From the IMG/VR virus record IMGVR_UViG_3300033571_013671, positions 1 through 63,740 of that record: DNA of 63,740 nt; one strand, given 5' to 3'. Under the pieces are notes generated by a model. That model had not been told where the DNA came from. It ran no database searches and saw only the letters and a program-made list of their open reading frames with translations. Positions 1 to 63,740 of the stretch are shown here, piece after piece. The stretch comes from a virus. Within the stretch, counting starts at the first letter, position 1; each line of letters opens with the position of its first letter. The translations under genes and the position numbers were made by a program.

Positions 1-1185
1 ATCAATTGTGACACCACTAGTTGATCCAAAATAAACATTACCTTCATCTAAAGGATTAATATTTAATGGTGAACAAGAATGAATATTTGATACGTATAAA
101 TCTGTAACACAACTAGCTGATGATAAACCTGTATTACCAGTAATGACATCACGATTAGAATTAAGAAATAATGATGATATTGGTGTTCCACTATCAGTTA
201 CATTTATATTTAAATGTGGTACATAAACAGTATTATTATTACTCGCAATAATATTTTCACCACCAATAACTACAGTATTAACTAAACCACTATTAATTTG
301 TGAGTTTTTTGTGGCTATAAATACCGCCCTTTTATCTATGTTACCAGAAAAAACATTTGTATTTATGTTATTTGATATTACAACTTCTTTACCTGTATAT
401 ATTAATGGGGTTAATCCATCATAAATACCTAAACCAATTGCTTCACCCGGATAAGTGTCTATCTGATATGCTAATTGTGCACCATTATTAGGTTGTCCAT
501 AAACCCAAGTAGAACCTGAAGTATAACCACCATTATCAGAAGTAATTGACCAAGTACCATTAGGCCCAAATGGATCTTTAATATTTAGTTCTGCACCTGT
601 ACCACCAGATGTTCTTATAATACCTGTAACACTTTCTATTGTATCATGTACCGTTATAGGTGAACACCCATATATATTAGATATATATAAATCATTTACA
701 CAATTTATTGGTGAACCTATACTATCTGAATAAAAATTAAGGATTGTTCCTGAATATGCACTCAAACCAGGATTAAATAACCAAGTCCCATTAGAATCGG
801 TAATAATTGTAGAATCGACCCCATCACTTTGTCCGTCTTCTAATGTAATACCACCACCTATTGCTGTTAAATGCGTTCCACTATAATTTAAAATTATATT
901 ATTGTCTAAAGCTTGAATAATTTGGGTATTAATTGTTGTTGCGGAACCATTTACAGTAACATCACCATTTATAGTAATTAATCCATCACAAGCATTAATA
1001 GTGTCAATAAATAATGCATTATCACAAGTAAAAGAACTGAGAGAATGGAATAATTGTTCTACACTACCCTTATATGAGGATCCTGCGGGATTTTGTGAAG
1101 TGTCCCCTGTTATTACAAAATGTAATAAATTATTAAGTGTAACCCCACTTATTAAACTTCTATCTGTCAATCTTAATTTACTCAT
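1..1185 (-). CDS. Tail-fibre-like virion protein, 3' part beyond window
   Basis: The reading frame starts at ATG 1185-1183 and stays open to base 1, giving 395 codons with no stop, so the C-terminus lies outside the window. The sequence is rich in Gly, Asn, Thr and Ser, with short beta-strand repeats such as INGDVTVNGSATTINTQ, as in beta-structured phage fibres. A Cys-bearing motif recurs three times: CDNALFIDTINACDGLITI at about residue 53, CVNDLYISNIYGCSPITV at about 160 and CVTDLYVSNIHSCSPLNI at about 358. The gene is last in a leftward series of baseplate and virion genes, where fibres are usual. The fibre role is inferred from composition and position. No receptor-binding domain is visible in the part present. 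Confidence 0.7.
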   Translation of the reverse strand, partial: MSKLRLTDRSLISGVTLNNLLHFVITGDTSQNPAGSSYKGSVEQLFHSLSSFTCDNALFIDTINACDGLITINGDVTVNGSATTINTQIIQALDNNIILNYSGTHLTAIGGGITLEDGQSDGVDSTIITDSNGTWLFNPGLSAYSGTILNFYSDSIGSPINCVNDLYISNIYGCSPITVHDTIESVTGIIRTSGGTGAELNIKDPFGPNGTWSITSDNGGYTSGSTWVYGQPNNGAQLAYQIDTYPGEAIGLGIYDGLTPLIYTGKEVVISNNINTNVFSGNIDKRAVFIATKNSQINSGLVNTVVIGGENIIASNNNTVYVPHLNINVTDSGTPISSLFLNSNRDVITGNTGLSSASCVTDLYVSNIHSCSPLNINPLDEGNVYFGSTSGVTID

Positions 1186-1204
1186 TATTTATTTTCTTTT
1201 TTTA

Positions 1205-1213
1205 ATAAATATT
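1205..1213 (-). promoter_or_regulatory. ATATTTAT element upstream of fibre gene
   Basis: The coding strand reads AATATTTAT, ending 19 nt before the ATG at 1185. It is one of at least 13 such elements before minus-strand genes in this window. A late-promoter or leader role is inferred only. Confidence 0.35.
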
Positions 1214-1229
1214 ATAAAATGTAGTATTA

Positions 1230-4200
1230 TTAACAATTATGTATTAATTCTTTATTATAAAAAGGTCCCCCTTCTTCCCAATCAGGATCACCTATTATTG
1301 TAACATTACCTTCATATTCATTTGAATCGTAAATTTGAGTTATAAATACTGTATTATAATCTGTAACCAACGTATTTGACTTTGCAATACATTTATCATA
1401 TTTATCTCTAAGTCCCGCAATAAAATTTCTTTGTCTTTCATATGCAGTAGTTCCTGGTATGTAACTACATAACTTATTTTCTGCATTTATTAATGATTGG
1501 GTTATTCCTGTACAACTCATAAAATTATTTAAATAATTTTGTTGTTGTTCTAAATATTCTTTTTCCAATTCACTTAGTTCAAAAAATAAATTATTTAAAA
1601 TTGTATTTAATGTCTCTATTAAATTATTAGTTTCTGTAATTTCTGAATTAACTGAATTTATTGTTTCATCTAAGTTTGGGGTATTTAAATCCTGCAAATT
1701 CAATGAACATAATCTACCATTAAGTATATTTAATTTTTGTTTAGCAATTGCTAATTCTATTTCTCTATTTCTTATTTCATTTTTAATAGAATTAATTTCA
1801 TCACTTGTTGGGTATATAGGTTTTTGTTCTACTAAAGAATAGATGGATTGTTGTCCAATACTGAAATCAGTTTTAGCACTTAAAGGACAATCTTCATCAA
1901 TATCAATAAAATTTAAACTATATTTTTTATATTTAAATTTATTTTGATCGAAAATAGTATTTCTATATATTTTACCTGAATTATCACAACCTTCCCATAT
2001 GGTAGTAGCAGGTACAACTTGTTCCAATAAGTCTAACCAATAATCCCCAATTTTATCCATAAACTCAAACATGGTATCATATGTAAATTTACCTGATAAA
2101 TCTGACCCACAATTACTAGCTTTAAGATATAATTCATAAAATAATCTTAATAATGGGTAATCACTAATAGTTTGTCTACTTTTAGCATCAATTAAATTAC
2201 TCAAAACTAATTGATCAAACACATCTTTAACTTTTATAGTTGACGGATCAAAATCTAAAAAGTCTAATGGGTTAATACAAACATTGTAAGTTTCAATTGA
2301 AGTTTGTCCCGAAATACATTTTTTAGTTTTCCCACAATACTCACAATCACCTTTACATTTTGAACATTCATTTATTGGTCTCCAATAACATAAACTTTCA
2401 CTATCACTCCAATGGTAGCTTTTATCTAAACCTAAACCATCAGTACCTTTATGATTTAATAAATTACTAATACTATTACAACATTCTTTAGTAATAGAGT
2501 TAGATTGGTTAAATGTTTGTGCACTAACGCCATTTATTAACTCTTGTTCTACACCACCAACATATAAAGGTGTTCCTGTATAAACATAAGTTTCAAAAAA
2601 TCCTAATGTACCATTAGGTTTTTCTACAATTAAACCAAATAAGTTATTTACACCATTAGTATCATTAAGTACAATTATTTCCCCTTCACAACTATTTCTT
2701 TCTATAAAAAACTTAGATAAACTTCCACCTTTTTCTAACAAGTCATAATAACCCGCATCTAAAGCTTCTGTATAATTAGCAGTCAGTAAATAATATTCAT
2801 TTTTAAGTTCTATTATTTGATTATGAAGTAATTCAGTATATGTCTCACAACTAAATGGTAAACCAGTAGTTAATGTATCATCTAATATTAATTGGTAGTT
2901 ACCATTAAATAAAGAACTATTTATAGTACCATTAAATTTAAATGGTAAAACAGATAATTGATCTTGAAAAATATAATCTTCATTTATTTGTTGAAATATA
3001 TAATCTTCTGATGATTGGAATATGTAATTATCTTCCCCACAACCAGTAGGGCAGTTATTACAATCTATATTTTTCCAATAATTAAATACGTCACATTCTA
3101 TAGATTTTGCAGGATCAATACTAAAAGAAGTATTTTTCACATTTAAAATTAAATCAGAATGGAAAACATCATAGTTAGTATATCTATATTCTAAATCTGT
3201 CCATATTCTTTCTTCAGGAGTTTTTAATTTAACTATCTCATAGTTTGTAGTAGATCCAGTATTACATTGTCCATTAGGATATATAGTTTCTTTTACTACA
3301 CCACCATCATAATAAACCCAAGATTTTTTATTATCAATAACACAACTTAATTGCGGTACCATACAATCATTTATTGAAAGTATTCTTTGTGTTTTACAAT
3401 CAGATACGTTAACTAATATATTATCAACCAATAGACATACAGAACATTCATAATTTTCTATTTCAATAGAGAAGAAAAATTCTTTATTAGGGTATAACCT
3501 TCTTAAATCATCACAAACACATTCAGGTATTCTAAATTTAAACGTTTTCCAATTAGGTTCAAAAATATCACTATTATATGGTATATTTTGTGACGATAAC
3601 TGATTAAAAATAGAATCCTCTATTTGAGCTATTAATTGTTCATCACCTTCTAATAATATTCCCGTATAACCTGAAGTTGGGTTAAATTCCCAAATAGGGT
3701 TAACTGATTGTGTATAAGGTAGGTAAGTTAATGAAGTATCTATTGCATTTACAACATCAATATTATTATTATCTACAAATAATTTAAAATTAATTTTTAA
3801 ATCATCCAAATAATCTAAATAAAATGTAGTATTAGATTGTTCGTAATTAGAATAATTTTTTATTAATGTATTATACCACTTATCATAACATTCTTTAGTG
3901 ATTTCATCTATTTTAAGTGTAATACCCTCAACCTTTTTTAAGTATTCATTTAGAAGACTAATTAATTCTTTATTACAACAATTACTAACATTTGTACGAG
4001 AAACTCTACATTGTTTTTCAATAAAAGTTACCTCCGTATTAAGTACATCTCTATTACAACATTCTTCACTTATTGGTCTACCATTACTAAGAATTATACC
4101 TTCAGGTGTGATAGAAAGTGAATTTTGTGATATCTCACAAAATGTTTTCACAACTATACATTGTTTATTAATATAAGAAGCTTCAAAATTTAAAAATTCT

Positions 4201-7200
4201 TTACTACAACATTCTTGCGAAATAGGATTACCGTTGGATAAAATAATACCATCGGTTGTTATTCTTATAGAATCTGCTGGGATGTCACATTTATTGAATG
4301 TAACAATATCAGTAGGTAATAAAACTTCTACCGCAGTTGTAGTATTATCTTTAGGTGGTAACGCACCTGAACCAGCAGTTTCCATTATAGAACTTCTAAA
4401 AGCGTAACAAGTACCTCTTTGGTATAGTTGTGGGTTAGTTCCTTGTATAGGTGTCCACTGACTACTATAATAAGAAGGATCCATAGTAGCACCAGCTGGT
4501 GTAGGTCCACTCTGAGACTGTATTAAATATTTATAACCATTTGCATAATCATATTCATAAGTACCTATAGATAATGTACATCCATATACTGTTGGTTGTC
4601 CACCTCCAGGTCCTTTACCACCAGAAGCTGCCGCTTGTCTTAGAACATCTTGTTGTTGTTCAGTATTTTTTTGTACAGTTTCTCTATTCTGAGTAGTTTG
4701 TTTTAATTGTGCATCTAACAAAGATTTTTCTGATTCTAAAGTACTAATTTGACTTTCATTTTTTGTTAAATTTATATTTAATTTAAGTTTTTGTGAATCA
4801 GTTAAAACTAAATTACCTGATTTATCAGTTATTTTTTCAGGATTAACATTTAATATTTCAGCAGTTTTATTAATAGTATTTTGAGTATCATTAATAGATA
4901 AATCAGATTTTTGTGTCGACTCATCAAAACTTATAAAATTGTTCGCATCTGTAGTTAAAGTATTTATTTTTTCTGTTACACTTTGAATTTGTTTTTCTAA
5001 TTCAGATACTAAAACCAAATTATTATCAAATTTAGCTTTAACTAATTGTTCATTTAATTGATTTTTAGTTATACATAAGTTTAATAAATCTGAATATATT
5101 AATTTTTGTTTTTCATTTTCCGCAATTTTAGAACTTACACAAGAATCATATTCTTTAGTTTTAGTTCCATCATTAGTTAATGTACCATACACTATACTAT
5201 TACAATAATTTTTATAATCAAAATTATTAATTTCATTAATTTTATTTTCGTATATACTACAATCTAAACTATTGTCTACATTGGTTATTGCTTTTTGTAT
5301 TATTAAATTTTCTGACTCTTTTTCTGAAATCGCATTGTTTACTTCTTGTAGTTTTAATCTTAAACTAGTTTCTTGTTCGGTATATATATCTGTTTGTTCT
5401 ACTTTTTGTTTTGTTAAAAAATTGAATTCTTTTGCTGCAACAACCTCTTTGTAAGGTTCTTCAAAAAAATCAACTCCTACTGCCTCAGCACATTTTAAAA
5501 CATTTTCAAGTGTCTTTCTTAATTCAGAATTTAATTTTTCGTAATTACTATAAATTTTACTCCATAATCCACATTCTAATGGCATCTGTAAAGAACATAC
5601 ATTCTGTGTGGTTATATAATTACCGTAATTAATTTCACATGGTTTAACATCAAAATTAATGTTATAACATGACCCTAAAACCTTTATTAAATCATTTTTT
5701 ATTGATTCGTATTCTTTTATGAACGTTAACATATCAGAATAATTAAAATCTAAAGAATTTAAAAACTCTAATGTAGGGCTATTAGACAATGTATTATAAT
5801 TTTGTGTAATAGTATTTACCCATAATTGATTTGATGAAGCCCATTCGTTAAAAGAAACTACATTACCCCCTATCCCAATACAACAATCAGTATTAGGTTC
5901 TAAAATATTAGTATTTTGCCATATAATATATTCTTCAGTTGGTTCTAAAATATCATTAAAATTAATCTCTAAATTTTTAGATTCTTCTTCTGAATTTGTA
6001 AATGCAACAAAATTTAAACAATTTATATTAGTTATTGTATTATCATATATAATCGCAGGAAAACAAGTTATGTTATCAGCACATTCTATTAAATTTTTCG
6101 CCTCATATTTTAACATATAATCAAAAGAAAAATCAATAGTACAACTACAATCATCTAATTCTGGTAACTTAAAACCTTTCCATTTTTCACTAGCAAAAAC
6201 AACTGAAACATTGTTAATTTCATCACAAGGAATCAAATTAGTGTCAATTGCTGCACTAAAAGTAGAATTTGGTGTAGTCGAATAATTACTATCACCATTA
6301 TAAGGTATTAGAGTATCACTACTATAATCAAATGTGAACAAACCAAACTGATATCCGTAATATTCGGCAATTTGTTTATATAAATCATTTAATGATTGAT
6401 CACTATACCAATCTAAAATAAAATTATTGTTATAGATTTTTGGTGTAAAACTTACTCTACCATATTCATCTATAGAAAAAACTTCCCAATTTTTAGGGTT
6501 CATTAATTCAGGATCCTGCAAAATAGAATATGGTAAAACTGCTAAAGATGTAGAATCAGAAACAACACCTTTAACTATTCTAGATTCGTTAAAACAATCC
6601 CAAAAAATTTCTGTAGAATTGTAATTATAAACATCTACTACAGGATTTTGTAACTTTTCATAACTTTTACTAGTTGTTTTATCTATGAAAGGAGTCGTAT
6701 AACTACTTTCAATTTTTATATCTTCAGGAGTATTAATTTTATTTTTTGGTGTACATACAATATAACTATTTTCTCTTGTATCTACAACATTTATAGTATC
6801 ACCTTTACTTTCGGTAAAAGATGTAGAATTAAATCTAGCTGTCTTTTTTGGGTCAGTTTTACTTTGGATTATTTCATAACCATAACCATACCAAGCACAA
6901 CATTCAGGACTACTCACAATAGATGTTGCATTACAACTAACCTCTACAAAAATTTGTTCAAAAGGTATTGTTGCTAAATTTCTACCTGTGTAGATGTAAG
7001 TTTCTATATATTCTTCTGCAGATAATCTTAAAAAAAAGTCTTGAAATGTTAAGTCTTTATAGATATATTGAAAACATCTATTAACTGTTGTTGTTATCTC
7101 TTCTGTGACAACTTTTTTTCTACTTACTGGTTGACTTGATTCCGATTTAATGGTTGATTGATTGAATGATATCTGAACAATATCTTTTGGCATTGTATTA

Positions 7201-9758
7201 TTATCCATACTAAATACCACATAACCATTTTCATCAACCCCTTGAGGTTTACCAACACAAGGTGCTAACTTAGAACAATATTCTGTAGTTCTACCATATT
7301 CATTAACATAAGAAACAAATTTTGCACCTTCATTATCTCTACAACAAGTAGGGAATTCATCAAAAGATACTTTTATTCCATCATCATTTGTATAATATAT
7401 GAAAGGACTACATTCAACTAAGTTTAAGTTATTACAACTATATTGTATTTTTTCTTTTTCTTTTTTATCTAAACAAATTTGTAAAGTTTTATTTATATCG
7501 CAATTTTCAGTAGCCGCCTCAGTTAAACAATTATTTTTAGAAATTTCATAATTATTTTTAATAACTTGCCATTCTGGCGAATAAGCTAAATATGGTTCTA
7601 GTTTAATTAATTCTAAGTACTCAAAATATGCTTGTTCTGCATCACAACACTGTTGTTGGAAAGTAGTACTACCGTCACTTTGTAACGGAGTTTCTATGAT
7701 ACTATAATTAATATTTAAACAATCGTTTATAGGTTGGTATCCATTTGTTTGTGGATTTAAAGTTAATTGTGTTGTATATATTTCTGAATTATTATCTATA
7801 CCATTAAAAATTCCATAATTATAATTTAAAAAATAATTTTGTACTAATGTATCTGCGGTAATGGTTACTGAAGGTACATCATTAAAATTAGGTATATAAC
7901 ATCTACTAAAATATTTTAAATATTCATTACCACCATCATATTTACCAATATGGGGATTATTACCATTTAAAACTGAAACAACATTTGATCCGTAAGTTTC
8001 TCTGTACCATCCACCTCCTTTTTGGAAATACATTTCAGTAAAAGAATTCTCAACTAATTCTCCAGTTTCAGGATTTATAAAATCAGTTATTACTAATTCA
8101 CCATTTGTAGGTGGTAAAGGAAAACCATTTTCGTCATATGGTATATTTTCTAAATTAACTTCACCTGTATATAAATAAAGGAGTTTTTTTATTTCTTCAA
8201 TATCTAATGGTTTGTCTACCATTACTATATATTCATTAAAATTAACTAAAGATTCTGGTGCCCCAATAAATCTAAATAAAAATTCAACTGCTTTTCTACT
8301 ACCTTTACTTTTCCATAACCAAGCCACATTTAAAATCAATCTTCTATATAATTCTATATCAATATCTGATTGAGTTAAATTGACTGAAGTACCGCTAAAT
8401 TGTCCTGCCCCATTACTAGGTAAAAATAATTTACTAAATGTTGTGTCATTAATAAAATTAATAGGTTCTAAACCTAACATATAACCTAAATCTTTAACTA
8501 AAGAATCTGGTATATTGTTTTGTTTGTTATATGTTACAACATGTGCAAATTTAATCCCATTGATGTATTTTTTAATGTAATCAAATTCTACACCATATAT
8601 TCTAAGTAATTTAGTTGCCTTTTCACCATTTAATACTAAATCATCTCCGTCCGCTCTAGGTATGGTATCAAAACTTGAAATTGCTTCTGTAGTATATTTT
8701 CTTACAATAATATCAGTTTTACTTTCATCTAAACCTTCACCTAATCTATTGATTGAATCTAAATAGGCTATATAAAAACTATCAAAAAAGTTTAAATTAT
8801 ATCCGTCTGCTAAAACAGGAAAATCCAAAACTGATTTTGATGTTAACAATACACCATCATCTGTATAATTTGAACTTATTACTTCAGATCTATATTTTGG
8901 ATATACGTCTCTATTTAATATATTTTTTTGTAAATCATTTAAACCAGTAAAAAATTTCTCTATTTCATCCTCATTTGGTTTTATGAAATAAGGTATAGAT
9001 GCATCAACATTATTAAATAAAAATGATAATTGTGGGATAAAAATTCCTGTTAGTTCAGGAAATGGATTACCTTCAACAACTATTTCTAAATTTGAATTTG
9101 TTTTTTGTGGTGCAGGAGTTATATTTTTTATTTTTCTACTTATTCCATTATGTTCTATAACATAAGAATCATATTTTAATGTAAAATTTCTTAATGGATT
9201 AGAAATATCAGTATCACTTACATATTGAGCATCGGTAGTGTATTTAATTACATATGGATTTATAAAGAAATTACTATTTACAGTAAACGTAGATTCATCT
9301 GCCTCTATATCATATACATAATTAGTTATGTTGTTACCCGTAACACTACCAACTTTATTGTCTACGTAAATTGCTGCTGGCCACTTTTCTTGTATTTCTA
9401 TTAAAGAAGAACGTACCAATTCTTTTGCAGAACCATACCAAATATAACTTAAAGGATTAGTTAAATCTAAATTTAATTTAGTTCTAATATTTTTTTGTAT
9501 GTCAAATTGAGTTGTTGCAGATGTTGCAATATCATCTAAAGTATAGAATTTAGATTTTGTACCTTGTTTAAATAAAATATCAGGTTTTGGATCTAAATTA
9601 ACTGATATAGAAAAATTACCATTAGTAAATAAAGTTGTACCCCCTTCACTAGTTAACTGAAATCCTACTAAATCTGGACTAAAATCCCTATATTCAATAT
9701 TATCGTTGAAAAATATCCTTTGAGCATATCCCGCAACTTTTATTCTCCTATTCGCCAT
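1230..9758 (-). CDS. Giant 2842-residue virion/baseplate-associated protein
   Basis: This is the longest gene in the window, a single frame of 2842 codons. Around residues 463-519 is a segment with LWKSKGSRKAVEFLFRFIGA, a pattern I associate with tail or baseplate proteins of marine and Bacteroidota phages. A long Gln/Glu/Lys-rich stretch at about 1450-1700 looks like coiled coil and is followed by a Gly-rich linker near 1715. Two tandem Cys-Cys repeats lie at about 1828-1920, and the C-terminal third has many Cys pairs plus a cluster with KCKGDCEYCGKTKKC. The gene ends a run of large virion genes downstream of gp25/gp6, 8 bases after the preceding gene, so I infer a distal baseplate or fibre-network component. 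No enzyme motif was recognised. The tape-measure role belongs to another gene (43626-45743). Confidence 0.75.
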   Translation of the reverse strand: MANRRIKVAGYAQRIFFNDNIEYRDFSPDLVGFQLTSEGGTTLFTNGNFSISVNLDPKPDILFKQGTKSKFYTLDDIATSATTQFDIQKNIRTKLNLDLTNPLSYIWYGSAKELVRSSLIEIQEKWPAAIYVDNKVGSVTGNNITNYVYDIEADESTFTVNSNFFINPYVIKYTTDAQYVSDTDISNPLRNFTLKYDSYVIEHNGISRKIKNITPAPQKTNSNLEIVVEGNPFPELTGIFIPQLSFLFNNVDASIPYFIKPNEDEIEKFFTGLNDLQKNILNRDVYPKYRSEVISSNYTDDGVLLTSKSVLDFPVLADGYNLNFFDSFYIAYLDSINRLGEGLDESKTDIIVRKYTTEAISSFDTIPRADGDDLVLNGEKATKLLRIYGVEFDYIKKYINGIKFAHVVTYNKQNNIPDSLVKDLGYMLGLEPINFINDTTFSKLFLPSNGAGQFSGTSVNLTQSDIDIELYRRLILNVAWLWKSKGSRKAVEFLFRFIGAPESLVNFNEYIVMVDKPLDIEEIKKLLYLYTGEVNLENIPYDENGFPLPPTNGELVITDFINPETGELVENSFTEMYFQKGGGWYRETYGSNVVSVLNGNNPHIGKYDGGNEYLKYFSRCYIPNFNDVPSVTITADTLVQNYFLNYNYGIFNGIDNNSEIYTTQLTLNPQTNGYQPINDCLNINYSIIETPLQSDGSTTFQQQCCDAEQAYFEYLELIKLEPYLAYSPEWQVIKNNYEISKNNCLTEAATENCDINKTLQICLDKKEKEKIQYSCNNLNLVECSPFIYYTNDDGIKVSFDEFPTCCRDNEGAKFVSYVNEYGRTTEYCSKLAPCVGKPQGVDENGYVVFSMDNNTMPKDIVQISFNQSTIKSESSQPVSRKKVVTEEITTTVNRCFQYIYKDLTFQDFFLRLSAEEYIETYIYTGRNLATIPFEQIFVEVSCNATSIVSSPECCAWYGYGYEIIQSKTDPKKTARFNSTSFTESKGDTINVVDTRENSYIVCTPKNKINTPEDIKIESSYTTPFIDKTTSKSYEKLQNPVVDVYNYNSTEIFWDCFNESRIVKGVVSDSTSLAVLPYSILQDPELMNPKNWEVFSIDEYGRVSFTPKIYNNNFILDWYSDQSLNDLYKQIAEYYGYQFGLFTFDYSSDTLIPYNGDSNYSTTPNSTFSAAIDTNLIPCDEINNVSVVFASEKWKGFKLPELDDCSCTIDFSFDYMLKYEAKNLIECADNITCFPAIIYDNTITNINCLNFVAFTNSEEESKNLEINFNDILEPTEEYIIWQNTNILEPNTDCCIGIGGNVVSFNEWASSNQLWVNTITQNYNTLSNSPTLEFLNSLDFNYSDMLTFIKEYESIKNDLIKVLGSCYNINFDVKPCEINYGNYITTQNVCSLQMPLECGLWSKIYSNYEKLNSELRKTLENVLKCAEAVGVDFFEEPYKEVVAAKEFNFLTKQKVEQTDIYTEQETSLRLKLQEVNNAISEKESENLIIQKAITNVDNSLDCSIYENKINEINNFDYKNYCNSIVYGTLTNDGTKTKEYDSCVSSKIAENEKQKLIYSDLLNLCITKNQLNEQLVKAKFDNNLVLVSELEKQIQSVTEKINTLTTDANNFISFDESTQKSDLSINDTQNTINKTAEILNVNPEKITDKSGNLVLTDSQKLKLNINLTKNESQISTLESEKSLLDAQLKQTTQNRETVQKNTEQQQDVLRQAAASGGKGPGGGQPTVYGCTLSIGTYEYDYANGYKYLIQSQSGPTPAGATMDPSYYSSQWTPIQGTNPQLYQRGTCYAFRSSIMETAGSGALPPKDNTTTAVEVLLPTDIVTFNKCDIPADSIRITTDGIILSNGNPISQECCSKEFLNFEASYINKQCIVVKTFCEISQNSLSITPEGIILSNGRPISEECCNRDVLNTEVTFIEKQCRVSRTNVSNCCNKELISLLNEYLKKVEGITLKIDEITKECYDKWYNTLIKNYSNYEQSNTTFYLDYLDDLKINFKLFVDNNNIDVVNAIDTSLTYLPYTQSVNPIWEFNPTSGYTGILLEGDEQLIAQIEDSIFNQLSSQNIPYNSDIFEPNWKTFKFRIPECVCDDLRRLYPNKEFFFSIEIENYECSVCLLVDNILVNVSDCKTQRILSINDCMVPQLSCVIDNKKSWVYYDGGVVKETIYPNGQCNTGSTTNYEIVKLKTPEERIWTDLEYRYTNYDVFHSDLILNVKNTSFSIDPAKSIECDVFNYWKNIDCNNCPTGCGEDNYIFQSSEDYIFQQINEDYIFQDQLSVLPFKFNGTINSSLFNGNYQLILDDTLTTGLPFSCETYTELLHNQIIELKNEYYLLTANYTEALDAGYYDLLEKGGSLSKFFIERNSCEGEIIVLNDTNGVNNLFGLIVEKPNGTLGFFETYVYTGTPLYVGGVEQELINGVSAQTFNQSNSITKECCNSISNLLNHKGTDGLGLDKSYHWSDSESLCYWRPINECSKCKGDCEYCGKTKKCISGQTSIETYNVCINPLDFLDFDPSTIKVKDVFDQLVLSNLIDAKSRQTISDYPLLRLFYELYLKASNCGSDLSGKFTYDTMFEFMDKIGDYWLDLLEQVVPATTIWEGCDNSGKIYRNTIFDQNKFKYKKYSLNFIDIDEDCPLSAKTDFSIGQQSIYSLVEQKPIYPTSDEINSIKNEIRNREIELAIAKQKLNILNGRLCSLNLQDLNTPNLDETINSVNSEITETNNLIETLNTILNNLFFELSELEKEYLEQQQNYLNNFMSCTGITQSLINAENKLCSYIPGTTAYERQRNFIAGLRDKYDKCIAKSNTLVTDYNTVFITQIYDSNEYEGNVTIIGDPDWEEGGPFYNKELIHNC
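3990..4280 (-). repeat. Tandem CC-containing protein repeat inside giant virion gene
   Basis: Two copies of about 45 residues lie side by side. Both follow the pattern I-T-x-[DE]-G-I-I-L-S-N-G-x-P-I-S-x-E-C-C, then a beta-rich stretch, then K-Q-C. The DNA copies (approximately 4146-4280 and 3990-4135) are diverged, so this is an old duplication. A third, degenerate CC follows (NCCNKELI). Confidence 0.7.
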
Positions 9759-9766
9759 TTACGTTT

Positions 9767-10669
9767 TTAAAAATTAGTTATGTCATCAAAATCTTTTGTT
9801 GGATCAATAGTAAACTTCTGTTCTCTAACTTCAAACAATGGTTTACCTGTAAATTGATCTTTAACTTCATACAAGTTGTATTGTCTATAAATTTCATTAC
9901 CGAAATTGTATATAGTATAAATACCATCTTCTAGAGATTTTGTTTGGTTAGAGAATAAAGCATATGCTAAAGTTTCTTCATCAAACTCTACCATTTCTAT
10001 TTCCAACATAACTGGATTAAAAAACGTATTTGTTATAATTACTTCCTGTTGCGGATTACCAATAAAAGGTGTTGCATTAGGTTTAATTGATGGTGCCGAA
10101 GCTGGTGTTACTGTACAAAAAACACTAGTTGAGTTATCGTTAAATGTATATGCTTGAGATGCATTACTATTACCTTGATTTTGAGTAACGGGTAACGCTC
10201 TATTATTAGATGTTACAATCCTAAATAAATTTTGTATTTTATCTTGTCCTGTACCACTTTGTTCTTTTAAATACTCAATCCTATATCCAACTAAATTACC
10301 ATTTTCAAATCTATTCTGTAATTCTAATGGAATTTGGTTAATATCGAAAACTATACCTTTAACATCTTGATTATCTATTAAAACTGCACAATCTTGTATA
10401 ACAGCTCTTATTTGTTTCGGTCTAATAATTATACTGTAAAACCCCTTACTACCAAAAACAGATGTAGGTAATTTTAAGGTATATAAACCACCAAATATTT
10501 CAGTAACATTGGTTGGGTTACTTGCTGGAACTAAAACTTGTGTAGGGTCTAAAGATATTAAATCTACTACACCTAGTGATTCCCTATTTGGTGTATAACT
10601 ATAAAATATTTCTACATCTTCTACCGATACATCGGCTGGTCTTATTGTTCCATAATTTCCTGTTGCCAT
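9767..10669 (-). CDS. Virion protein, 300 aa, function unknown
   Basis: An intact 300-codon frame starting MATGNYGTIRPADVSVEDV. It is beta-rich, without signal peptide, membrane segment or recognised catalytic motif. It sits between other structural genes with gaps of 8 and 10 bases, so it is almost certainly co-transcribed with them. Size and position downstream of gp25/gp6 would suit a baseplate wedge accessory protein, comparable in size to T4 gp8 (about 330 residues), but I see no sequence motif that proves this. Confidence 0.6.
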   Translation of the reverse strand: MATGNYGTIRPADVSVEDVEIFYSYTPNRESLGVVDLISLDPTQVLVPASNPTNVTEIFGGLYTLKLPTSVFGSKGFYSIIIRPKQIRAVIQDCAVLIDNQDVKGIVFDINQIPLELQNRFENGNLVGYRIEYLKEQSGTGQDKIQNLFRIVTSNNRALPVTQNQGNSNASQAYTFNDNSTSVFCTVTPASAPSIKPNATPFIGNPQQEVIITNTFFNPVMLEIEMVEFDEETLAYALFSNQTKSLEDGIYTIYNFGNEIYRQYNLYEVKDQFTGKPLFEVREQKFTIDPTKDFDDITNF

Positions 10670-10679
10670 AACTTTATTT

Positions 10680-11555
10680 TTAAATTCTTATAAATCCACC
10701 TCTATTTGTGTCAATATCATTAGTTGACTTTATTTCTGAGAGTAATGCGTGTCTTTCAAATATATCAGCAATACCTCTATTTATAAATACTACACTCTTA
10801 ACTTCTGGTTTAAAAACTACACCTAAATATTCTTCTTTTTTTGTGTTAGCACTTAAAGATGTATTAAATTGGTTCCATCCCCCATTAGGTGCAATAAATT
10901 CTGTCTTATTAAATGTTATTTCTTTACCGTATTCATCAAAAGATTTTTGAAAAATATTTTTATATGTTTTATACAAAACACCTGTGTTAAGTATATTATT
11001 TATATTTGATCCTATTTTATAGGTAGTTTCTATTTGATTGTCGGTTACTACACCATTAAATATATTTTTAGGGTCGTCCGAAACATTTAAATTAGGAACA
11101 TAAACATCATTACCAATATTATCTTTTCTGTACGATTTAACTTGTTTTAGAAAACCATCATCTGTCGTTCCAGTTATTGTTGCAACATTACTATAATAAA
11201 AGTTAACTGGGGCACCTGCCAATCTACCATACTCAAATGAATTAAAACCTATTGGTTCATTTATTAGTGTAGGGTTTTTTGGTACAAATTTTTCATCAGT
11301 AAATAAACCCATATCATCTATATTCTGAGTCAAAAATAAATTAATATCAATAGTGTTAACTATTTTTTGTCCAAATGAGTTTAATATGAAATTACCTTCT
11401 TTATCTATTTTAAAATTAGGAATTTTACCATAATAATATTTAGGGTTATTTTCATCTATTATAGTTTTACCACTACTATCTTTAATTAGAATACTTTTAG
11501 GTATACTTCTTATAGTATAATTTTCTAAATTTCTTTTTTTTCTTAATAATTCCAT
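10680..11555 (-). CDS. Virion protein, 291 aa, function unknown
   Basis: An intact 291-codon frame starting MELLRKKRNLENYTIRSIPK. It has a basic N-terminus followed by a predicted beta-rich body with many Asn and Gly, and no Cys. It lies 13 bases after the preceding gene and 10 bases before the next in a tight leftward structural operon. An ATATTTAT element (11560-11568) lies between the preceding stop and this start, only 4 nt from the ATG. Not recognised as a named family; a baseplate-associated role is inferred from context. Confidence 0.6.
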   Translation of the reverse strand: MELLRKKRNLENYTIRSIPKSILIKDSSGKTIIDENNPKYYYGKIPNFKIDKEGNFILNSFGQKIVNTIDINLFLTQNIDDMGLFTDEKFVPKNPTLINEPIGFNSFEYGRLAGAPVNFYYSNVATITGTTDDGFLKQVKSYRKDNIGNDVYVPNLNVSDDPKNIFNGVVTDNQIETTYKIGSNINNILNTGVLYKTYKNIFQKSFDEYGKEITFNKTEFIAPNGGWNQFNTSLSANTKKEEYLGVVFKPEVKSVVFINRGIADIFERHALLSEIKSTNDIDTNRGGFIRI

Positions 11556-11568
11556 ATTAATAAATATT

Positions 11569-12459
11569 CTAAGGGGTAATTTGCCAAAAAGTTAATGTAG
11601 GTAATCCACCATTAGAAGGATTAAGATTAACTCCTGGTGGTATTTGTAATTGTTTTGCATTTGGGGTAAATTTATATTTATAAACACCATTATCATTTTT
11701 AAGTATTATTTTTAAATAAAAAATACCTTCTTCACCTTCTAAATTAGAAATTGTAATATTATTAGGATCTATGTCTTTTGATGGTGCCATATCATAAGTC
11801 TTACCATTTCCAGCATTATTAAATTGTACTACCCCATACAATTCATATTCTTGATTAGGAGCATTATCAACTAAATCTTTAAACCAATAAATATGAAATC
11901 CTTCATGTATTTCATTTGGTTGTGTAACAGGATCACCTAAAACAAAAGTAATCGGACATGTTTCTATAGGTAAAGTAAATCCAAATGAATTTTCTTGATC
12001 TTTACCTACTTGAACATATACATCATAAAATGATAATAAAGTATTTTGACCACTGTATGGTTTGTCATATAATGAAAATCTGAAAAAACTATTTATAAAT
12101 CTATTAGTTCTACAAAATACATCGTCAAATATAAAACCTATATCTTTATATACGCCTGGTTCTGCACCAGTACCTCTATGAAGTGGTGCACCTAAAGCAA
12201 TTGTTTCAGGTGTATAAAAATTTAAATTAATTTTAAATTTATCAATAATATTCCAATTATTATCTGAAGGTTTAAATATTACTTTTTTATAATCAATAAT
12301 AGGATTAATTGCGTTTTCAACTTCTTCATCAACAAATTTATCTTGTATTAATTCCGCATTATCAACAGGGAAAAAATTAGTTCCCAATGAAATGTTTATA
12401 GTAGTACCACTACCAATACTATCAATTAATATTTTTTTTCTATCAACAAACATCGTCAA
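11569..12459 (-). CDS. Virion protein, 296 aa, function unknown
   Basis: A 296-codon frame that begins inside the end of the preceding gene (17-base overlap), which points to translational coupling. The N-terminus reads MTMFVDRKKILIDSIG, so the start could be either of the first two Met codons. The protein is beta-rich with a PPGVNLNPSNGGLPTLTFWQ tail. No motif of known function was seen. It belongs to the structural cluster downstream of the gp25/gp6 pair. Confidence 0.6.
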   Translation of the reverse strand: MTMFVDRKKILIDSIGSGTTINISLGTNFFPVDNAELIQDKFVDEEVENAINPIIDYKKVIFKPSDNNWNIIDKFKINLNFYTPETIALGAPLHRGTGAEPGVYKDIGFIFDDVFCRTNRFINSFFRFSLYDKPYSGQNTLLSFYDVYVQVGKDQENSFGFTLPIETCPITFVLGDPVTQPNEIHEGFHIYWFKDLVDNAPNQEYELYGVVQFNNAGNGKTYDMAPSKDIDPNNITISNLEGEEGIFYLKIILKNDNGVYKYKFTPNAKQLQIPPGVNLNPSNGGLPTLTFWQITP

Positions 12460-14458
12460 TTTCTTTTTGTTTTAATACTGAAAAATCAATACATCCACCA
12501 CCAACGTCTCTTTTCCCTAATTCGTAATCACCTGTATAATCTGCCAAAGTAACTTCTAACACTAAATCACTTACCCCATTATAATTAATTAAATTATAAA
12601 TTCCACCAACACCACTACTATTAATAATACTAGAAATAGAAGGTCCTGATGTAAAGTTATAGGCTAAAAATGTCGGATCCTGTAATAATTTTAAAAATTT
12701 ATCTTGTTGGATGTTACCAACATCGGACGCACCTAATGTTATATCTTCCGATATTAATAAGAATTCACATGGTGGGTCTTGTCTTTGAAAATAAAACCTT
12801 TTATCTAAATACATATAATGTGCACCATCCTCAAAAGGATAATCTACACCATTTCCAGTACTGTCAAATTCACCAATCTCTAATAACTCTCTCCACTTAA
12901 AAACGTTTGGTGCTATTTCTGTTGCATAATCAGGAATTCTAAAAGATTTTTTTAAGTCTAATATTTCTATCGGATTAGTAATATTATATTTATTTATAAC
13001 CGATTGTAAATTAACTATTGGATTAATAAAATTGGCAAATTCCCTAATTTGTATTAAATTAAATGGGGAGTAAATATAACCTTCTTTTTTATTTTCTTTA
13101 TTAGAATCAATTTGGTTTAATCTTTCTCTATAAACCGTATTTATTCTATGATAAACAATTTCTAATCTTCTTTCTAATAATTCATTTTCATTATATTCTA
13201 CAATATCACCATCAAAAACATTATCAGATTCATCAATATTTTCATAATATAAGGAACCGTTATAATTAGTATCACCATATGAACGAATATTATAATTTAT
13301 GTTTACATCATTTTCTAAAAGATAACCCGCAGAAATTTTTGTCCAAAATCTTGTGTTAAATGGTGCAGGTAAATTTTGTTGTTTACTTAACCAATATTGA
13401 TTAGATATTGATGTTGGGTTATTGTCATTATCATTTTTTACAATAGTTAAATATAATTCACTCAAAGGTCTATTTAAGTTATCAACTAAACCTTTTACAT
13501 CAATATCCTTTTTAAAATTAAAAGCTGCAACATCATCTTCAAAATAAGTTACCCCATAAGCTGCAGGATATAAGTCATAATCTTTATAATCAGAACTAGT
13601 TAAACTTTTAAATTGCCTAACATAATAACTAGATATTTTATCTCTAACTACTCTTTTTACTGTACTAATACCAATAGTAAAATCAATATCTTGTGGCTCT
13701 ACATCTATAACAAATGTCCTTAATTTATTATCGTTAGTTTGATTACCTAATTTAAAAACCCTATAAAAATTTATATCTAATTTTAAAGAATTATTTAAAG
13801 TATTATCAGTAAATTTAATTAAACTGATTCTATCGTCTTGTATTAATCCATGATTCATTGCAGTTCTAAAACCAGTGTATAACCTACCATTTAATTCGAT
13901 AGGGAATTTTTCAATAATCGGAATACCGTCTTTTAATGAAACATTTGCATTATTTTTTACTAAAACAATATCTTTACTACTAAATGGATAACTTATTTTT
14001 AATAAATAATTTTGTACACCATCACTATCTAAAAAATTCAATCTATCGTATCCCGGATCAAAAGGGAAAAAATCACAAAGTGCACTTTTATTATCATTAA
14101 ATTGTAATGCATCTAAATTAGGTTCATCATTATAGTATCCTACCCAACCATCCTTTTCAAAAATAGAACTACTTAAAATAGGTTTACTAACAATATTATT
14201 ATTTTGATCAGTATAAATTTTTATATTTTCATTAAATAAAGGATTACTTATTACAGGTTTAACTACCCCATAGAATCTATATAAAGTACTCTCTCTTCTT
14301 TCTTTTTCAAATTGTTCAAATTGACTTACAGTTGTATCAATATCATTTAATGGTAATGGTTTATCTGTACTTTCTATACCGAATTGTATTTGAGTGTCTA
14401 CATTAACATTATTAGGTAATCTAACACTATTTAATAATATTTTATTTACTTGTTCCAT
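12443..14458 (-). CDS. Virion protein, 671 aa, probable baseplate/fibre component
   Basis: An intact 671-codon frame with mixed alpha/beta composition. A middle segment (roughly residues 420-530) has many Arg, Glu and Asn residues. The extreme C-terminus carries two Cys (GGGCIDFSV and DDVC). The stop of the preceding gene is 2 bases away, and the next gene overlaps this one by 17 bases, so expression is coupled. Function is not recognised. The run of four unknown virion genes between the 1374-residue and 2842-residue proteins probably builds one sub-assembly. Confidence 0.6.
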   Translation of the reverse strand: MEQVNKILLNSVRLPNNVNVDTQIQFGIESTDKPLPLNDIDTTVSQFEQFEKERRESTLYRFYGVVKPVISNPLFNENIKIYTDQNNNIVSKPILSSSIFEKDGWVGYYNDEPNLDALQFNDNKSALCDFFPFDPGYDRLNFLDSDGVQNYLLKISYPFSSKDIVLVKNNANVSLKDGIPIIEKFPIELNGRLYTGFRTAMNHGLIQDDRISLIKFTDNTLNNSLKLDINFYRVFKLGNQTNDNKLRTFVIDVEPQDIDFTIGISTVKRVVRDKISSYYVRQFKSLTSSDYKDYDLYPAAYGVTYFEDDVAAFNFKKDIDVKGLVDNLNRPLSELYLTIVKNDNDNNPTSISNQYWLSKQQNLPAPFNTRFWTKISAGYLLENDVNINYNIRSYGDTNYNGSLYYENIDESDNVFDGDIVEYNENELLERRLEIVYHRINTVYRERLNQIDSNKENKKEGYIYSPFNLIQIREFANFINPIVNLQSVINKYNITNPIEILDLKKSFRIPDYATEIAPNVFKWRELLEIGEFDSTGNGVDYPFEDGAHYMYLDKRFYFQRQDPPCEFLLISEDITLGASDVGNIQQDKFLKLLQDPTFLAYNFTSGPSISSIINSSGVGGIYNLINYNGVSDLVLEVTLADYTGDYELGKRDVGGGCIDFSVLKQKEIDDVC

Positions 14459-14460
14459 AT

Positions 14461-17400
14461 TTATGAACCTTGGGCATTAGATGATGTAAAATTATTATTT
14501 GTTAATACTGGTGGGTTACCGACAGGTACTTGTTTTATTAAAGTTTCACCTAAACAAGTTTTATACACTGTAAACGGATTACTAATCTCACCACTAATAT
14601 TAGGCGAATTGTTTATTGTTTCACTAACACTAGAATTTGATCCCCCAATACCTTGTAGAGTTATAGCATTAATCTTATCACCGAAAAATAACGCCACTGT
14701 TTTATGTAATGATGTTTTACCAGGTACTAAACCAAAATATAAATAATAAGGTGTTTGAGATCTATTAAATCTTACCCCAGAAACGTTATTAACAAAATTT
14801 ATATTATCAAGAACATTATCAACAAATGGGGCAGTACCAAAATTTAAAGTGGTATTACCGTTAGGATAATTTATAAAATTTTGTGTTGATCCCGGTGCTA
14901 AACCATAAAAATAATCAGGATTACCATTAGATTTTTTATAACCACAAGCGTCTCCCGGTATGAAAGCGTCTGTATCATTAAATTCAGATAAAACTATATC
15001 ACCTTCGGGTAGTTCATAATAAACAGGTGTTGCGTTGGCAAGTGTTACTTCAGGATAAGTATTATAAATATTATCAGTGTCTACTCCACCAGGTCTTATA
15101 TGATGGAAAGTTCTATCACTTTTATACCCATTAAATCTCCTACAAAAATATTCTCTTATTTCTTCATCGTGTTCAAATCTAACAAAACAGTTACCTATTT
15201 CAATACCAATATCATTTTTATCTAAAATATCAACACCTATTTGAGATTGGTTGACTGCTGCCGATGTGTTTGAACATACTGTTGTGAAACAACTAAACTC
15301 AGCATAAGCTCTAAGATTTAAAGAAATGTCTTTTTTATCATCTAATTTGTTTATAACATATTTAGTTCCACCGTCATAGTTAGTTGATCCACCTATTTTA
15401 ACTTTTAAATCTTCATAACTAGCTTGAAAAGTAGTTGGTTCTAATTTATCCATTATAAAAGGTACATCATCAATATCACAAAATGTCATACTACCTAATT
15501 CCATAATTGTTGTAGGTAATAACAAATTACCCTTATATTCCGCATTATTTTGTTTTGGGTCACCTAAAGGAACATAAGGTGTATAATAAATTTCATTTTC
15601 ATACCAACTAATTAATCCATGTTTAATAACTACATCTTTATAATTATTATACCCTGCTGGTGTTATACAAGGTGCAACACCATTTGTACTACAAGATGGG
15701 TTACAATTATTTCCTTCACAAAAAGGTAAAGATGATCCAGTATCACTTTCGGGTTCAGTATTAACTGAACCAAATAAACTATCATCGGATATATCTGAAT
15801 CACTAGGTGTTTCTAAACAATCTAAAGTTTGTTTAAAAAACTCTTTTCTTTCTACCATTCTAGTATTATCACAAATATTTCTATGGTGACCATGACCACC
15901 TATATTTACCCAAGAAGTATTACCATTACCATCATCAGTCTCAACGTATTCAGGTTTACCGTGTACACCTTCTAATTCCCTATCTTTTATGAGATAAGGT
16001 ATTCCTTGATTATTGAAAGTATTTTGAAAATCACTAAAGCTATTGAATTTAATATTACAACCATCTAAAGTATTTGTTAACCCTTTAAATTGGAATTCTT
16101 TAACTGCCAAATTTAAATTAAACGTTTGAGTATCATTTTCTGGTGTACCATACCAATCAGTAACTTTTTTACCCTTTATTTTAGCAGTACATCCATCTAC
16201 AGTTATACTAGGATTTGAGAATAGTATTGCAGGTATTTTTATTCTCCATTGATTATAAGTAGGATCACCTTGAAAATTAGTATTACTACCTCTTTCTCTA
16301 CAATCAAAATCACAGAATACGTCTTTTTTTATTTGTCCAAATTTACGTTTTGATTTTTTTAATTTATACTTTCTTTTAATTAATGGGAAATATAGAGAAC
16401 CTCCAACCCAATCATTATAAAAGTCAAATTTTAACATTCTTAAAAATACTGCAACTGGTTCCATTACACAAGAAACCCAATCTTTAATTCCTGGTGTTTG
16501 TAATCCACCACAATTTTTACAAGAAAATGGTACAACGTATGTTCTATTACACTTATTAGGTGCAAATGGTGAAGGTATTAAAGATACTCTACGTTCAAGT
16601 CCTTCTTCCGCACATCTTAGTGGTATTAATGGAACTTTTATACAACAATCAGAACAACAAGATGGATTAAGCGGTACGCCTGAACTTACAGGTAAATCTA
16701 TAGTTTCATTATTAGGGCAATCGTAAGCATAACCGCTAGGGCAACAACTATGAGTTTCACCTTCAGGACAAGATGGTTGACATTTTTCGCATAAAAAACC
16801 ACTAAATAAACATTTCCATTTAATGTTTATAGAAAAATTAAATATTGTTCCCGTTCCTGAACAATTTTGACGACAGTTATTATTATTACAATTAGGGCAA
16901 CCATCACAACCACACGGATATTGAGCCCTATAAGCATCATTACACAATTCCGCAGATGCAATTTCTATACAATAAACTAAGCTAAGTGATATACCAACAG
17001 GTATTTTAATTTGACAAATTGTTGTGACTAACCCATTAATAATATTAATAATACCATTAATAAATCCTATAACGTGTCCAAATAAACTAACTAGAACACA
17101 TATAATACTATACAAAGGATTTACGTTTGTATCAAATCTATTATTAGGGAATTTATTAACTCCTTCTGCATTAATAATATCTTTTATACCTATAAACCCT
17201 CTAGCTTCATCCGCATTATTCCCACCAACTTTCTGCATCCTACCAATATATTGTTTAACCGTATAAACTTTTTTCCATCTAAAAGAATAAAATTCTTCTA
17301 AATAGTTATATTGATTCCTTAAATCATTTGCATAAGGTGTTCCTGTAGTTATTGTTGATAATTGTGTATTTTTTTTAAATAAATTAGATTTTTTTAATTC

Positions 17401-18585
17401 TTCAGATTTAAATTCACGAAATACAAAATTATTATTAGTATTAGGAACTAAAAATTTTGCTCGTTGTCTAAGTCTTTTATCGTTAGATGTAGCATCCATA
17501 GAAATTCTAAATCTATAATCACCTTCTGTTGCAACACCTTTAATTCCATCAGGCGAAGGTATTAAATTACCAAATTCGTCTGTAACAACTTTTCTTAAAT
17601 TCATTGGCACTAATATCGACCAATTACCATTTTCATCAATACTATTATCTTTAAAACTAAATTTTTCTATATTACCATCAACAGTTCTTCTTATCGCTTC
17701 AATTTTTCCACCACCAGTAATTACTTCATTTAGTTTACCCATTTCTCTGGCAGGTTTACAATTTTTGTTTAATGAATCTTTTTCATCATCACTAAAAATA
17801 CTACCAATAAAAAGTGCGTTTGGTATAATTTCAAAATTAGGCTGGATATCATATCTATTTATACCTAATGCACTACCAACACTTAAACTATCACACCAAT
17901 AAGGTTCTACTCTAATAGGAATGTTTTCAGAAAAAATTTGTGGTAGTGAATCTAAATTATTAGAGGATTTATATTTAAATCTGTCTTTGAATAAATCATC
18001 ACTATACCCATTATTAATTAACTCAAATGGTCTAACAGATAAAAACCCAATATCACTAACGTCCATATCGTAATGAAGAAAGTGATCACCTACTGGCACA
18101 CCAAATAAAATATAATCACCCGCCTCATTAGTTGTGGTGGTATATTTATAATATTTTTCGTATATTTCTAATGTTGTATTATTATCTAATATTTCCCTTT
18201 TTTTAGGGAAAGTACCGACAGGTGTATGATCTAAAGTTTGTTGATTTTTAGGTAAAACGTTATATCTTATACCATTTGCATTCTTTTGATCTGGAAATGG
18301 TTCCGTATAGTTATATATTGCTGATTTAACTGGATCACTTAAATCCACATCATCTACTGGTACAAAAATAGATACTCTTACGTTAGGTACACCAAACCCA
18401 TCATTTAAAATGACTCTACCCGCAACTACACCATAATCAGAACAGAAGTTTTGGTAGTCATCTTTTTGTGATATTTTTAAACTTAGAATTTCTAAAAAAT
18501 CATAGTTTTGATTAAGATCAACATTAACCTTCAAAAATCCATTTGTTCCTCCCGGAGTTGTCCTAATTCTATATGATTTAGACAT
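14461..18585 (-). CDS. 1374-residue virion protein with carboxypeptidase-regulatory-like domain and Cys-rich core
   Basis: The N-terminus contains a carboxypeptidase-regulatory-like beta-sandwich (about residues 45-165). The signature is GVVAGRVILNDGFGVPNVRVSIFVP in split form, then TNEAGDYILFGVPVGDHFL. Such domains are common in Bacteroidota surface proteins and in phage baseplate or fibre proteins. Residues about 492-548 are strongly hydrophobic and Gly/Ile-rich. Next comes a dense Cys region (about 550-700) with CGCDGCPNCNNNNCRQNC and several CxxC pairs, which could bind metal or form disulfides. A second carbohydrate-like beta region fills the C-terminal half. It is encoded between the 136-residue membrane protein and a 671-residue virion gene. 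The product is plausibly a large baseplate-plate or host-contact protein; the exact role is unknown. Confidence 0.65.
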   Translation of the reverse strand: MSKSYRIRTTPGGTNGFLKVNVDLNQNYDFLEILSLKISQKDDYQNFCSDYGVVAGRVILNDGFGVPNVRVSIFVPVDDVDLSDPVKSAIYNYTEPFPDQKNANGIRYNVLPKNQQTLDHTPVGTFPKKREILDNNTTLEIYEKYYKYTTTTNEAGDYILFGVPVGDHFLHYDMDVSDIGFLSVRPFELINNGYSDDLFKDRFKYKSSNNLDSLPQIFSENIPIRVEPYWCDSLSVGSALGINRYDIQPNFEIIPNALFIGSIFSDDEKDSLNKNCKPAREMGKLNEVITGGGKIEAIRRTVDGNIEKFSFKDNSIDENGNWSILVPMNLRKVVTDEFGNLIPSPDGIKGVATEGDYRFRISMDATSNDKRLRQRAKFLVPNTNNNFVFREFKSEELKKSNLFKKNTQLSTITTGTPYANDLRNQYNYLEEFYSFRWKKVYTVKQYIGRMQKVGGNNADEARGFIGIKDIINAEGVNKFPNNRFDTNVNPLYSIICVLVSLFGHVIGFINGIINIINGLVTTICQIKIPVGISLSLVYCIEIASAELCNDAYRAQYPCGCDGCPNCNNNNCRQNCSGTGTIFNFSINIKWKCLFSGFLCEKCQPSCPEGETHSCCPSGYAYDCPNNETIDLPVSSGVPLNPSCCSDCCIKVPLIPLRCAEEGLERRVSLIPSPFAPNKCNRTYVVPFSCKNCGGLQTPGIKDWVSCVMEPVAVFLRMLKFDFYNDWVGGSLYFPLIKRKYKLKKSKRKFGQIKKDVFCDFDCRERGSNTNFQGDPTYNQWRIKIPAILFSNPSITVDGCTAKIKGKKVTDWYGTPENDTQTFNLNLAVKEFQFKGLTNTLDGCNIKFNSFSDFQNTFNNQGIPYLIKDRELEGVHGKPEYVETDDGNGNTSWVNIGGHGHHRNICDNTRMVERKEFFKQTLDCLETPSDSDISDDSLFGSVNTEPESDTGSSLPFCEGNNCNPSCSTNGVAPCITPAGYNNYKDVVIKHGLISWYENEIYYTPYVPLGDPKQNNAEYKGNLLLPTTIMELGSMTFCDIDDVPFIMDKLEPTTFQASYEDLKVKIGGSTNYDGGTKYVINKLDDKKDISLNLRAYAEFSCFTTVCSNTSAAVNQSQIGVDILDKNDIGIEIGNCFVRFEHDEEIREYFCRRFNGYKSDRTFHHIRPGGVDTDNIYNTYPEVTLANATPVYYELPEGDIVLSEFNDTDAFIPGDACGYKKSNGNPDYFYGLAPGSTQNFINYPNGNTTLNFGTAPFVDNVLDNINFVNNVSGVRFNRSQTPYYLYFGLVPGKTSLHKTVALFFGDKINAITLQGIGGSNSSVSETINNSPNISGEISNPFTVYKTCLGETLIKQVPVGNPPVLTNNNFTSSNAQGS

Positions 18586-18591
18586 TTAAAA

Positions 18592-19002
18592 TCACTTTTT
18601 TATATTATTATTATCGAATAATTCAACTTCATCTATTTCAATACCTTTAGGATCAGTTGTATATTCTCTATTTTTTTCAAATTGTTTTTTTCTTTTTTTA
18701 ACTTCTCTATTGTGAATAAATTTACCATAACTTTCTAAAATACTTACAAAAAATCCTTTGAATTTTTTAGTTACTTTAGGTAAAGATTTCGGTAAGAAAA
18801 ATTGTAAAAATATTTGTCCCAATAAAACTATTAAGATTAATGGTAAAGCCAGTATTATTACAAAAAATGTAATTAATTTAATGAAAAAATTACCATTATA
18901 ATTTCCTTCCTGTATACTTTCAGGAATAAAGTTAATATCTACTGTTTTTTTATTCTTTTGTTCAGAACTTTCTTTTTTTTGTTTACATGTTTCACATCCC
19001 AT
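18592..19002 (-). CDS. Small membrane protein, 136 aa, N-terminal CxxC
   Basis: The N-terminus is MGCETCKQKK, with a CxxC pair. Residues about 41-72 (FFIKLITFFVIILALPLILIV and onward) form one long or two closely spaced membrane segments. The C-terminal half is highly basic (HNREVKKRKKQFEK). It lies between gp6-like and the 1374-residue virion gene. A membrane protein in a tail operon could be virion-associated, or could act at the host envelope late in infection. Nothing identifies it as a holin or spanin, so I leave the function open. Confidence 0.6.
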   Translation of the reverse strand: MGCETCKQKKESSEQKNKKTVDINFIPESIQEGNYNGNFFIKLITFFVIILALPLILIVLLGQIFLQFFLPKSLPKVTKKFKGFFVSILESYGKFIHNREVKKRKKQFEKNREYTTDPKGIEIDEVELFDNNNIKK

Positions 19003-19050
19003 AATTATTATTTTTATATAAAACTAATTATTTTTTTAAAAAAGTAATTA

Positions 19051-20880
19051 TTATGATGTAGAAATTGTTATTTTTATATCTTTATTTGGGTATTTTATTT
19101 CAAACATTGCGTTTGGTGCCCCAAATAATGTATATCTACCTAACAAATCTATTTGTCTTGTTTCATCATCAATATATGGTTGCGCAATTTCATTTAAAGA
19201 ATATTTACCATTTTCATTAACTTTATTATATACTCTTAAATCCGTAACGTTTAGAACTCCAGCGACATTATTTATGTTTTCTACTAATTGAGATAAATAA
19301 ATGTTGTCTCCCATATCCCATTTATTAATATCAAAATATTGCGTTACTGAAGAAATAACACCAGAAATTACTTCTCCTTTAGGAACTGCCTTATCTGCAA
19401 ATACATCTATTTCAAAACCTAAATTAATTACTCTACCATTTTTAATTGTAACGTAATCATTAATCATTCTATAATCCGCCAAATATTCTGCGATATTTTG
19501 TTTTAATGCCGAAGTTGCTTCAGTAGTTAATTTACTACTTGAATCTAACGCCAACACATAAACATTAATTTTGTTTCTTTCTTCCCAAACACCTGTCCTA
19601 AATGGAACCCCAAATTTACCAGGCATTAACGGTATTCTACTTTGGTAATCTTTTATAGTAACACATCTATTTTGTGCAGAAAAATTATACCTTACTAAAT
19701 TTCTTATTTCTTCTACAGATGGCTCTTCTTTACCACCTAATGCTGGTATAGGATTATTTACACTTATACTGTTTCTTATAACTCTATTGATGTTTGCATC
19801 ATCACCATTAATAATAACACTTAAAGTACCTAAAGTAGTTATTGTGTTAGGCCCAATATTAGAATCTTCCCCACCACCTATTCTATATCTAACATATAGT
19901 GTATTATTAGTTTGTGGTATTTCACCTAAAGATAAGTTATTAACCACTCTACCAATTCTATCAATTTGTCCTCTACAACCAACAAAATCATTTAATTCCG
20001 AAATATCTGCATCTCCCGCCCCAAAAATTATTTTACAGAAACCATTATCAGTGTATTCTTTAATAAATCTTTTTGGTGCGTTTTTCCATTTACCTACAAC
20101 AACACCTTCTCTATCTGAAACTGCGTTTTCATCCTCAATGTATATTTCTGCCTGAGCCAATGCAGGTACCTCATACCAATTTAAATCAAAATCAGAGAAT
20201 TCATCCTCTGTTGGATTATTCACAAAATTAGTACCTTCTTTTGTAATAATATTTTCAATAGAAAGAACATTATCTTCAGGTAAAACGACTTCTAAGAAAG
20301 GTCTATAGTCACTTCTTGATAATGTTTTTTTATAAATTTTAGTGAAACCATTTAACATTATTTCTCTTTTAGTTAGAGAATAGTTTTGTATAATACCACT
20401 ACCATCAATATTTGGTATAACTAACCTATTTGGTATTCCTCCTGTTGTAAAAGGAGAAGAAAAATCACAATCTTCTAATAATTCAAATACTTTACCAGCA
20501 CCAGTTGCTTGTGAACCTTTTAAAATTTTAGGTGCATAACTTATATCAAATGTATCACCATTAACAGGTATATTAGTTACTGTCCAATCCACTATTGTTA
20601 TACTAGGTCTTTTACCTGGAATATTTAAACCGAATGTTCTTGCCAATTCTAATACAGAAGATCTTTCTTGTGCGTAACTAATTTGAGTTTCATTAAACAT
20701 TCTATCGGTGTGGAAAGATAACATATCCCCAACCGCAGCATTTAATTCTAATAACATCATACCTACTGATGCATCATTGAAATCTGAAAAAATCTCTGGA
20801 TAATACTTTTGTATAAACTCTATAAGTTGTGTTCTCACATCGGAGAAATTACGAGCATTATAATCTATTTTTTTTGCCAT
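19051..20880 (-). CDS. Baseplate wedge protein, gp6/Baseplate_J-like
   Basis: 609 residues, close to T4 gp6 (660). The N-terminus has the family pattern FNDASVGMMLLELNAAVGDM followed by LSFHTDRMFNETQ, typical of gp6/baseplate J proteins. The C-terminal half contains the usual NRCVTIKDYQSRIPLMPGKF-type segment near residue 410-430. In T4, gp6 dimers form the ring that joins the wedges around the hub. The gene follows the gp25-like gene by 3 bases, the standard gp25-gp6 pairing. Start MAKKIDYNARN gives no overlap with its neighbour. Identification is by recognised motifs plus gene order. Confidence 0.88.
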   Translation of the reverse strand: MAKKIDYNARNFSDVRTQLIEFIQKYYPEIFSDFNDASVGMMLLELNAAVGDMLSFHTDRMFNETQISYAQERSSVLELARTFGLNIPGKRPSITIVDWTVTNIPVNGDTFDISYAPKILKGSQATGAGKVFELLEDCDFSSPFTTGGIPNRLVIPNIDGSGIIQNYSLTKREIMLNGFTKIYKKTLSRSDYRPFLEVVLPEDNVLSIENIITKEGTNFVNNPTEDEFSDFDLNWYEVPALAQAEIYIEDENAVSDREGVVVGKWKNAPKRFIKEYTDNGFCKIIFGAGDADISELNDFVGCRGQIDRIGRVVNNLSLGEIPQTNNTLYVRYRIGGGEDSNIGPNTITTLGTLSVIINGDDANINRVIRNSISVNNPIPALGGKEEPSVEEIRNLVRYNFSAQNRCVTIKDYQSRIPLMPGKFGVPFRTGVWEERNKINVYVLALDSSSKLTTEATSALKQNIAEYLADYRMINDYVTIKNGRVINLGFEIDVFADKAVPKGEVISGVISSVTQYFDINKWDMGDNIYLSQLVENINNVAGVLNVTDLRVYNKVNENGKYSLNEIAQPYIDDETRQIDLLGRYTLFGAPNAMFEIKYPNKDIKITISTS

Positions 20881-20883
20881 ATT

Positions 20884-21267
20884 TTAGAATGTTAAAGTTA
20901 TTGTATCTGTACTAGAGAAAGTACCCTCAGTTACAGTATATGTTAATTCGACAATTATTAATTCTTCAATATCATCATTTCTAAATGAAATATCATTAAC
21001 TAATAAATTTGGTATATAAAGTTTTATAGAATCGTTTAAACTTTCTCTAATTTGTTCGTGAGTTATTTTGTCATTAGGTTCGAAAATAAATTTTTTCAAA
21101 TCACTACCAAAATCCGGAAGATAAAGTCTTTCACCCTTATTAGTTAAAAGAAGATGTAATAAATCCGCCCTAATAGCGTCTTTATCAGTTTTATTCATTT
21201 GAAAATAAAAACCATTATCACTATCCCTAAAAGGAAAATCTATATTTATATACCTTGTCTTTGCCAT
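20884..21267 (-). CDS. Baseplate wedge protein, gp25/GPW family
   Basis: 127 residues, matching T4 gp25 (132). The core LLTNKGERLYLPDFGSDLKK followed by FIFEPND and a helical stretch is diagnostic of the GPW/gp25 family, including the conserved xGxR/E-R and P-x-F-G-[SC] elements. These proteins sit where sheath and wedge meet and help sheath assembly start. The gene lies directly upstream of gp6-like. The leader carries an ATATTTAT element 6 nt from the ATG and no Shine-Dalgarno sequence. Confidence 0.9.
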   Translation of the reverse strand: MAKTRYINIDFPFRDSDNGFYFQMNKTDKDAIRADLLHLLLTNKGERLYLPDFGSDLKKFIFEPNDKITHEQIRESLNDSIKLYIPNLLVNDISFRNDDIEELIIVELTYTVTEGTFSSTDTITLTF

Positions 21268-21273
21268 TTGTAT

Positions 21274-21282
21274 ATAAATATT
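21274..21282 (-). promoter_or_regulatory. ATATTTAT element upstream of gp25-like gene
   Basis: The coding strand reads AATATTTATATAC, 6 nt before the ATG. This is too close to be a promoter for a normal leader of this gene, unless the transcript is leaderless. Confidence 0.3.
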
Positions 21283-21323
21283 GTACTATGAATTTTTTGA
21301 AAATAAATAATAAAATAATATTA

Positions 21324-23207
21324 TCATTCACATTTAACAGACATGTTAAATATAGTTCTATCTAATGGTGAAAATACTAAAATAATAAGATCAAATTTTT
21401 CTGTTTCTTTATCAATTGTAAAAGAAGCATTTGTTTTCATAATACCTTTATATTTAACAATATTGTCTTTTATATTTCCAGTCTTTATAATTTCATCGGT
21501 AATACTTTCTGCACTATTATCTCCGTCTTGAAAAATACTTTTAACATCTAACTTACCACCTTCACCTTTAATTGCTGCATTTATACTTTCTAATAAACCT
21601 TCAGTTTTTTTATAGATAATTAATTCACCAACAAAATTTCTACGAACATTATTCATTTCACTATAATCATTATCCCCATTCGATAATGATTGTTTAATTA
21701 ACCCTTTCACATAAGTAGATTGTATCGGTAACATCTTTTTCTTTTCTTCAACACTTAACGCAACTTGTGTATATTCATCATTTACTACATCACCTCTAAA
21801 ACCACTAAAGTATTCTTGATCACCATATTTAATGTAATAGGCATCAGGTACAACTACTGAGTCAAATGAAATTGTTATAGAATTACCCTCACCCGCAGGA
21901 AAACTACTTTTTAAACTTTTTGCCACAAAATTATTTTGTTTTGTACCTCTACCTCCCTCTATTTTAGATTCAAAACCACATTTTAATGGTGGCTTTGGTT
22001 TAACACAATTACACGCATCTGCGGTTGGTTTAATGAACCCTTCAGGACAATCACATTTTTGAGTTTCCTCATTAAATTTCATACCTTCAGGACATTTACA
22101 TTTACCATCCTCATCACGTTTCATACATTTATCAGGACAAGGTTCTTCTTCTTTCTTTTTACACTCACAATTTTCTGTTTTTGTAAAACCTTTAGGACAT
22201 TCACATTCTTTAGTTTCTTCATTATATGTCATTCCTTCAGGACAATCACATTTTTTAGTCTCTTTATTAAATGTCATACAAGGATCTGTACATGTGTTAC
22301 ATTCACAATTTTCATCAGCTTCTTTACCATTAGGGCAATAACATTTACCATCTTTTTCAGTTAAACCATCTTTACATCTACATTTTTTTGTTTCAACATC
22401 TCTAATCATACAATTAGGACAAGGGTCATAAAATTTAAAACATACCTTAGCGTCTATCATCACAAATTGTCCATGATTTAAAGTACCTGCCTTTATTTCA
22501 TTAGAAACTGATTTATGTGTATCTGTTAAATCTTTAGTATAAACTGATCCTGAAGTTGAGTCTTTTATTTCTTTCATTATTTTAGCCTCATCAAACTTTA
22601 CTTGTCTTTCTATACCAGCTTCTTTTAATTTTTTTAATAGTTCTTTTTTTACTTTTTCTGCTCTTCTATACGCTAAATCTCTATTACTTTTACTACCACC
22701 AGTATTTGTATATTTTTTCTTAGCGTCATAACCTTTACAACTACTACTCCATTTTTGTAAAGATGAAGTACCTTTAGTTACATCATATTCATTACAATAG
22801 TCTGGTTGTACTGCACTACCATAAAAATTACTAGCCCCACCAAATACATTTACATCTTCTAAAGTTAACTCACCGTTTGTCATTGACCCAAACTCTTTTT
22901 CTACCAATTCTATAAATTTATCTTTAAATTTAATAGGTACGTCAGTATTTACATCATTATCGGTTTTATAAGGTTCTGTATTAGTAACAAACATACATTT
23001 AGTATCCGAAGATTTAGGTTTTTCTGAATCAACAGGTTTATTTTCTGCAGGTTTTTCTGAATCGACAGGTTTATTTTCTGCAGGTTTTTTATCTGTAGGG
23101 GTTGGTGGGTTACCAACAGAAGATGTACTTACTTCATTAAGAATAGTTCCCTTTTCATATACCATAAGGGATCTCATTCTTTGTATTTCTTCTAAAAGAT
23201 TTTTCAT
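21324..23207 (-). CDS. Tagged virion protein with EGF-like Cys repeats, 627 aa
   Basis: I place the start at ATG 23207. A longer frame reaches 23393 but would run antisense through the promoter and start of the rightward protease gene. The N-terminus LLEEIQRMRSLMVYEKG followed by ILNE is one of the shared [LI]-x-E tags. Next come two 11-residue repeats (KPAENKPVDSE). A mixed domain with SNRDLAYRRAEKVKKELLKK (about residues 180-290) resembles the helix of OmpA-like domains. Residues about 260-410 hold four or five EGF-like/Cys-loop repeats of the form C-x-C-P-E-G-M-x-[FY]-N-E-E-T-x-[KE]-C. The C-terminal 210 residues are a beta-rich unknown domain. EGF-like repeats are unusual in phage proteins. 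Likely a virion protein contacting host surface or peptidoglycan; inference only. Confidence 0.65.
   Translation of the reverse strand: MKNLLEEIQRMRSLMVYEKGTILNEVSTSSVGNPPTPTDKKPAENKPVDSEKPAENKPVDSEKPKSSDTKCMFVTNTEPYKTDNDVNTDVPIKFKDKFIELVEKEFGSMTNGELTLEDVNVFGGASNFYGSAVQPDYCNEYDVTKGTSSLQKWSSSCKGYDAKKKYTNTGGSKSNRDLAYRRAEKVKKELLKKLKEAGIERQVKFDEAKIMKEIKDSTSGSVYTKDLTDTHKSVSNEIKAGTLNHGQFVMIDAKVCFKFYDPCPNCMIRDVETKKCRCKDGLTEKDGKCYCPNGKEADENCECNTCTDPCMTFNKETKKCDCPEGMTYNEETKECECPKGFTKTENCECKKKEEEPCPDKCMKRDEDGKCKCPEGMKFNEETQKCDCPEGFIKPTADACNCVKPKPPLKCGFESKIEGGRGTKQNNFVAKSLKSSFPAGEGNSITISFDSVVVPDAYYIKYGDQEYFSGFRGDVVNDEYTQVALSVEEKKKMLPIQSTYVKGLIKQSLSNGDNDYSEMNNVRRNFVGELIIYKKTEGLLESINAAIKGEGGKLDVKSIFQDGDNSAESITDEIIKTGNIKDNIVKYKGIMKTNASFTIDKETEKFDLIILVFSPLDRTIFNMSVKCE
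23022..23087 (-). repeat. Two tandem 33-bp repeats coding KPAENKPVDSE
   Basis: Copies at 23022-23054 and 23055-23087 differ by one base (aatcaac versus aatcgac). They form a Pro/Lys/Glu linker after the N-terminal tag. Near-identity implies a recent duplication. Confidence 0.85.
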
Positions 23208-23222
23208 ATTTTTAAAAAAAAA

Positions 23223-23253
23223 TTTGTGTTTTAAAAAAAAACTATTATATTTG
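23223..23253 (+). promoter_or_regulatory. Bacteroidota-type promoter for the rightward protease gene
   Basis: TTTG (23223-23226), a 19-bp spacer, then TATATTTG (23246-23253) match the Bacteroidota primary-sigma consensus TTTG-N19-TAnnTTTG. Transcription would start about 7 nt later, leaving a short A-rich leader before ATG 23278 with no Shine-Dalgarno sequence. It drives the rightward protease gene. Confidence 0.75.
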
Positions 23254-23277
23254 TTCTTATATAAATACAAAACAACT

Positions 23278-23841
23278 ATGAAAAATTTAATATTATCGTT
23301 ACTATTTTTAAATAGTTTTGGAATTTTTTCACAAAAGTTATTTACTGAAGAAGAATTTTTAATTGCGTCCGATAATGGTAGGAGGTGGCACAAAGATATT
23401 AAAATTTATCTTTATGGTAATTATACCAAAAAAGACTCTTTGGATGTGGTTGAGAATATCAGTATTTTTAAAACTTTAATTAAACCTATAAATATATCTT
23501 TAGTTAAAAATAAAGACTCCTCAAATGTAGTTATTTATTTTTTAAGTGATAAAGATTATGTACGAATTTTTAAAGATGATTATATTTACTGTAAAAAAAC
23601 TATAGGTTTAACTTATAATTATGGTGTTAAAAATATAACTAAATCTACAATTCAAATAGATATTATAGAAAACAATGAATTTAAATCATTTTCTAATACA
23701 ATAAGACATGAAATGTTTCATATGTTAGGATTTACCCATTATGAAAAAGAAAATAATTCTATATTAGATCATAACCATTATCTTACAAATAAAGATATTG
23801 AGATGATAAAATATCTTTATTCTAAAAAATTTAATACATAA
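23278..23841 (+). CDS. Secreted metzincin-type zinc protease, 187 aa
   Basis: One of only two rightward genes seen. ATG at 23278 is preferred over an upstream TTG because it starts a clean signal peptide (MKNLILSLLFLNSFGIFSQ), with the FSQ ending common in Bacteroidota exports, and because the promoter lies just upstream. The zinc site is H144-E-M-F-H148-M-L-G-F-T-H154, exactly the metzincin HExxHxxGxxH pattern. NSIL at 160-163 falls where a Met-turn (S-I-M) would be, but the Met is replaced by Leu. At 187 residues it is a minimal protease without a visible propeptide. The promoter, direction and signal peptide suggest a host-derived cargo gene expressed early and exported to the periplasm or outside. 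The substrate is unknown. Confidence 0.8.
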   Translation: MKNLILSLLFLNSFGIFSQKLFTEEEFLIASDNGRRWHKDIKIYLYGNYTKKDSLDVVENISIFKTLIKPINISLVKNKDSSNVVIYFLSDKDYVRIFKDDYIYCKKTIGLTYNYGVKNITKSTIQIDIIENNEFKSFSNTIRHEMFHMLGFTHYEKENNSILDHNHYLTNKDIEMIKYLYSKKFNT

Positions 23842-23846
23842 AAAAA

Positions 23847-23868
23847 AATCCCTACTTTTGTAGGGATT
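23847..23868. terminator. Bidirectional Rho-independent terminator
   Basis: AATCCCTAC, a TTTT loop, then GTAGGGATT form a 9-bp perfect stem with A-run on one side and T-rich sequence on the other. It separates the convergent protease and DUF5522-like genes. The stop codon of the latter lies inside the stem. Confidence 0.85.
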
Positions 23869-24085
23869 CATTTAATTTTGTATTTCCTCTTTCGTGTTTG
23901 GGTTCATAAGGACAATGTAAACAACCATTACCACAACATCTACCTCTTTTAATATGATATTCTTCTGTCATAACCATTCTACCCTGATTATCATAATAAA
24001 ACTCATTAGGTTGTAATTTAGGCCCAAATTCTCTTACATAAAGTTGTTGTACCCAATCTTTAGATGCTCCTACATTCATAATCAA
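23852..24085 (-). CDS. DUF5522-like small Cys-rich protein, 77 aa
   Basis: The segment EEYHIKRGRCCGNGCLHCPY (about residues 41-60) matches the DUF5522 signature (TE-x-x-H-x-K-R-G-x-C-C-G-x-G-C-x-H-C-P-Y), a small protein common in Bacteroidota and some other bacteria. The four Cys probably bind metal. Upstream residues FYYDNQGRMVMT match the usual preceding strand. Function of the family is unknown. It lies between an HNH endonuclease and a converging protease gene, so it looks like part of a small island of acquired genes. The stop is embedded in the terminator hairpin. Confidence 0.75.
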   Translation of the reverse strand: MIMNVGASKDWVQQLYVREFGPKLQPNEFYYDNQGRMVMTEEYHIKRGRCCGNGCLHCPYEPKHERGNTKLNESLQK

Positions 24086-24106
24086 TTATTTTTTCTTTGA
24101 TTATAA

Positions 24107-24136
24107 AACGCTAACAATATTTGATGTGTTAGCGTT
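24107..24136 (-). terminator. Perfect 10-bp hairpin after HNH gene, probable terminator
   Basis: AACGCTAACA and TGTTAGCGTT form a perfect stem around a 10-nt loop, 3 bases after the HNH stop. On the minus strand it is followed by TTTTATAAT, a weak U-tract. It could also be an operator or processing hairpin for the DUF5522-like gene. Confidence 0.6.
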
Positions 24137-24139
24137 ACA

Positions 24140-24751
24140 TCATTTCCCCATGCTACTTTCATAATATTTTGTATTTAAACCCCATTTAAAATTATTTAAT
24201 AATTCAATATCATAATCACAGTTTTTATGATTTTCAGAAACTTTATTACATAAAAATATAAACATATTTTGTTCAAAAATATTTTTCATCACGTTAATAT
24301 GTTTATGTACCCATTGGACATTTCCTATTTCATATCCCTTTTTACTGTCTATTCTATCTAACGAAGCAGTATATGTTTTATCATTCCAACTAATCGGTAG
24401 TGTAATTTCAATTCCAGATAAATTACATTTCCCATTTTGTTTTTTATATAAATCATATATGTATTCTTTTGTTAAATCAAAACTTAAATTTTTTCTTATG
24501 ATTCTCTTAGATATTTTATTTTTAGTTAAATTGTACCATAATTCACCATTTATACCACCTTCTTTATTTACATTATTAATACAACCACAAGATACTATTT
24601 TTCCACTACGTAAATGGGTACCAAAAATATCTTTAATTTTTCCACATTCACATTCACATTTATATTTTATATGACCATTTTTGTTTTTGTGTAATTCAGA
24701 AATAACTTTTAATTTACCAAAAATTCTACCAACCATTTCAATTTTTTTCAT
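24140..24751 (-). CDS. HNH homing-type endonuclease, 203 aa
   Basis: The N-terminal Cys motif (GRIFGKLKVIS, then CECECG and SCGC, residues about 8-57) is the zinc or DNA-binding module often found before phage HNH domains. The nuclease core is CNLSGIEI, then SLDRIDSKKGYEIGNVQWVH with H-x-N-x-M-K (about residues 112-155), containing the expected D-R-I-D, G-Y, G-N and final N-x-M-K elements. Free-standing HNH genes are selfish elements in T4-like phages, often next to nucleotide-metabolism genes, as here beside the ribonucleotide reductase. It is flanked by terminators on both sides, consistent with a separate insertion. The leader has an ATATTTAT element at 24777-24785. Confidence 0.85.
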   Translation of the reverse strand: MKKIEMVGRIFGKLKVISELHKNKNGHIKYKCECECGKIKDIFGTHLRSGKIVSCGCINNVNKEGGINGELWYNLTKNKISKRIIRKNLSFDLTKEYIYDLYKKQNGKCNLSGIEITLPISWNDKTYTASLDRIDSKKGYEIGNVQWVHKHINVMKNIFEQNMFIFLCNKVSENHKNCDYDIELLNNFKWGLNTKYYESSMGK

Positions 24752-24776
24752 AATTCACAAGTATTTGTTTCATTAT

Positions 24777-24785
24777 ATAAATATG
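24777..24785 (-). promoter_or_regulatory. ATATTTAT element upstream of HNH gene
   Basis: The coding strand reads CATATTTATATAATG, 25 nt before the ATG and just downstream of the preceding terminator. This placement is compatible with a promoter core. Confidence 0.35.
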
Positions 24786-24795
24786 TTGTGAAATT

Positions 24796-24834
24796 AAAAA
24801 AGTAAGGAAATTTTATTTTTTTCCTTACTTTTTT
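24796..24834 (-). terminator. Rho-independent terminator after ribonucleotide reductase
   Basis: AAAAAAGTAAGGAAA pairs with TTTCCTTACTTTTTT around a 9-nt T-rich loop, 5 bases past the reductase stop. The central AGTAAGGAAA stem carries the GC and is flanked by A and T runs that would work on either strand. Confidence 0.75.
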
Positions 24835-24839
24835 TAAAT

Positions 24840-26699
24840 TTAAATAACTTCGCAAGATCCGTTAGCGCAGGCAACTTCACCTGAAAGATTAGTATTATCT
24901 TGTAATTCTATAATTTTACTTAAATCAACAGAAGTTAAAGATTCCATCATTCTATCGTAAGTTTCTTTATCACAATCTTCGAAAGGTGCTTGTTGATATG
25001 TTCCTCCGTTATAAGGTAAAACAGATAATCCATTATAGAATTTTCTATTAGTCCACATCCATTCACCAGCTAATTCCCAATCTTCCTCCTTTAAAGAAAT
25101 AGTTGCAGAAACGTTATGTGTGTTTTGTCCACTTCTGTGTCCGTATTTAATCCATTCTTGTGAAACTTTTTTAACTCTCTCTAATAACTCAAATGGGGAT
25201 TCATATCTTAAAATAGAACCTTCAGGTGATTTTTGTGGTATAGAAATAACTGCCGTATCGTGAGGTCTAAAAATTTCATCCTCTACTAATTCAGGATGAT
25301 TAATCGCTAAGTATGTATATATAGCCTCATTTTTACCTACACGTATTCTTCTAATGTAATAGTCATTGTGCCAAGCATGAATTCCCGAAGAAGTACCTAA
25401 AACTAAAGATGATGTACCAGATGGTTTTACAGTAGTTGTCCTAGCAGCAGAATTAATACCGATTAATTTAGCAACTCTTTCATTTTCTTCTTTTACTGAT
25501 TCTGAAGCTGCTTTCATATCATAACCCAATACTACACCAGAACCAATACCTGTCATTCCAACACCAATCAATGCATCTTTTTCAGTTGTTCTTTTCCAAA
25601 CATCTCTAAGATAATGGAAATCCGTATACCCTGCCTGTAATGTACCTATAAATGCTGCCGCCTTAACTCTTTTTTCAAAATCTTCTTGTGATTCTATATC
25701 TGAAGCGTTAACCTCACATAAATTACAAAATTGGTAAGGTCTTAAACCTATTTCACAACAAGGATTAGTACCCCAATCTTTATCATTTGAGAAATATATT
25801 CCTGGTTCACCAGCCCCACTCAATTCAATTCTTTTCCATAAATCTAAGAAAAATTCTTTCGTCACCTTATGTCTTAATAAAACTGCTGAGTTATTTGCTC
25901 TACCTCTTTGGGGATTTAATTCCCACCAGTTTCCTGATTTACAAGAAATCATTTCATTATCATCGGCAGAAAATAAACTAATTAATGCCGCTCTTCTAAT
26001 ACCACCAGCAAGTACTGCATCTGCAATGTGACAAACGATATCATGAACTTCAATAGGAGTTAATTTATCACCATCCTCCTTTGAATCTAATACTTTTTTA
26101 ATATTGTGGATACAATCTTTTAAAGGTTGTGGTCCAGGTGCTTTACCACCAGAGGTAACTAATAACGCACCTTTATGTCTGATATCTGAATAATCAAATA
26201 CAGGTGTAGATGATTTAACACCAAAATAAGACTCCAATAAAACTTTAATTGCGTCCGCCCAACCTTCAATAGAGTCACCTATCAAATATCTTCTTTTTCT
26301 ATCAGGATTAGGTTTTCTTAATTCAGGTAATTTTTCTACGTGATGTCTTTGTACTGAGTAACCCACTCCTGTACCACCTAACAATAAAAACATTGTTTCA
26401 GAAAATGCGTCAACATGATCTATAGGTAAATACGCACAATTATATACTCTGTTAGGGGATATTTCAATTGGTTTACCTCCAAATTGTAGACTCCTCATTG
26501 ATGGTAATATTTTCTTATCATATACCAATTTATAAACCTCTTCAATTTCGTCTTTTATGTTAGGATATTTATTTTGATGCATTTCTTTGTTTCTAGTAAC
26601 TAATTCTTCCCAACTCTCTCTTCTATTTTTTTCGGGTAAAAATTTAGCATACTTCATATAAACAGTGATATCAGACAAAATCTTATTTGATAATTCCAT
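24840..26699 (-). CDS. nrdJ: Adenosylcobalamin-dependent (class II) ribonucleoside-triphosphate reductase, 619 aa
   Basis: Reduces ribonucleotides to deoxyribonucleotides for phage DNA synthesis, using coenzyme B12 as radical source. NCAYLPID near residue 85 carries the first redox Cys. TNPCCEIGLRPYQFCNLCEV (about 308-328) holds the active-site C-x-E and the partner Cys. VKPSGTSSLVLG (about 420) is the conserved substrate loop. C611 and C616 (CANGSC) near the C-terminus are the thiol-transfer pair, spaced as in Lactobacillus RTPR. The protein is shorter than that enzyme (739), so some regulatory sequence is reduced. A 12-residue N-terminal helix segment is normal. It has its own promoter and terminator. 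A B12 dependency implies the host supplies or salvages cobalamin. Confidence 0.9.
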   Translation of the reverse strand: MELSNKILSDITVYMKYAKFLPEKNRRESWEELVTRNKEMHQNKYPNIKDEIEEVYKLVYDKKILPSMRSLQFGGKPIEISPNRVYNCAYLPIDHVDAFSETMFLLLGGTGVGYSVQRHHVEKLPELRKPNPDRKRRYLIGDSIEGWADAIKVLLESYFGVKSSTPVFDYSDIRHKGALLVTSGGKAPGPQPLKDCIHNIKKVLDSKEDGDKLTPIEVHDIVCHIADAVLAGGIRRAALISLFSADDNEMISCKSGNWWELNPQRGRANNSAVLLRHKVTKEFFLDLWKRIELSGAGEPGIYFSNDKDWGTNPCCEIGLRPYQFCNLCEVNASDIESQEDFEKRVKAAAFIGTLQAGYTDFHYLRDVWKRTTEKDALIGVGMTGIGSGVVLGYDMKAASESVKEENERVAKLIGINSAARTTTVKPSGTSSLVLGTSSGIHAWHNDYYIRRIRVGKNEAIYTYLAINHPELVEDEIFRPHDTAVISIPQKSPEGSILRYESPFELLERVKKVSQEWIKYGHRSGQNTHNVSATISLKEEDWELAGEWMWTNRKFYNGLSVLPYNGGTYQQAPFEDCDKETYDRMMESLTSVDLSKIIELQDNTNLSGEVACANGSCEVI

Positions 26700-26758
26700 T
26701 TTTTTAATTTTTATTTTTTAATTTGTTATTATTTTTAAGTGTGTATTATTCTATATGA

Positions 26759-26787
26759 TTTATATTTTAAATCATTACTCTATTCAA
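26759..26787 (-). promoter_or_regulatory. Sigma70-like promoter for ribonucleotide reductase
   Basis: On the minus strand TTGAAT (26787-26782), a 17-bp spacer and TATAAA (26764-26759). The start would lie about 60 nt before the ATG at 26699. The spacing is canonical, but the region is AT-rich. Confidence 0.55.
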
Positions 26788-26793
26788 AAAAAT

Positions 26794-28176
26794 TTAATTA
26801 AGTGATTCTCTTCTTTTATTTAACGTTTCCTGTATGAAATTAGAATCTTTTTTCTTATTACCTTTTTCGTGTTCTAATAATGTCACATCTCTACTATCAC
26901 TAGTATCTACAATTAGAGTTCCGTTATCAAATAAAATATCTTCAAATACAACACCATCTTTACCAAATCTAGATTTTAAAATAGCTAAGGTTGCTCTACC
27001 TTCTTCTTTTTGTTCTAAAGTTTTTGCTGCGGATAAAATAAAATGTCCTATTTGTCCTTTCTTAATTGAACCTCCCATCATGTTAGCCTCAACTAATTCC
27101 GCACCTATAGCACTTCTATTACCTTGTACTGCAGTCCATCCAGCCACATCTAATTCAGAAATCATAGTTTCAAATTGTCTCATTACATTACCCTCTCCAC
27201 TAAATTCATCTTTAAATTGTTTTGTAGGTTGGACACAATCTATATAATCTAAAAAGACTATATCTGGTTTAATACCATTTGAAATTAATTTTCTTAGGTA
27301 TTGTTTGATGTGTGGTATAGTTGTACCATCACTAGGCATTTTTTTCAAAATTAAATTACCTGGTAGATTTTGGAAATTAACTAACTTTTCTTGTACCTCA
27401 TCTTTTCTATCACTTAATTCCCCTAAAGGAACTTCAGTAAAACATGTAAAGTGTTTTCTTTGGATTACTTTAACATTATCCTCAAAGAAAATTTGTACCA
27501 CATTCTTACCCATCTGATATGCAGTATTCGCCATTCTAGTCATTAATGTTGTTTTACCAACCCCAAAAGCTGCCAATATAACACCTAGTTCACCTTTAGA
27601 TAAACCACCACCCATTAGGTTATCTATACCAACCAAACCAGTAGGTATCGGACTTCTAAAATCATCAGCTAAAACATCTTCTAACGAATGAAAAATATCA
27701 ACACCTTCGTCTTTTTCTGAACCAACAGATATTGCTTGTTTAACTATTTCTTCACACTCTTCATATCTATCAAAATCCCCTGTATCTAAAATCTTTTGGA
27801 TTTTTTGTGTAGCCTTCTTAAGCTCTTGTTGTTTGCAGAACTTAATGGCAACGTCTTGTGTGTGTAAACAATCTTTATTATCTGCACTTTTAACCTCTTT
27901 AATTAATTCATTTGCTGATTCTCTTGTAATTTCTCTTCTTACTTCAGTCTTAACAAGGTTAAAAATTGTTTCATAAGACGGTATGGTTTCATATTTTTCG
28001 TAATAGTTTTTAATACTAGCAACAACTAATCTCATATATTCATTGTCAAAATAATTCGGATCTATTATCTCTATAATACTCTCAGAAAATTTTTGATCTT
28101 CTATTAATTGTTTTACTAGTTTTAATTGGAAACTATACCCTAAATACCCCAAATTCGAACTCTCATTTTTCGCCAT
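26794..28176 (-). CDS. Replicative DNA helicase, DnaB/gp41-like, 460 aa
   Basis: Hexameric 5'-3' helicase at the fork. The N-terminal helical domain (residues 1-150) precedes a RecA-like core. Walker A is AAFGVGKTT (202-210) and Walker B is DIVFLDYID (about 293-301). A downstream GSIKKGQIGHFILSAAKTL segment corresponds to the DnaB motif 4 region. Length fits T4 gp41 (475). It follows a 161-residue unknown gene in the SSB-UvsX-RNase H series, so it belongs to the replication operon. The C-terminal 30 residues are charged and likely flexible. No Shine-Dalgarno is visible. Confidence 0.88.
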   Translation of the reverse strand: MAKNESSNLGYLGYSFQLKLVKQLIEDQKFSESIIEIIDPNYFDNEYMRLVVASIKNYYEKYETIPSYETIFNLVKTEVRREITRESANELIKEVKSADNKDCLHTQDVAIKFCKQQELKKATQKIQKILDTGDFDRYEECEEIVKQAISVGSEKDEGVDIFHSLEDVLADDFRSPIPTGLVGIDNLMGGGLSKGELGVILAAFGVGKTTLMTRMANTAYQMGKNVVQIFFEDNVKVIQRKHFTCFTEVPLGELSDRKDEVQEKLVNFQNLPGNLILKKMPSDGTTIPHIKQYLRKLISNGIKPDIVFLDYIDCVQPTKQFKDEFSGEGNVMRQFETMISELDVAGWTAVQGNRSAIGAELVEANMMGGSIKKGQIGHFILSAAKTLEQKEEGRATLAILKSRFGKDGVVFEDILFDNGTLIVDTSDSRDVTLLEHEKGNKKKDSNFIQETLNKRRESLN

Positions 28177-28190
28177 AACGTTTACTAGAT

Positions 28191-28676
28191 TTAGTTATTA
28201 ATAAATATCTGTGATAAGTCATAATCGCAATAATTTTTATCATATTTTTTTTGACTTAATCCATTTTGTATCATATCAATGATTTTAGGTATAATTTTTC
28301 TTATATCTACATCATATCTTACTTTTGGTGGGTAATCATTTCCAGTAAAAATTCTTTCTACTACTACTTTATTATCCACTTTAATCTGAAAAGTAAAAAA
28401 GTCTTCATTCTCATATATATCTCTCACTTCATACTCTTCATTTTGCTCATTAAAAAAATTGTAATACTTATATAGATATTCGTAAGTATTATTCTTAAAG
28501 TTATTTCTAATAACAGAAACAACATCGTCAACTAATTCTTTTAATTCTATCGAACCTAAACTTTCTTTATTAAAATTTTTTATTTGAAAGTTTCTTCCCA
28601 CAATTGGATTACCGTTAATCATAAATAAGAATTCATACGGATAACTTTGATAACTCTTTTTCATATTTGTATTCAT
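28191..28676 (-). CDS. Unknown 161-aa protein in replication operon
   Basis: The start overlaps the stop of the RNase H/exonuclease gene as ATGA, which suggests translational coupling. The protein is rich in Tyr, Asn, Lys and acidic residues, with no Cys cluster, signal or membrane segment. A middle part (DIYENEDFFTFQIKVDNKVV) looks beta-stranded. It sits exactly between the exonuclease and the helicase, where T4-like phages carry helicase loaders (gp59) or accessory factors. I see no motif to support a loader assignment and leave it unknown. Confidence 0.55.
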   Translation of the reverse strand: MNTNMKKSYQSYPYEFLFMINGNPIVGRNFQIKNFNKESLGSIELKELVDDVVSVIRNNFKNNTYEYLYKYYNFFNEQNEEYEVRDIYENEDFFTFQIKVDNKVVVERIFTGNDYPPKVRYDVDIRKIIPKIIDMIQNGLSQKKYDKNYCDYDLSQIFINN

Positions 28677-29716
28677 TTTAAACTATTATAATATTTTTTT
28701 TCTTTTTTAATTAATGATAAAAATGGTTGTAAAAAATTTATATACCCTTCTCTTCCTCCCGGTATTGCCATCATTAAACCATCTTCCATCATCATTTTGA
28801 TAACATTTTTTATTTCTCTTCCTTCAGGATCGATTGTTGTTGACATTAAATAATCTAAATCAGATTTAGTGTTTTCGGTTATTAATGGGTTACTTAAATC
28901 TATCAATCTTTCGTTGATTTCATATATTCTTTCTTTTTGTATACCTTTAGTAACTTTATTAACTATATTGTCCAAACTTTTAAGATTATTTTTTCTGTCT
29001 TTTTGTATATCTTCAATTTTACTGATAATATATTCCAATGTCAAAGTTTTTTCTTTAATTTCAGGAAAAAACTTTATTAATGTTTTTTCACTTATACCTG
29101 TAATACCTTTTATATTATCACTTGTATCTCCAGAAATAATTTTTATTAATTTTAAATTAGAATAATGGTGATTAAAATATTCAGAGTAATTATCCTTTGT
29201 GATTATCTTTTTTAAATTTATTAAATAGATACCTACTCTATCACCAATAAGTTGACACATATCTCTATCATTAGTCATTATAACAACTTTTTCATCCTCT
29301 GAAATGTTTTTAATATAATAACCAATTAAATCATCTGCCTCAACTATATCATCACTATATTGTCTTATGAATAATTCCTCACAATAAAATTTGACTCTTT
29401 CTTTTTGTAGAAATAATTCTATCTCAGAAGGTGGTTTATCGACATAAAAATCTTTATCTCTATTAGATTTATAATCTTTATATAATTCATATCTGATTCT
29501 ACCACTAAATTGTCCATCCCAAAAAACATAAACCTTATCAAATTTGTATTCGTTAACCATTTTCCTAATCATAGTTAGGAATTGAAAAATACCGCCTATA
29601 TGAGTATCTTTATAGTAAAGATCTTTAGCCCCATGATAGGCGGTTTTTATCAACGAATCACCATCAACAATTAAAGTTTTTTGAAATGTTTTATTCTTTC
29701 TATTAGGAATTTTCAC
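28673..29716 (-). CDS. 5'-3' exonuclease of FEN/RNase H family, 347 aa
   Basis: Removes RNA primers and flaps during lagging-strand synthesis, as T4 RNase H does. Acidic metal-binding residues occur in family order: D18 and D20 in LIVDGDSLI, D67 in VFWDGQF, E126/D128/D129 in VEADDL, D150 and D152 in MTNDRD, and D197/D200 in GDTSDN. GITGISEKTLIKFF (about 204-217) is the helix-hairpin-helix-like turn. The size agrees with T4 RNase H (305) plus a C-terminal tail. It is encoded 25 bases after uvsX-like and overlaps the next gene by 4 bases. A small 6-bp hairpin lies just before the start. Confidence 0.87.
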   Translation of the reverse strand: MKIPNRKNKTFQKTLIVDGDSLIKTAYHGAKDLYYKDTHIGGIFQFLTMIRKMVNEYKFDKVYVFWDGQFSGRIRYELYKDYKSNRDKDFYVDKPPSEIELFLQKERVKFYCEELFIRQYSDDIVEADDLIGYYIKNISEDEKVVIMTNDRDMCQLIGDRVGIYLINLKKIITKDNYSEYFNHHYSNLKLIKIISGDTSDNIKGITGISEKTLIKFFPEIKEKTLTLEYIISKIEDIQKDRKNNLKSLDNIVNKVTKGIQKERIYEINERLIDLSNPLITENTKSDLDYLMSTTIDPEGREIKNVIKMMMEDGLMMAIPGGREGYINFLQPFLSLIKKEKKYYNSLK

Positions 29717-29717
29717 A

Positions 29718-29735
29718 AACCATCATTTAATGGTT
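29718..29735 (-). other. Small hairpin just upstream of exonuclease start
   Basis: AACCAT-CATTTA-ATGGTT gives a 6-bp stem that ends one base before the exonuclease ATG. It could hinder ribosome entry or be chance in AT-rich DNA. Confidence 0.3.
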
Positions 29736-29741
29736 AAACAA

Positions 29742-30791
29742 TCAATCATCTGAATAATCAACGGGTGACTCAATGAAGTTTTCTTCTACTACTTCAAAAT
29801 TTGAATCTCCTTCAAACCCACCAAAAACTTCTGCCCAATAATCTTTATTTTCAGATTTATAATCGTCTATAGATTTTTTATCATCTTCAATAAATCCATG
29901 TGTTGTAGCTAAAATTTTATTATCCGCATACCCTAAACCATTCATATGGTTTTTATGGATACCAACTTTTGTTCTTATTGCGAAGTTTACTTTTCTACCT
30001 TTATTAGTGGCAGATAATTTTGAAACTCCAGAACTTTTTTGATTACCAAATAAGAATACTAAAGCACAAGATAGGTAAATTGAGTTACCACCTTTTGGTT
30101 GTATTGTAGGTTGTCCAAATGGATTATCGGGTAATGCAACCCAAGGTTGGTTTACAAAAATCATAGTATTAGTGTAAGGAAAACTTTCTTTACGAGATGA
30201 AGTAATTCTTTGGGCTAATCCCATACCCCATTTTTCTGAAATTACTCTAGCGGTATGTTGATTTCCTCCTTTTCCTTCAAAACTCATTTGACAAGGTATT
30301 GTCCCTATTGAGTCCCATAAAAATACTATATCATAAGGTATTTCACCATTTTTTTGTGCATCTAAAATTTCTGTACAATATTCAAATGCTTGCTCAATAT
30401 AATCAAAACCTAATTTATATAACAGAAAACCGTCCCAATATGCACTAACTTCACCTGTTTTTTCGTCTACTTCTTCAATGTATTCAGTCTCTAAACCCAT
30501 TTGTTTAGCATGTTCAAAACTAAATTTTTGTTCTGTTATAATAAAAACAGGTAATACGTTCTTCTTTTGAGCGTCAACTGCAGTTTTAATAAGTGCAGTT
30601 GTTTTTCCAGTATCAGAGTGTCCTAAAAGCATATTAATCTGACCCATAGCAGGACCTGGTAATCCTGTAGACTTTTGGAAAGCCTCCCCTAGATCAAAAT
30701 ACTTTTGTTCTTTGTATTTATCACTAGAGGAAAACTTTTTTCTAATTGATGAAAAATCAGAAGCTTTTTTCTTTAAAGGTGTTTTTGCCAT
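29742..30791 (-). CDS. uvsX: UvsX/RecA-like recombinase, 349 aa
   Basis: Strand-exchange ATPase for recombination-dependent replication and repair. Walker A is GHSDTGKT (57-64), Walker B is IVFLWDS (about 154-160), and the L2/Gln-Asn region reads FVNQPWVALPDNPFGQPTIQ followed by KGGNSIYLS. Length (349) is between T4 UvsX (391) and RecA (350). The C-terminus is acidic (SPVDYSDD), as usual in this family, which tunes DNA binding. It is 8 bases after the SSB gene, matching the tight functional link between gp32 and UvsX in T4. Confidence 0.9.
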   Translation of the reverse strand: MAKTPLKKKASDFSSIRKKFSSSDKYKEQKYFDLGEAFQKSTGLPGPAMGQINMLLGHSDTGKTTALIKTAVDAQKKNVLPVFIITEQKFSFEHAKQMGLETEYIEEVDEKTGEVSAYWDGFLLYKLGFDYIEQAFEYCTEILDAQKNGEIPYDIVFLWDSIGTIPCQMSFEGKGGNQHTARVISEKWGMGLAQRITSSRKESFPYTNTMIFVNQPWVALPDNPFGQPTIQPKGGNSIYLSCALVFLFGNQKSSGVSKLSATNKGRKVNFAIRTKVGIHKNHMNGLGYADNKILATTHGFIEDDKKSIDDYKSENKDYWAEVFGGFEGDSNFEVVEENFIESPVDYSDD

Positions 30792-30799
30792 ATTATAAA

Positions 30800-31705
30800 T
30801 TAAAATGGTAATTCATCATCCTCTTCATCCAAACTAGTAGATTCAAATTCATCATCCTCATCTTCTGGTTCGTTAATAGATTCATTTTTTGTAGACTTAA
30901 ATGATTCTGATTTCATCATATTTATTTCTTCAGACAAAGATGCAGTTTCTTTTTCTTCTTTATCTTCTTCAGCCACAAATTTACTTTGTTCAGAATCCCA
31001 AATAGGTGTTTTATTTGTTGCAACAATTTCTAAATACTCCTGACTCTTTTTAGAATAAACATCTCTATGTGTTTCTTCATTATTAAACCATTCATTAGCC
31101 TTTTCTTTATCTGTTGTTAAAATAGATGTATCATCAGCCATAATAGAATTAACTACACTATAACCTTTATCATTCCTTCCTGTGGTAATAAGGATATCTC
31201 TACCTTCTCTAGGATCAGTAATATCACCTTTTAATTTAAATAATGGAATGATTTTATCCATTATACCGTCACCAGTATATTTATGTTTAAATCTCCAAAA
31301 TTTAACACCATCTTCCTCATTCTCTCTGTCAATACCTTTAACAACATAGAATTTTCTAGCAACAAATTCTTTAGCTAATTTTTTAGCTCTTTCAGAACCA
31401 TCTTCATATAAAGCGTCTTTTGCTTCACATAGAGGACAATGTTCTCCATCGTTTAAATGGTTACAGTAAATTTTTTCCCATTTACCGTTAACCTGTTTTT
31501 CGTGATAATACACCTCAGTAAAGGGGCTACCACCATTTTTGTTAGGTAAAATTCTAAACCTTTTGGTTTGATTTTTAACTCCTTTCGGAAGTTTTTCGCT
31601 AAAATACTTTTTAAGTCTGTCTTCATTAGACAACTTAGTTGTACTTTTTTTTACTTCAGTATTTTTTTCATACTGAGATAAAATCGCATCTAAAGTTTTA
31701 CTCAT
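30800..31705 (-). CDS. Single-stranded DNA-binding protein, gp32-like, 301 aa
   Basis: 301 residues, the same length as T4 gp32. An N-terminal basic segment (1-50) is followed by the OB-fold. The zinc site is visible as YCNHLNDGEHCPLCEAK, with C81, H89, C90 and C93 as candidate ligands. The last 45 residues are strongly acidic and end in EEDDELPF, the expected protein-interaction tail. It coats ssDNA at the fork and recruits UvsX and helicase. The gene is first in a transcript that starts at a strong sigma70-like promoter just downstream of a terminator. Confidence 0.9.
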   Translation of the reverse strand: MSKTLDAILSQYEKNTEVKKSTTKLSNEDRLKKYFSEKLPKGVKNQTKRFRILPNKNGGSPFTEVYYHEKQVNGKWEKIYCNHLNDGEHCPLCEAKDALYEDGSERAKKLAKEFVARKFYVVKGIDRENEEDGVKFWRFKHKYTGDGIMDKIIPLFKLKGDITDPREGRDILITTGRNDKGYSVVNSIMADDTSILTTDKEKANEWFNNEETHRDVYSKKSQEYLEIVATNKTPIWDSEQSKFVAEEDKEEKETASLSEEINMMKSESFKSTKNESINEPEDEDDEFESTSLDEEDDELPF

Positions 31706-31735
31706 TTTTTATTTTTTTTAAGTTAATAATACACA

Positions 31736-31764
31736 ATTATAAGTATTTTTTACTTAAAAGTCAA
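31736..31764 (-). promoter_or_regulatory. Strong sigma70-like promoter for the gp32/uvsX replication operon
   Basis: On the minus strand TTGACT (31764-31759), 17 bp, then TATAAT (31741-31736). The start would be about 20-30 nt before ATG 31705. It is placed right after a terminator that ends the preceding transcript. Confidence 0.7.
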
Positions 31765-31782
31765 TATAGGTAATAAAAAAAA

Positions 31783-31801
31783 CCCCACTTTGTTAGTGAG
31801 G
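31783..31801 (-). terminator. Rho-independent terminator after the 237-aa gene
   Basis: Minus strand CCTCACT-AACAA-AGTGGGG, with one G-U pair, is followed by eight or more T. It insulates the SSB promoter from the upstream structural transcript. The plus-strand version has a C-A mismatch, so it works leftward. Confidence 0.8.
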
Positions 31802-31826
31802 CTTCTTTTAAATATTTTTTTATATT

Positions 31827-32540
31827 TTATTCTTTTTCATTAGGATCATTAAAAGATGCCCTTATTTGTTTAGCGTCAAAATTTTCCACATCACTTTGTC
31901 TTAAAATATATTCTTCGTCACTATCTTCTTTAGCCTCATAACCTTCTTTATCATCCCAAAAATCTGTTAATTTAACGCTATATGGGAAAGAACTTAAAGA
32001 TCTCATTTCTAATCTTTCAACAGGGGTTGGGTTTCTTCTTTCTATTTCTTTTTCTAAACCTTCAATCTTATTGATAACTTTATCCATACCAGAAACTTGA
32101 TTTTCTAATTCAGATAATTTAGATAATAATTCATCCATCTTTGAACTTACACCATCTACAGAAGTTTTGGTAGCCTCAGTATTATCAACAATATCAGTTA
32201 CATCAACTTCAACCGTATCTTCATCACTAGTTTCAGTATCCGCAAATTCGTCTTCAATTTCTACATCCTCTTCTGTATCAGTCGTATCTGTTTCTGTAGA
32301 ACCAGTAGTAGATGTTTCTGTACCACCAGTTGTCGGAGCTTGTCCTCCACCTTCTTCTTCACCACCTAAATCCATAAAAGGATCATCACCTGCTGGATCT
32401 TGTTCAGTTAAAAAAGAATCATCTAATAATAAATCACCGTTTAAATCTTTTTCTTTTTTTTCTTCAGGTACATAAAAAGTATATTCTAAAAGTTGTTTAT
32501 ACCTTTTTAAGTCTTTTTCTATAAGTGTTTTTTTGTTCAT
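31827..32540 (-). CDS. Acidic coiled-coil virion-type protein, 237 aa
   Basis: The N-terminus is MNKKTLIEKDLKRYKQLLEY, basic and amphipathic with LLE, a weak member of the tag family. Residues about 45-115 are a low-complexity Thr/Glu/Asp/Gly linker. A coiled coil follows (SSKMDELLSKLSELENQV and on to about 165), then VERLEMRSLSSFPYS, a block I associate with conserved marine-phage proteins of unknown function. The tail is acidic. It is the last gene before a terminator and upstream of the SSB operon. Its features resemble a scaffold or core-type protein, but this is inference. Confidence 0.6.
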   Translation of the reverse strand: MNKKTLIEKDLKRYKQLLEYTFYVPEEKKEKDLNGDLLLDDSFLTEQDPAGDDPFMDLGGEEEGGGQAPTTGGTETSTTGSTETDTTDTEEDVEIEDEFADTETSDEDTVEVDVTDIVDNTEATKTSVDGVSSKMDELLSKLSELENQVSGMDKVINKIEGLEKEIERRNPTPVERLEMRSLSSFPYSVKLTDFWDDKEGYEAKEDSDEEYILRQSDVENFDAKQIRASFNDPNEKE

Positions 32541-32546
32541 AATTTT

Positions 32547-32735
32547 TTACATTAAAAGTTGTCTACCGTCATTAGTTTTATAAACTTTGTTTACTCTTTC
32601 AACAATTTCTTTTCCATCGTTAATTAAACATTCATCACCTACACATTCTTCTTTTTTTGAATTTGTATTCGTTAAGAATTCATCTAATTTGTTTTCTAAA
32701 CTTTCTTTACTTTTTTTATCGTTAAAATCTTTCAT
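32547..32735 (-). CDS. Conserved small protein, 62 aa, unknown
   Basis: A charged protein with one Cys pair (CVGDEC) and an end reading VYKTNDGRQLLM. The first half is predicted helical. It lies 6 bases upstream of the 237-residue gene, with which it is probably co-translated. An ATATTTAT element is at 32753-32761, 17 nt before the ATG. No function can be assigned. Confidence 0.5.
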   Translation of the reverse strand: MKDFNDKKSKESLENKLDEFLTNTNSKKEECVGDECLINDGKEIVERVNKVYKTNDGRQLLM

Positions 32736-32767
32736 AATCTTTTATTTTATTAATAAATATCTTATTT

Positions 32768-33178
32768 TCAAGAAAAATCTTTTTCAATATCTATAATTTT
32801 TAATTCATCGTTTTTGATGATTATAATTTTATTCTGATAATTATCCCAATTAATTTTATATTCTATGTAATTAAAATTACCTTGTTCTACACCATTTAAA
32901 CTATCAATTAATTTATTTAACGCGTTAATAGTATAAAAACATTCACCTTTTTTATGAACAATTATTGTTGGTGGGTATATAGAAGATAAATCTATTTTTT
33001 TACCTTCTTTTAAACTTATTCTATAAGTTATTATTTTTTTGTTTTCTTCTGAATAACTATATTGAAAAATATTATCTTTTTTAATTTTAAATCTTTTTTC
33101 TAAATAATTAATAAAAGATTGTACTTTATCTAAATAAACAAATGATGCTAATGTTATACTTTTAAATTGTGTTTCCAT
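32768..33178 (-). CDS. Unknown protein, 136 aa
   Basis: An intact frame rich in Lys, Ile, Asn and Tyr. It starts 17 bases inside the end of the preceding gene, which suggests coupling. The composition is alpha/beta with no Cys motif or membrane segment. Very AT-rich codon use may indicate weak selection or relatively fast evolution. Not recognised; it belongs to the small-gene group between the baseplate hub and the replication genes. Confidence 0.5.
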   Translation of the reverse strand: METQFKSITLASFVYLDKVQSFINYLEKRFKIKKDNIFQYSYSEENKKIITYRISLKEGKKIDLSSIYPPTIIVHKKGECFYTINALNKLIDSLNGVEQGNFNYIEYKINWDNYQNKIIIIKNDELKIIDIEKDFS

Positions 33179-33764
33179 TTTTAATAATATACGGGATTAG
33201 TCTTTTTTTATCTTTTATTTTATATAAAAAATCCCTGTATTTATTAAATATCTTAGAATCTACCAAAACACAATTTTTTAAACTTTTTAACCTATTTAAA
33301 ACTTTATCTTTTTTATTTTGGAAATAATTGACGGTATTTAAATCTACCCCAAATAAAATGTTTTCTCCATATATGTAAACCATTTCATTTTCTGTCACAT
33401 ATATTGTCGATTCTTTTAATGATAATATTTTTTTTATTATTTTTTTATTTATATTCTTTTTACCATATAAAAAATCTAAATAAACATACGGTATATTTTC
33501 ACCAAAATTATTATAACAATATTCTTTAAAATTTTCTATATCAACTTCAAAATCCACCTTTCTTTCTTTTTCAGAAAAAGTCCAAAATGTTTTTATATTT
33601 ATATTTTTGTGGAGTATAGAAACTTTATCTCCATACAATAGTTTTACTAAACCCCATCCTATTATAATAGTAGGTAAATCATTATCAACATCTTCAATAT
33701 TATTGAAAATTTTAAATCCGTCTATAACAATATTTTTTTCTGATATTATATTTCCAAAATACAT
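33162..33764 (-). CDS. Unknown protein, 200 aa
   Basis: The start MYFGNIISEKNIVIDGFKIF looks like a beta-alpha fold. LPTIIIGWGLVKLLYGDK follows, then a middle Lys-rich helix. No recognised catalytic motif. A TATATTTG sequence (complement of 33771-33778) ends 6 nt before the ATG. It matches the Bacteroidota -7 element but would give a leaderless message. It overlaps the next gene by 17 bases. Function is unknown. Confidence 0.5.
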   Translation of the reverse strand: MYFGNIISEKNIVIDGFKIFNNIEDVDNDLPTIIIGWGLVKLLYGDKVSILHKNINIKTFWTFSEKERKVDFEVDIENFKEYCYNNFGENIPYVYLDFLYGKKNINKKIIKKILSLKESTIYVTENEMVYIYGENILFGVDLNTVNYFQNKKDKVLNRLKSLKNCVLVDSKIFNKYRDFLYKIKDKKRLIPYIIKNGNTI

Positions 33765-33796
33765 ATTTACAAATATAATAATTTTTTTTTAAAAAG

Positions 33797-36700
33797 TTAA
33801 GGACCTGGATTAAAATAATTAATTAATGGTTGTCCGTTTGAATCTTTAAATGTAGTTAATACCTTCTCAAATGTAGTAAACGCATTTTCTAATCCTTTAG
33901 AACTATATTGTTGACTTAACTCAATACACTTAGAAAATATTGTTGCTGAACCATTACTATTAGTAGAATAAGTATATGCGTTTCCTTTACCACCTGCAAG
34001 TTTTTCTAATGGACCTTCTTTGTCATATATCCAAACATCTATACTAGTGGTTATTGCATTTTCTTCTGTTTTAGAATACGTAAAAGGATCTATTAGTCCA
34101 GCATCTCCGTATAAATCAGCGTATTGTTTTCTACCTATCATATATAAATAACCTCTTGGTCTAAACCTATATGCATCACCCACAAAAATATTATAATACT
34201 TAGTTGTATCAATTAAACTCTTTTCTTCCAAAAGTAATGCTTCTTTTTCTTTAATTAATGCTTCTTTTTCAGTTTTTTCTAAAGGTATTGAATCATTTAA
34301 CGTTGGTAGTATTTTATCAATTTCTTGTTTTCTGTTTTCTATGGTATCGTTTCTAACAAATTCTTTTAATTTGTCGTTACCAGGTATATTATAAGATATA
34401 TCATTTAGAGTACCAGCAGTAAATATAGGTTGGGTTTCTAAATATTTACCAAATCCAGGAGTATTTCCATAATATTTTATTTTATCATAGGCGGGATCAG
34501 ATTTAGGAAATCTTTCTACATATGTTTCTTTATTTTCTACATCCCAAGGCATTTCTTTATTTAAAAAATTTTCTGAATTAGATAACATTGATGATAACAA
34601 CATTGTGACTTGAGCATTTGATTTGACATCAAAAAGTCTAAATTCTGTTTTTATAAAGTCTATTATTTCTCTTAATCTATTATCATCGAACATAGTAACA
34701 CCTAAATTTTTAAAATTATCTATACCACTTTGGTTATCGAAATTTATTTCAAAATTAAATGCATCGTTAGGGTTATTTACACCAATACTATATATAGGAT
34801 TTTTATTATTTAAATTAGTGAACTCTATTTTAGGTGTTTCACTACTTTCATTTAAATCTATATCTAAATCTGCAGTAATTTGTGTTGTAGGGTTTGTAAT
34901 ATATCTAGATTGCCTAACACCTTCAAAACTAGTATCCATTTGGTTTGGAGTTATGGAGTGTGTTACGTTAGTTATAAGATACGCCCCATTAAAAAATGGT
35001 ACGTTTTGTAAATCAAAATACATTAATGGTTGTATATTAGCACAACCCATAGCATCAACTTTACAAGTATATGATCTTGTTTTAAATAATCTTAACAAAT
35101 CTGTACCCACATATGTTTTTTGAGTACCTCCTCTTTTATCTATTAAATTTGATAATGCATTAAAATATTCTCCTGTTTGTCTATGTTCTTGTTGACTTAA
35201 TGAAACATTTTTAAATACCGTTTGATTTTGTGCCCCAAAAGCAACTCTAAAAGCAACTAAAGAACTTTCATCTAAATCTATATTACCATCCTGATCAATT
35301 ATTTTTTTATTTTCATCTACTAAATCTGGTGGTATATCACCCGTAGTTAAACTAAATCCATCGTTTTTAAAGTAATAATTACTCCTTTCACCTATATCTA
35401 AAACTTCTGATGCCCCACCAACGTATATACAACAAAAAATAGGTCCAGTTGAATCGTTGTTCTGCAATGTAGTTTGTGGTTGAAATATTTTAGCCACTTC
35501 TGTAGCACTTTTAAAATTGATATATGTTGGTAGTATCTGAAATAAAAAGTTACTATCCCTCAGTAATTTAGTTATGAAAAAATAAACACTAGTATTTAAA
35601 TTACTACCTAATGTTAAAAAACTTTTTAAATTAAATGTTGCCTCATCACCTATAAATCTCCAACCCCTATCTATAAATCTAAAATAATCTATTAAATTTT
35701 TACTATTAGGGTCACCACATATATTAAAAGATTTTTTATCTGCACCAACCCATTTATTTGCAATATTTTTAAAATAATTATATAATTCTAATTTTATTGC
35801 ATTAGTACTTTTATTATCACTTTTTTGTTCTTCATTATTTTCTTTTTTCCCATTTTCATTATCCTCACCTACATTATCAAACTTTTGTTTAAAAGCATTA
35901 ACATAACTTAATAAATCATTTTTAAAAACTATAAGACCTTTATTATTTTTATAAGTATTAATTTTAACTTTATCAAAAATTAATGGATTAATTAAAATTA
36001 AACTAGTGGTTTCTTTTATTTTATTAAAGATTGATGACGCACCTAATTTTTTATCATTTTCACTTATTAAAGTTGATTTTTCATTGCTATATACATAAAA
36101 AGAAACATTTCTTTCAAAAAATCCTGAATACGAATTATTAAAATTTTCTGAGTCAACCCAATTCTTAAAATTTTTTATTAATTTATCTTTTACTGTTATC
36201 GGTAAATTAATTAATTCATCTTCTAATAGTTCTGTTGGTATCTTATCGACAGATACTTTATTTTTTTTAATACTATACCCTATTCTATTTAAATAAGAAT
36301 TATAATCAGTTTTAAATTTACTATAATTAATAGTAGTCGTATTGAATTTTAATGGGTCAGATCCAGATAAACTAGTTTCATATCTCCATAACAATCCACC
36401 AATATAATAAATATATAACTTAGGCATATTAATTACTCTAGCACCACTCTTGTCATTATTAGGGAAAACTGCATCTAAAAAACTTTCTTTAAAATTTCTA
36501 AATGGGAATGTGGATAACAATAACAATGCTCTAGCATAATTAGAAGTTTGTTCTTTATATAAATTTGACTCTACCATTATATCACCATATTCGGTTTTAC
36601 CAGTATCATTAAATTTAAAATAAGTTTGGTTAATAAAATCACCATTGTAAGTACCGCCACTACCATTAAAATCTTTTAAAGTACCACTAGATAAAGATTT

Positions 36701-39496
36701 TTCTATTTTATTACCACTGGATTTATATAAATTTATAGCAACATCACTATACCAAACATTGTATAAGATATTTGTGGTTAAATTATTTGAATCCGAATAT
36801 TTAGTTTCATAAAATAAATTTGGTCCACCTTCAGTTTTATTAATTTGATTAGCGGTAGTACTATCTATTAATTTTCTATATACTAAATCATCTTTTATTT
36901 CTTGAAATAATTTTTTATTATTATTTATAATGTCTTTATCATCAAATAAAATATATTCTACTTGATCAGAAAATTTACCACTAATTTTAAAATTACCTAT
37001 TTTTTGAAATTGGTTTGATTCACTAATTTCAAAAATATCTGGGTTTGTGTTAATAACAAAGTTTTTATAATATTTTGATTCTACTAAATTAAATTTACTA
37101 TCTATAGTAGGTGAATTTGGGAAATTCAATTGTTTTTCTATATCTATTAATATATTAGAAATTATTTTTCTAGCACTTTCAGAAAATATTGTTTTATTTG
37201 CTGCTATTGCCTCAATTCTAGCATATTCACCAATATCCCTAAATCCCGTAGAAGGTGAGTTTACAGTATAATTTTTTAATAATGCAACTCTATTAAAAAA
37301 TTTTTCTATTAACTCATTACCCATATCTTTATAATCGTTTATAGAATTTAATCTAATCCAAGGATTAACTTTATAATCAATAGGGTTTATTGGAAACCAA
37401 TTATCTGTATCTAAACCGTTTTTTAAATTTGAGGCTTTAGTAATATCTTCTAAAGTTTTTGTTTTACCAACTAAATTTTCAAAAACTCTTTCTACAAAAT
37501 CCCATTCAGGAAAATCAGAAGTAGTCATTCCAGGAACCTCACCAATATACGTTTCAGTTAAATCACCTTTATCACTTTTCTGATAAATAGATGGCCAAGC
37601 TACACCTTCTATTCCTACAGGTACATCAGTTTCATACCCTTTTAAAATTGCTGTTCTATTTTTTTCAATACTTTTTTGTTCTGCAGAGTTACTTACATCA
37701 TAAACTGTTTCAATCATTGCTTGCGTATTGTTTGCAATAATTTCAAAACACTTACCTATTGTCGGATTAAAGTTAAATTTACTTTTAAAATTTTCATTTA
37801 ATTTATCATTTATTTCTGTTTGTACTACTTCTTTTTGAATTTTTATTACTTCTTCTAATTCTATTATCGTATTTTCTATTAAAGCTCTTTGAATTCTAAA
37901 ATCAGCAACTAATACATTTGTAGTTGGTAATAATTTTGTTTTTGGTGCATAAAAATTTTTATCATTAACTTGTTTTTTAAATAATTCCATATTGAAATTA
38001 CTATTTAATTCATCTAGTTTTTCAATATAAGTTCTTTTTAAATTAATTAATGTACCATCAGTGTAAAATTGTTCTAAAACAGAATCTAACCTTAATTGTT
38101 CAGGTTTATTATTAATGTTTTTAGTTGGGGAAACTATAAAATATTCCCAGTTTTCATCAGAAGTAATTGATCCAAAATATGAAATTAAAGTTTTATCTTT
38201 TTCAGTTATTTTTTCATTAAATTTAGTTAACTTATCTTTCTTTTTCTGTTCTAAATTTTTTGCATTAGATAAACTATCGGTTAATTTATCAAAAACTCTT
38301 TCTCCTGAATTAATGTATTCTTGATACTTTAAAATAATAGAATTTAATGTAGATATATAAGATTTGAAAGATAATCTATTTATTGAATTAAATACTATGT
38401 AATCCCTAATTGATAGATAATTTTGATTTAAAGTTAATTCATCATCTTTAATAGATGACGTTTGTATTACTGTAGATTTATTTGGTATAGATAAATAAGG
38501 TTTAGATTCTTGATTTTTTTGATTACTACCACTACTATTACTTTCAGGTTCTTTTGGTAATGGGTTACCTATAAAAGTTCTTATACTTTTTAATAAACTT
38601 AATTTACCATTTAAATCTTTTAAAACTTGAAAACTATTACTATCAGTTTTTATGATTTCCGCCTCTACCTGTAATTTACTAATTTGTGTAAAAAAATCAT
38701 CTATTTTTCTGATATTTAAATCACCACTTTTTCTTAAATCTTCTAAAGTTTGACCTACATTATTATTTTGTCCAACAGTTGATTTACTTTCATCATAAAT
38801 TCTATTTAAATTATTATACCCCTCTTCAGTATTAACCGCACCAATAATATTACCTAAAACCATATCATTTAAAAATGCTTGTTGGAAACCTAAAAAGTTT
38901 GCGGTTATCTCAAAATCACCAGTAGACCCGTTGAAACTTGATGTCCAATTAACCATATGGAGACAAAAATCTATTTTTTGTCCAAAATATCCTTTGATTG
39001 ATAAACTAAAAACTGGATATGGCATTTTAAAAAATATACTATATGGTGATAATCTATCATCATCTTTAATAACATCAAATAAAGCACCACCTCTTACATC
39101 TGTAAATGTAATATCTACTGTTGGTACTAAACTTGCATTATATTTTATATCAATAGATTTAATACCGAAACCCTCTAATATACCACTACTTCTAGTATCT
39201 GAAGAATTAAAACCACCTATGTTTGTCCAATCAGTAGTTGCATAAGTTTTTTGTAAAGGTGGATCTAATTTACCAGTATCTTTATTATAATTTATTTTTG
39301 TTGCGATAAAATGTACCTCATCTTCGACACCACTATTAAAATTTCCCACACTTTCCCCACCATAAGTTAATCTACTTCTTGGGTACGCTGAAAATTTAAC
39401 ATATATGAATAAGTCTTCTGTGGGAATCATCTCCATTCCCGGAGGATTTGGGTCAACAATAAATGCTTTACCTATTTTTTCTACTTTTGGATCCAT
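33797..39496 (-). CDS. Giant baseplate hub protein with degenerate lysozyme-like C-terminus, 1899 aa
   Basis: The N-terminal ~230 residues are beta-rich (FGIKSIDIKYNASLVPTVDI, then PVFSLSIKGYFGQKIDF), the pattern of a hub ring domain. Long helical and Lys-rich insertions occupy 250-1450. At about 1507-1530, ITNVTHSITPNQMDTSFEGV resembles the last strand set of gp27/gpD-type hub proteins. Residues about 1610-1840 resemble GH19 lysozyme/chitinases: FPKSDPAYDKIKYYGNTPGF then GDAYRFRPRGYLYMIGRKQY. The segment equivalent to the catalytic H-E-[ST]-G-G-F reads SNSENF, so the acid Glu appears lost. T4 splits hub and lysozyme between gp27 and gp5; here one polypeptide seems to hold both, with a probably inactive lysozyme domain. 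It is encoded next to gp53-like and the 1197-residue tail protein. Confidence 0.65.
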   Translation of the reverse strand: MDPKVEKIGKAFIVDPNPPGMEMIPTEDLFIYVKFSAYPRSRLTYGGESVGNFNSGVEDEVHFIATKINYNKDTGKLDPPLQKTYATTDWTNIGGFNSSDTRSSGILEGFGIKSIDIKYNASLVPTVDITFTDVRGGALFDVIKDDDRLSPYSIFFKMPYPVFSLSIKGYFGQKIDFCLHMVNWTSSFNGSTGDFEITANFLGFQQAFLNDMVLGNIIGAVNTEEGYNNLNRIYDESKSTVGQNNNVGQTLEDLRKSGDLNIRKIDDFFTQISKLQVEAEIIKTDSNSFQVLKDLNGKLSLLKSIRTFIGNPLPKEPESNSSGSNQKNQESKPYLSIPNKSTVIQTSSIKDDELTLNQNYLSIRDYIVFNSINRLSFKSYISTLNSIILKYQEYINSGERVFDKLTDSLSNAKNLEQKKKDKLTKFNEKITEKDKTLISYFGSITSDENWEYFIVSPTKNINNKPEQLRLDSVLEQFYTDGTLINLKRTYIEKLDELNSNFNMELFKKQVNDKNFYAPKTKLLPTTNVLVADFRIQRALIENTIIELEEVIKIQKEVVQTEINDKLNENFKSKFNFNPTIGKCFEIIANNTQAMIETVYDVSNSAEQKSIEKNRTAILKGYETDVPVGIEGVAWPSIYQKSDKGDLTETYIGEVPGMTTSDFPEWDFVERVFENLVGKTKTLEDITKASNLKNGLDTDNWFPINPIDYKVNPWIRLNSINDYKDMGNELIEKFFNRVALLKNYTVNSPSTGFRDIGEYARIEAIAANKTIFSESARKIISNILIDIEKQLNFPNSPTIDSKFNLVESKYYKNFVINTNPDIFEISESNQFQKIGNFKISGKFSDQVEYILFDDKDIINNNKKLFQEIKDDLVYRKLIDSTTANQINKTEGGPNLFYETKYSDSNNLTTNILYNVWYSDVAINLYKSSGNKIEKSLSSGTLKDFNGSGGTYNGDFINQTYFKFNDTGKTEYGDIMVESNLYKEQTSNYARALLLLSTFPFRNFKESFLDAVFPNNDKSGARVINMPKLYIYYIGGLLWRYETSLSGSDPLKFNTTTINYSKFKTDYNSYLNRIGYSIKKNKVSVDKIPTELLEDELINLPITVKDKLIKNFKNWVDSENFNNSYSGFFERNVSFYVYSNEKSTLISENDKKLGASSIFNKIKETTSLILINPLIFDKVKINTYKNNKGLIVFKNDLLSYVNAFKQKFDNVGEDNENGKKENNEEQKSDNKSTNAIKLELYNYFKNIANKWVGADKKSFNICGDPNSKNLIDYFRFIDRGWRFIGDEATFNLKSFLTLGSNLNTSVYFFITKLLRDSNFLFQILPTYINFKSATEVAKIFQPQTTLQNNDSTGPIFCCIYVGGASEVLDIGERSNYYFKNDGFSLTTGDIPPDLVDENKKIIDQDGNIDLDESSLVAFRVAFGAQNQTVFKNVSLSQQEHRQTGEYFNALSNLIDKRGGTQKTYVGTDLLRLFKTRSYTCKVDAMGCANIQPLMYFDLQNVPFFNGAYLITNVTHSITPNQMDTSFEGVRQSRYITNPTTQITADLDIDLNESSETPKIEFTNLNNKNPIYSIGVNNPNDAFNFEINFDNQSGIDNFKNLGVTMFDDNRLREIIDFIKTEFRLFDVKSNAQVTMLLSSMLSNSENFLNKEMPWDVENKETYVERFPKSDPAYDKIKYYGNTPGFGKYLETQPIFTAGTLNDISYNIPGNDKLKEFVRNDTIENRKQEIDKILPTLNDSIPLEKTEKEALIKEKEALLLEEKSLIDTTKYYNIFVGDAYRFRPRGYLYMIGRKQYADLYGDAGLIDPFTYSKTEENAITTSIDVWIYDKEGPLEKLAGGKGNAYTYSTNSNGSATIFSKCIELSQQYSSKGLENAFTTFEKVLTTFKDSNGQPLINYFNPGP

Positions 39497-39505
39497 TTAA
39501 AATTT

Positions 39506-39832
39506 TTATTTTTTAATGTATAAATTAATATATTTTTGCGTTTCGTCAATATACTGTTGAATACTGTCTTTAAATGGAAAAGGAATTCTAATTATTTCCC
39601 TATCAGGTATATTTTCTTCAACACCACCGTATTGTGGATTCGCCGCCAATATTAACCAACCATGATAAGGGTTATTATAATATTTTTGACTTATTTTATC
39701 TAATCTTGAAAATTGTGATTCGTATACAACACTTTTATCCGAACCTTTAGGTGGTATAGGTATGTAAGGTAATGGTAAATATTTACCATCGAATTTAAAA
39801 CTCTGATATCTGTCAAAATATTCTTTTCCCAT
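39506..39832 (-). CDS. Baseplate wedge protein, gp53-like (LysM-like), 108 aa
   Basis: The core SRLDKISQKYYNNPYHGWLI then LAANPQYGG and IPDREIIRIPFP is a LysM-like fold typical of T4 gp53 family baseplate proteins. The N-terminus FKFDGKYLPLPYIP gives the short strands that dock on other wedge subunits. It is encoded 6 bases after the 1197-residue tail protein and 9 bases before the hub gene, as expected of a baseplate assembly cluster. T4 gp53 (196) is longer, so this is a compact form. Confidence 0.75.
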   Translation of the reverse strand: MGKEYFDRYQSFKFDGKYLPLPYIPIPPKGSDKSVVYESQFSRLDKISQKYYNNPYHGWLILAANPQYGGVEENIPDREIIRIPFPFKDSIQQYIDETQKYINLYIKK

Positions 39833-39838
39833 TATATA

Positions 39839-42800
39839 TTAATTTAACCCATTTTCAGTAATAGTAAACGATTTATTAGTTTTAGTCGTTTTTTTATTTT
39901 TTGATAAGTATGCCTCAACTTTTACACTATCACTATTATCTGTTTTATAAATTTTTAAATCTCTTTCAGCGTCTTCAAGTTTTTGTTTACATCCCCTTAA
40001 TTTAGATTTAGTATTTGGTCCAGGATTTGTTTCGTATTCTTGTTCAGCACTTTGTAATGCAGTTTTGGCGTCAGTTATGTTTTTATTTAATGTTTTTATT
40101 TTTTCTGGATTAACCAAACCTTCTTTAAATTCAGTATTTATATTAATAGTTTTACTAGATTCAGAAATATTATACTCCTTTTTTGGGTTTTTTCCTGCTT
40201 TAATTTCAATAATAATTTTATTATCGGGTGATTTCTTACCATCTATTTCTATTTCTGAAGGAGCTTTATTATCTTTAGTTTTTACAATAACTTCGTTTTT
40301 AGTATTCGTAATTTCTAAAACACCCGTATTTTCAGTAGTTTTCTCAGAATTTTCATTTTTATCATTTTCTTTTTCTTGATCAACAATACCTTCTTTTTTA
40401 AGACTATTTATATACTTATTTAAATTTTCTTCACCAACTAAATTCTTTTTTAATTCACCCAATTTAACACCATCAACAACTTTACCTGTAGATGCATTTA
40501 TATAATCTGCCCTAACATCATACATTTCTGTATTCGCATAGTAATTAAATGATAATGCATTTTGTAATCTATTTAATGGACCAACTAATGAATGTCCCCC
40601 AATATAATCAATACTTAATGAAACTGTGGCAATCATTGGTTGTACACCTATACCTTCAGGATTAATATCCCATTGTGGTCCATCATATGTTATTGAAAGA
40701 CTATTGATTATAATTTTAGTATGAAAGAAATCTCCTATTCTTAAAATACAAACAGGTGGTCTACCAAATGATAAGTTTTGTGGTTGTACACCTACTTCTG
40801 TACCATCTTTTAATGTTTTCTTGTCATATATACTAGGACCCTGTCTCATACATTGATTTAAGAATGTTAATCTACTATTAAATCCTTCTGGTGTAATACT
40901 ATGGTAAGCTGGTTGGAAATATTTTATTTTCTCAGATATATACTTAAAATAGTTTGGGTAATTTTCGTCTATAAAATCAAAATAAACACTTTCATCTATT
41001 ATAAGATTATCAATCAATCTTATGTCTTCAGGATTAAAACTATCAGAGTCTTCACCAGATTTTTCTTTAGGATCTAAATCTTTAGATTTTTCACTATCAT
41101 TTTCCATCAATACATCTACTCTATAGTCATTATCCTCATCGGTGGAAAATGCTGGATTACCTTTTGTTTCAAATGTGGATATATTTGAAATTAATTTTGG
41201 ATCGATTCCAGAAGAATTTAATTTAGTTAAAATTTCAGTTTTAACATCATTTGCGAATTTTTTAGCTAAAGTTGATCCATCGTCACCTGTAGGTTCACCA
41301 TCCTTATCCACAGTAACTCCTTTACCTACCCAACCAATTAACGATATTTTAACTTTAGGGTTTGTGTTACTACTTTGTTTCTCTAAAAATGTTTTTATTT
41401 TAGTTACTATCGCATCTAAATTAGCTTGATTTGGTTTTATCTTAGCAATACAATTTTCTGTTGATTCGGTACATTCTTTATCTCTATCAAGTAAAACTTT
41501 ACCATCATCTTTAACTTTTTCTGTATCAACCTTTTTTACAGGTTCTTTTTCATTTAATTTTACTTTAATTTCATCAGAAACACTTGTAGATACAGAACAC
41601 TCTAACGCCCTTAAAAATTCTTCAGGTGTCGTACATCCTGCAAAGAATCTTTCAGTTAAATTAGTACTTTTACCTCTATAACAATTTATAACTCTTGGGT
41701 GATCCACAAGTATCTTAAATGATAAATCACCACTTCTTGATGAATTACTGTAAGTATACACAGGTTCACTTCTACCTATAAATTCATTTTTATTCCAATT
41801 CGCAGAAGTACTTTCACTAAAAGTTAATTCATATGGTGGAAACCACATTATCCTACCTTTATTACCACTTAATATATCACCCGGACCAATTTCACTTAAA
41901 GGTAAATCCGCTAAATTATCAGTCCAAGCTAAATTTTCTATAGATAACATAAACTTTTTTCTCGTAGTTTCTGAATCCGTTATAACAGGATGATACTTTG
42001 GTATACCATTATCCATTAATACACTTTGTTTAGCTCTACCTTCCGTAACTGAAAATCCATTTAAATCATTATCAGGAGAATAAAATAAACCAGTATTTCT
42101 TATTGCGTTTAAATAACTATATCTATCAGTAACAGTCCATACTCTACAATAATTACCATTACCATCGATATCTATTAAATCTGAATTTTTTATTCCATTA
42201 CCTCTACTGATAATTCTTTTTTGTTGTTTATCTTTAAAGTACTTTCTTGTTTGATTAATAAAAACACTATCTTGATTATTATTAACCAATTGTTGTGTTT
42301 TATATAATAAAGTTTTTTCATTAAATCTTTGTTCTCCACCAGTAGTCCAGAAAAATTTATTTGGTTCACCAAATGGTTCTCCTACACCTTCAATTGTAGT
42401 TCTCGCACCATTACCTGTAGTATCTACTTCTCCGTTGAAATCTGAACTTTCAAATACTTTAGTTATTCTATTACCTCTATTGGTATTTTTTTCTGTACCA
42501 ATATAATACCTTGCGTTCAATCCTGCATCTGATGTACCAGCTAATCTTCTATCTTCATATAGAGGTCTATAATCATTTTTATTTAATAAATTAAACGCAA
42601 AAGAAACTTGTGTAGGACTTGTTCTTTCTAACAAAGTTTTCATTCTAACTTCTGTTGACATTGTTGGTACAACTCCTTCTTTTAAATCTAAATCTGATTT
42701 TAATAATTCATCACCTGATTTTGCACTACTGTTATATTCGTTCCATCCAATTGCATCATTTGGTAAAGTATTAAAAAATTGTATATTACCCCTCAATTTA

Positions 42801-43432
42801 CCAACATAATTATCAACAATATTTCCTATTGGTTCTGTAATATATCCTGTTTTTTTATTAGAATTACCAGTTTCTTCTGAAATTTGTGCAATTTTATCAA
42901 TTACAGTTTTTTCTAATTGTTGTCCACCAATTAATCCTAAAGAAGATTCTCTTTGGAAATTTAAAGATTTATACGTATCAATTACATTAAAAGGAAATTT
43001 TACACCTTTCTGATCACCTTTATTTACTAAAAAAAATTGTTCTTGATTGTAAGATGTAGGATAATCATCTCTTACTTTATTACCAAAACCTTCAGGTAAT
43101 GGATAACCTAAATTAGGTGGAAATGTTAATTCATAAACTTCATATATATCATCTTGTGGTATATATCTATTAAGATTAACATTCTGTGTTGTTCTAAAAA
43201 AATTACCTAAAGGAAATAAATTTTCATTTTCATTATAATGTGTGGGTATATTTTCACTAGTAGTACCATTTACAGGTACATTAATAACTTTACCAATATC
43301 ATTTAAAAATGAAGTTAGACCTGCCTGAGTTAAAGTTTGATTAATAGGTGGCGGTAAATTTCTACCTAATAAACTATCTCTATAAGCTTGTGTAGAATAT
43401 ATACCTTTATTATAATCTAATATTCCTGCCAT
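39839..43432 (-). CDS. Tail tube-adaptor/baseplate protein, 1197 aa
   Basis: Residues 1-600 are a large unknown region with IMWFPPYELTFSESTSANWN near 535. An alpha/beta segment at about 664-767 (ISLIGWVGK, then LAKKFANDVKTEILTKL and YRVDVLMEN) resembles an OmpA-like domain. Residues about 896-970 (RIGDFFHTKIIINSLSITYD, then IATVSLSIDYIGGHSLVGPL) resemble the strand set of contractile-system tube-initiation or adaptor proteins that carry a bound LysM protein. The C-terminal 200 residues are Lys/Glu-rich helices. It follows the tape measure gene and precedes gp53, consistent with a role at the tube-baseplate junction (comparable in position to T4 gp48/gp54). The leader is about 125 nt from a good promoter. 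Confidence 0.55.
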   Translation of the reverse strand: MAGILDYNKGIYSTQAYRDSLLGRNLPPPINQTLTQAGLTSFLNDIGKVINVPVNGTTSENIPTHYNENENLFPLGNFFRTTQNVNLNRYIPQDDIYEVYELTFPPNLGYPLPEGFGNKVRDDYPTSYNQEQFFLVNKGDQKGVKFPFNVIDTYKSLNFQRESSLGLIGGQQLEKTVIDKIAQISEETGNSNKKTGYITEPIGNIVDNYVGKLRGNIQFFNTLPNDAIGWNEYNSSAKSGDELLKSDLDLKEGVVPTMSTEVRMKTLLERTSPTQVSFAFNLLNKNDYRPLYEDRRLAGTSDAGLNARYYIGTEKNTNRGNRITKVFESSDFNGEVDTTGNGARTTIEGVGEPFGEPNKFFWTTGGEQRFNEKTLLYKTQQLVNNNQDSVFINQTRKYFKDKQQKRIISRGNGIKNSDLIDIDGNGNYCRVWTVTDRYSYLNAIRNTGLFYSPDNDLNGFSVTEGRAKQSVLMDNGIPKYHPVITDSETTRKKFMLSIENLAWTDNLADLPLSEIGPGDILSGNKGRIMWFPPYELTFSESTSANWNKNEFIGRSEPVYTYSNSSRSGDLSFKILVDHPRVINCYRGKSTNLTERFFAGCTTPEEFLRALECSVSTSVSDEIKVKLNEKEPVKKVDTEKVKDDGKVLLDRDKECTESTENCIAKIKPNQANLDAIVTKIKTFLEKQSSNTNPKVKISLIGWVGKGVTVDKDGEPTGDDGSTLAKKFANDVKTEILTKLNSSGIDPKLISNISTFETKGNPAFSTDEDNDYRVDVLMENDSEKSKDLDPKEKSGEDSDSFNPEDIRLIDNLIIDESVYFDFIDENYPNYFKYISEKIKYFQPAYHSITPEGFNSRLTFLNQCMRQGPSIYDKKTLKDGTEVGVQPQNLSFGRPPVCILRIGDFFHTKIIINSLSITYDGPQWDINPEGIGVQPMIATVSLSIDYIGGHSLVGPLNRLQNALSFNYYANTEMYDVRADYINASTGKVVDGVKLGELKKNLVGEENLNKYINSLKKEGIVDQEKENDKNENSEKTTENTGVLEITNTKNEVIVKTKDNKAPSEIEIDGKKSPDNKIIIEIKAGKNPKKEYNISESSKTININTEFKEGLVNPEKIKTLNKNITDAKTALQSAEQEYETNPGPNTKSKLRGCKQKLEDAERDLKIYKTDNSDSVKVEAYLSKNKKTTKTNKSFTITENGLN

Positions 43433-43453
43433 ATATAATATTTTTCTTATTAT

Positions 43454-43462
43454 ATAAATATT
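43454..43462 (-). promoter_or_regulatory. ATATTTAT element upstream of the 1197-aa gene
   Basis: The coding strand reads AATATTTATATAA, 21 nt before ATG 43432 and about 100 nt downstream of the sigma70-like promoter. This gene therefore has both signals. Confidence 0.4.
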
Positions 43463-43496
43463 AGATCAATAAAATTCAGGAAAATTAAAATAATAT

Positions 43497-43512
43497 TATT
43501 ATATTTGTTCTT
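43497..43512. repeat. 16-bp sequence shared with 23243-23258
   Basis: TATTATATTTGTTCTT is identical at both places. At 23243 it forms the -7 region of the rightward protease promoter. Here no rightward gene follows, and no -33 element lies 19 bp upstream. Both copies lie just upstream of tail-type genes on the minus strand. Confidence 0.6.
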
Positions 43513-43564
43513 GTTTTATTTAATACTAATATATAATATTACTTGAAATATACTGGTCCTTGTA

Positions 43565-43593
43565 ATAATAGGAATTTATTTTTGAAAAGTCAA
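43565..43593 (-). promoter_or_regulatory. Sigma70-like promoter for the 1197-aa tail gene
   Basis: On the minus strand TTGACT (43593-43588), 17 bp, TATTAT (43570-43565). A 12-base sequence ACCAGTATATTT begins 7 nt after the -10 box, about the expected start site, and also occurs in the sheath leader. Confidence 0.65.
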
Positions 43594-43625
43594 TAGTAAA
43601 TCAAAAAAATTTTAAAAAATATTTT

Positions 43626-45743
43626 TTAACCCATATAATCAGTAGCCTCTTTACTTGATGGAACTCCACCATTTCTAAAAGTACCATTTAAATGTGAAAC
43701 TATCATGTTCTCAATTTTAGATTTTAAAGATGATTGCATCGATGATAAATCTAATGATGGATTATCTGAAGATATATTTATATTTATATTTGAAGTTCCT
43801 TCTAATTTAATAGATCCATTCATTTTTTGACTACCAATAAAATTTTCTAATTTACTTAATGGGAATACACCTTCAGCTTCACCTGCCTCACCTATTAAAG
43901 CCCTTGTAGGTTTAGTTACAATTCCACCTTTAGCAAAAGGTTGTGTATAACCTGCATCTTTATAACATACACCATTTTTATAATACCCATTTTTTTGTTT
44001 AGTACAAACTTCTTCTGGATCCGCACCTGTATTAGTATTATTATTAGGTGTTTCTTGTAAACCTCGAGAAAAAATATCTAATTGTTCGTTTAAATCTTCT
44101 AAACTTTTTATAGTTTTATCTTTAAGTAAATTACCAAGTTCACCAAGTTCTTTTGTAGCTTCAGAAAGTATTGTAGATCCTTCAGAATTTCTAAACATAT
44201 CGTCAACAAATTCTCTACCTCTAGCCACCCAAGCTTCAGTTGTTTTTGTTATACCATCTTTTATATCATTTAAAGGATCTTTCATTTCTTCAGCAGTAAT
44301 TTCATATAGATCAATAGTACCTACTGCCCTAGCCTTATTAGCTTCTTGAAAATTCTTTAAATTTTCAGACATTGTTTGAGTATTTAACGCAATATCTTTA
44401 AAAGTATCAGAATCAGATTGATTTGCCTTCATAATTTCTTCAGCCATTCCATCACTAATCTCATCTAACCCAAGCTCTTCTCCTTTATGTTGAATTACAA
44501 ATTCACCTCTTTCTTTTGAGAAAGTTGCTAATGAAGCTAAATTATCTTTAACATCATCGTCACCAATTGAAGTAAATTTCATTCTAATGTCTTTTATTTT
44601 AGACGATTGTCTAGACATCTCAATCATTTTTTCGGTATTAATACCTAATTGTTCACCAGCAGCTTTTAATTGCATTCTAACTTCAGCAGGAAATTCATAT
44701 TCTCCAGTTTCTTCATTAAACTGCATCATGTTTTCCGTCATCTCTCCAACCTTTTTAGCTAATTCTTCAGGTTTATTTCTAGCTAAATACATTGTTTCAA
44801 AAGGATCACCAAAAGCTTCTGCAATATCACCACCTAACATTTGTAAATTTGCGGCAGCTTCTATGGCAGCTTCAGGCTCATAAAATTTATCTGCCATATT
44901 TAACATATCACTTACATCCATTCTCATTTTAACTGCAAGTTTAGACATTTCAGTCATACCCTTTACACCATTGGCAAAAGAATACCCTTGCATAGTTCTT
45001 AAATTTGTTTGTAGTGTTTTTATAACTTTTGTTGCATTTAATCCCATTGCTTGAGAACTTTTAAATGTCTCCATTAAATTTTCCTCCATAGAATCAACAG
45101 TCATACCCATTAGACTAAAAGCTTCAGCCATATCTCCCGCATCAGAAGCCATCATATTTGTTCCTGCTGCAATAGCCATTATTTTTTCTGCGTCATCAGC
45201 ATTTACAGGTGTAATTCTACCAGATGTTTCTGCTATTTTACTATACATCTGACTTAAATCAGAAGCTTCCATACCCAATTCTAAAACATCTGGTAATGCA
45301 TCTTTAAAACTTCTAGCTAATAATTCAGATGATTTAGCCCCTAAACCTATTTCTTTACCTAAAGTTTTATATTGTGAAGCAATACTTTGAGCTAAATTAT
45401 ATTGTGCTGCAGTTGTTTGTAAAAAGTTTTTATATTCTTCACCAGTTTTAGCAAATTCTTGAAAAATTCTACCAGTAACTTGATATTGTTCTTGAAGTTG
45501 TTTATTTTGTTTTTCAATTAGTTTTAGTTGTTTTTCGGCATCAGCTTTTTGCTCATCAGATGCAGTTTTACTTTTTTTTAATACTTCTAATTGTTCTTTT
45601 AAATATTCTAATTTTTTTTTCTCTCCTTCTCTAGTTTCCCTATCAACACCCTCCATAGTATCCTCAAAAGATTTAGCTTGCTTTCGTAGATTTTCTAAAG
45701 TTTGTTTTAACTCTTGCATTATATCATCATCTCCCTTTGCCAT
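43626..45743 (-). CDS. Tail tape measure protein, 705 aa
   Basis: The N-terminal ~110 residues are a Lys/Glu/Gln coiled coil. A long helical middle with many Met and Ala follows (AMGLNATKVIKTLQTNLRTM). The C-terminal domain contains FAKGGIVTKPTRALIGEAGE then AEGVFPLSKL (about residues 612-640), the G-G-x-V-x-x-P-T-x-x-x-x-G-E-x-G-x-E signature at the end of many tape measures. Using about 0.15 nm per residue, the length predicts a tail near 100 nm, similar to T4 (gp29, 590 residues). It is encoded after the gp26-like gene. The protein fills the tube lumen, sets tail length and exits first on infection. Confidence 0.85.
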   Translation of the reverse strand: MAKGDDDIMQELKQTLENLRKQAKSFEDTMEGVDRETREGEKKKLEYLKEQLEVLKKSKTASDEQKADAEKQLKLIEKQNKQLQEQYQVTGRIFQEFAKTGEEYKNFLQTTAAQYNLAQSIASQYKTLGKEIGLGAKSSELLARSFKDALPDVLELGMEASDLSQMYSKIAETSGRITPVNADDAEKIMAIAAGTNMMASDAGDMAEAFSLMGMTVDSMEENLMETFKSSQAMGLNATKVIKTLQTNLRTMQGYSFANGVKGMTEMSKLAVKMRMDVSDMLNMADKFYEPEAAIEAAANLQMLGGDIAEAFGDPFETMYLARNKPEELAKKVGEMTENMMQFNEETGEYEFPAEVRMQLKAAGEQLGINTEKMIEMSRQSSKIKDIRMKFTSIGDDDVKDNLASLATFSKERGEFVIQHKGEELGLDEISDGMAEEIMKANQSDSDTFKDIALNTQTMSENLKNFQEANKARAVGTIDLYEITAEEMKDPLNDIKDGITKTTEAWVARGREFVDDMFRNSEGSTILSEATKELGELGNLLKDKTIKSLEDLNEQLDIFSRGLQETPNNNTNTGADPEEVCTKQKNGYYKNGVCYKDAGYTQPFAKGGIVTKPTRALIGEAGEAEGVFPLSKLENFIGSQKMNGSIKLEGTSNININISSDNPSLDLSSMQSSLKSKIENMIVSHLNGTFRNGGVPSSKEATDYMG

Positions 45744-45748
45744 AATTT

Positions 45749-46861
45749 TTAATCATATTTAACTATATAACCCTTCCAAGAAGTTGATAATGAAGAATCA
45801 GGTGCGTTATGTCCGTTATCGGGCCATACAGATCCTGCTTGTATTTTTCTTGTTTGTGCAGTTTGGAATTGGAAATACCATTTTCTACCACCTTTTTCTA
45901 ATTTTACTGTACTTCCTGTTTCTTTATATGTACCTACATCAAAAGTCTCGTCTCTTCCAGATCTATAAATAGTGGTACCTGCCTTATCTTTAAAATCTTC
46001 CTCAAAATGTAATGTAATTGTAGCGTTCATCCCAATTTGTTTTGCAATACTATCTTCTTCTGCATCACCTTGTAATTTTTTCTTTTTTACATCAATATTT
46101 GTTATTTTAAAAAATTTTTGTAAATCTGCAATAATGCTATCTAAAACTTCTTTAGCGTTTGTATACCAATCCTCAATAGTTGTACAAGTACTTAATAATT
46201 CATTTCTTTTATCATTATCTTTTTTTAACTCTGGATACTCTTTTTCACATTCATCCCAAGTTTCCTCAAATTGATCTTGAACTACATCCAAATAACCATT
46301 AACTGAACTTAAATAAACGTCTTTTGATGGTACTGGGGGTGTAACTTGTTCATCTAAATTATCTTCAAATAATCTAGCACAATAACAATCACTATGAGGT
46401 ATTTTCTTTTCATATCTTTTTAATAACATTACAGTTTTTGCCACTTTTTGTAGTTTACCACCTATCCTAATTATACCAACGGCAGTTCTTCTAAATTTGG
46501 TGGACCCTGCAGCAATTGCAATTTGTTCTAAGTCTTTTTGATTAAGTTTACCATCTAATAATTGTTCTTCTAATGTTTTGATTAAGTTTTCTTCTTCCAT
46601 CTCTTCATAATCAATGGTTTCCAATTCAATTTCATCACCTACCTTTACATCTGGTTTATATACTTTAGCGTCTTTTAAGTTAATGTAATTTTTACCGTCA
46701 TTTGGAAAAGTTTTACCATCCTCAATAACTATAAAAATTTCTTTTTTGGCATTAGTTCCTGACGGTAATTCAATTATACCATCTTCACTCAATAAATTAT
46801 AAATTGATTCGTTTATTTGTGAGATGGTATTTAAAAAATGTTTTAAATTATTTTTCATCAT
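45749..46861 (-). CDS. Tagged virion protein, 370 aa, unknown
   Basis: Starts MMKNNLKHFLNTISQINESI, then YNLLSED, so the leader has the shared basic-amphipathic form with LSE. Either of the first two Met codons could start it. A middle region (SDCYCARLFEDNLDEQVTPP) and a tail with GGRKWYFQFQTAQTRKIQ are beta-like. It sits between the small gp26 partner and the tape measure, 5 bases upstream of the latter. The position suggests a lumen or tail-tip protein carried with the tape measure. No catalytic motif was seen. Confidence 0.6.
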   Translation of the reverse strand: MMKNNLKHFLNTISQINESIYNLLSEDGIIELPSGTNAKKEIFIVIEDGKTFPNDGKNYINLKDAKVYKPDVKVGDEIELETIDYEEMEEENLIKTLEEQLLDGKLNQKDLEQIAIAAGSTKFRRTAVGIIRIGGKLQKVAKTVMLLKRYEKKIPHSDCYCARLFEDNLDEQVTPPVPSKDVYLSSVNGYLDVVQDQFEETWDECEKEYPELKKDNDKRNELLSTCTTIEDWYTNAKEVLDSIIADLQKFFKITNIDVKKKKLQGDAEEDSIAKQIGMNATITLHFEEDFKDKAGTTIYRSGRDETFDVGTYKETGSTVKLEKGGRKWYFQFQTAQTRKIQAGSVWPDNGHNAPDSSLSTSWKGYIVKYD

Positions 46862-46872
46862 TTATTTTTATT

Positions 46873-46881
46873 ATAAATATT
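46873..46881 (-). promoter_or_regulatory. ATATTTAT element upstream of the 370-aa gene
   Basis: The coding strand reads AAATATTTATAATA, 11 nt before ATG 46861. Confidence 0.35.
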
Positions 46882-46896
46882 TAAAAAAATAAAAAA

Positions 46897-47022
46897 CTAT
46901 TCTGTATTTGATTTATTCCATTCATTAATAAAAATTCTTCTGGAATATGTTGGCATTATCATTATATCTGAATAAGAATATCCCTTATTCACTAAATAAT
47001 TAATTTCTTTATGTAGATACAT
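46897..47022 (-). CDS. Small ORF, 41 aa, possible frameshift extension of gp26-like protein
   Basis: Starts MYLHKEINYLVNKGYSYSDI and contains IMIMPTYSRRIFINEW. This E-[IL]-x-x-L-x-x-x-G-[YF]-[ST]-x-x-D/E-[IV]-x-x-M-P-x-x-x-R pattern is one I associate with the short companions of gp26/chaperone genes in T4-like phages. Its ATG is 7 bases after the gp26-like stop. The same frame is open upstream through the T-run at the end of that gene, so the two could be joined by a +1 (or -2) shift, as in tail assembly chaperones. Confidence 0.65.
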   Translation of the reverse strand: MYLHKEINYLVNKGYSYSDIMIMPTYSRRIFINEWNKSNTE

Positions 47023-47029
47023 TAAATGG

Positions 47030-47809
47030 TTAGAGTTCAGGCCAGAAAAAATTGCTCCCAAATCTAAGAAAGGTATTTAAGGACTCTCCCCCCTGAGTCC
47101 TTGCAGTAGTTTTATAATCTAATCCTGGTGTTATTTCATTTATATATTTCCTTAATGACCTAGTATCTATGATAGGTAATTTTTTAATAACGTTAGAAAT
47201 TCTTATTTTATCTCTGTCACCATCAATAGATTTTATCTGTTGTTCTAATAAAAACATTAATTTATTAGATACTCCATCAGGATCTCTTTTTTTAAATTCA
47301 TTATCCCTCATATCAACTATCTCTTCGTCCTTACCAGTTAAAAGAGTAAAAGTTACTTTTTTATTTGTTTTTGGTAATATAAATTCAAATTCACCATTCT
47401 CATCAGGTTTTATCGTCAATTTTTTTTGAGATAAAGTAGATAAATCTATGATAGCCTCAACAAAATCACCTTGTTTTGGGTCAAATACTAATTGTTTATA
47501 CTCTTCCCCAAATGCGGTAACTCTCAAAAATACCATCAAAGCGGTTCTATCACCAACAAGTAAATCTTCAGGATTAAACCCTAAATCTTTAACCTTTCTT
47601 GTTAATAAGATATCAATTAATTTATTACCGCTAGATATATTAGGTGATGAAATAATACTTTCATCCATAGCGGTTAAGTATTCTACTTTAACGCTTTTTT
47701 TATTATTTTTATATAAAATACCTTGTGAAGGTAATTCTATTAAATCGTAAGGTGTCCTATATTCCTCAGGAATAAAATTAGGATCTAAATTTTGTGATAC
47801 ATTTTCCAT
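47030..47809 (-). CDS. gp26-like baseplate hub/tail assembly protein, 259 aa
   Basis: The N-terminal segment LIELPSQGILYKNNKKSVKV then EYLTAMDESIISSPNIS matches the LPSkGxxYp...vxvrymTaxdEdil pattern of the T4 gp26-type baseplate family. LFLLEQQIKSIDGDRDKI-like helices follow, and the end is FGSNFFWPEL. Length agrees with T4 gp26 (208) and related proteins (about 200-260). It is encoded upstream of the tape measure, where chaperone and hub proteins lie. The final codons contain six consecutive T (47046-47051). Its product may be made in two forms if ribosomes shift there. Confidence 0.75.
   Translation of the reverse strand: MENVSQNLDPNFIPEEYRTPYDLIELPSQGILYKNNKKSVKVEYLTAMDESIISSPNISSGNKLIDILLTRKVKDLGFNPEDLLVGDRTALMVFLRVTAFGEEYKQLVFDPKQGDFVEAIIDLSTLSQKKLTIKPDENGEFEFILPKTNKKVTFTLLTGKDEEIVDMRDNEFKKRDPDGVSNKLMFLLEQQIKSIDGDRDKIRISNVIKKLPIIDTRSLRKYINEITPGLDYKTTARTQGGESLNTFLRFGSNFFWPEL
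47046..47051 (-). other. Candidate frameshift run before stop of the gp26-like gene
   Basis: A run of TTTTTT then CTGGCC on the coding strand (codons AAT TTT TTC TGG). A +1 slip on TTT enters the frame of the 41-residue ORF, giving SGLNSNHLMYLHK after the shift. The -1 frame hits TGA within three codons, so only +1 or -2 would work. Confidence 0.4.
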
Positions 47810-47848
47810 AAAACTATTATACTATTAAATTGTTATTTGTAAATATTT

Positions 47849-50212
47849 TTAGTTAGATATTTTACAAAGGAATCTTTGTTTATCCCACCAATAATTAAAA
47901 GCTTCTTCCCATTCAGAACCATACCAATCTATATCAGGAAATACTTTTGAAAAGTAATCGTTGAAAACAGACCCCATAGTTATTTTCATTTTACTCTTTT
48001 TAGAAGAAACTAAATCATTTTTCCATTGTGGACATTCTAATTTTACTTCACCAGATTCCCAAAGTTCCTTCATTAAATCTATAGGTTTTGAACTGTTTAA
48101 TAAATTTTGTTCTTCTTCGTCTACAACTATATCAGATTTTTCACAAACAAATCTTTTAGTATTAATTTTAAATTCTTCTAATCTATTTAAAAACTGACTT
48201 ACACTATTTACACCATTAAAAGGTGTATTACCATCACCAGTTTTAAAACTACTCAATTTTTCACCACTACTATTAACTGAAATATCTACAGTTTTTTCAG
48301 TTTCCGAACCCCAAGATAATAAACCTCTTTGATCATATTCTTTAAGTATGTTAATTTTTTCATCCATAAAAGAGTCATAAGTATCACAATCTTGATTTTT
48401 ACTACCTTCTATTATATCTGACATTACTATATTAAATTGTTCAGCAATACATTGTTTACTATGTTGATTACAAATAATCACTAACATTTCATCTAAAGGA
48501 ACTGCAGTTCCATCTTTTGTTAAAAATGCGTTTATTACTTCATTATCCCCATCTTCTTTTATTTTTTTAATTAAATCTTTATAATTTTGTGGATTTTCAG
48601 GCATTAAATGTTCAGGTTTTAAAAATAATTCTATATTAGAAAAAACTTTACCCACCTCAACATCTTTACCGTTTGCACCTTTAACTTTTAGTTTTTTTAT
48701 AGATTCTTTATCTAAATCTTTTTCACAATCTAAACATTTAGTACATCTACTAACAGGTTTTCCGTTTTCTCTTCTACTATCGGATCTACCACATTTTTCA
48801 TCTAACCATATATTTACCGTTCCTTCTATCAAAGCCATTTCAGGTAAAATATCATTTTTAAAAATTGATTCTCCAGCTTTTATCGATAATTCTAAAGCCT
48901 CTTTTGATGTTCCAGCTATGCAAGATGTTAAAACACCAAAAAATCCTCTCTCTTCTTCTTTATTTCTTATTGTAGATGCGTCTAATTTTTCTTTATCTCT
49001 TAATGTATTAAATCTATAATAACAATATGTTACTGCAGCACCACCCACCAAAACAATAGGAATACCCCAAGCCATAAGTCTAAATCTTAATACTTCTCTT
49101 CTTCTACCTTTTTCATATTCAGCACCTTTTTCTTTTTCAGATAAATCATCAAGTCCGAAACCTTTAGAACCTTCACTACCATCAGTTTTTCTAGGTTTAA
49201 ATCCTTGATCACTTATTTGGGTATAAACCTCATCTAATTCTTTTTGATTTTTTGTAGTTATTACATAAAAACTATCTTCACTTTTATTATAATAAACCAA
49301 AGAATTATCCCAATCTACTTTCTTTCCTAACTCAAAGTTAATTTCATCAACTCTGTTTAATAATTTTTTTCTAAACCAAGACACAATTTTTTTCCTTAAA
49401 TTTAAATCTAAAGTTTTATAAATTGGGTTATCTCTAAGTGACCTTTTAAAAGACTCTATTATTTCATCACTATTTCTATTACCAATATTATATTTTTTCT
49501 TAAATACTTCATATATGTCAGTTATATCATCATCTGGATAACGCTTCATATAATCTTCTAAATCATTAAAAACTTTTTTAATATCATCTAAATTAACTAT
49601 ACCACTTTCACTTAATAACTCACCTATTAAATCATCTAAACTATTATTAGATTCTACTTTTTTTGTTATTTTTTGTAATTTTTCTAACGTAATAATAAAA
49701 TCATTAAATTCTTGTGTTAAAAATTTATATTTATTAATCATACTAATTTGATTGGCATTTAATTCTCTAAGTACTGAATCTGGTAAAAATTCTATTTTAC
49801 CTGACATAAAATCAAAAATACCTCTTTTAACTTCTAAAGCATTTAGTGTTTGTCCTAAATTAATTTGATCAACAACTTTAGATAAATGAGATCTCCATTT
49901 TTTAGTGGAAGAAATCATGTCTTCTACTTTTAAAGTATTTTTCAGAGAAGGTAAATCATTCAATCCAGTTTTTAAAGAAATTAAAATTTTATTTACATCA
50001 GTTACAAACTCATCTAAAGAAGTATCTAATATTCTTATGACTTGTGTCGGTAAATTAATATCTGTAGGAACTCTTCTAGCCGCTTTTATTATGTCATCTA
50101 TTGTCGATTCTAATAAAATAGATTTACTCTCAACTTCATAAAGAGTATTGTTTTTATTCATTCTCTCTAAAAGAAAATTAAATTTTTTACTATCTAAATT
50201 AATTTTTTTCAT
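47849..50212 (-). CDS. Tagged virion protein with one membrane segment, 787 aa
   Basis: The leader MKKINLDSKKFNFLLERMNK, then NTLYEVES and LLES, carries the [LI]-x-E tag. Residues 30-340 are mostly helical. A hydrophobic segment (MAWGIPIVLVGGAAVTYCYY, about 379-400) follows a charged stretch (KGRRREVLRFRL). The C-terminal half has paired Cys (CTKCLDCEKDL and others) and DWYGSEWEEAFNYWW near the end. It is encoded between the gp26-like gene and the 1186-residue tagged gene. Membrane segments in tape-measure-adjacent virion proteins often serve DNA entry through the inner membrane; I infer that here. Confidence 0.6.
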   Translation of the reverse strand: MKKINLDSKKFNFLLERMNKNNTLYEVESKSILLESTIDDIIKAARRVPTDINLPTQVIRILDTSLDEFVTDVNKILISLKTGLNDLPSLKNTLKVEDMISSTKKWRSHLSKVVDQINLGQTLNALEVKRGIFDFMSGKIEFLPDSVLRELNANQISMINKYKFLTQEFNDFIITLEKLQKITKKVESNNSLDDLIGELLSESGIVNLDDIKKVFNDLEDYMKRYPDDDITDIYEVFKKKYNIGNRNSDEIIESFKRSLRDNPIYKTLDLNLRKKIVSWFRKKLLNRVDEINFELGKKVDWDNSLVYYNKSEDSFYVITTKNQKELDEVYTQISDQGFKPRKTDGSEGSKGFGLDDLSEKEKGAEYEKGRRREVLRFRLMAWGIPIVLVGGAAVTYCYYRFNTLRDKEKLDASTIRNKEEERGFFGVLTSCIAGTSKEALELSIKAGESIFKNDILPEMALIEGTVNIWLDEKCGRSDSRRENGKPVSRCTKCLDCEKDLDKESIKKLKVKGANGKDVEVGKVFSNIELFLKPEHLMPENPQNYKDLIKKIKEDGDNEVINAFLTKDGTAVPLDEMLVIICNQHSKQCIAEQFNIVMSDIIEGSKNQDCDTYDSFMDEKINILKEYDQRGLLSWGSETEKTVDISVNSSGEKLSSFKTGDGNTPFNGVNSVSQFLNRLEEFKINTKRFVCEKSDIVVDEEEQNLLNSSKPIDLMKELWESGEVKLECPQWKNDLVSSKKSKMKITMGSVFNDYFSKVFPDIDWYGSEWEEAFNYWWDKQRFLCKISN

Positions 50213-50215
50213 TTT

Positions 50216-51007
50216 TTATTTTAATAATTCTATTATTTCATCCATACCAAAAACATCTGTATATGGTTTACCCATTTCTTGATTTACAAAATCTTTAACT
50301 TTAATACAGTTACCTGTTGAATCTTTCATCCATTGTAATTCCATTAATTGTGTAGGTTCATTACTTCTAAAACCTAAATCGGTATGTGACGTTAATATAC
50401 CACCAGAAATTTTTGAACTTACTGGGTTAAATTTATTATCTAAAAGATTTTTTATAACCATATCTTCACATTTAAAATCTATACCTGAAGTACTCCAAAA
50501 ACCCTCTATTTTTATATATTTTAAATCCACACCAAAAGTATATGTATTTGAATCGTATTTGTCGACAAACGCATTAAAGTCATAACTACCTAAAACTGTT
50601 GTATCACAACAATTTGCATTACCAACATAATAATATAATGCAAATCTTGTTCCACTAGAACCTTCAAATAAGTTTAATTTATAAAAATGTCCTGGTATTT
50701 TATTTTTTCTAAAGACTGTTAATGCACAACCAATATTAGAATTCCATAATTCAAAATTAACTGGTTCGCTATTATAATTTGTTTGGAAACTTTTAAGAAG
50801 TGTTCCAGGTCTCAAACAGACATCACTTTCACTTTTAGCTCTCAATACATAACCTTTACCTCTTAAAAATTCAACTGCTTCTGGTTCGTCAATTTTACCG
50901 TCTCCATTAGTATCGGTTGCAAAATCTTCATTTACTAAATTACCATATAATCTTTCATCTGTAAATAGAGATTTCATTCTTTTTAATTCTTCGCTTAATT
51001 TTTTCAT
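50216..51007 (-). other. Possible internal start giving a 263-aa tagged EF-hand protein
   Basis: ATG 51007-51005 in frame starts MKKLSEELKRMKSLFTDERL, with the same layout as the start of the 314-residue gene (53792-54736). It may be a relic of gene fusion or an internal initiation site. There is no Shine-Dalgarno to judge by. Confidence 0.35.
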
Positions 51008-53776
51008 ATTCTCATCAACTTTTTGTGGTGGATTTTCAGGTGTATTATTTTCATCTTTTTTAACATCCTCTGGTGAACCTAATAAATCTAATAAATCTAA
51101 TACTTCATCATCACTCAAATTAGGGTTATTAGTTTTTAAAATCATTTCTTTAGTAGAGTTATCTATTTTAGTTTTAGGTAAACTACTTACAGAAATAATA
51201 GCTTCATTTAATAATTTTTTTATTTCTTCTTTACTTAAATTTTCTTGTATTTTTTTACAAACTTCTGCACCTATATTTAAAGGTTGACTGAATTTTTCTA
51301 AATTTAATCCTATACCATAAACATGATCTTTTATAGTTTTATCTAATTTTGATAATAAATTTAATATTTCTTGATCATCTATCATTTTTTTTCTAGATAG
51401 AAGATATAATTCATAATAGTTGGCACTTACCTGAGTAAATTTACTTTTAAACTCAGAATTTGATCCATCAGGTTTTAAAAGATTTTTTATATCACTATTA
51501 CTAATAATTCTAGTAAAATCAATATTTTTATTTTTATCTACCTCAGCATTAATGTTCCCACTACCATCAAATATACCTAAAGGATCTAAACCATACTTAT
51601 CGTTTAAATCTTTTAAAAATAAACCTATTTCTTCACTATATACATACATTCCAGCAAATAAAGAACCTTGAATTACTACTTGTTTTATCCCTTTAAAATA
51701 ACTATTAACTGTTTTTTGTAAATCTTTACCAGATTTTTTAAATAATTTTTGTATTTCTTCAGGAGTTTCTTTTTTTAACATATCACTAAGAATCCCTTGT
51801 TCTAATTTTGATAGTTTGTTTACTTCATTTAAAAACTCACCCCCCTTACCGAATTTTAATAAAATATCTTGACTTAATGCCACTTTACCAAAATTTTTAA
51901 ATTGTTTTTTTTCTACCTCAGATAAACCTTCCGCAAATGTTTTAAGTAATTTTCTAGTAAGTATAGGATCGTTTTCAACTAACTTTAATTCTTTAGAAAG
52001 ATTAACTAATTTACTTGAAAATTTTATTCCTCCTTTAGATAAACTGATAGCCTCACCCAAACCACCAAATGCGCCTAATATTGTTAAACCAGCGTTTAAT
52101 TTCCACCCCTCATCTTGTTCTACTACATATCCAATAGCACTTACTAAATCTATTACCCCACCTATTATTAAACCTGCTGGTCCAAATACTAAAGATACTA
52201 TAGAAGCAATATCTGCAATACAATGCCAATCATTAGAACAATCTATAGTCCATTGACTAAATTTTTCTAATCCACCTCTAACATCACCACTACTTTTTTG
52301 ACACCATTCTTTAATATCTATTTCTACAGAATAATCACCTTCCGCACCATCTACAGTAACAGTAGATTTACCTGTAGGATTAACACAACAACAATTAACT
52401 TTACCACCAATAATACCCATTTGTGTTAGTCCATTTGTTTTGTTAATATTTTGTTGTGGATACATAAAAATTCCACCACTATTTTTACAAGCATCACTCC
52501 ATTTAAAAGTTTCATCCACATTTGTTGATGATCCCCCTCCACCACTAGCCCCGTAACCAGCCTCAAATGATTTTACATTGTAAACAGGATCTTCACAAGC
52601 ATTTTCTAATTTTTCTACAGTTTGGTTAGATATAGTTATATTATGTAGATTTATTTTTTCTAAAACAACATCATAAGTATTGTAATCTATTAATGATTCT
52701 TTAAATTCTGTACCTAATTTATCTAATATTGCTTTTAATTCTTTATCTGCGTTATAGTCTTTTGTAGCCTTTTCATATGATTTTTGATTTTTTAATTGTA
52801 TTGTTTTTGCTAACTCCACTCTTTTAAAATATGAATGACCTAATCCTCCTGTATAATCTATTTTTTGTTCTCCATTGTCATCAAATAAACTAGGTGGTTT
52901 TATTTCAGGTAATTTCATAGGTGGTGTTAGTACTATTTCCTTAAAATAATTTTTTAATTTATCGTCAAAAGTTCTTCTTGTTAATAATGCGTTAGCATCT
53001 TCATAAGACATTTTATTTTGACCCATAGCATTGGAAATCATTTTATTTCTTAATAAAACCATTTTTTCTAAAATATATTTTGGATCTATACAAGTTGATA
53101 CAGAAATTTTACCCTCTAAAAAATTTTTTATATTTTCCGAACTTACACTTTTAGTTGATTTCCAACCGTAAACTTTATTACTAGAATTCCAAGTTTTTAA
53201 AGCTTCTAAATAGTATTTATATTCTACAAAATTATTTACGTCTTGCCCTACTATTTTTAATTCTTCTTTTTTTTCTTTTTCTTTTGTATCTAAATCAAGT
53301 AAATAAAATTGTCCTATACTATTGAAAGCGATTTCCATATAGTTATTATCATATGGACCACTTATAGAAAATCCACCTGTTAACCCATTAGATTTAAGTG
53401 CTAAATTTACTTTTTTAAGTCTTTCTGGAAATTCAGTATCATTAACCCATTTTCTAAATTTATCTCCATCAGTTTGATTTTTAATATATTTTTTAAATGT
53501 TTCTTGATTATAAGCTTTCATCCTTTCTTTTGCAACATCAGGATCATCTATACTCACATCTTGTTTTTTTCCGTAAGTATCTACCGCACTATATTTTTGA
53601 ACCCATTTACCTTGTGAATTTTTTATATAAATAAATTGTTTAGGTACATCTACATAATCACTATAAGCGGGATGTGTATACATACGTATATGGGGATTCC
53701 ATACAGGATTCACATCAGCCTCATTTAAAAAAATTCTTTTATACTGATTTTCTGTTATGAAAATTTTTTTTTTCAT
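50216..53776 (-). CDS. Tagged virion protein with pre-toxin-like hydrophobic core and internal second tag, 1186 aa
   Basis: The leader is MKKKIFITENQYKRIFLNEA (tag LNE, followed by A). Residues 30-510 are unknown. At about 519-582 is a Gly/Ile-rich hydrophobic block (IVSLVFGPAGLIIGGVIDLV then LNAGLTILGAFGGLGEA). It resembles pre-toxin or membrane-insertion segments in polymorphic toxins and phage ejection proteins. Helices follow to 920. A second tag-like leader starts at M924: LSEELKRMKSLFTDERLYGN then LVNE. Immediately after it lies a canonical EF-hand loop (DTNGDGKIDEPE). The last 240 residues are a Cys-containing beta domain. The protein looks like a fusion of two tagged proteins. Function is unknown but it is likely packaged and membrane-active. 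Confidence 0.65.
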   Translation of the reverse strand: MKKKIFITENQYKRIFLNEADVNPVWNPHIRMYTHPAYSDYVDVPKQFIYIKNSQGKWVQKYSAVDTYGKKQDVSIDDPDVAKERMKAYNQETFKKYIKNQTDGDKFRKWVNDTEFPERLKKVNLALKSNGLTGGFSISGPYDNNYMEIAFNSIGQFYLLDLDTKEKEKKEELKIVGQDVNNFVEYKYYLEALKTWNSSNKVYGWKSTKSVSSENIKNFLEGKISVSTCIDPKYILEKMVLLRNKMISNAMGQNKMSYEDANALLTRRTFDDKLKNYFKEIVLTPPMKLPEIKPPSLFDDNGEQKIDYTGGLGHSYFKRVELAKTIQLKNQKSYEKATKDYNADKELKAILDKLGTEFKESLIDYNTYDVVLEKINLHNITISNQTVEKLENACEDPVYNVKSFEAGYGASGGGGSSTNVDETFKWSDACKNSGGIFMYPQQNINKTNGLTQMGIIGGKVNCCCVNPTGKSTVTVDGAEGDYSVEIDIKEWCQKSSGDVRGGLEKFSQWTIDCSNDWHCIADIASIVSLVFGPAGLIIGGVIDLVSAIGYVVEQDEGWKLNAGLTILGAFGGLGEAISLSKGGIKFSSKLVNLSKELKLVENDPILTRKLLKTFAEGLSEVEKKQFKNFGKVALSQDILLKFGKGGEFLNEVNKLSKLEQGILSDMLKKETPEEIQKLFKKSGKDLQKTVNSYFKGIKQVVIQGSLFAGMYVYSEEIGLFLKDLNDKYGLDPLGIFDGSGNINAEVDKNKNIDFTRIISNSDIKNLLKPDGSNSEFKSKFTQVSANYYELYLLSRKKMIDDQEILNLLSKLDKTIKDHVYGIGLNLEKFSQPLNIGAEVCKKIQENLSKEEIKKLLNEAIISVSSLPKTKIDNSTKEMILKTNNPNLSDDEVLDLLDLLGSPEDVKKDENNTPENPPQKVDENMKKLSEELKRMKSLFTDERLYGNLVNEDFATDTNGDGKIDEPEAVEFLRGKGYVLRAKSESDVCLRPGTLLKSFQTNYNSEPVNFELWNSNIGCALTVFRKNKIPGHFYKLNLFEGSSGTRFALYYYVGNANCCDTTVLGSYDFNAFVDKYDSNTYTFGVDLKYIKIEGFWSTSGIDFKCEDMVIKNLLDNKFNPVSSKISGGILTSHTDLGFRSNEPTQLMELQWMKDSTGNCIKVKDFVNQEMGKPYTDVFGMDEIIELLK

Positions 53777-53791
53777 TATAAATAAATTATT

Positions 53792-54736
53792 TTACTCTAA
53801 ATTTTTTAAAACAAAGGTACCTTGATCATATCCATCTGTCTCGATTGCTTTTTGAATTACTATTCTTTGTTTTTTAGGATCAATATTTAATCTTTTATAT
53901 ATATCATTTACATACGTATCCCTAAATTTAATATTTCCTTTATCTGATTTATCTATTAATGGTATTGCATTTTTTAATTTTATTGGTGTTCTAAATGTCC
54001 ATTTATTTTCTGTACCTTTACGATGTATAATTGCTATTTTTCTACCCGCATCATTTTTTACTACAATTCTTCCACTTCCGCCACCTTCTGCACCTTCTTC
54101 ATCATAAAAATCATTAGTTATTTGTTGATCGTCACTAGTCTCACCATCGTCTGCTCTAGCGGATAACCATTTAGGCATTGGTAAACTTAAAGTATCGTAT
54201 AATCTTCTAATTTCATCTGTTTTTTGCCAAGGTAAATTACCATCGTTTCTATTTTGCCATTTATCTGAATGATTTTTCATGCACCATACAAAAACATCCA
54301 TATCGGTACCACCATTTTTATTTGCCGTCTTTTGATACATTTCTTTTGTTTTTCCAGATCTAGTACCTTTTATCATATATTTTAAATGATCTTTACAACT
54401 CTTTTCATCTAATTTATAATCAGTTTTCTTTTCTTGATAATCTGCTTTCATTTCCTCTTTTTCTCCTTGAGCATCTGCTTTAGTTTTAAAATTCATATTT
54501 TTAGCTTTATCTGCTAAAGGTGCGGGTACATTTTTACCATCTTTATCTTTATTTTCACATAGTTTAGGATCACATTGACTAGTCGTTGGATTATATTTTC
54601 CATACTTTTCCTTTTTTGGATCATCGCATTGACATCCTGGATCATCCTCAACTAAATTACCAAACATTCTCTCTTCAGTAAATAAAGATTTAATTCTTAA
54701 AATTTCTTCTTTTAGGTTTAAAATATTGTTTCTCAT
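53792..54736 (-). CDS. Tagged virion protein, 314 aa, unknown
   Basis: The leader LKEEILRIKSLFTEERMFGN then LVEDDPG is nearly the same as the internal tag of the neighbouring 1186-residue gene. A Cys cluster CQCDDPKK and CDPKLCENK follows. Residues 70-170 are Lys/Glu-rich helices. A later region (GRIVVKNDAGRKIAIIHRKG) is beta-like. It lies 15 bases upstream of the 1186-residue gene and downstream of the terminator that ends the tail tube gene. The tag and place suggest a packaged virion component; no catalytic motif is seen. Confidence 0.6.
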   Translation of the reverse strand: MRNNILNLKEEILRIKSLFTEERMFGNLVEDDPGCQCDDPKKEKYGKYNPTTSQCDPKLCENKDKDGKNVPAPLADKAKNMNFKTKADAQGEKEEMKADYQEKKTDYKLDEKSCKDHLKYMIKGTRSGKTKEMYQKTANKNGGTDMDVFVWCMKNHSDKWQNRNDGNLPWQKTDEIRRLYDTLSLPMPKWLSARADDGETSDDQQITNDFYDEEGAEGGGSGRIVVKNDAGRKIAIIHRKGTENKWTFRTPIKLKNAIPLIDKSDKGNIKFRDTYVNDIYKRLNIDPKKQRIVIQKAIETDGYDQGTFVLKNLE

Positions 54737-54768
54737 TTCTTTTTAATTTTATATAATTATTCTTACAA

Positions 54769-54777
54769 ATAAATATT
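54769..54777 (-). promoter_or_regulatory. ATATTTAT element upstream of the 314-aa gene
   Basis: The coding strand reads AATATTTATTTG, 32 nt before ATG 54736 and just past the tube-gene terminator. It is well placed to begin a new transcript. Confidence 0.4.
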
Positions 54778-54791
54778 AGTAAAAATAAAAA

Positions 54792-54814
54792 AATCCCACC
54801 TTTTGAGTGGGATT
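54792..54814 (-). terminator. Rho-independent terminator after tail tube gene
   Basis: AATCCCAC and GTGGGATT form an 8-bp stem with a 7-nt loop. On the minus strand GTGGGATT runs into a T tract. It allows high tube expression separate from downstream genes. Confidence 0.85.
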
Positions 54815-54837
54815 ATTAAAAATTGTAAAGTTTTTAA

Positions 54838-55326
54838 TTAGAATACATTGATTGCTCTATCGAAACGAAGTGTTGCTGTAATATCAGCTAAGTCAGAAGA
54901 TGAATAATCTAATGAACCAAAGTCAACATCATTAAGTTGTGTACCTTGTAAAATCCATTTTTGAACAACAACTCCTGTTGGGTCTAACATTTCTAATTCT
55001 ACATCTTTTTTATATCCCGCTGCATATCCTTGTCTACCTGTAACTGATTCAGAGTGTAAACGAACCCACTCCATCAAAGCTTGTGTTGCCGAAGGTCCTA
55101 TTGGGTCTCTAAATGTTACAGAAATAGATTCCCAGTTAAATCTACCAATTACATAAGTAGATGTATTTAGGAAAGGTATTTCTACCTCTTGACTCGTATA
55201 TTTTGGTCGGCTTGTTGTAGATACCCACCATTCTTGAATTCCCAATTCATCTGGAAATCTCAAAATAAACCTATTCTTTCTTAGCGGTTCGTAAGGAACA
55301 GGCATTCTCATTAATAAATCAGCCAT
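54838..55326 (-). CDS. Tail tube protein, gp19-like, 162 aa
   Basis: 162 residues, equal in size to T4 gp19 (163). MADLLMRMPVPYEPLRKNRF then ILRFPDELGIQEWWVSTTSR followed by FNWESISVTFRDPIGPSATQ match the gp19 family (N-terminal loop, beta-barrel, [ST]-[VI]-T-F-R-D-x-[IV] strand). The subunits stack as hexamers to form the tube around the tape measure. It is separated from the sheath by three tagged genes, whereas in T4 gp18 and gp19 adjoin. The ATATTTAT element and a terminator mark it as its own transcript. Confidence 0.9.
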   Translation of the reverse strand: MADLLMRMPVPYEPLRKNRFILRFPDELGIQEWWVSTTSRPKYTSQEVEIPFLNTSTYVIGRFNWESISVTFRDPIGPSATQALMEWVRLHSESVTGRQGYAAGYKKDVELEMLDPTGVVVQKWILQGTQLNDVDFGSLDYSSSDLADITATLRFDRAINVF

Positions 55327-55371
55327 CTTAATTTTTTTTTAATTTTCTTTTATTAGTTGTATTATTTATAT

Positions 55372-55380
55372 ATAAATATT
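55372..55380 (-). promoter_or_regulatory. ATATTTAT element upstream of tail tube gene
   Basis: The coding strand reads AATATTTATATATAAATA, 45 nt before ATG 55326. It also contains TATAAATA (55370-55363), identical to the T4 late-promoter core. Confidence 0.5.
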
Positions 55381-55396
55381 ATGTTTTTAAAAAAAT

Positions 55397-58300
55397 TTAT
55401 TTTTTTATAACAATTCTTTTCTTTTTTGGGTTTTTAGAATCGGAAGTATCGTAAACAATAAAATTAATTTGTGGATATAATTTTTGTAATTCATTTTTTA
55501 TTAATTCTTCAATTGTCTTAACATTACTAACATCATCATCACTATATCCTACACTAATACCCTCAAAATTAGGATCATCTTTTATTTTTTCTATTTGTTT
55601 AATTACCCTATTAACAAAATCTTTAAACGCAATTTCCTTACCTTTTTCTGGTTTTGTACTACTTACATCTAAACCAAACTTATTTAAAAATTCTTCAGAT
55701 GATACTGGGTGATAATCTTGTAGAGTTAAATAATCATCTATTGAAACTCCATTTAGATTATTTTCCATTTCTTTTATTTCTGAATTAGTAAAAGTTTTAT
55801 TTATTAAAATTTTAATACCATCTTTAATCGCTTGTGGTGAATTAGATCTCGCAGTAATAATAGAAAAATCACTACCACTAATTAATGCCTCTTTAAAATC
55901 ATTATAACTAGGACCAAATTGATTATATCTGACTGCTTGCTCTACATCCTTTATAAACGCATTATAATCTCTAAAATCTTTAAAAGAATTTAAAATGTTA
56001 TTACCCACATATCTAAATTCTTTACCTATTTTATCTCTAACACTTCTAAATTGTTCTGTTGATACTGAAACTGGTACCCACATTAAACCATTTACACTAT
56101 ATTCTAAATGTATTCTTGTAGACATTTTAAGGATATTATCGTCCCAATCAAATGAGTAAGCCTTTCTAAATGATTCTACTAAGTAATGTTTTTTATAAAT
56201 AATCGATTCATTTTTAACTTCCTCTTTATTTTCTTCTTCTACATCATCTAATCCTGACATTATAAATGGTAAAAGTGCTGGATAACCTTTAGAAATTAAT
56301 TCATATGCTTGTCTATATAAATCTTTTTCAAGTTTCTTCGCTTGTTCTGGATATACATTTTTCCAATTCTGTTCTAATTTAGATAATACAGTAAAAAAAT
56401 CTTTAGGTATATTATTAACCCAACCATCTACACTATTTAATTCTTTTTGTAATTTTACCTCATCATTTACATTCTTTTTTAAAAATAAATCTATAAATTT
56501 TTTAAAGAAATTTTTTAAAATATTACTATTATCATCAAGATTCTTAGTATTAGGATTTATTTTACTCAAGTCTAAATTATTTTCATACCTTGCCTTTTCT
56601 ACATTAATTCCTGCTAACTTTTCAGATTTATTAGTACCTCTAAGATAATCCACTAAAAAAGTTGCAAATCCTTTATTTTTTTCTAATGTGCCTAATTCCA
56701 TCAAACTTTTAATGTTGGCAGCAAATTCTGCTTCAATTTCTTTAACATGACTCCAATAAGATAATTCTTCCGCAACTTTTTTGACAATATTATCTACTTC
56801 CTCAATATCTATATTATTATTAATAAATTGTAAAAGTTTTTCATCACTTAATCCTTCAGTTTTTGTTTTTATATTTTTATAATTATCATTAACATTTTCC
56901 CAATCTTTTATAAACCACCTTAATACTCTAGTTTTAACATCGTCACCATACATATTAATTATATTAGCATTACTAACAGTTTGTCCTTTTGGTTGAATTA
57001 TAAATTTTTCTGGTACTTCATTATTTTGTAATGCCCATTCCTCAAAATCATCCCTCCAAGAATAATCTTTACTGGTATCTATATTTTTTTCCACACCAAA
57101 TTTTCGTATTAATGTCTCAACATTATTTTCATCCGAATGCCACCAATCCCAAAAATGAACTGATGGTTTTTCACCTGGTATTACTTCATTTTTATAATAA
57201 TATTTAGTTCTTTTACCTGTTAAATAACCCCAAGCTTCTTTCCCACTTTGGAACCCTCCACTTTTATATGTCGCATAACTTTGATTACTTACTTTTTGAA
57301 CAACGTGTGTTAATTCATGATAAATCACATGAAAAATACTGTCTTTTAATTCTTCTAAATTTTTTGGTTTTCTGTAATTACTTATTGCGTCAGGATTAAT
57401 TATTACCCACTGACCCCAATTACCTTGTACATCATCAGCATACATCCTAACACCCAAAGGTACATCATATCTATAAACATATTTTTTTCTTAAATCAGGA
57501 TCCTTTAAAATTTTTTCAGATTTAATCCAATCTAAAATATATGGTCTATTACCACTTACATTTGGTGGATACATATGATTGGCGATAGGGAAAGTTTTTT
57601 CGTATTCATCTCTAAATAGATTCTCTAATCCATCATCATTAATTTTTGTATTATTAAACTGTTCAGGACCTTGTTTATTTAGTGTAAATTTTACATTTTC
57701 ACCATTAATATTTAATGTAACGTAAACAGGTTCACCAGTATTGGAATCAAAACCCCAATCCTTATCTAAACCATATTTTTTTAATGAAGCATCTATAATA
57801 TCATATTCATCTTTAGGGATATCAGATAATTTTACTCCAGCAACTTGTTCTACTGATTTTTTTTCTGGAGTTAACTTATCCAACTCTATAAAAAATTCTT
57901 CAGATGTTATTTTTTTATTTTTTAAATTATCAAATATTTCTTTATATTTTTCTTCCCCATGTATTTCTTTAAATTTTTTAACTTTTTCATCTAATAACTT
58001 TTTATATTGTATTATAGTATTATCTATTTCTAAATTAAAAACTTCATCTTGTGCCTTTAAAACTGATATTATAGATATTTGATTATCAGTTAATTTTTTT
58101 AATACATCATTAGGTAAATCGGTAATTTCATTAGTTACGTATTTAGTTAAAGTATCAACATTTAAATCGGAATTACTAAAAATATATTTTGTATAATCAC
58201 TAATTGTATCTTTCCATATTTTTTTACTATTATTGATTTCGTCAAGTTTAAACAATTTTTTTAAATTTAAATTATCATTTATAATTTTAAATTTGGTACT

Positions 58301-58486
58301 AAGTTCATCTAAGTTTTTTGTAAAATTAAATGATGGTAAAACGTCAGTATTTTTTATTAATGAGGTATTAACATTTTTAGCTGCGGCAATTACATCATCT
58401 AACCATTTTTGTTCAGATAAAATTGTTTTTTTGTTTAAAAAATATTTTAATTTGTTTTTTTCCGTTTGTGAAAGTGACAATTTCAT
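55397..58486 (-). CDS. Tagged virion protein with zinc-protease motif and HAD-like domain, 1029 aa
   Basis: The leader KLSLSQTEKNKLKYFLNKKT then ILSEQ carries the tag (LSE). Residues 30-330 are helical. HELTH at 390-394 is a zincin HExxH site in the helix FHVIYHELTHVV. KEIEAEFAANI near 582 fits a gluzincin third ligand. The C-terminal domain (about 775-1029) resembles HAD phosphatases: FDWDDNIL near 779-786 (motif I), SIITARS near 880 (motif II), KPEKGKEIAF (possible motif III Lys) and SVGYSDDD near 980 (motif IV). The combination is unusual. The gene is between tail tube and sheath. It may be packaged and act in the host or during maturation. Both activities are inferred from motifs. Confidence 0.7.
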   Translation of the reverse strand: MKLSLSQTEKNKLKYFLNKKTILSEQKWLDDVIAAAKNVNTSLIKNTDVLPSFNFTKNLDELSTKFKIINDNLNLKKLFKLDEINNSKKIWKDTISDYTKYIFSNSDLNVDTLTKYVTNEITDLPNDVLKKLTDNQISIISVLKAQDEVFNLEIDNTIIQYKKLLDEKVKKFKEIHGEEKYKEIFDNLKNKKITSEEFFIELDKLTPEKKSVEQVAGVKLSDIPKDEYDIIDASLKKYGLDKDWGFDSNTGEPVYVTLNINGENVKFTLNKQGPEQFNNTKINDDGLENLFRDEYEKTFPIANHMYPPNVSGNRPYILDWIKSEKILKDPDLRKKYVYRYDVPLGVRMYADDVQGNWGQWVIINPDAISNYRKPKNLEELKDSIFHVIYHELTHVVQKVSNQSYATYKSGGFQSGKEAWGYLTGKRTKYYYKNEVIPGEKPSVHFWDWWHSDENNVETLIRKFGVEKNIDTSKDYSWRDDFEEWALQNNEVPEKFIIQPKGQTVSNANIINMYGDDVKTRVLRWFIKDWENVNDNYKNIKTKTEGLSDEKLLQFINNNIDIEEVDNIVKKVAEELSYWSHVKEIEAEFAANIKSLMELGTLEKNKGFATFLVDYLRGTNKSEKLAGINVEKARYENNLDLSKINPNTKNLDDNSNILKNFFKKFIDLFLKKNVNDEVKLQKELNSVDGWVNNIPKDFFTVLSKLEQNWKNVYPEQAKKLEKDLYRQAYELISKGYPALLPFIMSGLDDVEEENKEEVKNESIIYKKHYLVESFRKAYSFDWDDNILKMSTRIHLEYSVNGLMWVPVSVSTEQFRSVRDKIGKEFRYVGNNILNSFKDFRDYNAFIKDVEQAVRYNQFGPSYNDFKEALISGSDFSIITARSNSPQAIKDGIKILINKTFTNSEIKEMENNLNGVSIDDYLTLQDYHPVSSEEFLNKFGLDVSSTKPEKGKEIAFKDFVNRVIKQIEKIKDDPNFEGISVGYSDDDVSNVKTIEELIKNELQKLYPQINFIVYDTSDSKNPKKKRIVIKK

Positions 58487-58514
58487 ATAAATAAATATTT
58501 AACATAAAATAAAA

Positions 58515-58535
58515 AATCCCGCCAATGACGGGATT
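58515..58535 (-). terminator. Rho-independent terminator after the 120-aa gene
   Basis: AATCCCG and CGGGATT form a 7-bp stem, loop CCAATGA, followed by a T tract on the minus strand. It resembles the terminators at 23847 and 54792 (AATCCC...GGGATT). Confidence 0.85.
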
Positions 58536-58558
58536 ATTTTTTGTCTAAAAAAAAGATA

Positions 58559-58921
58559 TTATCTTCTTCTGAATTTTTTATAACTTTCAGGCATTCTATT
58601 TCTTAACCTTCTTTGTCTCTCCCCTCCAAATTCTGAGTCTTCCCTATGTTTTCCCATATTTTGATCATACCATTTACGATGAACATCTTTCAATCCACTA
58701 TAATCGTCATCGTCTTCTTCATAATCAGGGGATGGTGCATCAAATCTAGGGTCATATTCCTTTTCACCCCACTCTTCGCCTTCTTCATAATCAGGAGATG
58801 GTGCATAAAATCTAGGGTCATACTCCCCTCTATCGTCCATACCACCCATATCTTCTTTAATAACTCGTCTTACGATTCTTCTTAAATCTGATTCTGTTAA
58901 TCTAACTACTCTTTTTTTCAT
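58559..58921 (-). CDS. Tagged acidic repeat protein, 120 aa
   Basis: The leader MKKRVVRLTESDLRRIVRRV then IKED is the clearest tag (IKE). Two 15-residue repeats follow (EYDPRF[YD]APSPDYEE), then an Asp-rich stretch and a basic C-terminus (RRLRNRMPESYKKFRRR). The protein is probably disordered. The acidic middle and basic end recall internal DNA-associated virion proteins. It is 5 bases after the 94-residue gene. Confidence 0.65.
   Translation of the reverse strand: MKKRVVRLTESDLRRIVRRVIKEDMGGMDDRGEYDPRFYAPSPDYEEGEEWGEKEYDPRFDAPSPDYEEDDDDYSGLKDVHRKWYDQNMGKHREDSEFGGERQRRLRNRMPESYKKFRRR
58715..58825 (-). repeat. Two diverged 45-bp repeats coding EYDPRFxAPSPDYEE
   Basis: Copies span 58715-58759 and 58781-58825, with a few base differences. 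Confidence 0.8.
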
Positions 58922-58926
58922 AATAT

Positions 58927-59211
58927 TTAACTTTTAATTGGTGAATTTGATTTATCTTTAAGACAATTTAATGCTGCAATTGCTTTAGTTCCTACACCAA
59001 ATGGATCATTAATAACCATTTTACCAACTTCTTTAAGACACTCTTCAGCGTCACCACTTAAACAAGATGCTGGTGGTTTAATACCTGCTTCACTACAACA
59101 TACAACTAAATCATTTTTAGGATCTTCATTTTCCTTTAATAATTTTTTTACTATTCTTTTCATATCAGTCTCAGACAAAGTAATAGTTTTCCCGTTTTTT
59201 CTAATTTTCAT
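58927..59211 (-). CDS. Tagged small Cys protein, 94 aa
   Basis: The leader TITLSETDMKRIVKKLLKEN is a tag (LKE) closely matching that of the 120-residue protein. The mature part has four Cys (CCSEAG, SCLSG, EECLKE, LNCLKDK) that could form disulfides. It is encoded directly after the sheath gene. Unknown function; a small packaged or secreted-like factor is possible. Confidence 0.6.
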   Translation of the reverse strand: MKIRKNGKTITLSETDMKRIVKKLLKENEDPKNDLVVCCSEAGIKPPASCLSGDAEECLKEVGKMVINDPFGVGTKAIAALNCLKDKSNSPIKS

Positions 59212-59244
59212 CTTTTTTTATTTTTAATTATTATTATTATATTA

Positions 59245-62100
59245 TTAAATATCGTCAAAACTTGCTCCTGTGTTAGTAATGTTAAATTCTATTGAAATAA
59301 ATTCTAACGACCTTGTAGGTTTAATAAAGATTCTACCATTTAATTCATTTCTATCGATAGATTCTGGAGTATCATCTAATGTTACTCTAAAGTCTGTTAA
59401 ACCTCTTTCTTTTCTAATATTATCTAATATTGGGTTAACTAAGCTTAAGAACTGATTTCTTACAACGTCATCATTTTGTTCAAATAATAGTCTGATTGAT
59501 ACTGCTGAAATAAGTTTTCTAGCTTGTAACAACAATCTTCTAACATTAATTCTATTAAGTGCGGTTTCTTTAACTTGTAATGTTTTATTACCAAAAATAA
59601 CTACACCTACATCAGAGAAAGTTGCCATAGGGTTAATTCTTCCCTCATATAAATCATCTCTATCATCTAATTTAAGTTTAACTCTAGCTTTTATTGCTGT
59701 TGTTGTACCTCTGTTTAAACCTGCTGCTGCGAACCAAGGGAAAGCAACATTATCTGTTAAAGCGATGTTTCTAACAACCTCAACTGTAGGAGGTAACCAA
59801 ACGTATCTATTGTTTTCAGTATCATTCATTTGTAACCAAGGCCAATATGTGGCAGAATAGTTAGAATCAATTCCAGAATCCTCAACAATATCTACTGCCT
59901 CACCAGGAGTTAATACTACACCATCCGCATCAACGTCAGGAGTTGTTACAATATAAAGTGAATCCGCTCTATCCGTTTCAATAACGTCAACCGCATTTTC
60001 AATTAAACTTATGTTATCCCTTAAATCTATACCTGGTGTTGCAAATACATTTATATTAACCGCCTCAGGATTATTAAATGTATATATACCATTTAAGTAT
60101 GCGTAATAGTCAGAAGTGATACCATCATCACCTTCAGTTGTTACAAATGTATTAAATAAACCTTTAGAAGTACCTAAAGAACCTTTAGTTCCATTTTTAG
60201 TATAACTATCACCATTAGTTCTTTTAGTCCTATATTCGTCCCATCCATCCCATCCACCGTAAGGTGCAAAAGTGAATTTACGAGCTGATAATTTTTCATA
60301 TGGACCATTTATTAATCCTGCGTCAGTAGTAAATGCTGAAACACCAACTTGTAATGTAGGAACATAACTATTACTACCTAATTCTATCATAGCACCTTGT
60401 GCATTTTTATCTAAGTGGAAACCTGCAGTTTTTCCTGTGTATTCACCATTATTAACTGCATTTACCCCCATATAATTAAAGAAATCTTGATCCACACCAA
60501 TCTCACTATTTAAACCTAAATAAGTTTTTCTCAATTTAGATGTATTAAAATCGGTATATTTAGTTTTATATTCAATTTTTGGTGGTAGAGCAGTTCTATT
60601 AGAACCAATATATGTTCTATTAAGAACCCCCTCAAAACCAGCAGGGAAATGGTTACCTAAATCTGGATCCGTATCATCCCACAATTCAACCATAACATAT
60701 TTACTTCTAAGTGGGAATTCTCCGTTTGTAGTACCTATTTTTCTAGCTATAAATCCAACTGAATTACTATCCATAGAAAGTGAAGAGAATTTCTCTACAA
60801 TATTAGGATTTGCATCAGTATCATTAAATTTTCTAATGATTAAATCAAAAGTTTTATTATCTGGTTGGATGTTTAAAATTGAAAATTTTACGTCTTGATT
60901 AGCCGCATTACCATCAGATATTGTTACTAATCTAAATAATCTCTGTAATGTATTACCCACACCCGTACCTTTTAATTCTGAAAGAACCCAAGGAGATACC
61001 GCAGTTTTCCAACCTTCTAAATAGTTATTTAAATTATTTGTTGTTGTTGAACCTATATTAACAAATGAAGTATCTAACCCTCTTACTTTTTTAGCTGAAA
61101 TTAAATCTTCTAATACGTTAGTATAAATTTCTTCTACCCAAAGTTCAGTTTCTTTATCTTGTGTAGACTGACCAAATACTCTAGGTAAGAAATTCTTTTT
61201 AGTCCTATCCATAGAAACTTCATAGTTAAAATTAACTCCATTATATGTTACACCTGAAATATTAAAAGAAGCTAATGAATTTAATGGTAAATTAGAAGTA
61301 TTAGTCATTAAAGTGTCTGTAACACCAGTAACATCGTATGTTAAATTCTCTAATCCATCGTAAGAACCTCTAGATCTTAATGTTGCTATAACACTACCGT
61401 CAACATCTGTGTAACAATTTGCGGTATAACTAACGACAGTACCACTAGTTGTACCAGTTACAAATCCAGTAGTTGCACCACTACCTTTAGATACAACAGT
61501 CATATCAAAAGTTGCTCCACTAAAGTTACATCCAGTTTTTACATAAAGAGGTGAAGTAATTGATATAGTACCTCCAGTATTTAAAATACCTATATTATTA
61601 AATAAAGTATTAATTTGTCCATCATTATAAAGTGCGTTTAAATTTGCGTCATTAAATGTTAATGAAGTAGGAATTCCGTTAACGCTACTAGCTGAATAAG
61701 TTAACAATACTGGATATGATGTTGTATTTGTAATACCCGTTGTGGAAGGATCTTCTGAAGAATCCAAAGTGATACACCACGCATTACCTGCTTTATAACC
61801 TGACAAACCTAATACTCTACTCACATAAAGTTGATTTGTTTGTGTTAAATAAGATTTTGCTATGTAATTAAGTTCATATTTATTGAAACCATTGGCTTTA
61901 AATTTTTCGGGATTTAATCCACCAAAGTAACTAATAAATTCATCGTAATTAGAAATGAAAACTGGTTCGAAAGCTGGTCCTTTAGGTGTCTCACCCAATA
62001 ATCCCAACGTAGTAACCCCAACTTGTCTAGTTACGAATGTTAAGTCTTTTTCTGAAGTGAACACTCCAGGACTCACAAAAATTCTGTCTGTTGATGCCAT
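59245..62100 (-). CDS. Contractile tail sheath protein, gp18-like, 951 aa
   Basis: The N-terminus MASTDRIFVSPGVFTSEKDL then ITTLGLLGETPKGPAF-like and YFGG segments are the sheath family start. The C-terminus holds WPWLQMNDTENNRYVWLPPT, NVAFPWFAAAGLNRG, INPMATFSDVGVVIFGNKTL and INVRRLLLQARKLISAVS, all hallmark sheath blocks. At 951 residues it is about 290 longer than T4 gp18 (659). The extra sequence lies in the middle (roughly 130-560) and likely forms outward-facing domains. The leader has a palindrome-containing promoter region. Confidence 0.92.
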   Translation of the reverse strand: MASTDRIFVSPGVFTSEKDLTFVTRQVGVTTLGLLGETPKGPAFEPVFISNYDEFISYFGGLNPEKFKANGFNKYELNYIAKSYLTQTNQLYVSRVLGLSGYKAGNAWCITLDSSEDPSTTGITNTTSYPVLLTYSASSVNGIPTSLTFNDANLNALYNDGQINTLFNNIGILNTGGTISITSPLYVKTGCNFSGATFDMTVVSKGSGATTGFVTGTTSGTVVSYTANCYTDVDGSVIATLRSRGSYDGLENLTYDVTGVTDTLMTNTSNLPLNSLASFNISGVTYNGVNFNYEVSMDRTKKNFLPRVFGQSTQDKETELWVEEIYTNVLEDLISAKKVRGLDTSFVNIGSTTTNNLNNYLEGWKTAVSPWVLSELKGTGVGNTLQRLFRLVTISDGNAANQDVKFSILNIQPDNKTFDLIIRKFNDTDANPNIVEKFSSLSMDSNSVGFIARKIGTTNGEFPLRSKYVMVELWDDTDPDLGNHFPAGFEGVLNRTYIGSNRTALPPKIEYKTKYTDFNTSKLRKTYLGLNSEIGVDQDFFNYMGVNAVNNGEYTGKTAGFHLDKNAQGAMIELGSNSYVPTLQVGVSAFTTDAGLINGPYEKLSARKFTFAPYGGWDGWDEYRTKRTNGDSYTKNGTKGSLGTSKGLFNTFVTTEGDDGITSDYYAYLNGIYTFNNPEAVNINVFATPGIDLRDNISLIENAVDVIETDRADSLYIVTTPDVDADGVVLTPGEAVDIVEDSGIDSNYSATYWPWLQMNDTENNRYVWLPPTVEVVRNIALTDNVAFPWFAAAGLNRGTTTAIKARVKLKLDDRDDLYEGRINPMATFSDVGVVIFGNKTLQVKETALNRINVRRLLLQARKLISAVSIRLLFEQNDDVVRNQFLSLVNPILDNIRKERGLTDFRVTLDDTPESIDRNELNGRIFIKPTRSLEFISIEFNITNTGASFDDI

Positions 62101-62142
62101 TTAATTTATTTTTTTAGTTATTATTTATTATTTTCTTTTAAT

Positions 62143-62151
62143 ATAAATATA
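62143..62151 (-). promoter_or_regulatory. ATATTTAT element in sheath leader
   Basis: The coding strand reads GTATATTTATATTAAAAG, 42 nt before ATG 62100. It overlaps the ACCAGTATATTT sequence also found at 43546-43557. Confidence 0.4.
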
Positions 62152-62165
62152 CTGGTTTTTTTGAA

Positions 62166-62193
62166 AAAATATTTTTTGTGTTATATAACACAA
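62166..62193 (-). promoter_or_regulatory. Candidate sheath promoter overlapping palindrome
   Basis: On the minus strand TTGTGT (62193-62188), 16 bp, TATTTT (62171-62166). The start would fall close to the ACCAGTATATTT motif, as at 43565. The -35 box lies inside the palindrome. Confidence 0.45.
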
Positions 62194-62194
62194 A
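62175..62194. promoter_or_regulatory. Perfect 20-bp palindrome, candidate operator
   Basis: TTTGTGTTATATAACACAAA is its own reverse complement. It lies in the intergenic region between the sheath start and the small DNA-binding gene. Confidence 0.65.
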
Positions 62195-62197
62195 TTT

Positions 62198-62217
62198 AGT
62201 ATGAGTTTTATCATACT
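62198..62217. promoter_or_regulatory. Inverted repeat AGTATGA...TCATACT
   Basis: 7-bp arms separated by 6 bases. It overlaps a rightward TACTTTTG (62214-62221), which fits the Bacteroidota -7 element TAnnTTTG and would start the small gene's message. No -33 TTTG is found at 19 bp. Confidence 0.5.
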
Positions 62218-62244
62218 TTTGACATACTTATAATAAAAAATGTT

Positions 62245-62403
62245 ATGAAAAGGGAAAATAATTTAAAAATAACTCCTCAGACACATAAAATATTAAAAGA
62301 TTATTGTGAGAAAAACGGACTTAAAATGTTCGCATTTGTTGAGAAATTAATAAAAGAAAAATGTAAGACTAAAACAGATATATATGGTGATGAGGTAAAT
62401 TAA
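62245..62403 (+). CDS. Small ribbon-helix-helix-like regulator, 52 aa
   Basis: ATG at 62245, stop at 62401-62403. The sequence has a beta strand (NNLKITPQ), then helix (THKILKDYCEKNG) and helix (KMFAFVEKLIKEKC), the Arc/CopG ribbon-helix-helix layout of dimeric repressors. It is one of only two rightward genes and faces the sheath gene across a 20-bp palindrome and an inverted repeat, so I infer self-regulation and perhaps control of late genes. Its stop overlaps that of the converging minus-strand gene in the tetranucleotide TTAA (62400-62403). It encodes a short protein, below many gene-finding limits. Confidence 0.7.
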   Translation: MKRENNLKITPQTHKILKDYCEKNGLKMFAFVEKLIKEKCKTKTDIYGDEVN

Positions 62404-63026
62404 TAATTACCATTTTCTAAAATATCCATTAATGAATCTTGATCTTGTTGAGTCCAATAACTTTTTGAAGGGTAACCGTTAGTCACATAATCACCTTCAC
62501 CTTTTAGATAGTCAAAAAGTCCTGATATCCCATCTTTTGTTTTTGTTATAATATTAAAATTAATATAGTCAGTACATAATTGAGATGTAGATATTGCTAA
62601 ATCAGAAGAATTTAAAGGTGATAATTTATAAGAAATATAAGTTTTTGCATGTTCCCATCTAGTGAATCTAGATTTTTGGGAATTTTCTACTAACACATTC
62701 CAATATATTTTTTGTTCATCTTCACTTAAAACTGTATCTCTATCACTTTTACTAACTAAAAAATATTGTGCCGAAATAATTTTTTCTTCTAAAGATAGAT
62801 TGTTAAATCCAATTAAATCTACAAAATATTTTATTCTATCTCTAACATAATTAAAGTCTTTTAATTTATCTCCATAATTAAACCAGTTTAATATAGAACT
62901 TACATCTGTATAGTTTTCTTTTAAATCATCACTAACTATAAAAGGTGGTCCGATAATATCACTACTTGACCAACTACTGTAATTAGATAAAGGAGTACCA
63001 TTTAAAATATATGCCTGTAATTTCAT
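62400..63026 (-). CDS. Unknown protein, 208 aa
   Basis: The start is taken as ATG 63026 (MKLQAYILNGTPLSNYSSWS). A 15-codon upstream extension would overlap the preceding gene's stop and reads as low-quality sequence. The protein is helical with FTRWEHAKTYISYKL near the middle and a Tyr/Asp-rich end. No motif was recognised. Position between the fibre-like gene and the sheath suggests a virion or assembly protein. Confidence 0.55.
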   Translation of the reverse strand: MKLQAYILNGTPLSNYSSWSSSDIIGPPFIVSDDLKENYTDVSSILNWFNYGDKLKDFNYVRDRIKYFVDLIGFNNLSLEEKIISAQYFLVSKSDRDTVLSEDEQKIYWNVLVENSQKSRFTRWEHAKTYISYKLSPLNSSDLAISTSQLCTDYINFNIITKTKDGISGLFDYLKGEGDYVTNGYPSKSYWTQQDQDSLMDILENGNY

Positions 63027-63039
63027 TTTTTTTATTTTT

Positions 63040-63740
63040 TTAAGTAAACATTGAGAATGATAAATCCACAATTCTTATTGAGTTGGAAGGTCCACTACCA
63101 GTATCATTTTTAACGACCACTTGAAATTCGTCATTAATCCACGCATCTGATATTCCATTAAATGTTATCCCTTGTATATTATTTGCTTGTGGTGTTATAG
63201 ACATACCTATAGGTAAGAAAGTAAAAGTAACGCCACGTTTTCTTCTTACTTGAAATGTAAGTTGTTGGTTTTGTCCATTTTGAACTGTAAGGGAAACTGT
63301 GAATTTTAAATAAGTTGCACTTGAAGTACCTGATGCTGGAGGATAATTATAAGTTAATTTATGTATTGTTGCGGTAGTGGCACCAGTAGTTACAGTAAAT
63401 AAATTATTATATGGGGCGAATGTTGTAGGTGCACCAATTACTGGTGTAAAAACACCTTGACCTACAGTAACAAATGATGTATTAGTAATATTATTTTCAT
63501 AATATGTATAACCCCTAGAATTCGGTTCTCCAGTTGCTAAATCACCTATATGTGCTAAAACCCCACTTTCACTTTGAAATTGGTGGGTTACAGTTGTACC
63601 TATTGGGATTAAAGTAGTGTCAAAACAATTAGTACCTGTTGGTAATCCACCAGAATTCATATTATTCATACAAAAATCTCCTGACATAAATGTATCACCT
63701 GTAATATTTACATCACCATCAATACAAACATTACCATCAA
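63040..63740 (-). CDS. Fibre-like protein, 5' part beyond window
   Basis: The frame ends at a stop at 63040 and is open to the window edge, so the start lies outside. An internal Met at 63687 could be mistaken for a start, but upstream codons continue the same pattern (DGNVCIDGDVNITGDTF), typical of beta-helical fibre stems. Gly/Thr/Asn-rich beta sequence follows, with VRRKRGVTFTFLPIGMSI near the end. A fibre or structural tip protein is likely. It is similar in style, not in alignable sequence, to the gene at the left edge. Confidence 0.6.
   Translation of the reverse strand, partial: DGNVCIDGDVNITGDTFMSGDFCMNNMNSGGLPTGTNCFDTTLIPIGTTVTHQFQSESGVLAHIGDLATGEPNSRGYTYYENNITNTSFVTVGQGVFTPVIGAPTTFAPYNNLFTVTTGATTATIHKLTYNYPPASGTSSATYLKFTVSLTVQNGQNQQLTFQVRRKRGVTFTFLPIGMSITPQANNIQGITFNGISDAWINDEFQVVVKNDTGSGPSNSIRIVDLSFSMFT

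Follow-up and report, generated by a model that had tools for sequence, protein, structure and literature searches.

Introduction

How does a phage whose genes nearly all point in one direction come to carry a single gene for a secreted protease-like protein on the other strand, and what would such a gene do during infection? The question is raised by the DNA analysed here, a 63.7-kb fragment of a T4-like phage (the window). The genes of the window encode a tail sheath, baseplate wedge proteins (gp25- and gp6-like), a UvsX-like recombinase, a DnaB-like helicase and a ribonucleotide reductase, and nearly all lie on the - strand; names without a cited family match come from reading of the sequence. 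The sole convincing + strand gene encodes a protein with a metzincin-type zinc motif (23278-23841), and the remaining + strand ORFs overlie - strand genes. An earlier note had drawn attention to 23223-23841, a span running from the -33 element of the promoter to the stop codon, as a lone gene that runs against its neighbours and may be a host-derived moron. The orientation is as described, with all neighbours on the - strand; the other parts of that description are taken up below.

Judged by the UvsX-like protein, the named phages closest to this one belong to Immutovirus, a genus of Flavobacterium phages. Flavobacterium phage immuto resembles the window phage in its UvsX-like protein (44.8% identity) and gp6-like protein (27.6% identity) and infects Flavobacterium, but it lacks the metzincin (tblastn) and its baseplate-block gene order is different. 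In the best explanation, offered tentatively as a whole, the carriers of the metzincin and its divergent neighbour are T4-like phages of flavobacteria.

The metzincin gene and its product

The ORF as listed begins at a TTG codon (23224) and has 205 codons. The ATG at 23278 was taken as the start because M1-K2 is invariant in 18 aligned members (alignment A2), giving a protein of 187 aa (23278..23841, + strand) that is described here from its sequence, alignment, fold model and dN/dS. The protein begins with MKNLILSLLFLNSFGIFSQ, which reads as a typical flavobacterial signal peptide. The signal peptide MKNLILSLLFLNSFGIFS (23278..23331, + strand) is followed directly by Q19, invariant in the 18 rows of A2. 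All full-length members have a signal peptide, and the metzincin has no lipobox Cys at +1. Sequence and alignment thus agree with the proposal of a Bacteroidota-style signal peptide, and the product is predicted to reach the periplasm via host Sec. The protein ends just past the catalytic domain and therefore has no space for a type IX secretion domain.

The motif HEMFHMLGFTH had been reported from the sequence and is found at residues 144-154 (23707..23739, + strand), followed by NSILD. Residues H144, E145, H148, G151 and H154 of this zinc-binding and catalytic motif are invariant in A2. The suspected Leu at the Met-turn position is indeed present (Leu163; 23764..23766, + strand). The same position in relatives holds Leu, Ile or Met, with Met solely in L016 and L020. 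MMP-2 has been shown to tolerate Leu for Met at the Met-turn with minor loss, and Erwinia protease C was compromised (PMC1266349). Relatives of the metzincin were found in 46 viral contigs; among those aligned, down to 40% identity, the ligands of the motif are always the same. The dN/dS values across pairs are 0.07-0.33, the exception being one near-identical pair (0.53), and the relatives evolve under purifying selection. The product is accordingly described as a putative metzincin-type protease with an intact catalytic motif.

Fold and family membership

The AlphaFold model of the metzincin, clearly the best of the five obtained, has a pLDDT of 75.5 and a pTM of 0.75. The best Foldseek match of the model is karilysin (4in9, E 6.9e-6), and VIA-align against MMP-7 gives Z 14.3 and rmsd 3.0 over 142 residues, with ties across MMPs. 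The predicted fold is matrixin-like, as in MMPs and karilysin. With respect to the metzincin clan, the protein has the zinc motif HExxHxxGxxH/D and, in the predicted model, the catalytic-domain fold. The Met of the Met-turn is replaced by Leu163, and the protein is therefore named metzincin-type and not filed as a classical metzincin. Against Pfam M10 (Matrixin M10A) it scores 14.0 bits, under the cut-off of 24. Matrixins of M10A carry Ser after the third His; this residue is Tyr in the window and Y, Q, H or I in relatives. Searches of PHROGs, NCBIfam, PADLOC and PDB sequences assigned the metzincin to no family. No match was found in plasmids or, at E 1, in 50,697 named phages, and a distant family member used as query gave only matches at E 5 or worse.

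The family with which homology could be established, and the closest one among cellular proteins, is DUF2927 (PF11150). The Pfam score of the window protein (22.7 bits) is below the cut-off of 26.2; comparison of the phage family with DUF2927 by hhalign gave a probability of 99.4% and E 6.6e-22 over 155 columns, nearly the whole mature protein. Homology over the domain is thus indicated by profile comparison. Both families show the signatures RW..DIKI, N..IYF, G and LY. They differ at the active site, where DUF2927 has EExxQxxGxxND and SIF and the phage protein has HExxHxxGxxH and SI[LIM]. By eye, a lipobox or a hydrophobic stretch at the N-terminus can be made out in several cellular DUF2927 proteins.

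Bacterial relatives, which the earlier note had proposed to seek in Bacteroidota, were searched for in 240 (family), 399 (order) and 395 (class) genomes, sets that overlap. The first genome scan gave no match and the second a single contig. About 20 cellular Bacteroidota homologues, retrieved via the phage profile or the Pfam model, all have EExxQxxG and lack the zinc ligands. The EExxQxxG seen in all Bacteroidota DUF2927 members examined is replaced by HExxHxxG in the window protein. Across the three genome sets the matches examined are of the EExxQ type only, besides L048 and a contig-end fragment (L052). The HExxH and EExxQ types form two sides of the tree (support 100/100) with long branches between them. 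Midpoint rooting was used for drawing only and does not tell which motif is ancestral; the metzincin fold would make HExxH the ancestral type.

L048, a contig of a Chryseobacterium MAG, holds the single complete close bacterial copy. It groups with phage L027 (91/81) within the phage clade, and the two sit in a well-supported group of eight. This nesting suggests phage-to-cell transfer or a misbinned contig. The L048 gene (L048:2903-3460) lies between MORN-like and LRR genes and has neither the phage promoter nor the companion gene described below. The proposal that the metzincin is host-derived is not supported by these results, given that the cellular homologues, whose active site is altered, form another branch and that the sole complete close bacterial copy falls inside the phage clade. 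L052 is a bacterial contig, with an adenine phosphoribosyltransferase gene upstream, that ends in 211 bp (L052:1483-1693) 99% identical to the start of a phage metzincin from the leader onward; as a possible assembly chimera (or a transfer), it was set aside.

Some phages carry true DUF2927 genes. The copy at L042:5503-6171 (E 1.3e-13) encodes a secreted protein with EEITQ for HExxH, and others occur in L088, L090 and L089 (L089:4959-5627). Copies with intact and changed motifs adjoin in L041-L043, and the L089 stretch has a DUF2927 copy without a metzincin. A model of the phage DUF2927 copy gave a VIA-align Z of 12.6; as metzincins were included in its alignment, it adds little independent support for the DUF2927 fold. 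The Bacteroidota members of DUF2927 (L083-L087, L050-L063, L077-L082) look like a pseudo-metzincin family.

Promoter, leader and terminator

The metzincin gene is preceded by a candidate promoter of the host sigma-A type (23223..23253, + strand), in which TTTG (23223-23226) and TATATTTG (23246-23253) are separated by 19 nt. Transcription is predicted to start at about 23258. The Bacteroidota primary-sigma consensus has been described as TTTG/TAHHTTTG, with the -7 element at -12 to -5 (PMC6847099), and TTTG-19-TATATTTG fits this consensus. The window sequence by itself leaves the promoter unproven because the pattern count is at chance (TTTG-N17-21-TANNTTTG, 5 found vs 5.0 expected), and the window-wide count was rejected as evidence. 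The promoter is made convincing by two other observations. The -7 element TATATTTGT is invariant in 17 diverse aligned upstream regions, and TTTG-N17-21-TATATTTG occurs 45 times in six related contigs, against 2 for the reversed control. The Bacteroidota promoter claimed for this gene is thus borne out by conservation, with its pattern frequency in the window at the chance level. In L016, L017 and L039, a CAGTTT...AAACTG-like inverted repeat lies between the -33 and -7 elements and is a possible operator.

Is this promoter foreign to the phage? In a 254-kb relative, most promoters of this kind are upstream of genes in the first 133 kb, outside the structural block. Host-type promoters are thus found mostly in the non-structural arm, and the metzincin, in the structural block, carries the promoter type of the other arm. 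The suggestion that the gene is expressed apart from the lytic programme is unsupported, as the same promoter type precedes many other genes of this relative. The metzincin promoter looks like a member of the phage's own host-sigma, probably early, class.

The 5' leader of the metzincin contains a second element, TATTTATA (23260..23267, - strand), a candidate for the phage-type promoter that serves the divergent tail gene. On the metzincin strand it reads TATAAATA, which is invariant in 17 aligned sequences. In the 254-kb relative the motifs ATATTTAT/TATTTATA are over-represented ahead of gene starts, and they also precede many genes of the window; the control labelled 'rev' in this motif count was the same string as one of the motifs and was disregarded. 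The TATTTATA element is likely the promoter of the divergent gene, judging from these patterns, and the overlap of both promoters could switch the metzincin off late. A T4-type late promoter on the metzincin strand (TATAAATA) was considered and dropped, because the opposite strand gives TATTTATA and the element is similar to the one that the phage itself uses upstream of its genes.

Downstream of the metzincin stop codon lies a hairpin terminator (23847..23868, + strand; z -4.6). The hairpin is probably bidirectional, serving the convergent metzincin and DUF5522 genes, and its better T-run is on the - strand. Several different stem sequences occupy the same hairpin site in relatives.

The companion gene and the two-gene cassette

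Divergent from the metzincin and adjoining the baseplate genes is a gene for a Cys-rich protein of 627 aa (21324..23207, - strand; MKNLLEEIQRMRSLMVYE...), referred to here as the companion. Its conserved parts are an N-terminal MKNLxEExxRxKxLMVYE and a C-terminal domain (alignment A6). Searches with the companion gave nothing in PHROGs and nothing significant in Pfam or PDB, and the latter two lent no support to an OmpA-like motif that visual reading had suggested. Its position and orientation beside gp25 and gp6 indicate that it is probably a virion or tail protein. The two genes are flanked on the left by the gp25-like baseplate wedge subunit (20884..21267, - strand; PHROG 261, E 3.4e-19) and on the right by a DUF5522 small protein (23852..24085, - strand; PF17653, E 2.4e-17), whose gene is convergent with the metzincin. 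An HNH endonuclease gene (24140-24751) adjoins DUF5522 in the window and is also present in some relatives without the cassette (L120, L130, L131, L153).

Eighty loci around the neighbouring gp25 gene were surveyed and collapsed at 95% gp25 identity. The common gene order is helicase, NrdJ, DUF5522, gp25 and gp6, and the interval between DUF5522 (or NrdJ) and gp25 usually holds nothing, the tail gene, or the metzincin together with the tail gene. Both genes are present in 11 clusters (including a mixed two-member cluster, L154/L155) and absent from 14; two clusters have the tail gene only (L143 and L152) and none has the metzincin only. The Fisher p of these counts was not used as a test because clusters share ancestry. 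The most direct comparison is that of L154 and L155, which are 98.5% and 98.6% identical on either side of an insert of about 2.4 kb in L155 that is exactly the metzincin and tail gene. The pair was therefore acquired or lost in one piece, on at least one recent occasion. Eight contig fragments without the metzincin at this site were searched whole, and none had it elsewhere. The tail gene of L152 (L152:4310-5938) encodes a protein without most of the Cys-rich repeats of the metzincin-linked versions, a single case.

The metzincin is thus not the lone gene it had been taken for, as in the surveyed phage loci it never occurs without a divergent gene of about 600 aa. The description of a moron fares better. 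L154 and L155 show a clean insertion between genes that are adjacent in a related phage, the cassette appears by sequence to have its own promoter and terminator, and the promoter type suggests expression from host sigma. The gene can thus be called moron-like, without the host origin that had been attached to it. L089 has a rightward gene of 211 aa (L089:6952-7587) with a signal peptide and no Pfam match, divergent from a gene starting MKKIKTLNEEIKRIKSLF; on the evidence of this case, the structural block may be a preferred site for the insertion of genes for secreted proteins.

Proposed function and alternatives

The preferred reading, put forward tentatively, is that of a moron-like cassette in which a periplasmic metalloprotease made from a host-sigma promoter would act in superinfection exclusion or receptor destruction tied to the companion. 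Host RNA polymerase with its primary sigma factor would transcribe the metzincin upon phage entry; a promoter read by this factor would allow the protein to be made from the start of infection. The product would be exported by Sec to the periplasm, where its zinc site would cut an envelope protein of the infected cell (periplasmic or in the outer membrane). Since the metzincin is linked to a tail gene, the substrate that suggests itself first is the receptor of the tail protein or else the tail protein of an incoming phage. The target may thus be a surface or periplasmic protein used by the companion, or the companion on an incoming sibling phage. Cleavage would block superinfection and wasted re-adsorption, and the phage-type element for the divergent structural gene, located in the metzincin leader, could shut the metzincin down later. 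It is also possible, though less probable, that the genes form a self-immunity pair, in which the host-expressed periplasmic protease would destroy the cassette's own tail protein (or its receptor) on later siblings and gene linkage would keep the specificity. Several observations speak against exclusion. Co-inheritance could result from joint acquisition without shared function; the tail gene manages without the metzincin in L143 and L152, and L048 has the metzincin without the companion; and an early promoter would also suit host takeover, or a protein that builds up slowly towards lysis.

The last of these points leads to the main rival, a role in lysis, which is considered unlikely. The protease would build up in the periplasm and weaken the envelope by attacking peptidoglycan-linked or outer-membrane proteins, speeding lysis or virion release. 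Periplasmic export fits such a role, and there is a precedent in the Listeria Mtz-Tim pair, in which the secreted, phage-derived metzincin Mtz makes cells more sensitive to phage lysis, an effect that depends on its HExxH glutamate (PMC8235301). Mtz, however, acts together with a lipoprotein partner, and phage copies of Mtz adjoin holin and lysin genes (PMC8235301), whereas the metzincin here has no adjacent lipoprotein or lysis gene, a partner in the baseplate block and a host-sigma type promoter. A general function in lysis also accounts less well for the linkage to one particular virion-type gene than exclusion or an action on the receptor does. Host takeover or counter-defence is rated lower still. 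An early periplasmic protease would remove a host envelope stress or defence protein, which the host-type promoter and secretion signal would suit, but on this reading the metzincin would be so strictly paired with one tail gene only because the two happened to be acquired together. A PADLOC search was empty, which is neutral on this proposal.

Two further explanations have a small probability. The protein may be a non-catalytic metzincin fold that acts as a periplasmic binding protein, like its EExxQ cousins in DUF2927. Its homology to that family, in which the 20-odd members examined lack the HExxH ligands, and the residue other than Met at the Met-turn in most phage members are in keeping with this. 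Homology to a non-enzymatic phage family lacking the conserved His residues had been named in the earlier note as grounds for rejecting its reading; this applies in part, in that DUF2927 is homologous and without these residues, but every phage metzincin examined keeps them. Retention of HExxHxxGxxH by all phage metzincins to 40% identity is hard to explain for a dead enzyme, and the tolerance of MMP-2 for Leu weakens the argument from the Met-turn. Least probable of all is a host-derived cargo gene that serves the host or nutrient release and not infection. The flavobacterial-type signal peptide and promoter and the complete copy on the bacterial contig L048 would agree with cargo, but L048 is nested in the phage clade, and the matches examined in the bacterial genomes were otherwise of the EExxQ type, bar the fragment L052.

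Comparison with known systems

A secreted phage metzincin is of a known kind, and the two-gene cassette is its most surprising feature. If the preferred reading of exclusion is true, a lytic phage would be guarding the infected cell in a new manner, by a protease for superinfection exclusion or receptor destruction that is encoded beside the matching tail gene. The phage family also ties DUF2927, a Pfam family of unknown function for which no paper naming it was found in the literature searched, to the metzincin fold, and it suggests that the cellular DUF2927 proteins are related to a protease but inactive or altered.

Karilysin and the matrixins (M10A) share the predicted catalytic-domain fold with the phage protein, which is unlike M10A in its variable residue after the third His, its Met-turn Leu and the lack of a conserved Cys/Asp before the domain. 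The Listeria Mtz-Tim system (PMC8235301) shares with the window a secreted metzincin from phage-related DNA and the involvement of a second gene. A TIMP-like lipoprotein is absent beside the metzincin of the window, where the neighbours are the DUF5522 gene and the 627-aa gene, the latter with no signal peptide or lipobox by eye. The envelope effect of Mtz-Tim is HExxH-dependent, and an effect of this kind is proposed for the phage metzincin here. Mtz-Tim combines its metzincin with a TIMP-like lipoprotein and CI/Cro-type control; the window combines a Cys-rich companion of the baseplate block with a host-type promoter and a Gram-negative host.

Follow-up and report, generated by a model that had tools for sequence, protein, structure and literature searches.

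Between a tail sheath gene and a divergent gene for a 52-residue protein lies a short control region that recurs in a large group of uncultured contractile-tailed phages, and we consider it probable, from comparison of the sequences, that the small protein acts there as an Arc/CopG-type autorepressor through a set of TCATACT-like heptads laid over its own promoter. This reading builds on matches to promoters, on a heptad array that overlaps the promoter of the small gene, on the conservation of these elements and on the joint absence of array and gene; from them we infer binding, repression and cooperativity by the 52-residue protein. The window, i.e. the whole stretch of DNA analysed, covers positions 1-63,740 of the IMG/VR record IMGVR_UViG_3300033571_013671 (63,740 bases, 27% G+C) and includes a cluster of structural genes reading nearly all leftward; neither a tRNA nor a known RNA family was detected in it. 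With gene starts set by a simple longest-ORF rule, the gap between the sheath gene and the small ORF is 144 bp, and to the right of the small ORF lies a leftward ORF, the end of which overlaps its stop (features in Table 1).

Table 1. Coordinates of the features of the control region and its two flanking genes in the window.
Feature	Position	Strand	Basis
Tail sheath gene, 951 aa, divergent partner of the 52-aa gene	59245..62100	-	phrog_23, E 3e-59; PF17482, E 1.4e-7
Box ATATTTAT of the predicted late-type promoter reading leftward into the sheath gene; start predicted around 62138	62143..62150	-	matrix rank; conservation
T-block TTTTTT upstream of the sheath promoter box	62164..62169	-	T enrichment; conserved block
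Perfect 20-bp palindrome	62175..62194	.	dyad; fixed place and changing sequence in relatives
Heptad 1, AGTATGA, reverse	62198..62204	-	repeat search; array comparison
Heptad 2, TCATACT, 13 bp from heptad 1	62211..62217	+	repeat search; array comparison
Heptad 3, ACATACT, one mismatch, 11 bp from heptad 2	62222..62228	+	overlaps the rightward promoter box
Box ATACTTAT of the predicted late-type promoter reading rightward into the 52-aa gene; start predicted around 62236	62224..62231	+	matrix rank
Gene of the 52-aa RHH-type protein, presumed autorepressor	62245..62403	+	family matches; invariant columns; dN/dS

A search of the viral collection with the 52-residue protein gave 295 related stretches; 80 of these were retrieved, and each has a divergent sheath gene upstream. 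All scans together gave 306 loci, with both genes in divergent orientation in 291 and the sheath gene alone in 15; this count includes the window itself and contigs that came up more than once, and the scans overlap, so that 306 loci are not 306 phages. The only scan independent of the small gene was the one made with a distant sheath as query (80 loci): 65 loci carry the divergent small gene, four lack it (L314, L333, L355 and L359) and 11 are undecidable, the sheath start being at most 199 bp from the contig end, which gives 65 of 69 testable loci. Purifying selection acts on the small ORF: among 125 coding sequences, the 1,695 unsaturated pairs give a median dN/dS of 0.154. The conservation in relatives that an earlier first-pass annotation of this DNA had expected of it is borne out by this value and by the 65 divergent copies among the 80 sheath-query loci. 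When identical cases were merged into 144 distinct regions (distinct combinations of region and protein), the distance from the sheath start to the small gene start was 131-173 bp in 137 of them. The gene to the right of the small gene is convergent in 115 of 122 loci, the other 22 of the 144 being too short to call, so the small gene usually stands alone, an island of one gene set against the direction of its neighbours. Among more distant sheaths, that of Microcystis phage Mel-JY01 has no such gene, its upstream gene being co-directional and about 21 bp off, and for the LR756508 sheath none was found in the upstream stretch examined; a search for cultured relatives of the small gene gave no match in 50,697 phage records. 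A like layout occurs on a 51-kb contig (L366, QCKH01000012.1) titled as the Prochlorococcus single-cell genome AG-409-L21, a title in conflict with the Bacteroidota-like promoters of these phages, possibly because a phage was co-sorted.

The 52-residue protein likely belongs to the ribbon-helix-helix (RHH) superfamily, as judged from its family matches. All 71 members of the family match both PF10723 and phrog_582 ('Arc-like repressor') at E ≤0.1, weakly (best E values 0.00039 and 1.9e-5, respectively), and seven of the 71 match Omega_Repress at the same threshold; the protein of the window itself scores 17.8 bits against PF10723, below the cut-off of 21. The alignment of the 71 members (52 columns) has 17 invariant positions, including R3, N6 and K8 near the N-terminus, the part in which RHH (MetJ/Arc) proteins have their DNA-reading strand. 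The fold of that superfamily is strand-helix-helix, and its dimers contact DNA sequence-specifically through a ribbon of two strands. An AlphaFold monomer model (mean pLDDT 71.5) contains, at moderate confidence, helices at residues 11-24 and 29-39 and no strand, with residues 2-6 at low confidence; a Foldseek search returned nothing significant, and a sequence search of solved structures did not settle the fold either. Of the original description as an RHH gene, the conserved ORF thus stands and the RHH match is weak but consistent. Residue 4 and the third base of heptad 2 are concordant in 101 of 118 cases, a figure that rests on five changes in the tree and is not significant.

The repeat AGTATGA-N6-TCATACT, reported exactly at first pass, is the left part of a longer array; that listing had the first two units and missed the third. 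Taken by itself, AGTATGA-GTTTTA-TCATACT is unremarkable (12 such repeats seen in the window against 9.45 expected, for perfect arms of at least 7 bases and a 6-base loop), and it is significant only because it is conserved in relatives. At least two heptads with at most one mismatch are found in 143 of the 144 distinct regions, as compared with 0.43 per shuffled region, and these 143 have two to four units. Their spacing is constrained: a distance of 11 bp separates the units of 107 of the 114 forward pairs and of three of the seven reverse pairs, and all but one of the 128 reverse-forward pairs stand 13 or 24 bp apart. Units have been gained, lost and flipped among relatives, so that some arrays consist of three forward units and others (L054, L068 and L159) have the middle heptad inverted. 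The fifth base of heptad 3 is C in 87% of 135 aligned rows, at a place where the promoter consensus has T (of 142 rows, seven are listed without an anchor, and others of odd length were dropped). In the window and three larger relatives (G001, G003 and G004), heptad pairs with a total mismatch of at most one occur at this locus only, plus one duplicated cassette of G001; as the heptad is mirror-symmetric, a reversed-sequence control for such pairs is void. None of the four untruncated loci without the small gene has such a heptad pair within 400 bp, and all four retain a ATAAATAT box upstream of the sheath gene. The strongest sign that array and protein form a pair is this joint absence with retention of the box, which also indicates that the sheath promoter can do without both. 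The operator of the 52-residue protein is therefore likely to be the heptad array rather than the palindrome.

Two promoter classes emerged when octamers were counted in front of genes of the window and the same three relatives. One class has the form TTGG-N19-TATATTTG (153 upstream regions) and the other the form T-block-N12-ATATTTAT (165 upstream regions), with T enriched at -16 to -14 relative to ATATTTAT and a [G/C]AAAA block conserved in the intergenic alignment at the T-block of the sheath promoter. ATATTTAT is an enriched sense-strand octamer (123 occurrences against 41 on the opposite strand), and its class was named 'late' because it precedes the structural genes of the window, late timing being presumed from this position. 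Because the present locus had been part of the first late matrix, a second was trained on two other genomes, minus any upstream region with heptads; among 127,418 window positions, this independent matrix placed the sheath promoter (62150, -), which had ranked 2 with the first matrix, at rank 5 and the promoter of the small gene (62224, +) at rank 10. The two promoters diverge and are 74 bp apart, and ATAAATA is present in all 144 distinct regions. The claim that promoter-like elements run in both directions is supported, in the form of two predicted late-type promoters; a leftward -35 inside the palindrome, also claimed, was not found, as the best leftward T-block is just outside it and a generic sigma-70 scan places a rightward, not a leftward, first hexamer there. 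Promoter matrix scoring rejected the early class as the source of either start. Box ends peak 4 bases before the start codon in 21 of the 153 and 19 of the 165 upstream regions, a hint of leaderless transcripts.

The sigma-ABfr promoters of Bacteroidota, in the portion of PMC7366714 that describes them, have a -7 element TAnnTTTG and a -33 element TTTG, a pattern to which the TTGG-N19-TATATTTG class is close; neither promoter of the present region fits that class best. As the other promoter class of these phages, it points to Bacteroidota hosts, by resemblance of sequence. Matches to the sigma-70 family number two to four in each of five larger genomes, and the window record has none. The late promoter of phage T4 is TATAAATA, and the likeness here is a short A/T-only box before structural genes; the sense-strand box of the present phages is roughly the complement of TATAAATA and has a T-block upstream. 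A T4-type late promoter was accordingly rejected, TATAAATA not being the box on the sense strand and ATATTTAT being enriched instead.

The palindrome, TTTGTGTTATATAACACAAA, is exact over 20 bp, as had been noted at first pass. Perfect palindromes of at least 20 bp are expected 0.3 times per window in first-order Markov copies and two were seen, the other being pure A/T; folded as single-stranded DNA, the present one gives -5.8 kcal/mol (z -3.46). On a tree of 142 sheaths, a dyad is present in most clades and missing from a clade of 58 rows (with two short A/T-rich exceptions) and from some small groups, so that the conserved palindromes expected beside the gene in relatives are only partly there. 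Compared with shuffles, the dyad reaches p 0.01 in 42 of 82 rows and p 0.05 in 58 of 82 outside this clade, against one and two of 52 inside it; eight of the 142 rows were dropped for want of an anchor, and L004 and L221 scored poorly despite visible palindromes, the slice being too short. In 41 of the 42 strong rows the dyad centre is 13-14.5 bp from the array, and the arms are of 25 distinct kinds with loops of 0-4 bases. This spread over the tree, at a fixed distance and with many arms, means that the symmetry is old and fixed in place and that the bases are not. Loci L137 and L202 show an inverted spacer (GGAGTA-TTC-TACTCC versus GGAGTA-GAA-TACTCC). Many members of the 58-row clade (e.g. 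L069, L245 and L319) share, in the absence of the palindrome, a stretch like AAAAAGATATATTT before the array. An intrinsic terminator was rejected, as no G+C-rich stem with a T run occurs in 62050-62300 and the palindrome runs from T-rich to A-rich, the opposite of most intergenic hairpins of these phages. The site of a multi-target factor was also rejected: neither the window nor G003 has the palindrome core a second time, and the core ATGGT of G004 has eight matches there, with the full palindrome only at this locus.

In the mechanism that we propose, one late-type promoter would drive the sheath gene leftward and a second one the RHH protein rightward. Dimers of the protein would bind the heptads in either orientation, with direct units about one helical turn apart, and the bound dimers would cover and repress the small gene's own promoter, so that the protein would limit its own expression. 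Effects on the sheath gene, if any, would be indirect, the array being some 60-90 bp upstream of the predicted sheath start. The first-pass annotation had pictured an autoregulated switch that could gate the late tail operon; divergence is observed and autoregulation is probable, whereas the operator would be the array, with the perfect palindrome as a separate element. A 52-residue switch that gates the sheath and tail operon with the palindrome as its operator appears quite improbable to us: the palindrome does adjoin the T-block of the sheath promoter and keeps its distance to the array, but its bases vary while heptads and protein are nearly constant, which argues against this protein reading it, the 58-row clade keeps gene and array without it, and the sheath promoter box is present also where gene and array are absent. 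Gating was not supported in its direct form, since the heptads lie over the promoter of the small gene and not over that of the sheath gene; as an indirect effect it is possible, and the position of the array gives it no support. It is also rather unlikely that the bound array has a dual role, repressing its own gene and raising or lowering sheath transcription from upstream, for instance by polymerase contact or by shaping of the DNA between the two promoters. The near-constant pairing of the two genes and their narrow range of start-to-start distances speak for such a role, as does a second cassette before another structural-cluster gene in one genome, but four loci manage without gene and array and the sheath promoter of the window is free of heptad overlap.

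Autorepression through the heptads would work like that of Arc/CopG-type proteins with an Omega-like operator. With the former (PHROG 582 and 3180, 'Arc-like repressor'; Pfam PF10723, RepB-RCR_reg) the small protein shares its size, family matches, two predicted helices after an N-terminal stretch and a likely operator over its own promoter; the matches are weak, and the present case differs in its TCATACT array with 11-bp spacing, its late-type promoter and its fixed place beside a tail sheath gene. The section of PMC9499535 devoted to Omega (ParB) of plasmid pSM19035 describes an RHH protein whose sites are non-palindromic 7-bp repeats in direct or inverted orientation; these overlap promoters, among them the one of the Omega gene itself. 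The heptads over the small gene's promoter resemble this, as do the few Omega_Repress matches, and a partition pair of the ParB(Omega)/parS kind, rather than mainly a transcription switch, has nevertheless the barest likelihood: the Omega repeats as given there are consecutive and number seven to ten per site, whereas the present ones are of another sequence, number two to four and are spaced by 11, 13 or 24 bp, which also sets aside the Omega heptad system proper, and the left-flanking genes are structural. For the palindrome itself, upkeep may be by selection, mutation or both. There is a real, if less than even, prospect that it is functionless as a dyad and owes its symmetry to template switching between the inverted-repeat arms in replication, which would both make and repair it: the arms change together, and the L137/L202 pattern matches the signature given in PMC8604942, in which arms are homogenised and the spacer is inverted; PMC8794818 describes hairpin upkeep by this route. 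Template switching alone leaves the constant place of the dyad over deep sheath divergence unexplained. That the palindrome is instead a shape-read regulatory element between divergent late-type promoters, with selection keeping the symmetry while the sequence turns over, is a doubtful reading, and its ability to form a hairpin or cruciform for this purpose is no more assured; if true, it would respond to supercoiling and insulate or activate late transcription of the phage. A dyad that keeps its symmetry and changes its sequence is in either event a good case for comparing selection on DNA shape with template-switch mutation.

With autorepression through the heptads as the preferred reading, the region offers a testable autoregulator and putative operator beside a tail sheath gene, and the likely late promoter of these phages is defined. 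Among papers on RHH or Arc-like proteins together with tail sheath or late genes, in a collection without preprints and without most subscription journals, none describes this arrangement as judged from title and opening of the abstract.

Several further features were observed in the window and its relatives. L026 has the cassette a second time (late box, array and small gene), at about 7150-7460 (G001, from 203345 onward), where it precedes a 567-aa leftward gene of the structural cluster; its array is one 11-bp unit shorter than that of the first copy, and its control DNA is near-identical to the first while the protein is different. Partial extra matches to the small gene, which look like remnants or duplicates, occur in L214 (3361) and L222 (3364), in both inside a long sheath-gene gap, and in L077 (6222, adjoining a patatin-like ORF). 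In the 353-kb record G003, one perfect 48-bp palindrome stands at both ends (L097 1-48 and the end of L114), perhaps the mark of a circular or terminally repeated genome. To the left of the sheath gene, ORFs 58559-58921 and 58927-59211 encode adjoining small proteins with a common N-terminal motif (LTESDLRRIVRRVIKE / LSETDMKRIVKKLLKE), which is also found in two adjoining genes of G001 and is absent from G003 and G004. The 1029-aa ORF at 55397-58486 contains HELTH, which we take to be a metalloprotease-like motif, and near its C-terminus FDWDDNIL, the sequence with which a separate 273-aa ORF opens in L366.
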